Shown piece after piece: positions 1 to 35,198 of a stretch of 35,198 nucleotides of DNA. This DNA is from a virus. The stretch spans positions 1 to 35,198 of the IMG/VR virus record IMGVR_UViG_3300042401_000051; one strand, written 5' to 3'. The position numbers were made by a program, and so were the translations under genes. The notes under the pieces were generated by a model, which was not told the DNA's origin, did no database searches, and was given only the letters and a program-made list of their open reading frames with translations. Numbering within the stretch: position 1 is the first letter of the stretch; each line of letters opens with the position of its first letter.

Positions 1-178
1 ATGAGAATCATGCTAGATGGTATGGGGAGCTTAAATACCTTGAGGAAGGTCTGAAACAAGCTGAAAGTCATGCCTTTTTGCTTGCTGAAGGAACAGTTGC
101 CGAAAGAACGGCTATAGCCAAATCTAGCGAAACTTACGCTAAAGCTGTCAAAGCGTGGACTGAAGCGCTCAAGAATTT
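1..178. repeat. Terminal overlap, left copy (circular closure)
   Basis: Bases 1-178 match 35021-35198 at an offset of 35020, with three mismatches, at positions 2, 5 and 51. The gene covering the joint reads in frame through it, so this is best read as the overlap of a circular or circularly permuted genome. All three mismatches are synonymous in that gene. A true direct terminal repeat of a linear genome is possible but less likely with a headful-type terminase. Confidence 0.93.
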
Positions 179-269
179 TAAGCAAATTGACAATGAGAGA
201 AACCATGAGATCCGAATTATTGATATTTGGAGAACTTTGAGTAGTAATCGCAGACAGGGGAATATTTAA
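1..269 (+). CDS. Small phage protein, C-terminal part of the gene crossing the circle joint
   Basis: This is the 3' part of a gene that starts at 34957. When the circle is closed the product is 110 residues. The frame is open from the first base, so the ATG at 78 is internal and not the start. The sequence is charged and rich in Ala, Glu and Lys (for example KAVKAWTEALKNF), which suggests a mostly helical, perhaps coiled-coil protein. I see no enzyme motif and do not recognise the family. It lies in the rightward early operon between a small conserved protein upstream and another small helical protein whose ATG overlaps its stop codon. Confidence 0.85.
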   Translation, partial: ENHARWYGELKYLEEGLKQAESHAFLLAEGTVAERTAIAKSSETYAKAVKAWTEALKNFKQIDNERNHEIRIIDIWRTLSSNRRQGNI

Positions 270-424
270 TGAGAGATTTTAGCCAACCATTTTTAGATGC
301 AAAAAGACTTTTAGATGCTTACTACAACGCTGCAATCGCACAAAATAAAGATGCGCTAAAACAAATTGCAAATGAGCTTGTAGAGGCTGCCTTAAAACTT
401 GAAGATATATCTCATGCAGATTAA
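269..424 (+). CDS. Small helical hypothetical protein (51 aa)
   Basis: An open frame of 51 codons begins at the ATG that shares one base with the preceding TAA (TAATG), the usual sign of translational coupling. The product begins MRDFSQPFLDAKRLL and ends LEDISHAD. It is amphipathic and probably two helices. The next gene starts inside its last codons (ATG at 414). No known domain is visible. I support it from start-stop coupling, gene density and clean continuity of the operon. Function unknown. Confidence 0.6.
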   Translation: MRDFSQPFLDAKRLLDAYYNAAIAQNKDALKQIANELVEAALKLEDISHAD

Positions 425-842
425 GAAGTTTGACCAAGTTTTACATGACCAATACGATCCTCCAGCTCGTAAAGCTGTATCGGCTTGGGTTAAGATGAAA
501 TGGGGTATGGATTCTAAAGATAATCCTGATATTTATGGAACTGATTTAATTTTGGGAAGAAATGGCAAAAGAATAGGATTTGCAGAAGTAGAAGTAAGGT
601 CTTGGTATCCAACCTGTCCTTTTCCCACAATTCATGTTCCTGTACGCAAAAAGCATATGCTTGAAGTTCCTAATACTTTGTTCTTTGCGCTTACGCAAAA
701 CATGACTCATGCTTATTGGATTAATGGTGAAAAGGCTTTAAATCATCCTGAATGGCAAATGAAAGACGATACCAAAGACGAGCTTTACTATGATGTTCCA
801 ATAGAATTGTTTAAATTTGTGGATTTAACAGAACCTTTTTAA
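414..842 (+). CDS. Hypothetical protein, possible PD-(D/E)XK nuclease fold
   Basis: A 142-residue product if the ATG at 414 is used. A TTG at 399 is an in-frame alternative but lies deeper in the previous gene. The central part, YGTDLILGRNGKRIGFAEVE, has the spacing of a restriction-endonuclease-like core: an Asp, a beta-hairpin, then E-x-E on the next strand. The rest is aromatic-rich and unlike families I know. Two clear nuclease genes follow at once, which makes a nuclease or nucleic-acid role plausible. The fold assignment is inference; the gene itself is secure from its length, coding character and the 1-base overlap with the next ATG. Confidence 0.6.
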   Translation: MQIKKFDQVLHDQYDPPARKAVSAWVKMKWGMDSKDNPDIYGTDLILGRNGKRIGFAEVEVRSWYPTCPFPTIHVPVRKKHMLEVPNTLFFALTQNMTHAYWINGEKALNHPEWQMKDDTKDELYYDVPIELFKFVDLTEPF

Positions 843-1138
843 TGACTAAAGCTGAAAAACAAAAATATGCTCAACTCGCTAGGCTTGGATGTATTTTATG
901 CAGACAGAAAGAAGTCAAAGACATAGACGATTCACCAGTTGAGATCCATCATATAAGGCGCTTTGGTCAAAAGCGTAGCAACTCGGAGGCAATACCACTC
1001 TGTATGTGGCATCACAGGCTTGGAGATAACTCGGTACATACTTTAGGACATAAAGGCTTTGCTAAGTATTGGGGAATGAGTGAAGAAGATTTATTAGAAA
1101 AAACAAAGGAATTAATTGAGTTACGCAAAGAGAACTGA
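842..1138 (+). CDS. ref-like: Ref-type recombination nuclease (HNH-like, RecA-dependent family)
   Basis: This 98-residue protein carries the metal-binding pattern of the Ref family (recombination enhancement nuclease of phage P1): C17-x2-C20, then EIHHI at 35-39, IPLC at 51-54, HH at 57-58, and a further His-Gly region near 66-70. In P1, Ref is a RecA-dependent nuclease that cuts at displacement loops. Here it probably acts on phage or host DNA during recombination. It starts on the last base of the previous stop codon and overlaps the VRR-NUC gene by 23 bases, so the three genes form one translation unit. The family assignment rests on motif pattern and size. Confidence 0.85.
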   Translation: MTKAEKQKYAQLARLGCILCRQKEVKDIDDSPVEIHHIRRFGQKRSNSEAIPLCMWHHRLGDNSVHTLGHKGFAKYWGMSEEDLLEKTKELIELRKEN

Positions 1139-1406
1139 CAATAACCATTCAGAAATTGTCAAAACCTTACGACAATTGGGTTGTTCTGTATTTGATACAA
1201 GCAGAGTCGCAGGAGGCTTTCCTGATTTAGTTGTTGGTAAAAATAAAGTTACTTGTTTGGTAGAAATTAAGCAAAATGAAAAAAGTAAATACACTTCAGC
1301 TCAAGAATTGTTTATGATGAACTGGAGAGGATCAACAGTTGTTAGAATTAATAATGTTGATGGTGCAATACGCTTAGTTAAAATGCTTGACAACCATTGT
1401 AGTTAA
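1116..1406 (+). CDS. VRR-NUC domain nuclease (PD-(D/E)XK)
   Basis: A 96-residue protein with the VRR-NUC core: a basic helix, then RVAGGFPDLVV at 30-40 with catalytic D37, and LVEIK at 48-52 with E50 and K52, followed by a Ser-Ala-Gln helix. Stand-alone VRR-NUC proteins of this size occur in phages and are thought to act as structure-specific, Holliday-junction-like nucleases. The start is TTG at 1116: an AAAGGA site ends five bases upstream and no suitable ATG exists in frame. It overlaps the ref-like gene by 23 bases, which fits coupled translation. It is probably a resolvase or debranching enzyme before packaging. Confidence 0.85.
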   Translation: MSYAKRTDNNHSEIVKTLRQLGCSVFDTSRVAGGFPDLVVGKNKVTCLVEIKQNEKSKYTSAQELFMMNWRGSTVVRINNVDGAIRLVKMLDNHCS

Positions 1407-1415
1407 GCGAAAATA
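1387..1415 (+). promoter_or_regulatory. Possible sigma70 promoter before the 1449 gene
   Basis: A perfect -35 box TTGACA lies at 1387-1392. Sixteen bases later comes GAAAAT at 1409-1414, four of six matches to the -10 consensus. It sits at the very end of the nuclease gene and ahead of a 42-base gap, where a new transcript could begin. The TTGACA also encodes Leu-Asp, so it may be chance. Confidence 0.3.
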
Positions 1416-1448
1416 AAACCTGTTATCCCATTTCTATAGGAGAAAAAC

Positions 1449-1658
1449 ATGGGCAAAATGGATTCAATGAGTGGTATTCCTTCCACTACTGGCGCAAAAG
1501 CACCAGCTAAAGCAGCTTCTTCTGATAAAACTGGTGAGCGTATGGTTAAGCGCACTAATGGAGTTGGAATGGGTATGGAAGATAATTGCGGTAAAGACAA
1601 ACAGTTCAATACTGGTAAAACTGGTGGTATTTGCTATCAGCACAAGCGTGGTTGTTAA
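1449..1658 (+). CDS. Small Gly/Lys-rich hypothetical protein (69 aa)
   Basis: The product starts MGKMDSMSGIPSTTGAKAPA and ends GGICYQHKRGC. It is small, basic, low in hydrophobic residues and rich in Gly, Lys, Ser and Thr, so it is probably disordered or a nucleic-acid or virion-binding peptide. Two of its three cysteines lie in the last 10 residues. An AGGAGA site seven bases before the ATG supports this start over overlapping frames on both strands. It stands alone between a 42-base upstream gap and a downstream hairpin, so it may be expressed differently from its neighbours. Function unknown. Confidence 0.7.
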   Translation: MGKMDSMSGIPSTTGAKAPAKAASSDKTGERMVKRTNGVGMGMEDNCGKDKQFNTGKTGGICYQHKRGC

Positions 1659-1666
1659 AAAGCGAA

Positions 1667-1694
1667 ATCCCCTAGCGTGAAGGTTCTAGGGGAT
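1667..1694 (+). terminator. Perfect 9-bp hairpin, possible weak terminator
   Basis: ATCCCCTAG at 1667-1675 pairs with CTAGGGGAT at 1686-1694 around a 10-base loop. It lies nine bases after the stop codon of the 1449 gene. The + strand has no T-run after it (CTCTAACC follows), so it is not a standard intrinsic terminator. It could slow transcription, protect the 3' end of the upstream message, or act in the other direction, where the flank is T-rich. Confidence 0.45.
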
Positions 1695-1725
1695 CTCTAA
1701 CCAAGCAACAAATCGGAGATGTTGA

Positions 1726-2010
1726 ATGGCTGATTTAAATTCTAAAGATGGATGTAATTCCTGTATATATTTTCTATTCCAAGAAAATGATTTTATGGGT
1801 TTATGCAGACGATACCCAACATATCAAAACCGACATGGTTCTGAATGGTGTGGCGAATTCGTCATTGTTCCTCCTAATCCTGTCTTTGAAACAATGGTTC
1901 AAGACATGGAGATTGTCGCAATCGAAAAGCGCAAAAAGCTCATGGAAGATGCTTCCTATGTAGCGCCTAAACCAAAAGGCAGACCAAGAAAGGTTAAAGA
2001 TGAAACTTAA
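1726..2010 (+). CDS. Small four-cysteine protein with AT-hook-like tail
   Basis: A 94-residue protein. Its N-terminal half has C10-x2-C13, then LCRRYP with C27, then EWCGEF with C42. This could bind zinc or an iron-sulfur cluster. The C-terminus ends PKPKGRPRKVKDET; the GRPRK core resembles an AT-hook, which binds the minor groove of AT-rich DNA. The domain reading is inference; I do not recognise a named family. The gene overlaps the GroES-like gene by 11 bases, so the two are probably co-translated. A DNA-binding or regulatory part is possible. Confidence 0.75.
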   Translation: MADLNSKDGCNSCIYFLFQENDFMGLCRRYPTYQNRHGSEWCGEFVIVPPNPVFETMVQDMEIVAIEKRKKLMEDASYVAPKPKGRPRKVKDET

Positions 2011-2308
2011 ACCTCTTGGAGATAAGATCGTTGTAAAGCCTCAAGAAAGGCTTAAAAGCTCCATTATTGAAGTCGTAATGTCTGAGCAACCTAATATGGG
2101 AACTGTCGTAGCAGTTGGTGAAGGTAAGCTCATCAAGGGTCGCAGACAGGAAATGCCTGTAGTTGTTGGTGATTTTGTTCGCTATGGAACTATGGGAACT
2201 GAAGAATATCTGAAATACTTTGAATACACAGAAGATGGTGAGCGTTATTTAGTAATGAGTTGGCAAGATGTCTGTTTTATACAGGAGAAAACTCATGGAA
2301 TGGCTTGA
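2000..2308 (+). CDS. groES-like: GroES-like co-chaperonin
   Basis: A 102-residue protein that follows the Cpn10 family from end to end: KLKPLGDKIVVKP at 2-14, a loop, GTVVAVGEGKL in the middle, then VVVGDFVRYG and a final strand ERYLVMSWQDVCFI. The segment that should be the mobile loop, which docks on GroEL, is short (QERLKSSIIEVV), as in some viral co-chaperonins. It would cap host GroEL during folding. P22-type coat protein is a known GroEL/GroES client, and this genome encodes such a coat at 8778, so coat folding is the natural role. The start follows a GGTTAAAG site inside the preceding gene. Confidence 0.85.
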   Translation: MKLKPLGDKIVVKPQERLKSSIIEVVMSEQPNMGTVVAVGEGKLIKGRRQEMPVVVGDFVRYGTMGTEEYLKYFEYTEDGERYLVMSWQDVCFIQEKTHGMA

Positions 2309-2558
2309 AATCATTGCAATTTTTGTTTTTGGAGTTGTCGTAGCAGTAATATTTGACCAAATATGGAAGCAACACAGACGAAAGGATCAAGAAATGGCTA
2401 AAACTGGCTTGTATGCAAATATTCATGCGAAGCAAGAACGGATCGCAAAACAGAAAGCGGAAGGTAAACCAGTAGAACGGATGCGTAAGGTAGGATCTAA
2501 AGGCGCTCCAACAGCGGCAGCTTTTAAGGCTTCAGCTAAAACAGCGAAGAAGAAATAA
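2295..2558 (+). CDS. Membrane-anchored form of a small basic phage protein
   Basis: Starting at the ATG at 2295, which has AGGAGA 7-12 bases upstream, the product is 87 residues. Residues 3-20 form one transmembrane segment (EIIAIFVFGVVVAVIFDQ). The rest is a basic tail beginning MAKTGLYANIHAKQ and including KVGSKGAPTAAAFK. I recognise that tail as a small stand-alone protein common in environmental phages, so the membrane segment looks like an added N-terminus. The ATG at 2268 is a less likely start. A second start at 2394 could give the tail alone. Role unknown. Confidence 0.75.
   Translation: MEWLEIIAIFVFGVVVAVIFDQIWKQHRRKDQEMAKTGLYANIHAKQERIAKQKAEGKPVERMRKVGSKGAPTAAAFKASAKTAKKK
2381..2396 (+). 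promoter_or_regulatory. Internal ribosome binding site and second start (2394)
   Basis: AAAGGA at 2381-2386 is seven bases before an in-frame ATG at 2394. Initiation here would yield 54 residues without the membrane segment, starting exactly where related stand-alone proteins begin. This is the layout of a dual-start gene. Confidence 0.5.
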
Positions 2559-2559
2559 T

Positions 2560-2838
2560 ATGGCAACCAAAAAACATGACAAACCTATTCCTCGTAAAAC
2601 GACAGGAAAAGACAAGACCTACAATCCTACAGAAAAAGGTGCTGGAATGACAGCTAAAGGTCGAGCTGAATACAACGCTAAGAACAATGCCAATCTAAAG
2701 CCTCCTGCACCAAATCCTAAGACAGAAAAAGACAAGGGTAGAAAAGCCTCTTTTTGTGCAAGGATGGAAGGAGTTGTCAGAAAAGCTAAAGGGCCTGCCG
2801 AAAGAGCTAAAGCATCATTAAAAAACTGGAACTGTTGA
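2560..2838 (+). CDS. DUF6321-like small basic protein
   Basis: A 92-residue basic protein. The pattern KGRAEYNAKNNANLKPPAP, then KASFCARMEGV and a final SLKNWNC matches a small phage family I know as DUF6321, usually found next to the YANIHAK-type protein as it is here. The Cys in SFCARM and the last residue Cys are the conserved ones. No activity has been assigned to my knowledge. It begins two bases after the previous stop codon and is followed by AAAGGAAGAAA ahead of the next gene, so it belongs to the same operon upstream of the packaging genes. Confidence 0.75.
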   Translation: MATKKHDKPIPRKTTGKDKTYNPTEKGAGMTAKGRAEYNAKNNANLKPPAPNPKTEKDKGRKASFCARMEGVVRKAKGPAERAKASLKNWNC

Positions 2839-2848
2839 AAGGAAGAAA

Positions 2849-3061
2849 ATGAGCATTACTTTAAAAGACCTAACGATTCAAGATGTAGAGTTTGTTTTGG
2901 CAGCATTATCTAAAGGGGAATACGCTTTAGTTGCTCCTGTCATTGATAAGATCAAAATTCAAGCTATTCCTCAAGCTCATGCAATCATGCAAGCTGAAGC
3001 TGATGCAAAAGCTCAAGAATTGGTAGAGAATACGGAAAAGACTACCGAAGAACCAAAATGA
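2849..3061 (+). CDS. Small acidic helical protein before the terminase
   Basis: A 70-residue protein beginning MSITLKDLTIQDVEFVLAAL, with an Ala/Gln-rich helix and an acidic tail (ENTEKTTEEPK). It is typical of small proteins next to terminase genes in phages of this type, but I know no function. A GGAAGAAA site lies just before the ATG. The stop codon TGA overlaps the terminase small subunit start (ATGA), which couples the two. A packaging-associated role is a guess from position only. Confidence 0.7.
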   Translation: MSITLKDLTIQDVEFVLAALSKGEYALVAPVIDKIKIQAIPQAHAIMQAEADAKAQELVENTEKTTEEPK

Positions 3062-3471
3062 CTGAATTAGCAAATCCTGTAGGCAGACCAACGCAATACG
3101 ATCCTTCCTTTTGTGAGAAGGCTATCGAGCTTGGAACTAAGGGTAAATCCCTAGAACAGATTTCAGGTGCTTTGGGCATTACTTACAGGACTTTGTGCAA
3201 TTGGCGAGATGAACATGAAGAATTTTTTCATGCCTTGGAGGAAGCCAAAGTCAGAGAGATGATTTGGTGGGAAGAACACGCTCAAGCCTACCTTGTAGAG
3301 CATAAGGATGGGGATCGATTGAATGTAGGTCTTTGGTCTAGATCAATGGCAGCAAGATTCCCAAAGAAGTATTCGGAGCGTATCAAACAAGAGCTAACTG
3401 GAGCTGAAGGCGCACCATTGCTAAAAGGTGTGGAGATAACCTTTGTTGAACCAATCCGATCAGAAAATTAA
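3058..3471 (+). CDS. terS: Terminase small subunit
   Basis: A 137-residue protein that should recognise the packaging site and load phage DNA onto the large subunit. It opens with GRPTQYDPSF at 9-18, the usual start of this family, followed by a helix-turn-helix (SLEQISGALGITYRTLCNWR, about 36-55) and an acidic, Trp-rich helix. The C-terminal half, RFPKKYSERIKQELTG, is the usual link to the large subunit. It starts on an ATGA overlap with the previous gene, and the large subunit starts 29 bases before its end. Order and size fit small subunits paired with PBSX-type large subunits. Confidence 0.85.
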   Translation: MTELANPVGRPTQYDPSFCEKAIELGTKGKSLEQISGALGITYRTLCNWRDEHEEFFHALEEAKVREMIWWEEHAQAYLVEHKDGDRLNVGLWSRSMAARFPKKYSERIKQELTGAEGAPLLKGVEITFVEPIRSEN

Positions 3472-4735
3472 GGATGCGGTTTCTAGGATAAGGTTTCCTA
3501 AGAAATTTGAGGCACTCTTTCAACCTGAAAAAGTTAGGTATCGCATATTTTATGGTGGTCGAGGAGGCGCTAAGTCATGGTGCTTTGCTAGAGCGCTATT
3601 AGCCAAGGGAACTAAAGAGCCTTTGCGTATCCTTTGCGCTAGGGAATTTCAGACCAGTATTAAGGATTCGGTTCATAAGCTCCTCTCAGATCAAATCTAT
3701 GAGCTGAATATGGAGTCTTTTTATGAGATTACGCAGACCAACATCCGAGGCATAAACGGAACTGAGTTCATCTTTGCTGGCATTAAGAACAATACCAACA
3801 ATATCAAGTCGATTGAAGGCATTGATGTTTGTTGGGTTGAGGAGGCTCAGTCCGTATCGGCTAACAGTTGGAATGTGCTGATTCCAACAATTCGTAAGCA
3901 AGACTCGGAGATTTGGGTCAGCTTCAATCCTGAGCTGCCGACTGACGATACTTGGAAGCGATTTGTAGAAAACCCTCCTGAAAGCTCAATAGTCGTAAAA
4001 GTGAACTGGAATGACAATCCTTGGTTTCCTGAAACCCTTAATCTAGAACGCTTATCGCTTAAATCTAGGGATTTATCTGCCTATAACAATGTGTGGGAAG
4101 GCGCTACAAGGAACACAGTTGATGGCGCTATCTTTGGCAAAGAGATAGAACAAGCCGAGCTTGAAAATCGAATTACTAATGTTCCATACGATCCTTCCAA
4201 GCCTTGTCATGCGGTCTTTGACCTTGGTTGGGCAGACAATACAGCTTGTTGGATTATTCAATTTGTAGGCTTTGAAATCAGAGTGCTAAGACATTTTGAG
4301 GATAATCAAAAGACTATTCAGCATTATCTAAGCCTAATGCAAACATTTGGATACATTTATGACACTATTTGGCTACCCCATGATGCTGCTGCCAAATCAT
4401 TAGGAACAGGAAAGTCAATTGAGGAAATTGTCAGAGCAACAGGATTAAAAGTTCAGATCCTTGACCGAGTTCCAATTACAGACTCAATTAACGCAGCAAG
4501 AACAATATTCCCAAGATGTTATTTTGATAGAAAAAATACAGAAGAAGGTTTAAACTGTTTAAGACATTATCGCTATGATGTTGATGAGCATGGAACTTTT
4601 AGTCAAAAGCCTCTCCATAATATTTACAGTCATAGCGCAGATGCTTGGCGGTATATTGGATTAATGGTGAATGAGCCTAAGAAAAGGCAACCAGTTAAAC
4701 AAACTTATGCTCCTATGGGGAGTTGGATGGGATAG
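3443..4735 (+). CDS. terL: Terminase large subunit (PBSX-type)
   Basis: The 430-residue packaging motor. Walker A is GGRGGAKS at 38-45, Walker B with the catalytic acidic pair is IDVCWVEEA at 127-135, and the C-terminal RNase H-like nuclease has FDLGWAD at 259-265 (D260), HDAAAKS (D314) and HSADAWRY (D400). It pumps DNA into the procapsid through the portal and cuts the concatemer. Length is normal for the Terminase_3 family, which in known phages often works by headful packaging. The start is TTG at 3443, with GGAG about seven bases upstream and no in-frame ATG nearby. Confidence 0.93.
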   Translation: MLNQSDQKIKDAVSRIRFPKKFEALFQPEKVRYRIFYGGRGGAKSWCFARALLAKGTKEPLRILCAREFQTSIKDSVHKLLSDQIYELNMESFYEITQTNIRGINGTEFIFAGIKNNTNNIKSIEGIDVCWVEEAQSVSANSWNVLIPTIRKQDSEIWVSFNPELPTDDTWKRFVENPPESSIVVKVNWNDNPWFPETLNLERLSLKSRDLSAYNNVWEGATRNTVDGAIFGKEIEQAELENRITNVPYDPSKPCHAVFDLGWADNTACWIIQFVGFEIRVLRHFEDNQKTIQHYLSLMQTFGYIYDTIWLPHDAAAKSLGTGKSIEEIVRATGLKVQILDRVPITDSINAARTIFPRCYFDRKNTEEGLNCLRHYRYDVDEHGTFSQKPLHNIYSHSADAWRYIGLMVNEPKKRQPVKQTYAPMGSWMG

Positions 4736-4737
4736 AT

Positions 4738-6993
4738 ATGGCAGATTATCAGGATCAAGATTCTAGCGAAGATAGTCGTATAAATGAGGCTAAGAAGTTT
4801 CTAAACCTTTGTAACGATACCGATTCTAACAATCGAGCTGAAGCTCTTGATGATGTAAGGTTCTGCGCTGGCGATCAATGGCCTGTTGATGTGCAAAATA
4901 GCCGAGTTCTTGAGTCTAGACCTTGTTTGACGATTAATAAGGTTGATGCCTATGTTCGTCAAATCTGTAACCAAATTAGACAGCAAAGACCTCGCATTAA
5001 AGTGCAAGGCATGAACAATGAAGCTGATGCCAAATTAGCTGAGATTCTTAGTGGTGTTTGCCGACACATTGAATATCAATCCTCTGCTGATGTCGCATAC
5101 GATACGGCAGTTGAATACGCAGTAAAGATGGGTTGGGGTTACTTCCGAGTAACAACTGATTACATCTCTGATGATTCCTTTGAACAAGAAATCTATATCA
5201 GACCAATCGACAATCCTTTTACAGTCTATTTTGATCCCAACTCACAGCTTCCTGATGGATCGGATGCAGAGCGTTGCTTGATTACGACTGTCGTTAGTAA
5301 AAAGACTTTTAAAGCTATGTATCCAAATATGGATGATGGTCAAGGCTTTACTAGCAGAGGAACTGGTGATTCGGATGCAGAATGGGTTACTAAGGAAGAT
5401 GTTCGGATTGCTGAATACTTTTACACAGTCAAGACTCCTACTAAGTTAGTGCTTTTGTCAGATGGAACAAGTGTTTATCAAGATGAAATGCCTAGTGAGC
5501 AAGCTCTAGCAGATGCAGGAATTACCATTATTGAGCGTAGAGATACCTACAAGAAGCAGATCAAATGGTGCAAAGTAACAGCTATGCAAGTGCTTGAAGA
5601 AGGTGATTGGGCTGGTAAATACATTCCAATTATTCCTGTCTATGGTCAGTCTTGCATTATTGATGCCAAGCACAAGAAATTTGGTTTAGTCAGAATGGCA
5701 AAAGATCCACAGCGTATGTATAACTACTGGACTACAGCTCTGACAGAATCTGTCGCTTTAGCTCCCAAAGCTAAATGGTTACTTGCTGAAGGTCAAGACG
5801 AAGGACATGAGCAAGAATGGAATCAAGCCAATATTAAGGCTATGCCTGTATTGCGTTACAAACAGACTGATTCGGAAGGTCGAGTTGCTCCAACTCCTAC
5901 TCGTTTACAACCTGAGCCTCCTCCTGCTGGAATTGTTACAGCAACACAAGGAATGTCTAACGACTTGATGACTGTCGTAGGTATCTATGATCCGAGTCAG
6001 CTCCCACAAGGAAATATCTCAGGTAAGGCCTTAGCTGGTCAGCAACAGCAAGTCGATATGGTGAATTTTCACTATTACGACAATTTGACTCGCTCTATTG
6101 CTTATTGTGGTCGCATTATTCTTGATTTAATTCCTCAAATTTACGATACAGAGCGTGTCATGCGGATTATTGGAGCTGATGAAAAGCCTGAAATCGTTAC
6201 GCTTAATCAACGAGTTACTGATGAGCAAGGTGTCGAGAAGATCCTTAATGATGTATCTGTTGGTCGCTATGATGTGGTTATGGATACAGGGCCAGGCTTC
6301 TCAACTAAGAGAACAGAAGCTGTCGAAAACATGATGACTTTACTTGCTGCCGATCCTAATCTTATGCAGACTGCTGGTGATCTAATCTTCCGTAATATGG
6401 ACTTCCCAGGCGCTGAGATTATTGCCGACAGACTTGCAGCTTCTAATCCATTAGCTCAGATTGACGAGAAATCAGATGTTCCTCCTCAAGTTCAGATGCA
6501 GTTGGCTCAATCTCAACAAACAATCCAACAGTTGCAACAACAGATTCAGGTATTGGGAATGGATATTAAATATGGCGCAACAATGCAACAAGCCAAAGAA
6601 GATGCTCATACCAAGCGCACACTTATGGAAACAACTGCTAGAGCCTATAACACTCAAACAATGGCAGAAGTTAAGGTCAATGACCAAAATACTCGCTCCA
6701 TTACAAGTCAGAATAAGACAGAAATTGATGCGATTGTTAAGCTACTTATTGCAAATCTCGATACAAGACAGTTGGAAGCTGAGATTGAGCGTAGAAATGA
6801 TGAGCAATATGCGTATGCAAAAGAAGCTGCTACTGATATAGCGCATCAAGCTAATCCTTTAACTGGAGAGCTTCAGACTAATATTCCTATGCCTCCAAGA
6901 GATCCAGCTTTAGAGCCTATGCAACCCCAACCTATGCAACAACCTATGCAACCCCCAATGCAACCTCAACCAATGCCACAAGGAGTCCAATAA
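4738..6993 (+). CDS. Portal protein (P22-like)
   Basis: A 751-residue product from the ATG at 4738; a TTG at 4723 would add five residues but lacks spacing from its ribosome site. The N-terminal half follows the P22-type portal pattern (FCAGDQWP, RPCLTINKVDAYVRQI, then VEYAVKMGWGYFRV). The last third is a long Gln-rich helix (QSQQTIQQLQQQIQVLG), comparable in position to the P22 portal barrel, ending in a Met-Pro-Gln tail made of repeated MQPQP-type units. Twelve copies should form the vertex ring for DNA entry and for attachment of the gp4-like protein at 16115. It directly follows the large terminase and precedes the scaffold region. Confidence 0.9.
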   Translation: MADYQDQDSSEDSRINEAKKFLNLCNDTDSNNRAEALDDVRFCAGDQWPVDVQNSRVLESRPCLTINKVDAYVRQICNQIRQQRPRIKVQGMNNEADAKLAEILSGVCRHIEYQSSADVAYDTAVEYAVKMGWGYFRVTTDYISDDSFEQEIYIRPIDNPFTVYFDPNSQLPDGSDAERCLITTVVSKKTFKAMYPNMDDGQGFTSRGTGDSDAEWVTKEDVRIAEYFYTVKTPTKLVLLSDGTSVYQDEMPSEQALADAGITIIERRDTYKKQIKWCKVTAMQVLEEGDWAGKYIPIIPVYGQSCIIDAKHKKFGLVRMAKDPQRMYNYWTTALTESVALAPKAKWLLAEGQDEGHEQEWNQANIKAMPVLRYKQTDSEGRVAPTPTRLQPEPPPAGIVTATQGMSNDLMTVVGIYDPSQLPQGNISGKALAGQQQQVDMVNFHYYDNLTRSIAYCGRIILDLIPQIYDTERVMRIIGADEKPEIVTLNQRVTDEQGVEKILNDVSVGRYDVVMDTGPGFSTKRTEAVENMMTLLAADPNLMQTAGDLIFRNMDFPGAEIIADRLAASNPLAQIDEKSDVPPQVQMQLAQSQQTIQQLQQQIQVLGMDIKYGATMQQAKEDAHTKRTLMETTARAYNTQTMAEVKVNDQNTRSITSQNKTEIDAIVKLLIANLDTRQLEAEIERRNDEQYAYAKEAATDIAHQANPLTGELQTNIPMPPRDPALEPMQPQPMQQPMQPPMQPQPMPQGVQ

Positions 6994-7400
6994 TGCCTTT
7001 AGTAACTAGCGGAAACAGAGAAGATTTTATTAAATCCGAAATGGATAAAAAGGCTGGAAAGCCTAAATATGATGAACCTGATTACGACAAAATGAGTGAT
7101 GGAGCTAAAGAGTTAGCTCTCCATGCAGACAATGACCAACATTTATATAAATCAAGTCATATTCCTATTGTCAAAAACTTACAAAAGAAAATGAAAAAAG
7201 GTGTTTATTCACAAGATCAAGCTCGTAAATTATGGGCTTATCATGCTGATCGAGCAGCTCAGTCTTATGCTAAAGAGCATGGGGATAAAGATACTCCTTG
7301 GCACAAAATGTTTTCTCCAGCAGAGCGCAAAGAAGCAGCTCATCATTTTGAAAGCTCCCATAGAGGTTTAGTGGAAGATGATACAAACTACAAATCATAA
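6993..7400 (+). CDS. Hypothetical head-region protein with VTSxN motif
   Basis: A 135-residue protein, coupled to the portal by a one-base overlap. Residues 4-14 read VTSGNREDFIK, a peptide that reappears in the next two genes. The middle and C-terminal part (LYKSSHIPIVKNLQKKM, then KLWAYHADRAAQSYAKEHG and FSPAERKEAA) matches a small conserved protein that I associate with portal-scaffold regions of phages, with no assigned function. It is highly charged and helical. Position suggests a capsid-assembly or minor internal head protein; this is inference. Confidence 0.75.
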   Translation: MPLVTSGNREDFIKSEMDKKAGKPKYDEPDYDKMSDGAKELALHADNDQHLYKSSHIPIVKNLQKKMKKGVYSQDQARKLWAYHADRAAQSYAKEHGDKDTPWHKMFSPAERKEAAHHFESSHRGLVEDDTNYKS

Positions 7401-7409
7401 GGAATTAAT

Positions 7410-7715
7410 ATGCCAAGCCCAACACTAGGAACAAGATTAATTAAGAAATTTGGTGAAGATGCCCACAGGTCTGAAGTCAGACACAGTAAAGAATGGGAAG
7501 AATACCAAGTTCATCACTATGAAGATGGAAAACATATGGGAGAAGGCCCTGTTTCCTATCATGGAGATGACAAAGAAGATGCTATGGATACAGCAAAAAT
7601 GGCTTACGAGCAAAGAGCTAAAAAGCGTGAAAAAGCTGAGAGTCCTAACCGATCAATTGTTACCTCTGAAAATCGTAAAGATTTCATTGAAAAGAAATTA
7701 GCAGAAAAGAAATAA
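7410..7715 (+). CDS. Hypothetical head-region protein ending in VTSxN motif
   Basis: A 101-residue protein. Residues 25-60 (SKEWEEYQVHHYEDGKHM, then YHGDDKEDAMDTA) form a small alpha/beta unit seen in other phage proteins of unknown role. The last 19 residues, from IVTSENRKDFIEKKL, repeat the motif found at the N-terminus of the gene before and near the N-terminus of the scaffold. A GGAATTAAT site precedes the ATG. It is probably a minor head or assembly protein. The gap after it, 7716-7801, holds possible regulatory repeats, so transcription may be reset before the scaffold and coat genes. Confidence 0.7.
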   Translation: MPSPTLGTRLIKKFGEDAHRSEVRHSKEWEEYQVHHYEDGKHMGEGPVSYHGDDKEDAMDTAKMAYEQRAKKREKAESPNRSIVTSENRKDFIEKKLAEKK

Positions 7716-7716
7716 T

Positions 7717-7780
7717 ATTGTTTTAAATAAGTTTTAGTGGTAAAAATGAATTGTTTTAAACCTACCAATGGGATCATTGG
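7717..7780 (+). promoter_or_regulatory. Direct and inverted repeats before the scaffold gene, possible promoter
   Basis: ATTGTTTTAAA occurs at 7717-7727 and again at 7750-7760, 33 bp apart (about three helical turns). CCAATG at 7765-7770 pairs with CATTGG at 7775-7780. A weak promoter reading is TTGTTT at 7718-7723, 17 bases, then TAAAAA at 7741-7746. The gap is the longest in the head genes and precedes the strongly expressed scaffold-coat pair. Confidence 0.35.
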
Positions 7781-7801
7781 GTTAAATCTTGAGGAAAACT
7801 C

Positions 7802-8749
7802 ATGGCAGAAGTGCAAGAAGCAAAACAAGCTGGAAATGTAGTAACAAGTGATAATTTAGCTGAATGGACTATGAATCGTCTTGGTTTAGCTACCGAGGAA
7901 GCTCCTGTTGAGGCTGATGAAGTTGAGGAAACTCCTGAGTCAGAGCCGATAGTTGAAGCTGAAGGTGAGAGTGAACAAGAATCAGATCCTGAAGCGAAAG
8001 TAACAGAGGAACGGAAACAAAATCCTAAACTCGAAAAGCGGTTTTCGGAGCTTACTAAGGCTCGTAAATTGGCAGAAGAAAACGCTGCTAAGGCACAAGC
8101 TGAAAAAGAGGCTTTGGAAGCTAGACTTAGGGAATATGAAGAAAGGGTTGCTCCACAGCAAAATGTGGAAAATCCAATTGGAACAGAACCTAGGGCAGAT
8201 CAGTTTGATGATGCTTTTGAATATGCAAAGGCATTAGCAGAATGGTCGGCAGAGAAAGCGTTATACGATAGGGATCAGCAAGAAGCGGTTCGCAAAGCTG
8301 AAGAAGAACGCTCTAAAGTCCTAAAGACTTGGAGTGAGAAACTAGCCAAAGCAAAGCCTAATTTAGCTGATTTTGATGATATTGTTGAATCTACTAAGGT
8401 CGTTGTAAGCAACGAAATTAGGGATGCAATTATTGAGTCGGATGTTGGCCCTGAGATTCTTTATCACCTAGCTAGTCTAGAGGAAGAAGAAGCTGAGAAG
8501 TTCCAAGCATTACCTGTTTATAAAGCGCTTAGAGAGATTGGGAAATTGGAGGCTAAATTTGAAAAGCAAGAAATTGCTGAAGAAAAGCCTATAAGTAAGC
8601 CTGTTACTCAGAAGTCTAAAGCTCCTGCTCCTCTTAGTCCTATAAGAGCAACTGGAAGTGCAATGGAAACACCTATTGGCTCAGATGGTGAGTTTCATGG
8701 GTCTTACCAAGCATGGAAGGCAGCTCGTAAGGCAGGGAAGATCAGGTAA
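7802..8749 (+). CDS. Scaffolding protein
   Basis: A 315-residue acidic, helical protein directly before the coat gene, as expected of a scaffold. After a VTSDNLAEW motif at 14-22 comes an acidic stretch (35-65), then a coiled coil (roughly 75-120, LTKARKLAEENAAKAQAEKE), a helical middle and a C-terminal part with PVYKALREIGKLEAKFE and KSKAPAPLSPI before a basic end (WKAARKAGKIR). The basic C-terminus parallels the coat-binding end of P22 gp8. It should line the procapsid and leave or be removed before DNA fills the head. A GAGGAAAA ribosome site precedes the ATG. Confidence 0.82.
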   Translation: MAEVQEAKQAGNVVTSDNLAEWTMNRLGLATEEAPVEADEVEETPESEPIVEAEGESEQESDPEAKVTEERKQNPKLEKRFSELTKARKLAEENAAKAQAEKEALEARLREYEERVAPQQNVENPIGTEPRADQFDDAFEYAKALAEWSAEKALYDRDQQEAVRKAEEERSKVLKTWSEKLAKAKPNLADFDDIVESTKVVVSNEIRDAIIESDVGPEILYHLASLEEEEAEKFQALPVYKALREIGKLEAKFEKQEIAEEKPISKPVTQKSKAPAPLSPIRATGSAMETPIGSDGEFHGSYQAWKAARKAGKIR

Positions 8750-8777
8750 ACCATAATTTCTTTAAGGAATAGAGAAA

Positions 8778-10007
8778 ATGAGTAATACCTTATTAACCAT
8801 TAGCAAGATCACCAACGAAGCGTTGATGGTCTTGGAAAACGAATTAACATTTACTTCTGAAGTAGATCGTAACTATGATGACCAGTTTGCTGTAGTCGGT
8901 GCAAAGATTGGTAACACAGTCAATGTCCGTAGACCTGGTCGCTTCATTGGTACGACAGGCCCTGCGCTTAATGTTGAAGATTTCAACGAAACTTCAGTTC
9001 CTGTAACTTTATCAACTCAGTTCCATGTGGATACACAATTCACTACTCAGGATTTGGCATTAAGTTTGGATATGTTCTCTGATCGTGTTTTAAAGCCAGC
9101 AGTTGCTGCTATCGCCAACAAGATTGACTTAGATGGCTTAACAATGGCTAAAAATGCTACTTACAACACAGTAGGAACAGCAGGAACTCCTCCAACAGGA
9201 CTAATCACCTTCTTAAACGCTGGTGCTTACCTTGATTCTGAAGGCGCTCCTAGAGATGGTCGCAGAGCAGTTGTTATTGATCCATTCTCAAGCGCTACAA
9301 TTGTTGATAGCTTGAAGGGTCTTTTTGTTCCACAAGAAGCTATTTCTGCTCAGTATCGTAAAGGTCTGATGGGTCGAGATTCAGGTGGTATGAACTGGAA
9401 GATGGATCAGAACATTGTGAACCAAACTTACGGCTCATTTGCTGGTACAGCTACAGTCAATGTGACTACAGCTACTGGCTTTTTGACTACAGGTTGGGCT
9501 TCTAGCGCCAACATTACTTTGACTTTGACTAACACAGTTAGCCTAAATCAAGGTGATACCTTCACTATTGCTGGTGTATTCGGTGTAAACCCACAGAATC
9601 GTCAGTCATACGGCAAACTGCGTAATTTCGTAGTTAATACTGCTGTTAGTGGAACTGGTGGAACTATTACAGTCAATGTATCTCCTGCTCCAATCAGCGC
9701 TGGTCAATTCCAAAACATTAGCGTAACAAGTTCAGGCGCACAAGCTGTAACTTTCTTCAATAGCTCAGGAACTGTTAGCCCACAAAATATCCTCATGCAC
9801 AAGAATGCGTTTACTCTCGCAGTAGCCGATCTTGAGTTGCCTGAAGGTGTTCATTTTGCTGGTCGAGCAAGCGACAAGGAAATTGGTTTGTCTATGCGTG
9901 TGGTTCGTCAATATACCATTAACAATGACTCAATCCCAACTCGTTTGGATGTTCTGTATGGCTGGGCCCCACTCTATCCTGAGTTGGCTTGCCGTATTGC
10001 ATCTTAA
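8778..10007 (+). CDS. Major coat protein (P22 gp5-like, HK97 fold)
   Basis: A 409-residue protein. The N-terminal LLTISKITNEALMVLENEL and GNTVNVRRPGRF are typical of the P22 coat family. A beta-rich inserted part at about 225-320, with DTFTIAGVFGVNPQNRQS, corresponds to a region found in many P22-type coats. The C-terminal part (TRLDVLYGWAPLYPELACRI) closes the fold. Several hundred copies should build the icosahedral head. It has an AAGGAATAG ribosome site, follows the scaffold by 28 bases, and is followed by a head-fibre-like gene and a strong terminator. The phage-encoded GroES-like protein may assist its folding. Confidence 0.92.
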   Translation: MSNTLLTISKITNEALMVLENELTFTSEVDRNYDDQFAVVGAKIGNTVNVRRPGRFIGTTGPALNVEDFNETSVPVTLSTQFHVDTQFTTQDLALSLDMFSDRVLKPAVAAIANKIDLDGLTMAKNATYNTVGTAGTPPTGLITFLNAGAYLDSEGAPRDGRRAVVIDPFSSATIVDSLKGLFVPQEAISAQYRKGLMGRDSGGMNWKMDQNIVNQTYGSFAGTATVNVTTATGFLTTGWASSANITLTLTNTVSLNQGDTFTIAGVFGVNPQNRQSYGKLRNFVVNTAVSGTGGTITVNVSPAPISAGQFQNISVTSSGAQAVTFFNSSGTVSPQNILMHKNAFTLAVADLELPEGVHFAGRASDKEIGLSMRVVRQYTINNDSIPTRLDVLYGWAPLYPELACRIAS

Positions 10008-10034
10008 TTTTTTAGCTCAAGAAAGGAATAAATC

Positions 10035-10268
10035 ATGGCTAATCCAGGACCAGCATCAACAGTAACCCCAGTTTATCTATTCAACGGCAATGCAGCAGAT
10101 GGTATTGCACTAGGTCTAGCTGGTGGTGAAATGGGCTTTTATGGCACAACTCCAATCAGTCGGCCTTCTGCAATTACTACCATTAGCGATACAGCTACTG
10201 GAACAGCAATTGCAACGGCTGTAAACTCTGTAATTACAGCGTTGAAAAACCTTGGTTTAACTGCTTAA
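10035..10268 (+). CDS. Head-fibre-like small protein
   Basis: A 77-residue protein whose middle reads GLAGGEMGFYGTTPISRP and whose end is VITALKNLGLTA. This pattern (GxMGFYGTTP, then an Ala/Thr region and LxxLGL) is that of small head-fibre or capsid-decoration proteins found behind coat genes. It probably sits on the outside of the capsid as a fibre base or decoration. It has an AAGGAATAA ribosome site and is the last gene before a clear terminator, so it should share the coat transcript. Confidence 0.7.
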   Translation: MANPGPASTVTPVYLFNGNAADGIALGLAGGEMGFYGTTPISRPSAITTISDTATGTAIATAVNSVITALKNLGLTA

Positions 10269-10288
10269 AAGCAAATGTAATAAACGGA

Positions 10289-10320
10289 AGCTCACTCCTA
10301 AAAAGGGTGGGCTTTTTCTT
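10289..10320 (+). terminator. Intrinsic terminator after the coat operon
   Basis: AGCTCACTC pairs with GGGTGGGCT (nine pairs, two G-U) around a short A-rich loop, followed at once by TTTTTCTTT. It lies 20 bases after the stop codon of the head-fibre-like gene. This is the clearest + strand terminator in the window. Confidence 0.88.
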
Positions 10321-10334
10321 TGTGAAGGAAGAAG

Positions 10335-11009
10335 ATGACTCATGTAATGATTGCAATGCCTGTCTATACAGGAACTGTTCATATCGGAACAATGCACAGT
10401 CTGATAGATGACTTAATCCAATTAGTTTCTAGAGGCGATAGATTTACGCTTGTTGATGATATTGGTAACGCTTTGATAGCCGATTGCCGAGGAGTAATTG
10501 CTACTAATTTTTACCATTCAGATTGCGATCAGCTTGTTTTTGTTGATTCAGATGTTTGTTGGGAGCGTGGAGCGCTTTTAAGGCTTATAGATCATCCTGT
10601 CGATTTAGTAGGTGGAATATACGCTTCAAGGGTAGAACCTGTTCAATATATGGTCAAATACTTAGATAAACCTGAGCTTTGGGCAGATCCTGAAACTAAA
10701 TTATTGGAAGTTGAAGCTATTCCTGCTGGATTTACCAAGATCAGTAGGAACTGCATAGAGAAAATGATTAAAGCATTTCCTGAAAAATACTTTCACAAAA
10801 GCGCTATTAATGAGGAGTTCTATCCATTATTTGACTCTTACATTGTCGATAGAAATGGACTGAAATTTAAGCATGGAGAAGATTACAGCTTTTGTTACAA
10901 ATGGATTTCTATTGGTGGGAAAGTATGGATAGATCCTGAAATTGGTATGGGTCATGTAGGACTCAAAGTTTTTGAAGGACACCTAGGGAATTATTTGCGA
11001 AATCGTTAA
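10335..11009 (+). CDS. Glycosyltransferase-like protein (GT-A type)
   Basis: A 224-residue protein. The N-terminus MIAMPVYTGTVHIGTMHSL is a Rossmann-like nucleotide-sugar binding start, and FVDSDVCW at 69-76 holds the DxD motif (D71, D73) that binds the metal and the nucleotide sugar. DLVGGIYASR and the acidic HGEDYSFCYKW follow as in GT-A enzymes. It would transfer a sugar to a virion protein or to host surface glycan; substrate unknown. It sits between the coat operon terminator and structural genes, so virion glycosylation or lipopolysaccharide change are both possible. The ribosome site GAAGGAAGAAG precedes the ATG. Confidence 0.78.
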   Translation: MTHVMIAMPVYTGTVHIGTMHSLIDDLIQLVSRGDRFTLVDDIGNALIADCRGVIATNFYHSDCDQLVFVDSDVCWERGALLRLIDHPVDLVGGIYASRVEPVQYMVKYLDKPELWADPETKLLEVEAIPAGFTKISRNCIEKMIKAFPEKYFHKSAINEEFYPLFDSYIVDRNGLKFKHGEDYSFCYKWISIGGKVWIDPEIGMGHVGLKVFEGHLGNYLRNR

Positions 11010-11014
11010 TATTA

Positions 11015-11042
11015 TTGAATATTTACAAAAAAATAGGATAAT
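11015..11042 (+). promoter_or_regulatory. Candidate promoter for the tail genes
   Basis: TTGAAT at 11015-11020 is followed after 16 bases by GATAAT at 11037-11042 (five of six to the -10 consensus). It lies in the 70-base gap after the glycosyltransferase, downstream of the only clear + strand terminator, where restarting transcription would be useful. Not tested by any score. Confidence 0.42.
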
Positions 11043-11079
11043 GGGGTGGTAGTTCAACCCTCTTTGCAAAGGAAATATT

Positions 11080-11403
11080 ATGCCATCTACAACTCTTGCT
11101 CGTGGAAATGCAATTAGCACTTTCTACATTCAACCATCTTTAACTCCAGCAGCAGTCGCAGCTAATATTACTGCTGCACAAACATTTACTGTCGCTGGTT
11201 TATTAACAACCGATCATGTGGCAATAGCTTGTGCTGGCGCTCAAACTGCTGGTGTTTTTATTGCTGATGTTAGAGTTTCGGCAGCAGATACACTAAGTGT
11301 TCAATTCGGTAACATTACTGCTGGTTCATTAACTCCAGCATCAGGTAATTACATAATTGATGTTATTCGTATTGAAGGTTCTTATCCTGCTACAGCAGTC
11401 TAA
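11080..11403 (+). CDS. Small beta-rich virion-type protein
   Basis: A 107-residue protein rich in Ala, Thr and Val. The arrangement AAQTFTVAGLLTTDHVAIACA, then GVFIADVRVSAADTLSVQF and a final GNYIIDVIRI is a compact beta-sandwich pattern that I associate with small structural proteins in phage head or tail gene clusters. It has an AAGGAAATATT ribosome site. The next gene has a similar composition and size, so the two may form layers of one structure. Exact place in the virion is unknown. Confidence 0.65.
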   Translation: MPSTTLARGNAISTFYIQPSLTPAAVAANITAAQTFTVAGLLTTDHVAIACAGAQTAGVFIADVRVSAADTLSVQFGNITAGSLTPASGNYIIDVIRIEGSYPATAV

Positions 11404-11416
11404 TTAAGGACAAATT

Positions 11417-11767
11417 ATGTCTAATACTATTGTTTTACGATTACAAGCGCAGACAACGGCTTTGTCGGTAGGAGCTTCAGCTCATGCTGCTGTTACTGTT
11501 TCATCAGTAGGTAATAATCAAGTCAATTATGCAGCTTTCTTGAACGCTGGAGCTAATGCAGTAGCAATTGAGATTTCTTCAACAACAATTACAGCTAAAA
11601 CAGCTACACTTCCTGTTGATGGAACAAATGGTTCTTTTGTATTGCCTCCTTTGATGACTCAACCTATTGTTTTAGCTACTCCAGCAAATAACTTCCAAGT
11701 ATCTGCTATTGGTTCTGCAGCAGGCCCTGCTCTTGTATATATAACTCCAGTTGGGAATCAGTCTTAA
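11417..11767 (+). CDS. Small beta-rich virion-type protein
   Basis: A 116-residue protein, Ala/Thr/Val-rich with predicted beta-strands throughout (SVGASAHAAVTVSS, VNYAAFLNAGANAVAIEI, FQVSAIGSAAGPALVYITPV). It looks like a decoration or fibre-base protein. It follows the previous gene by 13 bases with a TAAGGACAAATT ribosome site and precedes the long fibre by 18 bases. I do not recognise a named family; the structural role is inferred from composition and context. Confidence 0.62.
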   Translation: MSNTIVLRLQAQTTALSVGASAHAAVTVSSVGNNQVNYAAFLNAGANAVAIEISSTTITAKTATLPVDGTNGSFVLPPLMTQPIVLATPANNFQVSAIGSAAGPALVYITPVGNQS

Positions 11768-11785
11768 AAATTAAAAGGATGCTGT

Positions 11786-14700
11786 ATGGCTAATCCACCA
11801 GTAACATCTGTTCAAAATCTATTGCCTGTTCAGGCTTATTTTGATGTATACGGAACTTTTCAAACTTTTATTGGTCAAGGTGTGCCGTTTTATGCAACCA
11901 CTAATCCGAGTCAATCAGGTCTTAACATTACAAATAGCACAATTAATAGCACTACTATTGGCGCAACAACTCCTTCTACTGGGGTTTTTACTAACATTGC
12001 TACTACTACTGGAACAATTACAACTGCTCCAGCAAGTGCTACAGATATTGCCAATAAACAATATGTGGATTATTACGCTGCTGGACTTAGTTGGAAGCAA
12101 CCAGTAAAAGCAGCTTCTGTATCAAACATAGCTTCTTTATCAGGTTTTCAAACTGTTGATACAGTTTCATTGACTGATGGAGATCGAGTTTTAGTAAAAA
12201 ATCAAACTCTTTCCCAAAATAACGGCATTTATGTAGTTCGAACAGGAGCTTGGCAATACGCTGTAGGAGCTGATGATTGGCAGGAATATGTAGGCGCTAT
12301 TGTCTTTGTAGAAGAAGGCTCACAAGCCTATACTGCATGGTATAGCCTAGCTCAAGAAGGTGGAACACTTGGAGTTACTTCTCTTACTTGGGCAAACTTT
12401 AGCGTAGCTACTACTTACACAGCAGGAACTGGTTTAACTCTTTTTGCTAATGTATTTAGCATCACCAATACTGGTGTTACGGCTGCAACTTATGGTTCAG
12501 CTTCAAGTGTTCCTGTTGTTGCAATCAACGCTCAAGGTCAAGCAACTAGCGTAACAAATACAAGTATTGCTATTGGTGCAACGCAAATTACAAGCGGAAC
12601 AATAGATTCAGGTCGTTTAAGTGGTTCTTATAGCGGTATTACTGGACTAGGAACTCTTGGCAATTTAACTGTAACCAATGTTATCTCAGGCTCAATTAAT
12701 GGTAATGCTGCGACTGCTACAACGGCAGGAACGGCTACAACTGCAACTACAGCTACTAATTTAGCTGGTGGTGCTAGTGGAAATGTTCCTTACCAAACAG
12801 CTAGTGGTGCAACAACATTCTTAGCAACTGGTTCTAATGGTCAAGTTCTTACATTGGCTTCAGGAGTTCCATCTTGGGCTACTCCTACAACTGGAACAGT
12901 TACTTCTGTAAGCGGAACAGGAACAGTATCAGGTATTAGCCTTTCAGGAACTGTAACTTCTACAGGAAGCCTTACATTAGGTGGCACTTTAGACTTATCA
13001 GCTCCTCCTGCTATTGGTGGAACAACTCCAAATTCAGGAGCATTTACTACAGTTACTGCTTCTTCAAGTCTTACTACTCCAACAGTTCAAGCTACTAATT
13101 CAGGTGGTTTAGCTCTTAAAAATTCTGCTGGCACTACCCAAATTAGTATGGGTGGCGGTGGTGGCGATAATGTTTCCATCAATGTTTCAACTAATTTGAA
13201 TGGATCTAATGCTCAAATAGATATTAGTCCTACTGGAACTGGTCATGTTCATATTAAGCCTACAGGCACAGGCGCAATAGAAATTGCACCAACAAGCGCT
13301 GGAACAATGAATAACATGGTTATTGGTGGAACAACACCTTTAGCTGGAACATTTACCGATTTAAGAGTAAATAACACTATTTCTTTAGCTGGATCAACTG
13401 GAACTAATGGTTATGTATTAACTTCTAATGGTGCTTCTGCCCCAACTTGGCAGACTTTACCAGCTACAGGATTAACAATTACAGACGATACAACAACTAA
13501 TGCAACTCGGTATTTAGCATTTACAAGCGCAACAAGCGGAACAATTACTGGTCAAAATGTAGCTTCTACTAAATTACAATTTAATCCTTCTACTGGAATA
13601 TTAACTGCAACTGGTTTTAGTGGTGCAGTAACACCATCTTCTGTATCAGATCAAAACAATACCTCTACAGGATATTTTGGTTTACCAGCAGGAACAACTG
13701 GGCAAAGACCTGTAAGTCCTGCAAATGGTCATATTCGTTTTAATACATCCATAGGCGCAACAGAAGTCTATTCAACTGTTTATGGATGGGAAGTATTAAA
13801 TACTTATACAATTGTGCCAGGCGCTCCTACAATCGGAACAGCAACTGCAATAAGCAGCACATCTGCAACAGTTACTTACACAGCTCCAGCTAGTAATGGC
13901 GGTAGTGTCATTACTTCATATACTGCCGTTGCAAGTCCTGGCGGTCAAACAGGCACAGTTTCTCAATCAGGATCAGGAACAATTACTGTTACTGGTTTAA
14001 CAACTGGAACTTCTTACACATTTACTGTGTTTGCAACTAATTTAGCTGGTAATGGTGCATCTAGTGCAGCATCAAACAGTATTACAACTTTTTCAGTTCC
14101 TGATGCCCCTACTATTGGAACTGCAACTGCAACTGGTGGAACTACTGCTACTGTTGCCTATACTGCTCCTGCGTATAACGGAGGAACTGCAATTACATCT
14201 TATACGGCAGTTTCTAGTCCTGGCGGTTTGACAGGAACAATAAGCCAAGCTGGTTCAGGCACTATAACTGTAACTGGTCTTACAAGCGGAGTTTCATATA
14301 CCTTTACAGTTTTTGCAACAAATTCAGTAGGTAATAGCGCAGCAAGCGCTGCATCTAACAGTATTACGACTTTTACTGTTCCAGGCACACCAACTATAGG
14401 AACGGCTACTGCGACTAGCGCTACAACTGCAACTGTTTCATATACTGCACCAGCAAGTGATGGTGGGACTGCAATTACATCCTATACTGCAATTTCAACA
14501 CCAGGCAATATTACTGGAACAATAAGTCAAGCTGGTTCAGGAACAATTACTGTTTCAGGATTAAGTGGAAGCACTTCTTATACATTTAAAGTATTTGCTA
14601 CTAATGCCGTTGGTAATTCTGCCCAAAGTGCTGCAAGTAATTCAATAACTACTCCTGCTGCACCATATTCAATTTCATATACAGTTGTTGCTGGTGGCGC

Positions 14701-15454
14701 ATCAGGCGGTAGTTATATTGGTGGCGGTGGCGGTGCTGGTGGAAAACTTGATGGATCATTTACTGCAACACCAGGTACTTTATATTCAGCAACAGTTGGC
14801 GGTGGTGGTGCTGCAACTGGAGGATACGCTGCTGGCTCTAATGGTAGCGGTTCTTCTTTTGGCCCAATATCGACTACAGGCGGTGGTGCTGGAAGCGTTG
14901 GTGGCGGTAGTGTTACTGGTGGCGCACAATCAGGTGGTAGCGGTGGTGGCGGTGGATCATCTAGCGGTTTGGCAAGCGGCGCATCAGGAATTGGCGGTCA
15001 AGGAAATTCAGGTGGTAATTCAGATGGCCCTGTTGGAAATTACCCATCAGGAGGCGGTGGTGGTTCTGCTAGTGGTGGTGGATCTGCTTCAGGCGGTTCT
15101 GCAAATGCTGGTCCAGGTGGTTCAGGTTCAACATCCTTTATTAATGGTAGTTACTATGCTGGTGGTGGCGGTGGTGGTAATGGATTTGCCGCTGGTGCAT
15201 CAGGTGGTATTGGTGGTGGCGGTAATGGCGGTCAATTTAATACCAGCACACCAGGCACTTCAGGATCAGGAAACACAGGTGGCGGTGGTGGCGGTGGTGG
15301 TGGCGCACCTTCAGGTGGTGCTGGTGGATCAGGAATAGTAATTATTTCTATGGCTACATCATCCTATTCAGGAACGCAAAGTGGCGGTTCTGTATCAACT
15401 TCAGGTGGTAACACAATCATTACATACACATCTTCAGGGAGTTACACAGCATGA
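11786..15454 (+). CDS. Large modular tail fibre (Ala/Thr repeats, three FN3 domains, Gly-rich tip)
   Basis: A 1222-residue, low-charge protein, the largest in the genome. Domains: residues 1-100, N-terminal part with Thr/Ser-rich strands; about 110-210, a compact domain (VSLTDGDRVLVKNQTLSQN) common in phage fibres; about 300-330, an Ala/Thr run (GNAATATTAG); further beta-repeats; 678-958, three fibronectin type III domains of 94 residues each; about 965-1210, a glycine-rich region (GGGGGAGG and similar), like the polyglycine tips of some phage adhesins. It probably binds the host surface through the Gly-rich end. An AAAAGGATGCTG site precedes the start, and the next gene overlaps by ATGA. Alternative frames through the Gly-rich part are artefacts. 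Confidence 0.87.
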   Translation: MANPPVTSVQNLLPVQAYFDVYGTFQTFIGQGVPFYATTNPSQSGLNITNSTINSTTIGATTPSTGVFTNIATTTGTITTAPASATDIANKQYVDYYAAGLSWKQPVKAASVSNIASLSGFQTVDTVSLTDGDRVLVKNQTLSQNNGIYVVRTGAWQYAVGADDWQEYVGAIVFVEEGSQAYTAWYSLAQEGGTLGVTSLTWANFSVATTYTAGTGLTLFANVFSITNTGVTAATYGSASSVPVVAINAQGQATSVTNTSIAIGATQITSGTIDSGRLSGSYSGITGLGTLGNLTVTNVISGSINGNAATATTAGTATTATTATNLAGGASGNVPYQTASGATTFLATGSNGQVLTLASGVPSWATPTTGTVTSVSGTGTVSGISLSGTVTSTGSLTLGGTLDLSAPPAIGGTTPNSGAFTTVTASSSLTTPTVQATNSGGLALKNSAGTTQISMGGGGGDNVSINVSTNLNGSNAQIDISPTGTGHVHIKPTGTGAIEIAPTSAGTMNNMVIGGTTPLAGTFTDLRVNNTISLAGSTGTNGYVLTSNGASAPTWQTLPATGLTITDDTTTNATRYLAFTSATSGTITGQNVASTKLQFNPSTGILTATGFSGAVTPSSVSDQNNTSTGYFGLPAGTTGQRPVSPANGHIRFNTSIGATEVYSTVYGWEVLNTYTIVPGAPTIGTATAISSTSATVTYTAPASNGGSVITSYTAVASPGGQTGTVSQSGSGTITVTGLTTGTSYTFTVFATNLAGNGASSAASNSITTFSVPDAPTIGTATATGGTTATVAYTAPAYNGGTAITSYTAVSSPGGLTGTISQAGSGTITVTGLTSGVSYTFTVFATNSVGNSAASAASNSITTFTVPGTPTIGTATATSATTATVSYTAPASDGGTAITSYTAISTPGNITGTISQAGSGTITVSGLSGSTSYTFKVFATNAVGNSAQSAASNSITTPAAPYSISYTVVAGGASGGSYIGGGGGAGGKLDGSFTATPGTLYSATVGGGGAATGGYAAGSNGSGSSFGPISTTGGGAGSVGGGSVTGGAQSGGSGGGGGSSSGLASGASGIGGQGNSGGNSDGPVGNYPSGGGGGSASGGGSASGGSANAGPGGSGSTSFINGSYYAGGGGGGNGFAAGASGGIGGGGNGGQFNTSTPGTSGSGNTGGGGGGGGGAPSGGAGGSGIVIISMATSSYSGTQSGGSVSTSGGNTIITYTSSGSYTA
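13817..14662 (+). repeat. Three tandem FN3 domains, 282-bp period
   Basis: Units begin at 13817, 14099 and 14381, each with a Pro-x-x-Pro-Thr-Ile-Gly-Thr-Ala start and a YTAPA, SYTA, GSGTIT, SYTF and FATN pattern. The spacing is exactly 282 bp (94 codons). The units are close in protein but differ at many third positions, so the duplication is not recent. Confidence 0.9.
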
Positions 15455-15795
15455 GTCATTTTGCGAAAGTAATTAATGGAAAAGTTGTTCAAGTAATTGT
15501 TGCGGAACAAAATATTATTGATACTTTTGTAGAACCAGCAGAAGTTTCTTGGATTCAAACAAGTTATAACACTTATGGAAACCAACATACTCAAGGTGGA
15601 ACACCACTAAGAGGAAACTATGCTGGAATTAACTATACATACGACAAAGACAATGATGTTTTTTATGCTCCCCAACCTTTTTTAAGTTGGACATTAAATC
15701 AATCTACATGGGTTTGGGAAGCACCAACACCAATGCCTACAGATGGTTTATACAGATGGGATGAGCCTACAACTTCATGGGTAGCATTAACATGA
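15451..15795 (+). CDS. Fibre-associated protein common in environmental phages
   Basis: A 114-residue protein. MSHFAKVINGKVVQVIVAE at the start, SWIQTSYNTYG, NYAGINYTYD, then FYAPQPFLSW and a WxW-rich end (YRWDEPTTSWVAL) match a protein that I know from cyanophages and other aquatic phages, next to tail-fibre genes and without assigned function. It may cap or help assemble the fibre encoded just upstream, with which it shares an ATGA overlap. The next gene also starts on an ATGA overlap. Confidence 0.72.
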   Translation: MSHFAKVINGKVVQVIVAEQNIIDTFVEPAEVSWIQTSYNTYGNQHTQGGTPLRGNYAGINYTYDKDNDVFYAPQPFLSWTLNQSTWVWEAPTPMPTDGLYRWDEPTTSWVALT

Positions 15796-16106
15796 TTAAT
15801 TATGAATGGAAAATATTAAAAGTCTTTTCTGAAAATGAAAAGATTGTAGAAGTTCAATTTTTATTGAAAGCACAAAATGAAACAAATACTGTTGAAACTG
15901 AAGGCTATCATTCTTTCTTTGAAGGAACAATTGTTAAGCCTTATTCAGAAATTAAAGAAGAAGATTTAATTCGTTGGTTAGATCAAGATACTACTAAAAA
16001 TGATGTAAACAACATAAAATTAAATTTAGAGAAACAACTAAAAGCATTAAATAATAGTAAAAAAAATGAATTTCCTTGGTTAGCAAATACTTTTACTATT
16101 GAATAG
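15792..16106 (+). CDS. Small hypothetical protein of the fibre region
   Basis: A 104-residue protein beginning [21 protein letters not shown] chose the ATG at 15792 because it overlaps the preceding TGA (ATGA); an ATG at 15777 is possible. Residues 1-50 look like a small beta-sheet with a His-Ser-Phe turn, and residues 55-95 like a helix ([13 protein letters not shown], then [11 protein letters not shown]). It resembles small proteins that accompany the MSHFAKVING-type gene in aquatic phages. Function unknown. Confidence 0.65.
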
Positions 16107-16114
16107 GAACTATT

Positions 16115-17311
16115 ATGACCAAACCAATTGACATCATTAGTCGCTCATTAAAAGACATAGGAGCTTTAGAAGCTGGAGAACAACCTACAGCAGATGCTGC
16201 TAAAGATGCTTTTGATTTGATGAATGACCTTATAGATCAATGGTCTAACGAAGATATGATGGTTTTTAATATTACGGAAATCATTTTTCCTGTTGTAGCT
16301 GGTCAAGTGCAATATACGATTGGCCCTGATCCTTCTACTGCTAACTTTATTGGATCGTCTTTTACAGGCACTTTTTCAGGTAATGTTTTAACAGTAACAG
16401 GCATTAATTCAGGAGCTGTAGCTCAAGGTCAATACTTAAACTGTCAAGGTGTAACTAGCGGAACTAGGATTGTTCGCAATCTGACAGGAGCTGGCGGTAA
16501 TGTAAATGAACAAGGAACTTACCTTTTAAACATTACTCAACCTACTCAAGTTCCTGTATTTACTGGTTCAATCTCAGGAACAACGCTAACTGTTACAGCT
16601 ATGACTTCAGGAGCTGTCAATGTTGGTTCTGTTATTAGCGGAACTGGAGTAACGGCAGGAACAACTATTTCAGCTCTTGTTTCAGGAACTGGTGGAACAG
16701 GAACTTACACAGTAAGCGCTTCTCAGACTGTAGCTTCTACAACTATAACTGGAACTATTGTTGCTTCTACTATTACTGCTTACTACCAAAAACCATTAGG
16801 CATTGATAGTGCTTATGTAAGGGTAAACACTAGCTCTAATGGGCAACCAATTTATAATGGCGGTCTTGATTACCAAATGGCAGTTTTAGCTTTGGACAAC
16901 TACAATTCAATTGGTTTAAAAACGCTTAATGGCCCATGGCCAAAGGCAGTTTATTTCAATCCAAATGAACAATCAGGAAATGTGTTCTTATGGCCAAACC
17001 CTTCACAAGGAGAAGTGCATTTATTTGCTCAAACTTTGTTTAGCAATTACGGCACTATGTATGACGATATAGTTCTTCCTCAAGGCTACTCAATGGCGCT
17101 CAGATGGTGTTTGGCAGAGCGTTTAATGCCTATGTATGGCAAAGCCTCTGCAACGCAAATAACAATGATTAATGCTTACGCTGCTCAAGCTAAAGCAACT
17201 TTAAAACGCACCAATATGAAACCTATGGCATCAGCTCAGTTTGCAGATGCAATGCTATCAAGCAGACAAAAAGATGCTGGTTGGATTCTTAGTGGCGGTT
17301 TCTTTAGATAA
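16115..17311 (+). CDS. P22 gp4-like head-tail adaptor with inserted beta-modules
   Basis: A 398-residue protein. The ends fit gp4-type tail accessory proteins, which bind under the portal: [20 protein letters not shown] and [16 protein letters not shown] at the start, [19 protein letters not shown] and [17 protein letters not shown] at the end. P22 gp4 is much shorter (about 166 residues). Much of the excess is two copies of a beta-module at about 83-147 and 149-216, placed after [10 protein letters not shown] and before the strand ITAYYQKP. The same module interrupts the next gene. A GAACTATT stretch precedes the ATG. The module parts probably project outward from the neck. Confidence 0.75.
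16361..16762 (+). repeat. Two beta-module copies inside the gp4-like gene
   Basis: Copy 1 (residues 83-147) runs from [18 protein letters not shown]; copy 2 (149-216) from [18 protein letters not shown] and ends [18 protein letters not shown]. Shared points are SGxxLTVT, SGAV, GVT and a TY strand. Related copies lie at 17720-18364 in the next gene. Confidence 0.78.
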
Positions 17312-17320
17312 GGCTAAAAA

Positions 17321-19450
17321 ATGGCAGACTTTGGCTTTGTTGGCGCAGCTTATGAAGCTCCTTCCATCTATCAAGATGCTCAGGAGTGCATAAACTTTAG
17401 ACCTGAAATTGATCCTACCCTTCCTCAAGGTGCTAGACAAGTTATTGCTCTTTATCCAACACCAGGCTTAACCAATGTCGTAACTTTACAAAACGCTCAA
17501 CAAGTAAGGGGAATGAGAACTGTTTCAGGTGGAGATTACATGGTGGCGGTATGTGGCCCTTATGTTTATGTAATGGGATCAACCTTTGCTGCAACAATTG
17601 TAGGTCAGCTAAACACTTCAACTGGTCAAGTAGGCATTACTGATAATGGTTTAAATGTCTATATCGTAGATGGTTCTAATCGTTACACTTGGCGCATTTC
17701 TAATCCAGCTTCTGCTGTATTTCAAGGAACAATTAGCGGAACTACTCTTACTGTAACTTTGTTGCAAAGCGGAACAATAGCGGTAAATCAATCTTTATTT
17801 GGTATTGGAATATCCAATCAAACAGTCATAACGGCTGGATCAGGAACATCTTGGACTATTAATCAAAGTCATACTATTGCTTCTGCAATCCAAATGAACT
17901 CAGCAACAGTAGGTGCTGTATTGACAGGATCTATGTCAGGAACAACTTTAACTGTTTCGGCTGTTGCTAGTGGAACTTTATATGCTGGTCAAACCATTAC
18001 TGGATCTACAGTAACTCCTAAAACTATTATTACTGCTTTAGGTAGCGGAACTGTTTTAAGTGAAACCATAGCAACAGCAGGAACTGGTTATGGTGTAAAC
18101 GAAAATATAACTGTTTTAGGTGGTGTTTATGGTTCTAGTCCTGCTACATACACAGTTACTTCAATAGGCGGTTCAGGAGCTGTTACAGGACTTACAAGAA
18201 CATTTTCAGGTCAATATACTTCCAATCCTGCAAACAATGTATCGACTACTTCAGATGGTTCAGGAACAGGACTAACGCTTACTTTAACCTTTGGAACTGG
18301 AACTGGTTCAACTGGTAACTATGTCATTAACAACAGTCAAACTGTTACCTCTAGGACTATGTATGGCTTGAACTTTACGGAGATTCCTTCTACAGATGGA
18401 GCTTTTGCTGGTGGTTCTGTAGTCGATATTGTTGATAATTACTTTATTTATAACAGACCTGATACTCAACAATATGCTGCCTCTGATGTTCTTTCACCTA
18501 TTACTTATGGTCTTTCCTTTGCTTCTAAATTTACAGGGCCTGACGATTTAGTTTCATTAATAGTCGATCATGGTCAGATTTACTTATTAGGAGAAAAAAC
18601 TTCTGAAGTTTGGGCAGATGTAGGAACTTTTCCATTCCCTTTCCAAAGGATACCAGGCGCATCATCACAGCATGGAATAGCAGCTAAATTTTCAATGGCT
18701 AGATTTGGCAATTCTTTTGTTTATGTGTCTAGAAATGATCGTGGTCAAGCTGTTATTGTGCAAATGAATGGTTATTTCCCACAGCGTATTTCTACTCATG
18801 CTGTAGAAAACACTTTGGTAAATCAAACTATTAGTGATGCTGTAGCTTATACCTACCAGTTAGAAGGACATGAGTGCTATGTCGTTAGTTTTCCAAGTCT
18901 TGAATTGACATGGGTTTATGATGGAGCAACTCAGCTTTGGCATAAATGGCTTTGGACTGATACTCAAAATAACTACAAACGGCATAGATCCAATTGCGGA
19001 GCTTTGTTTCAAAACCAGTTTTTAGTTGGTGATTACGAAAATGGGCAAATTTATAGGTTAGATCCTAATAATTACACAGACAATGGTAATCACATTAGAA
19101 GAATGAGAAGATGTCCTCATTTGGTAGCTGATTTCCAAAGACAGTATTTTGATGAGTTGCAAATCCAGTTTCAACCTGGCATTGGTTTGCAAGGCATAGA
19201 AACTTTTCCATTAGGCGATAACGACATAGGTATAAACCCTCAAGCTATGTTGCGTTGGTCTAATGATGGTGGTTCTACTTGGTCTAATGAACATTGGGCT
19301 GGAATTGGTAAGGTCGGTAAATACCAAAATCGTATTATTTGGCGCAGACTAGGACAAGCTAGGGATCGAATCTATGAAGTAGTTGTTACCGATCCAGTTA
19401 AAGCTGTCATTGTGTCGGCTAACCTAAAAGCATCTGTAGGAGAAAATTAA
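17321..19450 (+). CDS. P22 gp10-like tail hub / DNA stabilisation protein with nested insertion
   Basis: A 709-residue protein. The start, GFVGAAYEAPSIYQDAQECI with NFRPEIDP and LYPTPGL, and the late part (YRLDPNNYTDNG, then LRWSNDGGSTWSNEHW) match P22 gp10-type hub proteins, which close the portal channel after packaging and hold the tailspike. P22 gp10 is about 472 residues. Removing an insertion at about 134-348 here leaves about 494, close to that. The insertion is two copies of the module seen in the gp4-like protein, the second split by a different module. The gene starts nine bases after its partner. Confidence 0.82.
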   Translation: MADFGFVGAAYEAPSIYQDAQECINFRPEIDPTLPQGARQVIALYPTPGLTNVVTLQNAQQVRGMRTVSGGDYMVAVCGPYVYVMGSTFAATIVGQLNTSTGQVGITDNGLNVYIVDGSNRYTWRISNPASAVFQGTISGTTLTVTLLQSGTIAVNQSLFGIGISNQTVITAGSGTSWTINQSHTIASAIQMNSATVGAVLTGSMSGTTLTVSAVASGTLYAGQTITGSTVTPKTIITALGSGTVLSETIATAGTGYGVNENITVLGGVYGSSPATYTVTSIGGSGAVTGLTRTFSGQYTSNPANNVSTTSDGSGTGLTLTLTFGTGTGSTGNYVINNSQTVTSRTMYGLNFTEIPSTDGAFAGGSVVDIVDNYFIYNRPDTQQYAASDVLSPITYGLSFASKFTGPDDLVSLIVDHGQIYLLGEKTSEVWADVGTFPFPFQRIPGASSQHGIAAKFSMARFGNSFVYVSRNDRGQAVIVQMNGYFPQRISTHAVENTLVNQTISDAVAYTYQLEGHECYVVSFPSLELTWVYDGATQLWHKWLWTDTQNNYKRHRSNCGALFQNQFLVGDYENGQIYRLDPNNYTDNGNHIRRMRRCPHLVADFQRQYFDELQIQFQPGIGLQGIETFPLGDNDIGINPQAMLRWSNDGGSTWSNEHWAGIGKVGKYQNRIIWRRLGQARDRIYEVVVTDPVKAVIVSANLKASVGEN
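17720..18364 (+). repeat. Two beta-module copies in the gp10-like gene, one split by a second module
   Basis: Copy 3 (residues 134-191) starts [18 protein letters not shown]. Copy 4 starts LTGSMSGTTLTVSAVASG at 201, breaks after ALGSGT at 244, and resumes at 329 with GSTGNYVINNSQTV, matching [18 protein letters not shown] of the gp4-like copy. The interrupting part, 18053-18304, is a different Gly/Thr unit (TAGTGYGVNENITVLGG and SGQYTSNPANNVSTT). Confidence 0.75.
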
Positions 19451-19689
19451 TGGCTAATCAAATATGGGGGCCATCTCAAGACAATCCTTATCCACAGACT
19501 GATTTTATGGATGAGCAAACCAAAAGACCAACTAGAGCTTGGCAAATATTTTTTTCCAATCTTTTGAACTTTACTAGAACATCTCCTTCAGCAACGGCTG
19601 GTGGAGCTGTTTTACCAGCTAATCCTGTTGGATTTATTGAAATGACAGTAAACGGCAGAATCTATAAAGTTCCTTACTACAATGTCTAA
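19450..19689 (+). CDS. Small tail-region protein
   Basis: A 79-residue protein. PTRAWQIFFSNLLNF in the middle and GFIEMTVNGRIYKVPYYNV at the end are features I know from small proteins encoded after gp10-type hub genes. It may be a needle or adaptor component near the tail tip, by position like P22 gp26, but it is far shorter than gp26 and lacks a long coiled coil. It overlaps the gp10-like stop by one base and the next gene by eight bases. Confidence 0.68.
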   Translation: MANQIWGPSQDNPYPQTDFMDEQTKRPTRAWQIFFSNLLNFTRTSPSATAGGAVLPANPVGFIEMTVNGRIYKVPYYNV

Positions 19690-20515
19690 TATTCAAATCA
19701 TAACCGAAGAAAAAGTGCAAAAGCTAGAAAAGCATTTTTTAAAAGAAAAACAAGCTGATTGTCCTGTAACGCATCACTTTGCGCCTAATATTTACATCCG
19801 AGAAGTTAGGATTCCAGCAGGAACATTTTCCATAGGACATTACCAAAAAACCGAGCATTTAAACATCATGCTTGCTGGTAGAGTAACTATGGTAAATGAA
19901 GATGGATCTCATACAGAGCTTGTTGCTCCACAGACATTTGTAGCCAAAGCTGGAAGAAAAATAGGCTATATCCATGAAGATATGATTTGGCAAAATGTTT
20001 ATGCTACAAGCGAAACAGATATAGAAAAGCTAGAAGATATATTTTTGCTTAAAAGCATGACTTGGCAAGATCACCAAAGCTCACAAAAACTGTTACTTAC
20101 ATTAGATCATTCTTCTGATATTGCAGACTATTATTTAGCTATAGCTGAATTTGGTTTTGACCATGAAACTGTCAGAAAACAGACAGAAAATACAGACGAT
20201 CAGATTCCTATGCCTTTTGGCAATTACAAAGTAATGGTAGCCAATTCAAGGATTGATGGAAAAGGAGTGTTTGCTACTGGAAATTTTGTAGAAGGAGAAG
20301 TTATTGCTCCTGCAAGAATAAATGGCAAAAGAACTCCTATTGGAAGATATACAAATCATTCAAAAAATGCTAACGGAATTATGGTTTTAAGAGATAATAA
20401 TGACATTGATTTAATGGCAAAAAAAGCTATAAATGGGTGTCATGGAGGTAATTTAGGCGAAGAAATTACTATTGATTATCGACAAGCCTTGAGTATTGCA
20501 ATAAGGAGAGATTAA
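19682..20515 (+). CDS. Cupin-SET fusion protein, putative protein lysine methyltransferase
   Basis: A 277-residue two-domain protein. Residues 25-125 fit a cupin of the type seen in phage genomes: CPVTHHFAPNIYIREVRIPA, then TEHLNIMLAGRV (E58, H59) and VAKAGRKIGYIHED. Residues 180-270 fit a SET domain: SRIDGKGVFATGNF at 189-202, GRYTNHSKNANG at 221-232 with the N-H-S cofactor motif, and GEEITIDY at 259-266 with the closing Tyr. SET enzymes methylate lysines with S-adenosylmethionine. The target could be a virion protein or a host protein. It is encoded inside the tail operon. Domain calls are from motifs; activity is inference. Confidence 0.8.
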   Translation: MSNIQIITEEKVQKLEKHFLKEKQADCPVTHHFAPNIYIREVRIPAGTFSIGHYQKTEHLNIMLAGRVTMVNEDGSHTELVAPQTFVAKAGRKIGYIHEDMIWQNVYATSETDIEKLEDIFLLKSMTWQDHQSSQKLLLTLDHSSDIADYYLAIAEFGFDHETVRKQTENTDDQIPMPFGNYKVMVANSRIDGKGVFATGNFVEGEVIAPARINGKRTPIGRYTNHSKNANGIMVLRDNNDIDLMAKKAINGCHGGNLGEEITIDYRQALSIAIRRD

Positions 20516-21280
20516 ATGTCAGGAGTCGCAACAGCTATCGTAGTAGGATCAGTAGCTTCAGGCTACATGGCGAGCCAAGGAGCTAAAAGCGCTGCTAAAA
20601 CTCAAGCAGATGCTCAAGCTAGAGCGCAAGGTCAGTTATTAGAAACTGGCGCAGCAGCAGCAGATGTTTACAATCCTTATGTTAATAAAGGGGTTACAGC
20701 TCTTAATAAGATGTCTGAAGATCCTTACTTTACCCAACAATTTACTAATCGTGATTTAAACGCTAATTTAGCACCAGGCTATGACTTTAGATTGCGCCAA
20801 GGTCAGCAAGCTAATTTAATGGCATCTAACGCAACTGGTGGAGCTGTAAGCGGAAACGCTTTGCGTAGCCTACAAGACTATACGCAAAACTTTGCTTCAG
20901 GAGAATATGCCAATGCTTTTAATCAATTTCAAACTCAAAGAGGAAATATTTTCTCTAATTTAAGAGATATTGCTAACTTTGGTCTAACAGGAACAACTGG
21001 TCAAGCTAATGCAATGATTGGAACTGGAACTAATATTGCTAGTTTGACTTCTGCTGGAGGAAATGCACAAGCAGCTTCTCAAATAGCTCAAGGCAATATT
21101 TATGGAAATACAGCTCAATCAATAGGCAACGCTGGAATGTATTACGCTATGAATCAAAATCAAAATCCATATCAAAATATGGGTTTAAGCGGAAACAGAA
21201 ATACTGGTTATACATATCAAAATCAGGTAGGGCCAACCGAATCAGGTGGCAATTTAAGCAATTATAACTATAGGACATAA
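20516..21280 (+). CDS. DNA ejection protein (P22 gp7-like)
   Basis: A 254-residue protein. It begins with a hydrophobic helix (VATAIVVGSVASGYMASQGA, 4-23), then an Ala-rich helix, and a central region, LAPGYDFRLRQGQQANL, GNALRSLQDYTQNF and NAFNQFQTQRGNIFSNL, typical of the short internal proteins that podoviruses eject with their DNA. The C-terminus is Asn/Gln/Tyr-rich and probably disordered. With the two genes that follow it should form the trans-envelope channel. It starts on the base after the cupin-SET stop. Confidence 0.8.
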   Translation: MSGVATAIVVGSVASGYMASQGAKSAAKTQADAQARAQGQLLETGAAAADVYNPYVNKGVTALNKMSEDPYFTQQFTNRDLNANLAPGYDFRLRQGQQANLMASNATGGAVSGNALRSLQDYTQNFASGEYANAFNQFQTQRGNIFSNLRDIANFGLTGTTGQANAMIGTGTNIASLTSAGGNAQAASQIAQGNIYGNTAQSIGNAGMYYAMNQNQNPYQNMGLSGNRNTGYTYQNQVGPTESGGNLSNYNYRT

Positions 21281-21281
21281 T

Positions 21282-22586
21282 ATGCCAGCTCTAAGCTCAT
21301 TACCTGATGCCAGTATTTATGGAAATACACAAGCTCCTAAAGCTATGTCTATTCAAGAAATGGTTGATCTTGGAAGAACTTCTACTGCTTTTCAAAGAGA
21401 AAAGGCTTTATTGCCTTCAGCAATTCAACAAGGTCAAGCACAAGCTCAAACTGCAACAATGCAAGCGGATACTGCAACTTTAGATAATGCTTTAAAACAT
21501 ACAACTCAAGTAACGCAAAGCATACAAGGTCTTTTAACAAAACCTGATTTGACTTCTGATGATGTTGTTAATTCAGTAAAAGAAAACGCTAAAAGAATGA
21601 ATACTCCTGAAAGTGCTGTAAATCAAGCGTTATCAGGAGTTCCAGTAAACGGATCACCAACAGAATTAAGGTCTTGGTTAGCTATGAGTTTGGCAAAAAC
21701 TTTAAGCGCTCAAACACAACTTGAAAAAGTATATCCAGGCGGTATATTGCCATCACAGTTGCCTGAAGGTGGTTATCAGCCTAATAAACAAGGAACTCAA
21801 CCATCTGCTACAGCTCCTGCTGTTGCTCCTACTACAGCTCCTAAAACTGGTGTTCAGCCTCAAGATATGAGCCAACCAGTTAAATCAGAATTTAGCAAGC
21901 CAGTTCCATTGTCCTATCAAGTAAGACAAGCTGGTCAAGCCTATACAGCACTTCCACAGGAAGAAACAGATCGTAAAGTTGGAACTGAATTTAGAAATAA
22001 TCTTGTATCTCGTCTGCCAAATATGGCAACAGAACGCAGAAATATAGATGAAACAATTGAAGTAGCTGAAAAACTTGAAAAATCTTCAGCTCCTACAAGT
22101 GGTATTTTAGGAGCAGCCTATAGAAAAGTTGCAACTTGGGCTGGAGATCCAACTTATTATGAATTATCAAAAAACCTTGCACAAACTACTTTAAGCAATA
22201 TGCAAGCTCTTGGATTAAGAACTGATGCAGATAAAAATTTAAGTTCAGCAGCAAATGGTGATTACACTTATCCACCTGAAACTTTAATTAAAATTGCCCA
22301 AAGAGCTAAAGCCGATATGCACAATATTGAAATGCAAGCTGCTGCTGCTGAAAAGTTTAGTCAAAAATTTGGTGATAATAATATGAACGCATTTAAACAA
22401 ATGTGGTCAAACAATGCAGATACCAAAATATTTCAAGCTATGAATATTTTTAATGATCCAAAATTGTCTGCTGAAGAAAAAGCCAAAGCTAGAGATAAAT
22501 TGTTAGGAACTGATCCAAAACAAATTAAAATTTTTAATGAAAAATACAACAATATTAATAAATTAGTCCAAACAGGAACTTTGTAA
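21282..22586 (+). CDS. DNA ejection protein (P22 gp20-like position)
   Basis: A 434-residue protein, second in the three-gene ejection cluster. It is helical and Gln/Ala-rich at the N-terminus (IQQGQAQAQTATMQADTATL), has a Pro/Thr-rich linker near 170-200, and a helical C-terminal half (TERRNIDETIEVAEKLEKS, then LGAAYRKVATWAG and FNDPKLSAEEKAKARDKL). No enzyme motif is visible. Assignment rests on size, composition and position between a gp7-like protein and a large protein with a hydrolase-like domain. Start and stop are tightly coupled to both neighbours. Confidence 0.68.
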   Translation: MPALSSLPDASIYGNTQAPKAMSIQEMVDLGRTSTAFQREKALLPSAIQQGQAQAQTATMQADTATLDNALKHTTQVTQSIQGLLTKPDLTSDDVVNSVKENAKRMNTPESAVNQALSGVPVNGSPTELRSWLAMSLAKTLSAQTQLEKVYPGGILPSQLPEGGYQPNKQGTQPSATAPAVAPTTAPKTGVQPQDMSQPVKSEFSKPVPLSYQVRQAGQAYTALPQEETDRKVGTEFRNNLVSRLPNMATERRNIDETIEVAEKLEKSSAPTSGILGAAYRKVATWAGDPTYYELSKNLAQTTLSNMQALGLRTDADKNLSSAANGDYTYPPETLIKIAQRAKADMHNIEMQAAAAEKFSQKFGDNNMNAFKQMWSNNADTKIFQAMNIFNDPKLSAEEKAKARDKLLGTDPKQIKIFNEKYNNINKLVQTGTL

Positions 22587-25078
22587 TGGATAATTTCAGC
22601 CAATTCTTAATGGGTGGGCAAGCAAAACCTAACCCACAAGCTAATCCTGTTGGCGGTGTCAATCAATTTAATGTTGGCAATTTAAGACCAGTTGGATCAT
22701 CTACAGGCTTTCAACAACCTTCTAGCTATGAAGAAGGTATTAAAGCTATGGATGACAATCTAAAAATATATGGAACAAAACATAACATTAACACTCTAAG
22801 AGGAGTTATTAGCCGTTATGCTCCTCCTCAAGATAAAAACGATACTGAAGGCTATATTAACTTTGTAGCTCAAAGAACTGGTTTAAAACCTGACCAAGAA
22901 ATAGACCTTTCTAATCCTGCTGTTCGTCATGTGATTAGTGGCCCTATGATTCTTATGGAAAAGGGTGGAAAAAATATATTTGGCGCTAAGTCAGCAGTTG
23001 CTCAAACGACTGCTCAACCAACTGTTACAGAAGCAACAGATGATTTTAGTAGCTTTCTGATGGGTGGCAAAGCAGAGCCAACTAAAGAAGAACCAAAAAA
23101 AGCAACACCTAAAATACCTCGTTTAGAAGAACGCAAAAATTTACTTAAAGGTTTAGCTTCTGTTGCAGATATAGCTTTAGAAGCTGTTCCTTCTGCTGCT
23201 GGTCAAGTTGTATATGCTGGTGGTAGAGCTTTAGGTCAAACTCCTGAAGAAGCTACAAAAACAGCTCAAAAAGTATCAGGAGGAGTTCCTACATTTGGCA
23301 AAACCTTTGGTATTACTAAAGATCCTGCGTATAAGCAAGAAGCTACTCGCAAAATTATGGGTCAAATTGGTGAATACATTGGCGAAAGTGCTGATGTAAT
23401 TGCTCAAAAAACAGGCATACCAAAGCAAGATGTGGAGAATATGCTTGGAACACTAGGAGTAGCTGTTGGAGCTAAATTGCCTAGTCCAAAAACTACTGCA
23501 TTAAAATTACAGGAACAGTTTGATAATCGTTTTCCAAAAACTGCACAAGTTTCTGCTGTTGCTCCAGTTTCACCTACATTAACAGGAGTTGGAGCTGCTA
23601 AAGTTGAAATTAACCCCTATGCAGGAAAGATTACTGGTGAAGAATCAGCTAGGGGTCAATATCCTGTAGTTAAGTTATCTAAAATAAAACAAGATGTTCC
23701 TGCTACAGAACAGCAACTTAGATCACAAATTGCTAATGAAGTTTTAGGTGATACAGGTCAAGTTCGTAGCGGTGTTATTACTGGTAACGAAAACACTTTA
23801 AGACAGGAATATACAGAAGCTAGATCAGCTAATCCAACTCCAAGAAGTGAAATGTTAAAAAGACAAATTGCTGATGAGCAAAATGCTTTGACTCGTTTTG
23901 CGGAAAAGCGTATTGAGGCATCAGGAGCTAGTAGAAATCTTCCATCAGATTATGAGCGTGGTCAGCTTATGAATGATGCTATTGCTGGAGATGATGGTTT
24001 AACAGGATTTTTAAAAGATCAAAAACAATCTCTTTATGATGAAGCTCGTAATAAAGTAGGTGATAACCCTATACAAACCAATGCAGTAAATAACTTATTG
24101 CAAAACAAACAGTTTAGAGCTGGTTTAGGTTTAAGAAACAATGAAGGTGTCGCTAAGAGTGCTGAGCAATTAATTGAATTAGCTAGAACTGTTGGTTTCG
24201 AAGATCGAGCAGGAAATATATTGCCACCTAACAGTATTGCTGCTTGGAAAGCAGTCAGAGAATCTTTAAATGGAGAATGGACTAGAGATAATGCTTCTGT
24301 CATTCGTAAGATTAATGATGCTATTGACCAAGATATAGCCAAAGCTGGTGGTCAAGACTTATACAAAAAAGCTGACAATCTTCATAAAGCTGAAAAGAAA
24401 ATATTTGAATCTAAAGGTATTAAAACTCTTTTTGGAGATGTAGATCCAAATGGTGTGCAAACTGCAACCAATTTTGAGGCTATTCCTAAAAAGCTAAATT
24501 CTATGCCTGTAGATCAATGGAAGCATATTTATGACACTTATGACGAAATTTCTAAAGGCAGAGTCAGAGGAACTGGATTTGATTTAGAAATTACTCCTGA
24601 GTTGGTGCAATATGCCGAAGCTGCCAAAGCTGAAATGCGAGGCGCTTTAGCTAGAGAAATATTTCAAGCTGGTGGCGGTAAAGCAGGAGTATGGAATCAA
24701 AACTCTGTAAACAATCTTCTCAATAATCCAATCAGATCCAAAAAGATTGAACACGCTTTTTCTCCTGATGAGCAAAGAGCTTTTCATACTTTAAATTATG
24801 CTGGACACATTATGCCTGGTGTTCATGCTTATGAAGGCGCTGCATTACAAGGACAAAGAGTTAGCAAGTTTGCTGAAAAACTTCCTATGATTGGCAGAGA
24901 AGCTGGAGCATTTACTGGAGTTCCACTTGGAGCAACTATAGGTGAAAAGGTAGGCGAAAAAGCAGCTTTGTTCACAATCGGCAAATCTGAAAAAAAACAA
25001 GCTAAACAGTTGCAAGAAGAAATGGCAAAAAATGCTCGAAAAGGCAAAACTAATCTTAAAGACATAGGCAAGGAATAA
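22586..25078 (+). CDS. Large ejection protein with a murein-hydrolase-like domain
   Basis: An 830-residue protein, third of the ejection cluster. Residues 26-130 (FNVGNLRPVGSSTGFQ, GIKAMDDNLKIYG, ISRYAPPQDKNDTEGYI, VAQRTGLKPDQEIDL) fit a structural lysozyme-like domain found in phage virion proteins that open peptidoglycan during DNA entry. Two copies of a DxFSxFLMGGxAxP peptide, at 2-15 and 152-165, bracket it. The remainder is helical, with a small hydrophobic stretch near 190-215 and a Lys-rich C-terminus. It is expected to be packed in the head and ejected. The hydrolase assignment is by pattern, not confirmed active residues. Confidence 0.75.
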   Translation: MDNFSQFLMGGQAKPNPQANPVGGVNQFNVGNLRPVGSSTGFQQPSSYEEGIKAMDDNLKIYGTKHNINTLRGVISRYAPPQDKNDTEGYINFVAQRTGLKPDQEIDLSNPAVRHVISGPMILMEKGGKNIFGAKSAVAQTTAQPTVTEATDDFSSFLMGGKAEPTKEEPKKATPKIPRLEERKNLLKGLASVADIALEAVPSAAGQVVYAGGRALGQTPEEATKTAQKVSGGVPTFGKTFGITKDPAYKQEATRKIMGQIGEYIGESADVIAQKTGIPKQDVENMLGTLGVAVGAKLPSPKTTALKLQEQFDNRFPKTAQVSAVAPVSPTLTGVGAAKVEINPYAGKITGEESARGQYPVVKLSKIKQDVPATEQQLRSQIANEVLGDTGQVRSGVITGNENTLRQEYTEARSANPTPRSEMLKRQIADEQNALTRFAEKRIEASGASRNLPSDYERGQLMNDAIAGDDGLTGFLKDQKQSLYDEARNKVGDNPIQTNAVNNLLQNKQFRAGLGLRNNEGVAKSAEQLIELARTVGFEDRAGNILPPNSIAAWKAVRESLNGEWTRDNASVIRKINDAIDQDIAKAGGQDLYKKADNLHKAEKKIFESKGIKTLFGDVDPNGVQTATNFEAIPKKLNSMPVDQWKHIYDTYDEISKGRVRGTGFDLEITPELVQYAEAAKAEMRGALAREIFQAGGGKAGVWNQNSVNNLLNNPIRSKKIEHAFSPDEQRAFHTLNYAGHIMPGVHAYEGAALQGQRVSKFAEKLPMIGREAGAFTGVPLGATIGEKVGEKAALFTIGKSEKKQAKQLQEEMAKNARKGKTNLKDIGKE

Positions 25079-25080
25079 TC

Positions 25081-25800
25081 ATGGCATCAGTTCTTTTATC
25101 CCCATACGGAGTAGGTCAGCAATTTTTTGATGACAATGGAGTTCCTTTAGCTGGTGGTTTAATCTACACCTATCAAGCAGGATCTTCTACCCCATTAGTA
25201 ACTTACACAACAAGTAGTGGAACTATAGCCAATGCTAATCCTATTGTTTTGGATGCTTCAGGAAGAACTCCACAGCAGATTTGGTTGCTTACTGGTTATT
25301 CATATAAGTTTATTCTTCAAAATGCTGATGGAGTATTAATTCAGACCTTGGACAATATTTATCCAATTTTACAAAATGCTCCAACTTCTGCTGTTGCTGT
25401 TCCAAGCGGTTGCATTTTATTATGGTCAGGAGCAACTGGTTCTATTCCTGCAACTTGGCTTTTGTGTGATGGAACAAATGGAACTCCTGATTTAAGAGAT
25501 CGTTTTATTGTTGGAGCTGGTAATACTTATGCTGTAAATGCTACAGGTGGATCAACAGATGCTGTAGTCGTAAGTCATACACATACAGCAACTGTTACAG
25601 ATCCAGGTCATGTTCATGTATATTCTAGTCCTAATATTGCTGGTTCAACTGTTGCTTCAGCCGGCCCTACTGGTGGCGGTAATCAAAATACTGCTTCAGC
25701 CGTAACTGGAATTAGCGTAACCAATGCTACTGCTGGTGTAAGCGGAACTAACGCTAATCTGCCTCCTTATTACGCTCTTGCTTACATTATGAAGTCTTAA
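25081..25800 (+). CDS. Tail-collar domain fibre protein
   Basis: A 239-residue protein. Residues 1-95 form a head-binding-like part with GQQFFDDNGVPLAGGLIYTY and ASGRTPQQIWL. Residues 105-145, with PSGCILLWSGATGSIPATWL and GTPDLRDRFIVGAG, match the phage tail-collar domain. HTHTA and HVHVY near 163-181 are the His-x-His metal-binding pairs known from trimeric T4-type fibre tips. It probably forms a short fibre or spike that contacts the host. It follows the ejection genes by two bases and precedes the lysis genes. Confidence 0.85.
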   Translation: MASVLLSPYGVGQQFFDDNGVPLAGGLIYTYQAGSSTPLVTYTTSSGTIANANPIVLDASGRTPQQIWLLTGYSYKFILQNADGVLIQTLDNIYPILQNAPTSAVAVPSGCILLWSGATGSIPATWLLCDGTNGTPDLRDRFIVGAGNTYAVNATGGSTDAVVVSHTHTATVTDPGHVHVYSSPNIAGSTVASAGPTGGGNQNTASAVTGISVTNATAGVSGTNANLPPYYALAYIMKS

Positions 25801-25801
25801 T

Positions 25802-26032
25802 ATGTCATTTGAGCTAGATCCAGTTAAATATGGTGTTCTTTGGAATACTGTAGAAAACAACGAAAAAAAATTAGAAGAAATGTCTAAGAAAATAGACAAA
25901 TTAGAAAGTTCAATCGAAGAATTAGTCCGACTTGTAAATCAATCAAGAGGCGCTTTGTGGATGGGATTGGGAATTTTATCGGTCATTAGCGGAGTAATTG
26001 GCTTTGTTGGGAGTTACTTTTCAGGAAAATGA
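25802..26032 (+). CDS. Small coiled-coil membrane protein (XhlA-like)
   Basis: A 76-residue protein. Residues 18-48 form a coiled coil (VENNEKKLEEMSKKIDKLES) and residues 52-72 one transmembrane helix (WMGLGILSVISGVIGFVGSY). This is the layout of XhlA-type lysis accessory proteins, which sit in the inner membrane next to holins. It is first of four genes that lead to the endolysin. Homology is not certain; the topology is clear. Confidence 0.68.
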   Translation: MSFELDPVKYGVLWNTVENNEKKLEEMSKKIDKLESSIEELVRLVNQSRGALWMGLGILSVISGVIGFVGSYFSGK

Positions 26033-26038
26033 AAATGT

Positions 26039-26485
26039 ATGTCAGACCAATTTGGATTTTTGGAAGGAGCAAAATCTCTTAGCTCCTCCCTTAACGCTAG
26101 TAGAGATGTAAGCAAAGAGCTTTCTAAAAGCATTTCTGACACTCAAAAAGAAGCTAGTGATGTAGCTCAACAACGCAATCTAGACAGGCGCAGAGAATTA
26201 AAAGAAAACGAAGTTCGTAAAGAATTGTTTCTTAAAAAAGTTTTAATTCAATGGGAACATGAAGAACAGGTAAGACGAGAAGAAGCAAAGTTAAGAGCAG
26301 ATTTTTTAAGAAAGTATGGCAAAAGATGGGCAGAAGTTGAGGCATTAAAAGCCAAGTTAGAAAAGCAAGAAAAAGAGTTTCAAAAGGAATTTAACAAGGA
26401 TTTACGCAAAGCCCAAGTTGCTCAGTTTTGGTGTTTTGTAGTGGCAGGATATATAGCTTATTACTTAGTATGGGGGATTAAATAA
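26039..26485 (+). CDS. Coiled-coil protein with C-terminal membrane anchor
   Basis: A 148-residue, strongly charged helical protein (residues 30-125, for example RRREEAKLRADFLRKYGKRW-type segments) with a C-terminal transmembrane helix, FWCFVVAGYIAYYLVWGI, at 130-147. It has no signal peptide or lipobox. It lies between an XhlA-like protein and the holin, so a lysis or membrane-fusion part, such as an inner-membrane spanin with unusual topology, is possible but unproven. It begins six bases after the previous stop codon; its stop shares one base with the holin start. Confidence 0.65.
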   Translation: MSDQFGFLEGAKSLSSSLNASRDVSKELSKSISDTQKEASDVAQQRNLDRRRELKENEVRKELFLKKVLIQWEHEEQVRREEAKLRADFLRKYGKRWAEVEALKAKLEKQEKEFQKEFNKDLRKAQVAQFWCFVVAGYIAYYLVWGIK

Positions 26486-26988
26486 TGGAAACATTACTAG
26501 GATTACTTAAAGGAGTTGCTCCTGTTTTGGCTACAGCAGTTGCAGGGCCAGCAGGAGGAGCTGCCGTAGGTTGGATAGCTTCTAAGTTAGGCATTGATGA
26601 TGCAACTGTTGAAGGAGTAACTCAAGCTCTTACTGGTAATCCTGAGATGACCTTAAAACTTAAAGAATTAGATTTGGAATATGCCAAGCTAGAAATCCAA
26701 GACCGAGATTCTGCAAGACAAGCCTATGCTCAAGTAGCGACTAGCGAAAACGCTACAAAACTAGAAAAAATGGTTGTTCCTGTATTAGCTTTGGGAGTTG
26801 TAGGTTTAGCCTTTGCTTTAATTGCTGTTTTGATGTTTGTAGATACTCCAAACGATCAACAACAATTGGTCATCTTTGCATTAGGATTTATCACTAGCGC
26901 TGCTGGTCAAGTCTTGTCTTTTTATTTTGGTTCAAGTCAAGGTTCTAAATCCAAAACAGAGGAAATGAAGGGAATGTTGAAAAAATGA
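26485..26988 (+). CDS. Holin, three-helix type
   Basis: A 167-residue protein. An Ala/Gly-rich hydrophobic helix lies at 9-33 (VAPVLATAVAGPAGGAAVGW). A charged amphipathic middle (KLKELDLEYAKLEIQDRDSA) follows, then two transmembrane helices at about 93-117 and 124-148 (VVPVLALGVVGLAFALIAVL and LVIFALGFITSAAGQVLSF). The end is basic. This is the pattern of GTA/phage 3-TM holins. It would make inner-membrane holes that free the endolysin encoded next, whose ATG overlaps its stop codon (ATGA). Confidence 0.8.
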   Translation: METLLGLLKGVAPVLATAVAGPAGGAAVGWIASKLGIDDATVEGVTQALTGNPEMTLKLKELDLEYAKLEIQDRDSARQAYAQVATSENATKLEKMVVPVLALGVVGLAFALIAVLMFVDTPNDQQQLVIFALGFITSAAGQVLSFYFGSSQGSKSKTEEMKGMLKK

Positions 26989-27581
26989 TTGAAGCTCAAC
27001 TTTTATCTTTAGGTATTGAAGGAAAATGGCTTGAGCCTTTATTAAAAACCTTTGAAAAATACGAAATCAACACTCCTACAAGACAAGCTGCTTTTATTGG
27101 TCAATGTGGGCATGAGTCAGCTAACTTTAAAACTTTAGAAGAAAACCTTAATTATTCGGCTAAAGGTCTTATGGGAACATGGCCAAGCCGATTTCCAAGC
27201 CTAGAAATAGCGACTCAGTTTGAGCGCAATCCTGAAAAAATAGCCAATAAAGTTTATGGTGGCAGAGCTGATCTAGGCAATACCGAGGATGGGGATGGTT
27301 GGAAGTTTCATGGAAGGGGTCTAATTCAGCTTACAGGAAGGTCAAACTATACAGTCTGTGGGTTAGCCTTAGATAAACCATTTGCGGAGCATCCTGAGCT
27401 TGTTTTAGAGCCTGAGAACGCTAGTCTTACGGCTGGTTGGTTTTGGAACAAAAGGGGTTTAAATGCCCTAGCCGATTCTGAGGATTGGACTACCATCACC
27501 AAAAGAATAAATGGTGGAATTATTGGTTTAGAGGATAGAATCAACAAGATCCATAAAGCTATGGATATTTTAGGAGCTTAA
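26985..27581 (+). CDS. Endolysin, GH19 chitinase-like
   Basis: A 198-residue lysozyme-like enzyme that should cut the glycan chains of peptidoglycan. AAFIGQCGHESANFKTLEEN at 35-54 holds the likely catalytic Glu (E44 in HES). NKVYGGRADLGN and DGWKFHGRGLIQLTGRSNY at 105-122 form the substrate-binding signature of family 19. It ends LEDRINKIHKAMDIL. No signal peptide is present, so export depends on the holin upstream. Size is normal for phage GH19 endolysins. A tiny basic gene follows after two bases. Confidence 0.93.
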   Translation: MIEAQLLSLGIEGKWLEPLLKTFEKYEINTPTRQAAFIGQCGHESANFKTLEENLNYSAKGLMGTWPSRFPSLEIATQFERNPEKIANKVYGGRADLGNTEDGDGWKFHGRGLIQLTGRSNYTVCGLALDKPFAEHPELVLEPENASLTAGWFWNKRGLNALADSEDWTTITKRINGGIIGLEDRINKIHKAMDILGA

Positions 27582-27583
27582 AA

Positions 27584-27724
27584 ATGATTAAAGAAACCAA
27601 AAAGCATGAAAAGCGTGAAGAAGCGCAAATGATTAAATTGCGTAACGCTGTTTATGAATTTGGCAAAGAACTAAAGAAGCATGAGAAAGAGCCTATGGAT
27701 AAGGCTCATCCCATGAAAAAATAA
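27584..27724 (+). CDS. Tiny charged protein at the end of the late operon (46 aa)
   Basis: An open frame of 46 codons directly follows the endolysin stop. The product is Lys/Glu/His-rich (MIKETKKHEKREEAQMIKL, ending DKAHPMKK) and probably one helix. No ribosome site of note; translation is probably coupled to the endolysin. Its TAA ends one base before the last base of the opposing gene's stop codon, so the two operons meet with no space between them. Function unknown. Confidence 0.55.
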   Translation: MIKETKKHEKREEAQMIKLRNAVYEFGKELKKHEKEPMDKAHPMKK

Positions 27725-27916
27725 TTAGCTGTTACGGATTATTTGTCTTACTTCTTCTAAAGTCTTAATTCGGCTAGTTTGCCAAGCTAAAGTCCATATT
27801 TGCATTGCTGCATCATTTGGATTAAAGCAAGTTGGAAAGGTGTCAAAAAAAGCCTTTTCACAGTCGTTTTCAGGTATCGGAATTTTTCCTGCAAATGGAA
27901 CATCTTCATAGTTCAT
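27725..27916 (-). CDS. Small hypothetical protein, last gene of leftward operon
   Basis: A 63-residue protein (MNYEDVPFAGKIPIPENDCE, then IWTLAWQTSRIKTLEEVRQI). It has a Pro/Asp-rich N-terminus and two helices. Its ATG overlaps the preceding TGA by ATGA, so it is coupled to the gene at 27913-28113. No known domain. It is the terminal gene of the leftward early region and abuts the convergent late operon. Confidence 0.65.
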   Translation of the reverse strand: MNYEDVPFAGKIPIPENDCEKAFFDTFPTCFNPNDAAMQIWTLAWQTSRIKTLEEVRQIIRNS

Positions 27917-28113
27917 TTGATCCTCGCTACTTTGGCTTTTCTTAAAACTTGCTCGTATTGTTTTTTGGCTTCATCATCCAATTTACGCAACGGAAGGTTC
28001 TGCCAGTAAGCCCATTTATCTTTGTATTCCTGAAGCTCAGATGGAGGAGTCCAACCATTTAACCTCCATCTAATCGTAATATCTGTTCCACTTGTAGTCC
28101 AAATATGCTCCAT
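27913..28113 (-). CDS. Small hypothetical protein
   Basis: A 66-residue protein rich in Trp and Lys (MEHIWTTSGTDITIRWRLNG, then YKDKWAYWQNLPLRKL). A beta-hairpin followed by a basic helix seems likely. A TAAGGAGAATTT ribosome site precedes the ATG. It lies between the lipoprotein gene and the last leftward gene. Similar small Trp-rich proteins occur near phage recombination genes, but I cannot name a family. Confidence 0.65.
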   Translation of the reverse strand: MEHIWTTSGTDITIRWRLNGWTPPSELQEYKDKWAYWQNLPLRKLDDEAKKQYEQVLRKAKVARIK

Positions 28114-28122
28114 AAATTCTCC

Positions 28123-28389
28123 TTAATAGTATCTATGTTTAGGCATACAAGTTACTTCAACAGGAATATCAGTAGTAAAGCCGTTAATAGAACGCTTGGT
28201 TGTTATTACTACAGCTCTTAAACCAGCTCCTTCACATTCCGTAACACCATTAATAACTTCATTCCTAGTCAATGCAGCAACTTGTTTATCCAATATTAAC
28301 TGTTGCGCTGGAGCTTGGCTATAGACTGTTGGATTACTGGAACAAGCAACCAAAATCCCACAAATCAACACTAACAATATCTTTTTCAT
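28123..28389 (-). CDS. Phage lipoprotein
   Basis: An 88-residue protein from the ATG at 28389; a GTG just upstream is in frame, but AGGAGGA spacing favours the ATG or the GTG equally. The N-terminus is a lipoprotein signal: basic MKK, a hydrophobic core, and the lipobox LVAC with lipidated C16, followed by SSNP, which suggests the outer membrane. The mature part has two cysteines (ECEGAGLRAVVI and VEVTCMPK). An early-expressed envelope lipoprotein could block superinfection or be an outer spanin; its early-operon position favours the former. Function is inference. Confidence 0.75.
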   Translation of the reverse strand: MKKILLVLICGILVACSSNPTVYSQAPAQQLILDKQVAALTRNEVINGVTECEGAGLRAVVITTKRSINGFTTDIPVEVTCMPKHRYY

Positions 28390-28398
28390 CACTCCTCC

Positions 28399-28644
28399 TT
28401 AGAATGGAACATCATCCTCAATTTTGTTAAAAGAACTGCTTGGTTTTTCTTTATCTTCAGGAACATTTAGGTAAGCAAGAATAGATCCTTCTTTCATAGC
28501 AAAGATTGGAATTGATTCCAATTTGAGCATTAATCCATGCTTGGTTTCCATTACAACTCCAATAGATTGATAGCGCTTTTTCATAGTGCCATCATCACCT
28601 TTAAATTCCGATACTGCTGCCTTTACAAAGTATTTAATTCCCAT
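28399..28644 (-). CDS. SSB-like single-stranded DNA-binding protein
   Basis: An 81-residue protein. The body (MGIKYFVKAAVSEFKGDDG, IGVVMETKHGLMLKLESIPI) is a short beta-barrel-like sequence. The end is a flexible stretch followed by IEDDVPF, which is the acidic tail motif (D-D-[IV]-P-F) through which SSB proteins recruit partners. It lies directly after the exonuclease and annealing genes in transcription order, where small SSBs are often found. It would protect single strands and bring in recombination enzymes. The OB-fold is inferred. Confidence 0.7.
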   Translation of the reverse strand: MGIKYFVKAAVSEFKGDDGTMKKRYQSIGVVMETKHGLMLKLESIPIFAMKEGSILAYLNVPEDKEKPSSSFNKIEDDVPF

Positions 28645-29284
28645 TTCGTTTCTCCATAAGATTCACTTCTGCTTCTACTTCAATTAAAAACTGTTTAATT
28701 TCTTTTTCCATTTCTGCAATAAAATCATCATCTCGATTGATCCTAATAATGAGCAGTTGGCTTCTTTCAGGCATACGAGGATCAAAGCTCACAAAGTCAC
28801 ACCATTTAGCTCCTGTAACTGACATCTGAGCTTGCATCTGAATAATGTATTTTTGAGGTGGTTCGTTGGCTTTTATGTAGCTCCAATGTGTAGCTGATGA
28901 TGGACATTTTATTTCGATCAAGGCATCAGCTCCAACAAGACCATCAGGAGAACATCCAAAATTAACAATAGTAGGATGATCTACAAAAGCAATTTGATCT
29001 ACAAAATTGCTTGTAGCAACCTCGTATGCAACTCTCGCAGATCCCTCATTTTGAACCCCCCATTCCATAGCTGAATTGGTATAAGATTCTTCTATGGTCT
29101 TTGTAACTCGTTGCAAGGCAAGCTCAATCAGATAGTTCACTCGACTAGCTGAAGCACCTGATTTTGTCTTTGACAATATGTCAGCAACTCTAGAGGCGGT
29201 AACTTTGCCTAAGCGGAGCTGATGCCATTCCTCAGTTCCTTGTTGAATTGCTGCAATACGATCTTCAGTCGTAAATGTAGTCAT
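28634..29284 (-). CDS. YqaJ-type viral recombinase / lambda-exonuclease-like nuclease
   Basis: A 216-residue protein from the ATG at 29284, which has GGAGAAG just upstream; the longer frame to 29335 lacks a site. QQGTEEWHQLRLGKVTASRV at 14-33 is the YqaJ family start. NFGCSPDGLVG holds catalytic D114, and ALIEIKCPS holds E124 and K126, the PD-(D/E)XK set; QAQMSVTGAKWCDFV follows as in lambda exonuclease relatives. It should resect double-strand ends 5' to 3' so that the Sak-like protein can anneal the strands. It overlaps the SSB-like gene by 11 bases. Confidence 0.9.
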   Translation of the reverse strand: MTTFTTEDRIAAIQQGTEEWHQLRLGKVTASRVADILSKTKSGASASRVNYLIELALQRVTKTIEESYTNSAMEWGVQNEGSARVAYEVATSNFVDQIAFVDHPTIVNFGCSPDGLVGADALIEIKCPSSATHWSYIKANEPPQKYIIQMQAQMSVTGAKWCDFVSFDPRMPERSQLLIIRINRDDDFIAEMEKEIKQFLIEVEAEVNLMEKRNGN

Positions 29285-29376
29285 CACTTCTCCAAATAAA
29301 TATAAAAAAGAACAAACAAAATAAAGATCCAACAAGCAAGACCAGTAAGAGCTAGGAATGTAATTAAAAATGTCAT
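29284..29376 (-). CDS. Tiny single-helix membrane protein (30 aa)
   Basis: A 30-codon frame: MTFLITFLALTGLACWIF, then a second hydrophobic run ending YIYLEK. Nearly the whole peptide would be one transmembrane helix. AGGAGG and AGGA sites precede the ATG. Its TGA overlaps the exonuclease ATG (TGATG), and its own ATG overlaps the stop codon of a 26-codon frame upstream. Such tiny membrane peptides are common in early phage operons. Function unknown. Confidence 0.6.
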   Translation of the reverse strand: MTFLITFLALTGLACWIFILFVLFYIYLEK

Positions 29377-29453
29377 TTTTTCCTAGCCTCCTTTTCTCTT
29401 GCTAAGATCGCATCAAAGATAGGTTTAAGCTCCCAATTCTGCTTTTTTGGCAT
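29373..29453 (-). CDS. Possible tiny charged protein (26 aa)
   Basis: A 26-codon frame, MPKKQNWELKPIFDAILARE then KEARKK, overlapping the 3' end of the Sak-like gene by 29 bases and the next tiny gene by ATGA. No clear ribosome site. Supported mainly by the way it bridges two genes with coupled overlaps. Confidence 0.4.
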   Translation of the reverse strand: MPKKQNWELKPIFDAILAREKEARKK

Positions 29454-29964
29454 CTTTGGCAATTGAAATGGTTGCGACTGCTGATTTGTCTTTTGCAAGG
29501 AACTTATAGGCTTGAGCATAGGTTTCTTTCAGTTGGTCAATAGTGGTGCAAATTTTGATGGAATCTACCCATTGCAAAGCTGATTCAGTCATATCAATTG
29601 ATTCTTCTTCAGGTAGATCCTCACCAGCGTAAATGTAAAGTCCAATCCCAAATAAACTGATACATTTTGTGAGGCAGCGCATCATTCCAGTATTAACATC
29701 CATTGCATTAGGGTTTGAAATAGCTGTATTTTTATTGTTGATAACTGGCATTTGACAAGTCATAGATTTACCAAAAGCAGTTACTGTGCAAAAAACCATT
29801 AAAGTTTCGTTAAAATAAACAGGCTCTCCAAAAGTCCAAGTTGCTGATGGATCATTTTGTAATAGTTGATCTACTGCCCAATTCCAAGAAAGGTATGTAA
29901 ATTTTCCTTTCTTGTCTGTATGTTCGTTTACATTAATTAATCGTAATTCGTTAAATGTTTTCAT
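29425..29964 (-). CDS. Sak-type single-strand annealing protein (DUF1071)
   Basis: A 179-residue protein from the ATG at 29964, which has AAAGGAAAAG upstream; the longer frame to 30012 begins inside the previous gene. KFTYLSWNWAVDQLL at 21-35 and the C-terminal block MRCLTKCISLFGIGLYIYAG at 95-114 followed by EDLPEE are hallmark segments of the Sak/DUF1071 annealing family. It would pair complementary single strands exposed by the YqaJ exonuclease, giving a Red-like recombination path independent of RecA. Together with the nuclease and the SSB-like gene it forms a complete module. Confidence 0.9.
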   Translation of the reverse strand: MKTFNELRLINVNEHTDKKGKFTYLSWNWAVDQLLQNDPSATWTFGEPVYFNETLMVFCTVTAFGKSMTCQMPVINNKNTAISNPNAMDVNTGMMRCLTKCISLFGIGLYIYAGEDLPEEESIDMTESALQWVDSIKICTTIDQLKETYAQAYKFLAKDKSAVATISIAKDAKKAELGA

Positions 29965-29974
29965 CACTTTTCCT

Positions 29975-30265
29975 TTAGTCGTTGATTTCGTTTTCTGCTG
30001 CATCTTTGGCAAAGCGCTCCATGTAATCCAAAGCCATCATCATTATTTTTCTGCCAATTAGTTCGTAATTTCCTGTATCAATCATGGCTTGGAGAGAATC
30101 TGCACCTGCTACATCTAATTCGCTTAATGCTTCTGCTATAGCTGAAGCTGTTCTGTAATCGTATTTAGCGCCTACTTTCATCAGCTCGTAGGTTCTATGT
30201 TCGATTTCGTCTGAGCGAGTGTCGTAATCTTCAGGCTCGTAGTAAGCATCATGTTTAGACATCAT
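29975..30265 (-). CDS. Small acidic helical protein
   Basis: A 96-residue protein. I chose the ATG at 30265, which shares one base with the TAA of the upstream tiny gene and is six bases after AGGAGG. The sequence begins MMSKHDAYYEPEDYDTRSDE and continues as helices (ASAIAEALSELDVAGADSL, MMMALDYMERFAKDAAENE). It is acidic and soluble. It lies just before the annealing gene. I do not recognise a family; a DNA-mimic or accessory part in recombination is conceivable from charge and place but unsupported. Confidence 0.7.
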   Translation of the reverse strand: MMSKHDAYYEPEDYDTRSDEIEHRTYELMKVGAKYDYRTASAIAEALSELDVAGADSLQAMIDTGNYELIGRKIMMMALDYMERFAKDAAENEIND

Positions 30266-30372
30266 TAGAAGCCTCCTGTTCTGTAGATATAGACAAGAGC
30301 TAGGAAGATGCCAATAGTCGCTCCCATAATCCAAGAGGCTAGGACTTCCCATAATTTAGGTTCTTTTTGCAT
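30265..30372 (-). CDS. Tiny membrane protein (35 aa)
   Basis: A 35-codon frame with a GAAAGGAAATTGT ribosome leader: MQKEPKLWEVLASWIMGATI then GIFLALVYIYRTGGF. Residues 9-31 are one transmembrane helix. Its stop codon is coupled to the next gene (TAATG). It is the second tiny membrane protein of the leftward operon. Confidence 0.65.
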   Translation of the reverse strand: MQKEPKLWEVLASWIMGATIGIFLALVYIYRTGGF

Positions 30373-30390
30373 ACAATTTCCTTTCGTCAA

Positions 30391-30687
30391 TTAACAAACT
30401 GCCAACATCTTATCAACTAAATAGAAATCTCCAGTAATGGTGCTAAATGGAGTTGCTCTATCTGTATCAAAACCTTCAAACCTTCTTCCTGATTTTAATA
30501 AGCCACCATTATGTTCATATCCTAGAGCATCAGAGATTTCAAAATAGCAGTTATATGTTACCCAACCAACTATTGCGCCAAACTTATCAAACAATGGTGT
30601 ATGTTTAGAAAAATAATAGCTAGGCTCTTTAATAAAGCCACCATGAGCTAAAACTTGAATTGCTTCTTTTAGACGATATGTTTTCAT
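30391..30687 (-). CDS. Hypothetical early protein
   Basis: A 98-residue protein from the ATG at 30687, preceded by AAAGGAAATTGT; an upstream ATG pair at 30705 would place the ribosome site inside the gene. It starts MKTYRLKEAIQVLAHGGFI and has a central aromatic region (VGWVTYNCYFEISDALGYEH) and an end that reads like a beta-strand pair. No catalytic motif seen. Part of the leftward early operon driven from about 31.07 kb. Function unknown. Confidence 0.65.
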   Translation of the reverse strand: MKTYRLKEAIQVLAHGGFIKEPSYYFSKHTPLFDKFGAIVGWVTYNCYFEISDALGYEHNGGLLKSGRRFEGFDTDRATPFSTITGDFYLVDKMLAVC

Positions 30688-30701
30688 ACAATTTCCTTTC
30701 A

Positions 30702-31028
30702 TCAATTAACAACTACTTCATTATCAAATGTGTTTCTTTTCAAAGACACATAAACTTCATTAGTAAAAACATCTTTAATTTCAGCTTCTACAACCCAACC
30801 TTTACGAGTTTCAACATAACCACCATTAGCGTTATATGCTTCTTTAACAAAGCCACCTGATTCAACCTTAGTCCAAGACAACTGACCTTTGTATTTTCCT
30901 TTGTTCTTACCCTTGGAATATTTAGGAACTTTGTTGATTGAATCACCAAACAACTTGCTGGCATAAGACTCGCCAAACTCTGATTGCATAGATGCGTATT
31001 TAGTTGTAAATGTGGCTCTAACTGACAT
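30702..31028 (-). CDS. Hypothetical early protein, first gene after promoter
   Basis: A 108-residue basic protein (SVRATFTTKYASMQSEFGE, KYSKGKNKGKYKGQLSW, then GGFVKEAYNANGGYVET). The Lys-Gly-rich middle suggests nucleic-acid contact. It shares a short GGF(I/V)KE segment with the gene downstream, too little to claim homology. It has an AAAGGAAACTACC ribosome site and is the first gene of the transcript that carries the recombination set. Function unknown. Confidence 0.65.
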   Translation of the reverse strand: MSVRATFTTKYASMQSEFGESYASKLFGDSINKVPKYSKGKNKGKYKGQLSWTKVESGGFVKEAYNANGGYVETRKGWVVEAEIKDVFTNEVYVSLKRNTFDNEVVVN

Positions 31029-31063
31029 GGTAGTTTCCTTTCATCACTTGTTAAACTGGGTTT

Positions 31064-31093
31064 AGTATAACACTAAAAAACACTTTGCAACAC
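31064..31093 (-). promoter_or_regulatory. Leftward promoter A with TTGCAA box
   Basis: Read on the minus strand: AGTGTTGCAA (TTGCAA at 31085-31090), then 15 bases, then TATACT (31064-31069). The same arrangement occurs at promoters B and C. It drives the gene at 31028 and probably the whole recombination operon. The TTGCAA spacing is short for a -35 box, so an activator or operator role is possible. Confidence 0.6.
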
Positions 31094-31104
31094 TTTCTGT
31101 TAAA

Positions 31105-31132
31105 TATTTAAGAAAGCCCTATTTCTAGGGCT
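31105..31132 (-). terminator. Leftward intrinsic terminator with GAAA tetraloop
   Basis: On the minus strand AGCCCTA pairs with TAGGGCT around a GAAA loop, then TTTCTTAAATATTT follows. It lies just past the stop codon of the 31141-31788 gene and before promoter A, so it separates two leftward transcripts. Confidence 0.82.
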
Positions 31133-31140
31133 ATCCACCT

Positions 31141-31788
31141 TTAAGCTGTTTCTAGCTTTCTCCAAGCCTGTGAACCCATCCAACTACGCATTTCTTTGCC
31201 ATCAGAGGCTCTTGTAGCAGACCAGTAAACCCTTGCTCCATCAACCTTGAAGCAAGTAAATACAGAACCTGATTCCTTGCTTAGTTTCTTATCACCTACA
31301 CGAATTGGGGTTACTTCCTTTTTAGCTACTTCAATCAAAGGTGTTCCATGAACCTTGTTAGCAGTGCTTTCCAATTGGTTAGCAAAAAGCTCTCCACTAC
31401 GAGCTTTGTTTTTTAAAGCCCAAACAACTTGATCGACTGCCTGTCTTTGCTCAAGCCAAGAAGCATCAGCAAACGCAATTTTTACATCAACCCATTTTTT
31501 AAGTTCAATATCTAAAACTCTTTTTAATACAGACTCAAGTTTTAAAGCACCTGATTTGTATTGCTCTGCTTTAGCCAACAGCTTAGGAATTTCGGCACGA
31601 ATCTCAGAAACAATACGATCTGTTTCTACTCTAGAAATTTGCATAGGTTGGTGATGATTACCTGAGCAAACACCTTGAAACCAACCATGAGCAACTGTGT
31701 AACCATGCTTAGACATCAGACCACCAACTACAGCTTGCTCTCTAGCACAGCATTGGCAATTACCACGAATTTGAATATCTTTTTTCAT
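31141..31788 (-). CDS. Hypothetical protein with N-terminal zinc-finger-like Cys/His cluster
   Basis: A 215-residue protein. The N-terminus GNCQCCAREQAVVGGLMSKH and, further on, GVCSGNHHQP hold C11, C13, C14, C41, H45 and H46, a likely zinc site. The middle is helical (KLLAKAEQYKSGALKLESVL) and the end is basic and Trp-rich (MRSWMGSQAWRKLETA). It is bracketed by promoter B upstream and a terminator downstream, so it forms a one-gene unit. Such regulation suggests a distinct early function, perhaps DNA or RNA binding. No family name can be given. Confidence 0.7.
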   Translation of the reverse strand: MKKDIQIRGNCQCCAREQAVVGGLMSKHGYTVAHGWFQGVCSGNHHQPMQISRVETDRIVSEIRAEIPKLLAKAEQYKSGALKLESVLKRVLDIELKKWVDVKIAFADASWLEQRQAVDQVVWALKNKARSGELFANQLESTANKVHGTPLIEVAKKEVTPIRVGDKKLSKESGSVFTCFKVDGARVYWSATRASDGKEMRSWMGSQAWRKLETA

Positions 31789-31836
31789 ATCTACTTTCCC
31801 TTCATCACTTGGTTAAAAAATTTACTGCGTGGTTTG

Positions 31837-31865
31837 ATTATACACAAAATGACAGGTTGCAACAC
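31837..31865 (-). promoter_or_regulatory. Leftward promoter B with TTGCAA box
   Basis: On the minus strand: AGTGTTGCAA (TTGCAA at 31857-31862), 14 bases including CTGTCA, then a perfect TATAAT at 31837-31842. It is nearly identical to promoter C. It serves the gene starting at 31788. Confidence 0.7.
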
Positions 31866-31879
31866 TATTTGAAATATAT

Positions 31880-32281
31880 TTAACTTTGTTGTTTTTTTGC
31901 CCAATATCCGTAAACCATCTTTTGTGAGCAATCCCAAGTATCTTGAGCCAAACCATTGATTACAGCTACATAGTGACCAGCTTGTCTTGCAATAACAATT
32001 CCAGTTGGCATATCGCTGCATTTAGCTTTTCTACCTTCAAACTTAGGAGCTGGATTCCAAGTCCAACCATGCTTTGCAAGAACATCTTGATAAATGTCTT
32101 TGTAAATGCCATTTCTAGCAGATTTAGCAAAGCCTTTGTCTTTGTTGGCTTGAGCTAATTCGTTATAGGCTGTCTTGTAGTCCAAACCCAAAGCTATTGC
32201 CATTGCTCTAGCTCCACAATCTCCTGCTGATCCTTTTAAACCAGCTTCTGATCTACCGCCATCGTTGTAAGTAAAGTTCAT
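31880..32281 (-). CDS. Putative papain-like cysteine peptidase
   Basis: A 133-residue protein with the order expected of a small papain-fold enzyme: GSAGDCGARAMAIALGL at 17-33 places C22 at the start of a helix, AGHYVAVINGLAQDTWDC at 101-118 places H103 on a strand, and D114 or D117 follows. Many phage relatives keep these Cys, His and Asp residues. If active it would cleave a host or phage protein, or act as a transglutaminase-like or deamidating enzyme. It is early expressed, from promoter C. The assignment is from motif order only. Confidence 0.62.
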   Translation of the reverse strand: MNFTYNDGGRSEAGLKGSAGDCGARAMAIALGLDYKTAYNELAQANKDKGFAKSARNGIYKDIYQDVLAKHGWTWNPAPKFEGRKAKCSDMPTGIVIARQAGHYVAVINGLAQDTWDCSQKMVYGYWAKKQQS

Positions 32282-32310
32282 TTAATTTCCTTTCATCACT
32301 TGGTTAAAAA

Positions 32311-32475
32311 TTACTTCTGAATTGAATCAATACGAAAATACTTAGGATTTTTTGCTAAAACAATTTTTACAGCTTGGTTAATAGTTACTGGAACACTCCA
32401 CTCTTTCCATGTATTTGTGTAGTCATCAAACTTCATTACTACACATTCTTTTTTGCCTTGACCTTTGCGTTTCAT
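32311..32475 (-). CDS. Small basic early protein, first leftward gene (54 aa)
   Basis: Starts at the ATG at 32475 with GAAAGGAAAT upstream; the frame upstream of this runs through the promoter and is not coding. MKRKGQGKKECVVMKFDDY, then WSVPVTINQAVKIVL. It has a basic N-terminus and an alpha/beta body. It is the first product made from the leftward control promoter, so it could be a regulator or host-takeover protein. Function unknown. Confidence 0.65.
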   Translation of the reverse strand: MKRKGQGKKECVVMKFDDYTNTWKEWSVPVTINQAVKIVLAKNPKYFRIDSIQK

Positions 32476-32509
32476 TTTATTTCCTTTCAGCACTTGTTGA
32501 ACTAAGTTC

Positions 32510-32538
32510 ATTATACACAATTTGACAGTTTGCAACAC
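32510..32538 (-). promoter_or_regulatory. Leftward promoter C with TTGCAA box (main control region)
   Basis: On the minus strand: AGTGTTGCAA (TTGCAA at 32530-32535), 14 bases including CTGTCA, then TATAAT at 32510-32515. It diverges from the rightward promoter about 50-100 bases away, as in lambdoid immunity regions. It drives the genes at 32475 and 32281. Confidence 0.7.
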
Positions 32539-32582
32539 TTTTTTTTAATTATTTTCTAGGTGGTTTCCCTAGTATAAGGGTT

Positions 32583-32610
32583 TTGCATTGTTTTCCTTTT
32601 GGTATATGAT
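32583..32610 (+). promoter_or_regulatory. Rightward early promoter
   Basis: TTGCAT at 32583-32588 is followed after 16 bases by TATGAT at 32605-32610, or after 14 bases by TATATG at 32603-32608. The start of the regulator gene lies about 28 bases downstream, after ACGAAAGGA. The TTGCA core is shared with the three leftward promoters. Confidence 0.55.
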
Positions 32611-32637
32611 CTAGCCTGTTTCTTACGAAAGGATAAT

Positions 32638-32835
32638 ATGAAACCATTTGACGAATTAAAACTAGAATTTGGTGTATTGGCAAACCTCGCAAAGCCTTTA
32701 GGAGTAAGGGAAAACGCAATTTACCAATGGTCTAAACGAGGCAAAATACCTGTTAAACACATCAGAACGCTCATAGAGCTATCGGAAGGCAGACTGACTA
32801 AGGAAATGCTTAGACCTGATCTTTTTAAGGGGTAA
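32638..32835 (+). CDS. YdaS/Cro-like helix-turn-helix regulator
   Basis: A 65-residue DNA-binding protein from the ATG at 32638, with GAAAGGA upstream; the frame back to 32599 crosses the promoter. LANLAKPLGVRENAIYQWSK at 14-33 is a helix-turn-helix, followed by RGKIPVKHIRTLIELSEGRL, as in YdaS and Cro-type proteins. It should bind operators in the divergent control region next to it and turn early promoters down. It is first of the rightward operon, like cro in lambda. No CI-type partner gene is visible. Confidence 0.82.
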   Translation: MKPFDELKLEFGVLANLAKPLGVRENAIYQWSKRGKIPVKHIRTLIELSEGRLTKEMLRPDLFKG

Positions 32836-32837
32836 AG

Positions 32838-33596
32838 ATGAATTTTTACCCTTTTCACATAGGGGATTATTTAAGTCATACCTCCCATCTTACGGATGAG
32901 GAAGATTTGACTTACAGGCGCATGATTGATCTTTATTACCAAACTGAAGAACCTTTTACGGATACGGCTAAATTGGCTCGTAAGGTAAGGTCTAGCTTTG
33001 AGATTGTGGGAAGTCTTTTGCATGAGTTTTTTGTTTATGAGGATGATGCTTGGCATAACAAAAGAGCTGATGTAGAAATAGCCAAATACAAAGCTATGAA
33101 AGATGGTGGTCGCAAAGGCGCATCAATAAGGTGGCATAAGGGTAGCGATACCCCCCCTATACCCCTCCCTAATCACCCCCTAATGCCAACCAAGAACCAA
33201 GAACCAAGAACCAAGAACCATATAAAAACTATACCCACTCCTGAAGGAGTGAGTTCTGATCTTTGGAATGATTTTTTGGTTTATAGGAAAAGACTGAAAG
33301 CTCCTGTATCAGATCGAGTGCTTTCAAGATTGATTAAAGAGGCTGAATTAGCCAAAATGCCGTTATCGGATGTTTTAGAAACCATTATTTTTAAAGGTTG
33401 GAGATCATTTGAGGCTTCATGGGTTCAGCAAATGGCTCAGAAAGCCTCAGAAATGCCTCTAGGAAGCGATCAGCAGATAGAGGAGGCATACAGGATTGAA
33501 TGTGGCGCAGATCCTCGCCTAGCTCGTTTTAACAGCTATTTTGAGATGAAGAAATTTATCCTTGACCAAAGGGATAAGAAAAGGAAAGTTGCTTAA
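32838..33596 (+). CDS. Replication initiation protein, DUF1376 N-domain
   Basis: A 252-residue protein. Residues 1-100 (NFYPFHIGDYLSHTSHLTDE, AYRRMIDLYYQTEEP-like segment with TYRRM, then DGGRKGASIRWH) fit DUF1376, a winged-helix domain found in phage replication proteins. Residues 101-130 form a Pro/Asn-rich linker encoded by C-rich DNA and 7-bp repeats. The C-terminal half is helical (DLWNDFLVYRKRLKAPVSD, GWRSFEASWVQQMAQK). It probably binds the origin, perhaps the repeats in its own gene, and recruits host helicase, as lambda O does. No helicase gene is seen. It starts two bases after the regulator. Confidence 0.78.
   Translation: MNFYPFHIGDYLSHTSHLTDEEDLTYRRMIDLYYQTEEPFTDTAKLARKVRSSFEIVGSLLHEFFVYEDDAWHNKRADVEIAKYKAMKDGGRKGASIRWHKGSDTPPIPLPNHPLMPTKNQEPRTKNHIKTIPTPEGVSSDLWNDFLVYRKRLKAPVSDRVLSRLIKEAELAKMPLSDVLETIIFKGWRSFEASWVQQMAQKASEMPLGSDQQIEEAYRIECGADPRLARFNSYFEMKKFILDQRDKKRKVA
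33190..33220. repeat. CCAAGAA tandem repeats, candidate origin iterons
   Basis: Four full copies of the 7-bp unit CCAAGAA (starting 33190, 33197, 33204, 33211) plus a partial CCA. They lie inside the replication gene, after a C-rich stretch (33147-33181) and before an AT-rich stretch (33219-33231). A 7-bp unit does not keep frame, so selection is on DNA or the array arose by slippage in a linker. Confidence 0.72.
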
Positions 33597-34123
33597 TGGA
33601 TTTGTTTGATATTCCAAGAATTGCTCCAAAAAGCCCAAAAATGCTTAATTTGAGGGAAATAGGGGTAAATCATGCAATGGAATTTAATCAAATGTGGCAT
33701 AGCAGATTACCAATTACAAGCCATTCAAACATGATTAGAAATGCTCATAAAGTCTTTTATGGAGCTGAATTTGAGGGACATTGTTTTGCATCAGCAATGT
33801 GGACAGATCCAGTTGCTGGCAATCGTATGTCTAAAGACCATGTATGGCTTGAGCTGAGAAGGCTTGCAGTTGCTCCTGATGCGCCTAAATTTACAGCAAC
33901 TTGGATGATTGCAAAGATGGTCAAAGATGTAAAAAAGCGCTTTCCTGATGTAACTATGCTTGTTTCTTATCAAGATACTGAAGTCCACCAAGGAACAATT
34001 TATAAGGCTTCTAATTGGGTTTTGGATTCTGTAAGCAAATTTCAAGATTGGTCAAATGAAAAAAGAACAAGAAATGTCTTACAGACAAAATCTGACAAAA
34101 TTAGATGGATATACAGTTTATGA
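33596..34123 (+). CDS. Mom-like GNAT acyltransferase, first of a pair
   Basis: A 175-residue protein. EFNQMWHSRLPITSHSN, FYGAEFEGHCFASAMWTDP and LELRRLAVAPDAPKFTA form the early part. The signature VSYQDTEVHQGTIYKASNW lies at 123-141. This closely parallels VSYADTGKGHIGYVYQATNF in the next gene, a Mom-family protein. Mu Mom adds a carbamoylmethyl-type group to adenine in DNA and so blocks restriction. This protein probably shares the fold and acts on DNA or with its neighbour. It starts one base into the replication gene's stop and overlaps the next gene by ATGA. Confidence 0.75.
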   Translation: MDLFDIPRIAPKSPKMLNLREIGVNHAMEFNQMWHSRLPITSHSNMIRNAHKVFYGAEFEGHCFASAMWTDPVAGNRMSKDHVWLELRRLAVAPDAPKFTATWMIAKMVKDVKKRFPDVTMLVSYQDTEVHQGTIYKASNWVLDSVSKFQDWSNEKRTRNVLQTKSDKIRWIYSL

Positions 34124-34776
34124 AAGTGTTGCCAATTAAAAATGAAGAATCTTACCCTTGGTTGCTTCAAAAGCATTATGCAAAAAGGATTCCTCAAATA
34201 ATGTTTGCTTTTGGTCTTTATGAAGAAAATGAGCTTGTTGGGGTTGTAACTTACGGAATCCCAGCCTCCCCTGCTCTTTGTATGGGCATTTGTGGAAAAG
34301 AATATTCAGACAAAGTTTTGGAATTAAATAGGGTTTGTTTGTTAAATAACGACAAAAATCAAGCTAGTTTTTTAGTTGCTAACTCAATCAAGTTGCTTCC
34401 AAAGCCAACTATAGTGGTTTCTTACGCTGATACTGGTAAAGGTCATATTGGTTATGTTTATCAAGCGACTAATTTTTTATATACAGGCTTATCTGCTAAT
34501 CGTGTTGATTGGACTGTCAAAGGTTTAGAACATAAACACAGCAAAACTTTATCAGATGGAATGACTTTGGAATCTATTAAAGAAAAATACGGAGATGATT
34601 TTTATTACACAGAACGAAGCAGAAAGCATAGATATATTTATTTTCATGGAAATAAAACGCAAAAAAAGGTTATGAATAATTTGTTGAAGTATGAAATTGA
34701 ACCTTATCCAAAAGGAAATTCGCAGAAATATGATTCAGGATCAACAGTAGAAACACAAGGACTTTTGTTTGAATGA
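34120..34776 (+). CDS. mom-like: Mom-family DNA adenine modification acyltransferase
   Basis: A 218-residue protein from the ATG at 34120 (ATGA overlap with the gene before); an ATG at 34105 is possible. YPWLLQKHYAKRIPQIMFAF at 12-31, VVTYGIPASPALC at 42-54, VLELNRVCL at 66-74, SYADTGKGHIGYVYQATNF at 101-119 and KGLEHKHSKTL are the conserved blocks of the Mom/GNAT family. The product should convert adenine in phage DNA to a bulky N6 derivative, which protects against host restriction enzymes. Residues past 165 are basic (RSRKHRYIYFHGNK). No Com-like translational activator was seen. Confidence 0.85.
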   Translation: MKVLPIKNEESYPWLLQKHYAKRIPQIMFAFGLYEENELVGVVTYGIPASPALCMGICGKEYSDKVLELNRVCLLNNDKNQASFLVANSIKLLPKPTIVVSYADTGKGHIGYVYQATNFLYTGLSANRVDWTVKGLEHKHSKTLSDGMTLESIKEKYGDDFYYTERSRKHRYIYFHGNKTQKKVMNNLLKYEIEPYPKGNSQKYDSGSTVETQGLLFE

Positions 34777-34960
34777 AAAAACTTACAAGCACCAATGCGC
34801 TGTTCGACAGCTCATAAAGTGGCGCAGGATATGGCGCTTAAAGGCTTTTAGAGAATATATGAATAAATACAAAGATAAGTTTAGTTGGGAGTTGGTAAGG
34901 GATTTTGAAGATCAATGGTTAAAAGGAAATAGAGCTGATGAAAAAGGAGAATGGAAATGA
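34769..34960 (+). CDS. Small conserved phage protein (HQC...QW.KGNR type)
   Basis: A 63-residue protein starting at TTG 34769, seven bases after AAGGA. The ATG at 34773 is in another frame and stops after 14 codons. YKHQCAVRQLIKWRRIWRLK at 6-25 and FEDQWLKGNRADEKGEW at 46-62 match a small phage family with a HQC-x-VR start and a QW-x-x-GNR-x-x-x-G-x-W end. It is basic and helical. Function unknown. It overlaps the next gene by ATGA. Confidence 0.7.
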   Translation: MNEKTYKHQCAVRQLIKWRRIWRLKAFREYMNKYKDKFSWELVRDFEDQWLKGNRADEKGEWK

Positions 34961-35198
34961 ACTTAAATCAATTAAATGAAAACCGAATTGAGGAAGCTCT
35001 AATCAAGCTATCTATGTCTGACGAAAATCATGCTAGATGGTATGGGGAGCTTAAATACCTTGAGGAAGGTTTGAAACAAGCTGAAAGTCATGCCTTTTTG
35101 CTTGCTGAAGGAACAGTTGCCGAAAGAACGGCTATAGCCAAATCTAGCGAAACTTACGCTAAAGCTGTCAAAGCGTGGACTGAAGCGCTCAAGAATTT
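34957..35198 (+). CDS. Small phage protein, N-terminal part of the gene crossing the circle joint
   Basis: Starts at ATG 34957 (MNLNQLNENRIEEALIKLSM), overlapping the previous TGA by ATGA, with AAAAAGGAGA upstream. It runs off the window end in frame and continues at base 179 of the left end, finishing at 269. The full product is 110 residues. It is helical and charged throughout, with no domain I recognise. Confidence 0.85.
   Translation, partial: MNLNQLNENRIEEALIKLSMSDENHARWYGELKYLEEGLKQAESHAFLLAEGTVAERTAIAKSSETYAKAVKAWTEALKN
35021..35198. repeat. Terminal overlap, right copy
   Basis: Second copy of bases 1-178. It differs at positions corresponding to 2 (C here, T at left), 5 (A, G) and 51 (T, C). 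The copies should be merged when the genome is circularised, giving about 35,020 bp. Confidence 0.93.

Follow-up and report, generated by a model that had tools for sequence, protein, structure and literature searches.

Protein lysine methylation by SET domains is known mainly from chromatin. A small viral example is vSET (A612L) of PBCV-1, an H3K27 methyltransferase that acts on eukaryotic chromatin. Among phages, SET domains are encoded and annotated as such in Stenotrophomonas phages Moby and Ps15, where they are unfused and, in Moby, lie outside the virion cluster. Cupins of the podophage tail families PHROG 12032 and PHROG 24280, such as BA3 gene 7 and X14 gp38, are found in a slot between gp10-like and gp7-like genes, and these proteins end after the cupin (~170–186 aa), without a SET domain. 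Rhodoferax phage P26218 encodes P26218_30, whose annotation goes no further than a hypothetical protein, “similar to putative tail fiber protein”; the SET part of this protein goes unremarked in the paper on the P26218 genome (PMC4657236). Some phage homologues already carry SET labels, including “SET domain containing protein” in BFVD and “pbcV-1 histone H3-lys 27 methyltransferase structure” in the annotation of MW202744. Our literature search on phage SET fusions found no paper describing a tail cupin-SET fusion, a search on methyl-lysine in phage virions gave nothing relevant among the papers listed, and NCBIfam holds no model for the cupin-SET fusion.

We analyzed a stretch of 35,198 nucleotides (hereafter the window), an IMG/VR virus record (IMGVR_UViG_3300042401_000051) that belongs to a P22-like podophage. 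The initial annotation had placed a cupin-SET fusion in a tail operon, and this placement proved correct. The genes run in the order terminase, portal (PHROG 156), scaffold, coat, gp4-like adaptor, gp10-like tail hub or head closure Hc3 protein (17321–19450; PHROG 578, E 3.9e-98), a 79-aa protein (19450–19689; from the ORF list, with homologues in 72 loci), cupin-SET (19682–20515), and a gp7-like DNA ejection protein (20516–21280; PHROG 598, E 5.2e-22), with two further virion-cluster genes 3′ of the latter; the four genes given here with coordinates, and the parts of the fusion described below, lie on the + strand. The end of the 79-aa gene overlaps the start of cupin-SET by 8 bp, and the cupin-SET stop abuts the ATG of the next gene at 20516. 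Rhodoferax phage P26218 has the same gene order. Of 95 cupin-SET loci whose downstream sequence was long enough, 87 have the gp7-like gene directly 3′ of cupin-SET, mostly 1–2 bp off or overlapping.

Elsewhere in the window, positions 2000–2308 encode a phage GroES co-chaperonin (Pfam Cpn10, E 3.6e-11; PHROG 3188), and two adjacent, overlapping genes at 33596–34123 and 34105–34776 are Mom-like DNA modification genes (PHROG 1384, E 1.2e-20 and 1.7e-57). Right 3′ of the coat region lies a possible glycosyltransferase gene (10335–11009; PHROG 1574, of unknown function, E 1.9e-24, and a weak match to the glycosyltransferase PHROG 12406), which few relatives have and which would be another candidate particle-modifying enzyme. 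The gp10-like (17321–19450) and gp4-like (16115–17311) proteins both contain a region matching PHROGs 21413/19101 that resembles an inserted repeat and seems to be missing in shorter homologues, e.g., the BA3 gp10-like protein (458 aa).

According to the ORF list and its translation, the fusion gene starts with ATG, stops with TAA and encodes 277 aa. PHROG 34170, a family of unknown function, covers the protein nearly completely (E 2.5e-90), while its first half also matches PHROG 12032 “short tail fiber” (E 2.5e-35) and PHROG 24280 “tail fiber adhesin” (E 1.3e-29). An AlphaFold2 model built from a natural alignment (pLDDT 90.4, pTM 0.86) consists, in order, of a helix, a jelly roll, helices, and a compact SET domain. 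The jelly roll is the N-terminal cupin (residues ~22–125; 19745–20056), with model strands within residues 29–107 and a Foldseek resemblance to cupins, among them 2fqp (E 2.9e-5). A helical segment follows (residues 126–169; 20057–20188; helices 126–142, 144–156, and 161–169), and then the SET domain (residues 178–271; 20213–20494). Foldseek searches with the whole fusion model returned cupins on top and SET8 further down. Both domain calls of the initial annotation were borne out, the cupin by the tail PHROG families and the SET domain by profile, model, and motifs; this agreement goes far beyond chance.

Several comparisons tie the C-terminal domain to known SET enzymes. In VIA-align, residues 178–271 superimpose onto MLL1, EZH2, and vSET at 1.8–2.2 Å over 80–85 residues with 28–35% identity, and the Z scores are ~7 for the two-domain fusion model. 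A separately made model of the standalone relatives (pLDDT 86.9) reaches Z scores of 12–13 against SET methyltransferases, which make up 50/50 among the matches listed. Profile-profile comparison relates fused to standalone SETs with a probability of 99.9%, and the SET profile matches KMT2B (E 7.5e-7) and vSET (E 1.3e-4) in the PDB, as well as KMT2A and EZH2. The Pfam SET match of the window protein alone is sub-threshold (E 1.6e-3; 19.2 bits vs. a cut-off of 22.4); homologues with the same module score 34–45 bits, above the cut-off, as in the L132 fusion (6.1e-10) and the standalone SET of locus L133 (2.6e-9).

The phage domain is a mini-SET without the iSET insert. Profile positions 37–47 hold 10 columns compared with 44 residues in KMT2B, such that the ~34 residues forming iSET in KMT2B are missing between motifs I and III. 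Spacing from GxG to NH is exactly 28 residues in 137/139 fused forms and 28–30 residues in 17/19 standalone forms. In known enzymes, iSET is a variable region that helps form the substrate groove, and SET membership does not need it. We found no conserved cysteines past motif IV in an alignment of 36 relatives, and hence no post-SET cysteine cluster; vSET-type enzymes also have no such cluster, so its absence is compatible with SET membership. A helical N-cap (~144–169 in the window protein) is kept in alignments of standalone phage SETs and is therefore part of the SET module, where it may stand in for iSET in substrate binding. Unfused SETs match PHROG 34170 only from position ~154–163 onward.

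Conservation was assessed in this alignment of 36 non-redundant relatives, which are 29–86% identical. The invariant SET columns (G193, G195, R217, T218, G221, R222, N225, H226, N231, L244, E261, T263, and Y266) contain the canonical AdoMet-binding and catalytic signature. They cover both glycines of motif I, G193-K-G195, with a predicted role in AdoMet binding (20258–20266); R222, N225, H226, and N231 of motif III, R222-Y-T-N225-H226-S...N231 (20345–20374); and E261, T263, and Y266 of motif IV, E261-I-T263-I-D-Y266, which ends in the presumed catalytic tyrosine (20462–20479). The NHS and GEEITIDY motifs named in the initial annotation are thus present in the window protein, and their residues are invariant or nearly so among its relatives. 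That annotation had also allowed that SET residues might turn out to vary among homologues, which would have spoken against a methyltransferase; with the signature invariant in all 36 relatives, this objection falls away. Across all phage SETs gathered, the [RG][YF]xNH motif occurs in 165/165 and the E..Y motif in 164/165, the sole exception sitting at a contig end. Median pairwise dN/dS values of 0.14 for the cupin, 0.25 for the linker, and 0.15 for the SET domain show that both domains are under purifying selection.

Because the SET residues are conserved, the sequences suggest that the domain is likely to be catalytically active. It is improbable that the SET fold is instead catalytically dead and retained for a binding or structural role, such as that of a distal domain in a tail adhesin. 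Such a role would agree with the family annotation as tail fiber or adhesin, with the loss of the substrate-binding iSET insert, and with the sub-threshold Pfam score of the window protein, but the residues that bind AdoMet and carry out catalysis are exactly the ones that stay invariant down to 29–50% overall identity. Furthermore, standalone SETs exist without a tail domain, and dN/dS is low.

The initial annotation had proposed a database search for the same fusion, and we found it in both cultured and uncultured phages, namely Rhodoferax phage P26218 and many viral contigs, where it lies in tail/ejection clusters. Cupin-SET is the dominant order. Three near-identical records (L152–154) have the reverse order and are the only ones that are truly SET-first; four other candidates for SET-cupin (L143, L149, L046, and L147) were rejected as weak secondary matches. 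In a Paraburkholderia ferrariae prophage (L124), cupin and SET are separate, neighboring genes with a 4-bp overlap, and the pair adjoins a TerS-like gene, not ejection genes. At locus L133, the order is SET, Asp/Asn beta-hydroxylase (PF05118, E 2.2e-13), cupin, and gp7-like, and PHROG 34170 matches the SET and cupin halves of this split case separately. Since the two domains also occur as neighboring genes and in the reverse fusion, the link between them is functional. The row of SET, hydroxylase, and cupin genes at L133 (7989–9422) is in itself a possible cassette of protein-modifying enzymes. Among the records gathered, Limnohabitans phage DC33 (L206; PQ492659) is a 39-kb circular record filed under Inoviridae, a family of filamentous phages for which it is far too large, and the label looks wrong.

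Related SETs without a cupin are also found beside phage structural genes. The standalone mini-SETs of L148–L164 form a well-supported clade in the SET tree and adjoin genes for a GroES-like protein, the terminase, and the portal (PHROG E 8.6e-16, 1e-175, and 1e-147). In cyanophage P-RSM6, the SET gene adjoins gp25 and another baseplate wedge gene, and in L125 it lies upstream of virion genes. The description of SET genes as unusual in virion clusters was consequently only partly right, because the fusion recurs and related SETs sit among the virion genes in several lineages of unrelated phages. We also observed that the marine standalone-SET phages have the GroES-like gene directly beside the SET gene, and that a SET domain lies within a predicted 1873-residue phage protein (L135, 2141–7762).

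The cupin, for its part, is found in the same position without a SET domain. Thalassomonas BA3, Shewanella X14, and Vibrio 5P1a have cupin-only homologues in the cupin-SET slot, and in the T7-like SnaP-R1 a cupin-only protein occupies the equivalent slot, after tail tubular B and flanked on its other side by an unnamed gene and then internal virion proteins. The cupin tree nests the BA3 clade, which has no SET, among SET-bearing rows (support 98/91), and among complete BA3-like loci 25 are without SET and 10 with it. This nesting indicates that SET is dispensable. The cupin is retained as the SET domain comes and goes, with loss as the simpler reading. Three apparent cupin-only genes in the cupin tree (L200, L203, and L204) were rejected as contig-end truncations.

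An enzymatic role for the cupin itself was judged unlikely, because the canonical HxH...E...H metal ligand motif of metal-dependent cupin enzymes is missing: the window protein has H59-L-N61 with no Glu after it, and H59 and N61 are conserved among the 36 relatives. A search of the cupin profile against solved structures gave no phage match, the best match being a bacterial cupin (E 0.046). The structure paper on Vibrio phage Peru-2 leaves the cupin-type protein unmentioned (PMC13320782). The X14 record labels the cupin homologue a structural gene, and the X14 paper cites no mass spectrometry.

Other enzymes appear at this position as well. In Pseudomonas phage PfAn1, the position upstream of gp7 is taken by a hydroxylase along with a weak match to GNAT; in ct3Oc712, the protein found there is annotated with the name of a cupin-fold enzyme, and PBR31 has an annotated acetyltransferase nearby. 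We rejected the idea that this slot always holds a modifying enzyme, as several other phages have no obvious enzyme there; its presence upstream of gp7 is recurrent, not general. One rather unlikely interpretation is a late “particle-editing” module of tailed phages, whereby small protein-modifying enzymes would have been recruited, partly via a cupin platform, to the tail-ejection slot. A lysine methyltransferase, an Asp/Asn hydroxylase, and an acetyltransferase would then modify tail or ejected proteins, with cupin-SET as the tethered form of one of these enzymes.

Our preferred reading, held tentatively and with slightly less than even confidence, is that the protein is an active AdoMet-dependent SET lysine methyltransferase, anchored by its cupin to the tail/ejection assembly and methylating tail/ejection proteins. 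The cupin, a tail-slot protein also found alone, would dock the enzyme on this assembly of a P22-like podophage and carry it to nascent tail/ejection proteins from its own operon. Late in infection, the SET domain may then methylate at least one lysine on these proteins, which could tune tail assembly or DNA ejection and would presumably benefit the phage. This reading is favored by the invariant signature, dN/dS, fold models, profile homology to KMT2/EZH2/vSET, and the gp7-like neighbor, as well as by the slot shared with cupin-only proteins, the varied cupin/SET pairing, and the SETs in other virion clusters. Apparent protein-modifying enzymes (hydroxylase, acetyltransferase) at the slot in PfAn1, PBR31, and L133 also speak for it. 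Against it stand the lack of a conserved target lysine, the dispensability of SET, the missing iSET, the L124 pair beside a TerS-like gene, and a slot that is variable and enzyme-free in several phages.

A search for a target lysine bears directly on the substrate. Among SET-bearing phages, the coat, gp4-, gp7-, and gp10-like families have no lysine with a conservation of ≥80%, the best value in the gp7-like family being 42%; a reverse lysine pattern in SET-less phages stems from one close clade, and we attach no meaning to it. This result lowers our confidence in a fixed virion target, and we consider it about an even chance that a virion protein is the substrate. It also keeps alive an alternative that we regard as fairly unlikely, in which cupin-SET forms part of the virion, leaves it together with or ahead of the DNA, and methylates a host protein early in infection, or else acts on a host protein late from within the cell, its tail location reflecting packaging and not substrate. 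The gene lies directly upstream of an ejection protein, the patchy presence of SET fits a host-dependent benefit, and the unrelated classical SET of phage Moby is located among small hypothetical genes, not virion genes; the fusion to a tail-family cupin and the repeated pairing of the two domains nevertheless point to a role in assembly. Overall, the phage probably methylates either proteins that make up its particle or a protein of the host, and an undescribed modification system, as the initial annotation had suggested, is possible.

An improbable third option is that the enzyme methylates itself, its own cupin, or a small molecule or peptide, and not a separate protein. Permanent tethering would suit self-modification, and all 36 rows of the fusion alignment have K93. 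In the wider set, however, every lysine of the fusion stays below 80%, most SET-less cupin-only proteins also have a basic residue at the K93 position, and standalone SETs have no cupin to modify.

Methylation of tail/ejection proteins, our preferred reading, would add a post-translational layer to phage assembly, with a pared-down SET enzyme built into the tail/ejection operon in a freshwater phage group that is widespread. Because cultured phage-host pairs exist (Rhodoferax P26218, Pseudoalteromonas PH1), methylation of virion or ejected proteins is directly testable. As a minimal scaffold found in nature without iSET, the domain would also shed light on substrate choice by SET enzymes.

Compared with described systems, P26218_30 and the members of PHROG 34170 are the same cupin-SET fusion, ~51% identical to the window protein and in the same slot. 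The BA3 gene 7 and X14 gp38 cupins are homologous to the N-terminal domain of the window protein, and searches with the mini-SET do not retrieve the classical SETs of Moby and Ps15. The vSET of PBCV-1 is likewise a small virus-encoded SET with the same fold (Z 6.7, 1.9 Å, 80 residues, and 35% identity against the fusion model; Z 12.1 against standalone relatives). However, vSET stands alone and has an iSET segment, whereas the phage protein is fused to a tail cupin, has no iSET, and carries a helical N-cap. With SET labels already in existence for some homologues, what is new is the architecture and the place in which a lysine-methyltransferase fold occurs.

Follow-up and report, generated by a model that had tools for sequence, protein, structure and literature searches.

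In lambda, CII sites are given in one account as TTGC-N6-TTGC around the −35 region (PMC4651098), and the MotA box of T4 middle promoters, TGCTTtA, is placed in a description of that phage 12 ± 1 bp from the −10 element (PMC2988021). For cluster K mycobacteriophages, a report on the SAS and ESAS elements describes a leader that is repeated at the translation starts of some genes, with about half of the SAS copies carrying an extra upstream element of 17-bp inverted repeats (PMC3203893). YdaS and YdaT were argued, in a letter, to be the Cro and CII of Rac (PMC5917428). The UP element consensus that we used for comparison is the one presented in PMC5664571.

The stretch of DNA analysed here, referred to as the window, is an IMG/VR virus record of 35,198 bases with 38.8% G+C. 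Its plus strand carries the head and packaging genes, genes for a YqaJ exonuclease and for an annealing protein of the Sak type are among the leftward early genes, and its rightward genes include ydaS and a DUF1376 replication-type gene. Judged by its coat protein, the record is closest among named phages to two uncultured Manatee Spring phages (77–80% identity), and Rhodoferax phage P26218 is distant (36% identity). Scans of genome contigs for a host gave no match, nor did tRNA and Rfam searches of the 35,198-base window. Two adjacent genes at 33596–34776 both match a Mom-like DNA modification family (phrog_1384).

Three leftward early genes or gene groups of the window are predicted to start from copies of one promoter (Table 1). 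From the sequence patterns described below we favour, with moderate confidence, the reading that the box shared by these copies serves as the −35 of a composite promoter for a host sigma-70-type RNA polymerase and belongs to a reused promoter-leader cassette. The composite promoter would consist of an A-rich upstream tract, AGTG, the −35 hexamer TTGCAA, STG and the −10 element, and would be read by the main (sigma-70-type) RNA polymerase of the host. Together with a repeated ribosome-binding leader it would form a cassette of approximately 90 bp, placed before different leftward early genes. More tentatively, though as a possibility to be taken seriously, a phage or host regulator may bind both repeats across the −35, making the 14–15 bp spacer usable. 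The A-rich tract, TTGnnn and TATAAT, as well as the TTGACA of relatives at 16–18 bp, are shared with sigma-70-type promoters that have an UP element; the window copies differ from these in their 14–15 bp spacers and in the conserved AGTG and STG flanking the hexamer. The lambda CII promoters (PRE, PI and PaQ) are similar in having a pair of direct repeats, separated by about six bases, on either side of the −35, but the repeats here are AGTG and STG rather than TTGC. The organisation also resembles that of SAS/ESAS, whereas the sequences and the host group are different and a promoter-like direct repeat takes the place of the 17-bp inverted repeats upstream.

The window contains exactly three copies of the box AGTGTTGCAA, all on the minus strand (31085–31094, 31857–31866 and 32530–32539), compared with a mean of 0.27 per dinucleotide shuffle of the window (200 shuffles). 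The preliminary description had reported the box followed by a −10 element after 14–15 bases at about 31.07, 31.85 and 32.52 kb, and all three minus-strand sites were recovered, with distances of 15 (TATACT), 14 (TATAAT) and 14 (TATAAT) bases. None of 200 dinucleotide-shuffled windows reached three occurrences of the box, N14/15 and TATA (mean 0.0), and neither the plus strand nor a backwards-read control contained a pair of box and −10 element. CTGTCA and TTGTGTATAAT are common to the copies at 31.85 and 32.52 kb, as had been pointed out. Searching the whole window singled out AGTGTTGCAA but not TTGCAA alone, which is at chance level (27 observed versus 29.4 expected). The pattern AGTGTTGCAA-N14/15-TATAMT is present in at least 119 stretches of viral contigs, which by a rough estimate are mostly chance and were therefore left out as evidence, and a count over those loci gave 223 further site types; no phage-promoter title was among the literature matches listed for the string AGTGTTGCAA.

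Table 1. Features of the early region, with coordinates of the window
Feature	Position	Strand	Details
Repeated leader with ribosome-binding site, copy A	31029–31052	−	AACAAGTGATGAAAGGAAA
Predicted promoter A	31064–31094	−	AGTG-TTGCAA-AGTG...TATACT; 15 bp between hexamers
Hairpin then T-rich tail, candidate terminator	31115–31132	−	AGCCCTAGAAATAGGGCT; fold −14.1 kcal/mol, z −2.9
Repeated leader, copy B	31794–31814	−	
Predicted promoter B	31837–31866	−	AGTG-TTGCAA-CCTG...TATAAT; 14 bp; heads gene 31788–31141
Repeated leader before gene 32281–31880	32282–32305	−	Without promoter box
Repeated leader, copy C	32476–32498	−	
Predicted promoter C	32510–32539	−	AGTG-TTGCAA-ACTG...TATAAT; 14 bp
A/T-rich tract 5′ of box C, UP-element-like	32540–32556	−	A-rich in nearly all relatives
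Imperfect palindrome between divergent promoters, candidate operator	32557–32571		TAGGTGGTTTCCCTA
Predicted ydaS promoter	32582–32610	+	TTTGCA-17-TATGAT
ydaS, 65-aa Cro-type HTH protein	32638–32835	+	PF15943, E 4e-11

Promoter A is predicted to head gene 31028–30702 and probably also the genes after it, and promoter C, which is divergent from ydaS, to head a small gene (32475–32311) followed by gene 32281–31880. The hairpin in front of promoter A is a probable terminator between this promoter and gene 31788–31141, although it is not among the predictions of a terminator scan of the window. With TATAAT, TATAAT and TATACT, the −10 elements of the window are close to TATAAT, as is characteristic of sigma-70-type promoters, and TTGCAA matches TTGACA at four of six positions, at a 14–15 bp spacer in the window.

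A ribosome-binding leader close to AAGTGATGAAAGGAAA is present in six copies before early genes on the minus strand (30377–32498), where 0.05 would be expected per shuffle, and a longer form, GCAGTAAATTTTATTAACAAGTGATGAA, is common to relatives. Three copies come with the promoter box and three (30377, 30692 and 32286) lack it, so that the earlier placing of the box at all early promoters was too strong. The RNA structure of leader copy A is no better than that of shuffles (z −0.37). The promoter and leader remain constant while the gene behind them changes, a combination used three times in the window. Across 39 divergent regions, the 35 first genes behind the divergent promoter fall into 23 families. 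L024, L026, L034 and L045 yielded no first gene by the rule applied, gene starts were likewise assigned by rule, and short proteins may have been divided into too many families.

These regions were collected through a YdaS search that yielded 62 loci, which, once the window was added, reduced to 35 non-redundant divergent regions (relatives are given L numbers); four further regions were found by pattern and are biased towards leader or box. From the resulting 39 regions we scored 37 leftward promoters, with L024 giving none and L045 set aside. The rows are related by descent, and their counts overstate independence and are descriptive. In related IMG/VR contigs, the leftward promoter adjoining ydaS is the same promoter, with the box in the −35 place; the box has a narrower distribution than the −10 and leader region. 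The spacers of the 37 promoters are 14 (7), 15 (12), 16 (9), 17 (5) and 18 bp (4). A conventional −35 is found at the place of the box in L031 (AGTG-TTGACA, 17 bp to TATACT) and L030 (AGTG-TTGACT, 17 bp to TAAAGT), TTGACA lies at 18 bp in L026 and at 16 bp in L039, and L028 can alternatively be read as TTGATT-17-TAATAT. The spacing had been thought too short for a normal −35; it is indeed 14–15 bp in the window, but the box fills the −35 slot in relatives. For sigma-70 promoters of the known kind, 14 bp is an unfavourable spacing, which counts against the favoured reading. Over the 37 related rows, the match of the −10 falls as the spacer lengthens (rho −0.71), every 14-bp case having TATAAT. 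The −35 match shows no trend with spacer length (rho 0.05).

Conservation extends beyond TTGCAA to a unit made up of the A-tract and AGTG-[−35]-STG, a direct repeat with a 10-bp period. Among the 37 rows, whose scoring gave one bonus point to AGTG-like flanks, the columns before and in TTG are conserved (A1 and T3 35/37, G4 32/37, T5 and T6 37/37, G7 36/37), and T13 (32/37) and G14 (31/37) of the second repeat are above −35 positions 8 and 9 (25/37 and 26/37). The conservation of AGTG and STG in these alignments exceeds the requirements of a plain −35, which also counts against the favoured reading. The unit nTGTTG-N4-STG is present in 27 of the 35 non-redundant regions and lacking in L024, L025, L026, L029, L034, L039, L041 and L045. 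As for the role of operator or activator site suggested in the preliminary description, the conservation outside the hexamer supports an additional role, but the box itself sits in the −35 slot; regulation through the direct repeats is plausible.

We considered whether the box is mainly a regulator site, at which a putative phage or host activator would act on AGTG-N6-nSTG across a weak −35 and would be needed for the 14–15 bp spacers, a reading that we regard as unlikely. It would account for the coupling of the two repeats, since STG follows ten bases after the first repeat in 25 of 25 AGTGTTG rows (13 distinct 14-mers), and for the distribution of spacers, all 19 of 14–15 bp falling in unit-bearing rows and the six scored unit-less rows having 16–18 bp; the published geometry of lambda CII, as far as the account goes, offers a precedent (PMC4651098). 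However, PF05269 (Phage_CII) was not detected in any of 12 records searched, which are possibly incomplete (the control was positive), and no other regulator was identified. Early promoters are also expected to fire ahead of the build-up of phage proteins, and L030 and L031 retain the repeats despite a good −35 at 17 bp. The pattern of spacers and units fits a regulator that offsets bad spacing, but it also fits the simple replacement of one segment, by which both repeats may be lost jointly. A more specific proposal, still tentative and on the whole rather doubtful, is that several early promoters in one phage group answer to a so-far-new regulator with no recognizable kinship to CII, S24-type repressors or MotA. 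It would bind the AGTG-N6-nSTG direct repeats over the −35 and permit 14–15 bp spacers. Some relatives, in which the site may have given way to a normally spaced consensus −35, would then hold a natural regulator-free counterpart of the regulator-dependent promoter.

The preliminary description had named the Cro-like YdaS as the obvious candidate for binding the TTGCAA box, which it took for a probable operator or activator site repeated at all early promoters. The protein is a clear member of its family (43 bits to PF15943 versus a cut-off of 30) and is related to the solved Cro proteins 3bd1 (E 9.7e-10) and 5w8y. Its gene adjoins promoter C and is present in 12 of 12 records searched, which were chosen for ydaS. 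As in Rac and CP-933P, there is a family match and ydaS is the first gene of a rightward early operon; in contrast to those prophages, no S24-type repressor, CII or integrase was found in the records searched, and the box shows no significant tie to the YdaS type. Searches for integrase and S24 repressor domains gave none in the 12 records, which are possibly incomplete, and HTH_3 exceeded the cut-off with one match in one of the 12 (that of L039). Cro proteins as a class bind two-fold symmetric operators. The box site has no dyad symmetry beyond TTGCAA, while YdaS resembles Cro proteins: CACT, as expected for inverted flanks, was matched at only 4, 1, 1 and 2 of 37 rows per position, and the box as a dyad operator was ruled out, as its flanks form a direct repeat. 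The unit is also kept in 9 of 13 YdaS lineages across different recognition helices (ENAIYQW, NTAVYNW, as in L042, ANTLYLW and PNSVVLW), the same helix position being Q, N or L. Lineages that have the unit and lineages that lack it do differ at two recognition-helix columns, but in this weak test of 13 lineages no column was significant after correction (best p = 0.17; p = 0.73 for a second column, S versus N/T near the helix start). Binding of YdaS to the box is thus unsupported, and we consider this role of YdaS improbable.

The rightward promoter had been said to carry TTGCAT at the same relative place. This word (32583–32588) overlaps the −35-like TTTGCA of the ydaS promoter and, at 16–17 bp from the −10, appears to be part of an ordinary −35. 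It has no AGTG flank, and it is not conserved, because relatives carry TTTACA (L015 and L022) or TTCACA (L018–L020) at the aligned place, which ruled it out as a fourth copy of the box. A further point against the favoured reading is that TTGCAA is no general −35 word in these phages, because TTGCAN ranked first in only 4 of 39 regions in a search for the best −35 and −10 on the rightward side. In L054, TTGCAA stands in the rightward promoter, within the palindrome ATATTTGCAAATAT and 17 bp ahead of TATATT.

Another candidate for a YdaS operator is the palindrome at 32557–32571, whose perfect form, TAGGGAGTTTCCCTA, is found in L034 and L206. Many relatives have this TAGG-CCTA element between their divergent promoters, but the group with MEEIK-type YdaS does not. 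Its variants do not track the recognition helices cleanly: with the same helix, ETAIYQW, L028 and L195 have different variants and L205 has none. In L030 and L031, of a group without the TAGG-CCTA element, a TTATCAC-N6-GTGATAA palindrome lies in the spacer of the ydaS promoter and is possibly the YdaS operator of that group. A palindrome resembling TAGG-CCTA, TAGGGTAAATCCCTA, adjoins AGTGTTGC in a divergent region of MW202674 (L215, 5340–5520), with no ydaS among the nearby ORFs.

We also considered that the similarity reflects recent common descent and recombination of linkers, AGTG and STG being functionless. The recurrence of the leaders and the swapping of first genes point to homologous exchange at such sequences, and the phage encodes the Sak and YqaJ recombination proteins. 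This is nevertheless very improbable, given that in an ungapped alignment of the three window copies (53 columns) the box is identical at 10 of 10 columns, compared with 19 of 43 elsewhere, and that the unit persists over nine YdaS lineages. Least probable of all is a T4-like sigma appropriation, in which a MotA-like activator on a box centred near −30 would replace the −35: the distance from TGC to an excellent −10 is alike (19–20 bases here, and 18–20 for the MotA box in the account of PMC2988021), but relatives extend to 17–18 bp with TTGACA, and a normal −35 at the same place argues against its replacement by the box, and no known activator was seen. Searches for AsiA and MotCF in 12 records gave no hit, which does not show their absence, as the control was also silent.

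Should a regulator bind the repeats, spacers that range naturally from 14 to 18 bp, with and without repeats, would provide a test of activator rescue at poor spacing. If the plain reading of a composite sigma-70-type promoter is true, a reused promoter-leader cassette would bring different early genes under a single expression programme, and it would aid both the annotation of uncultured phages and the tracing of how early accessory genes are acquired.
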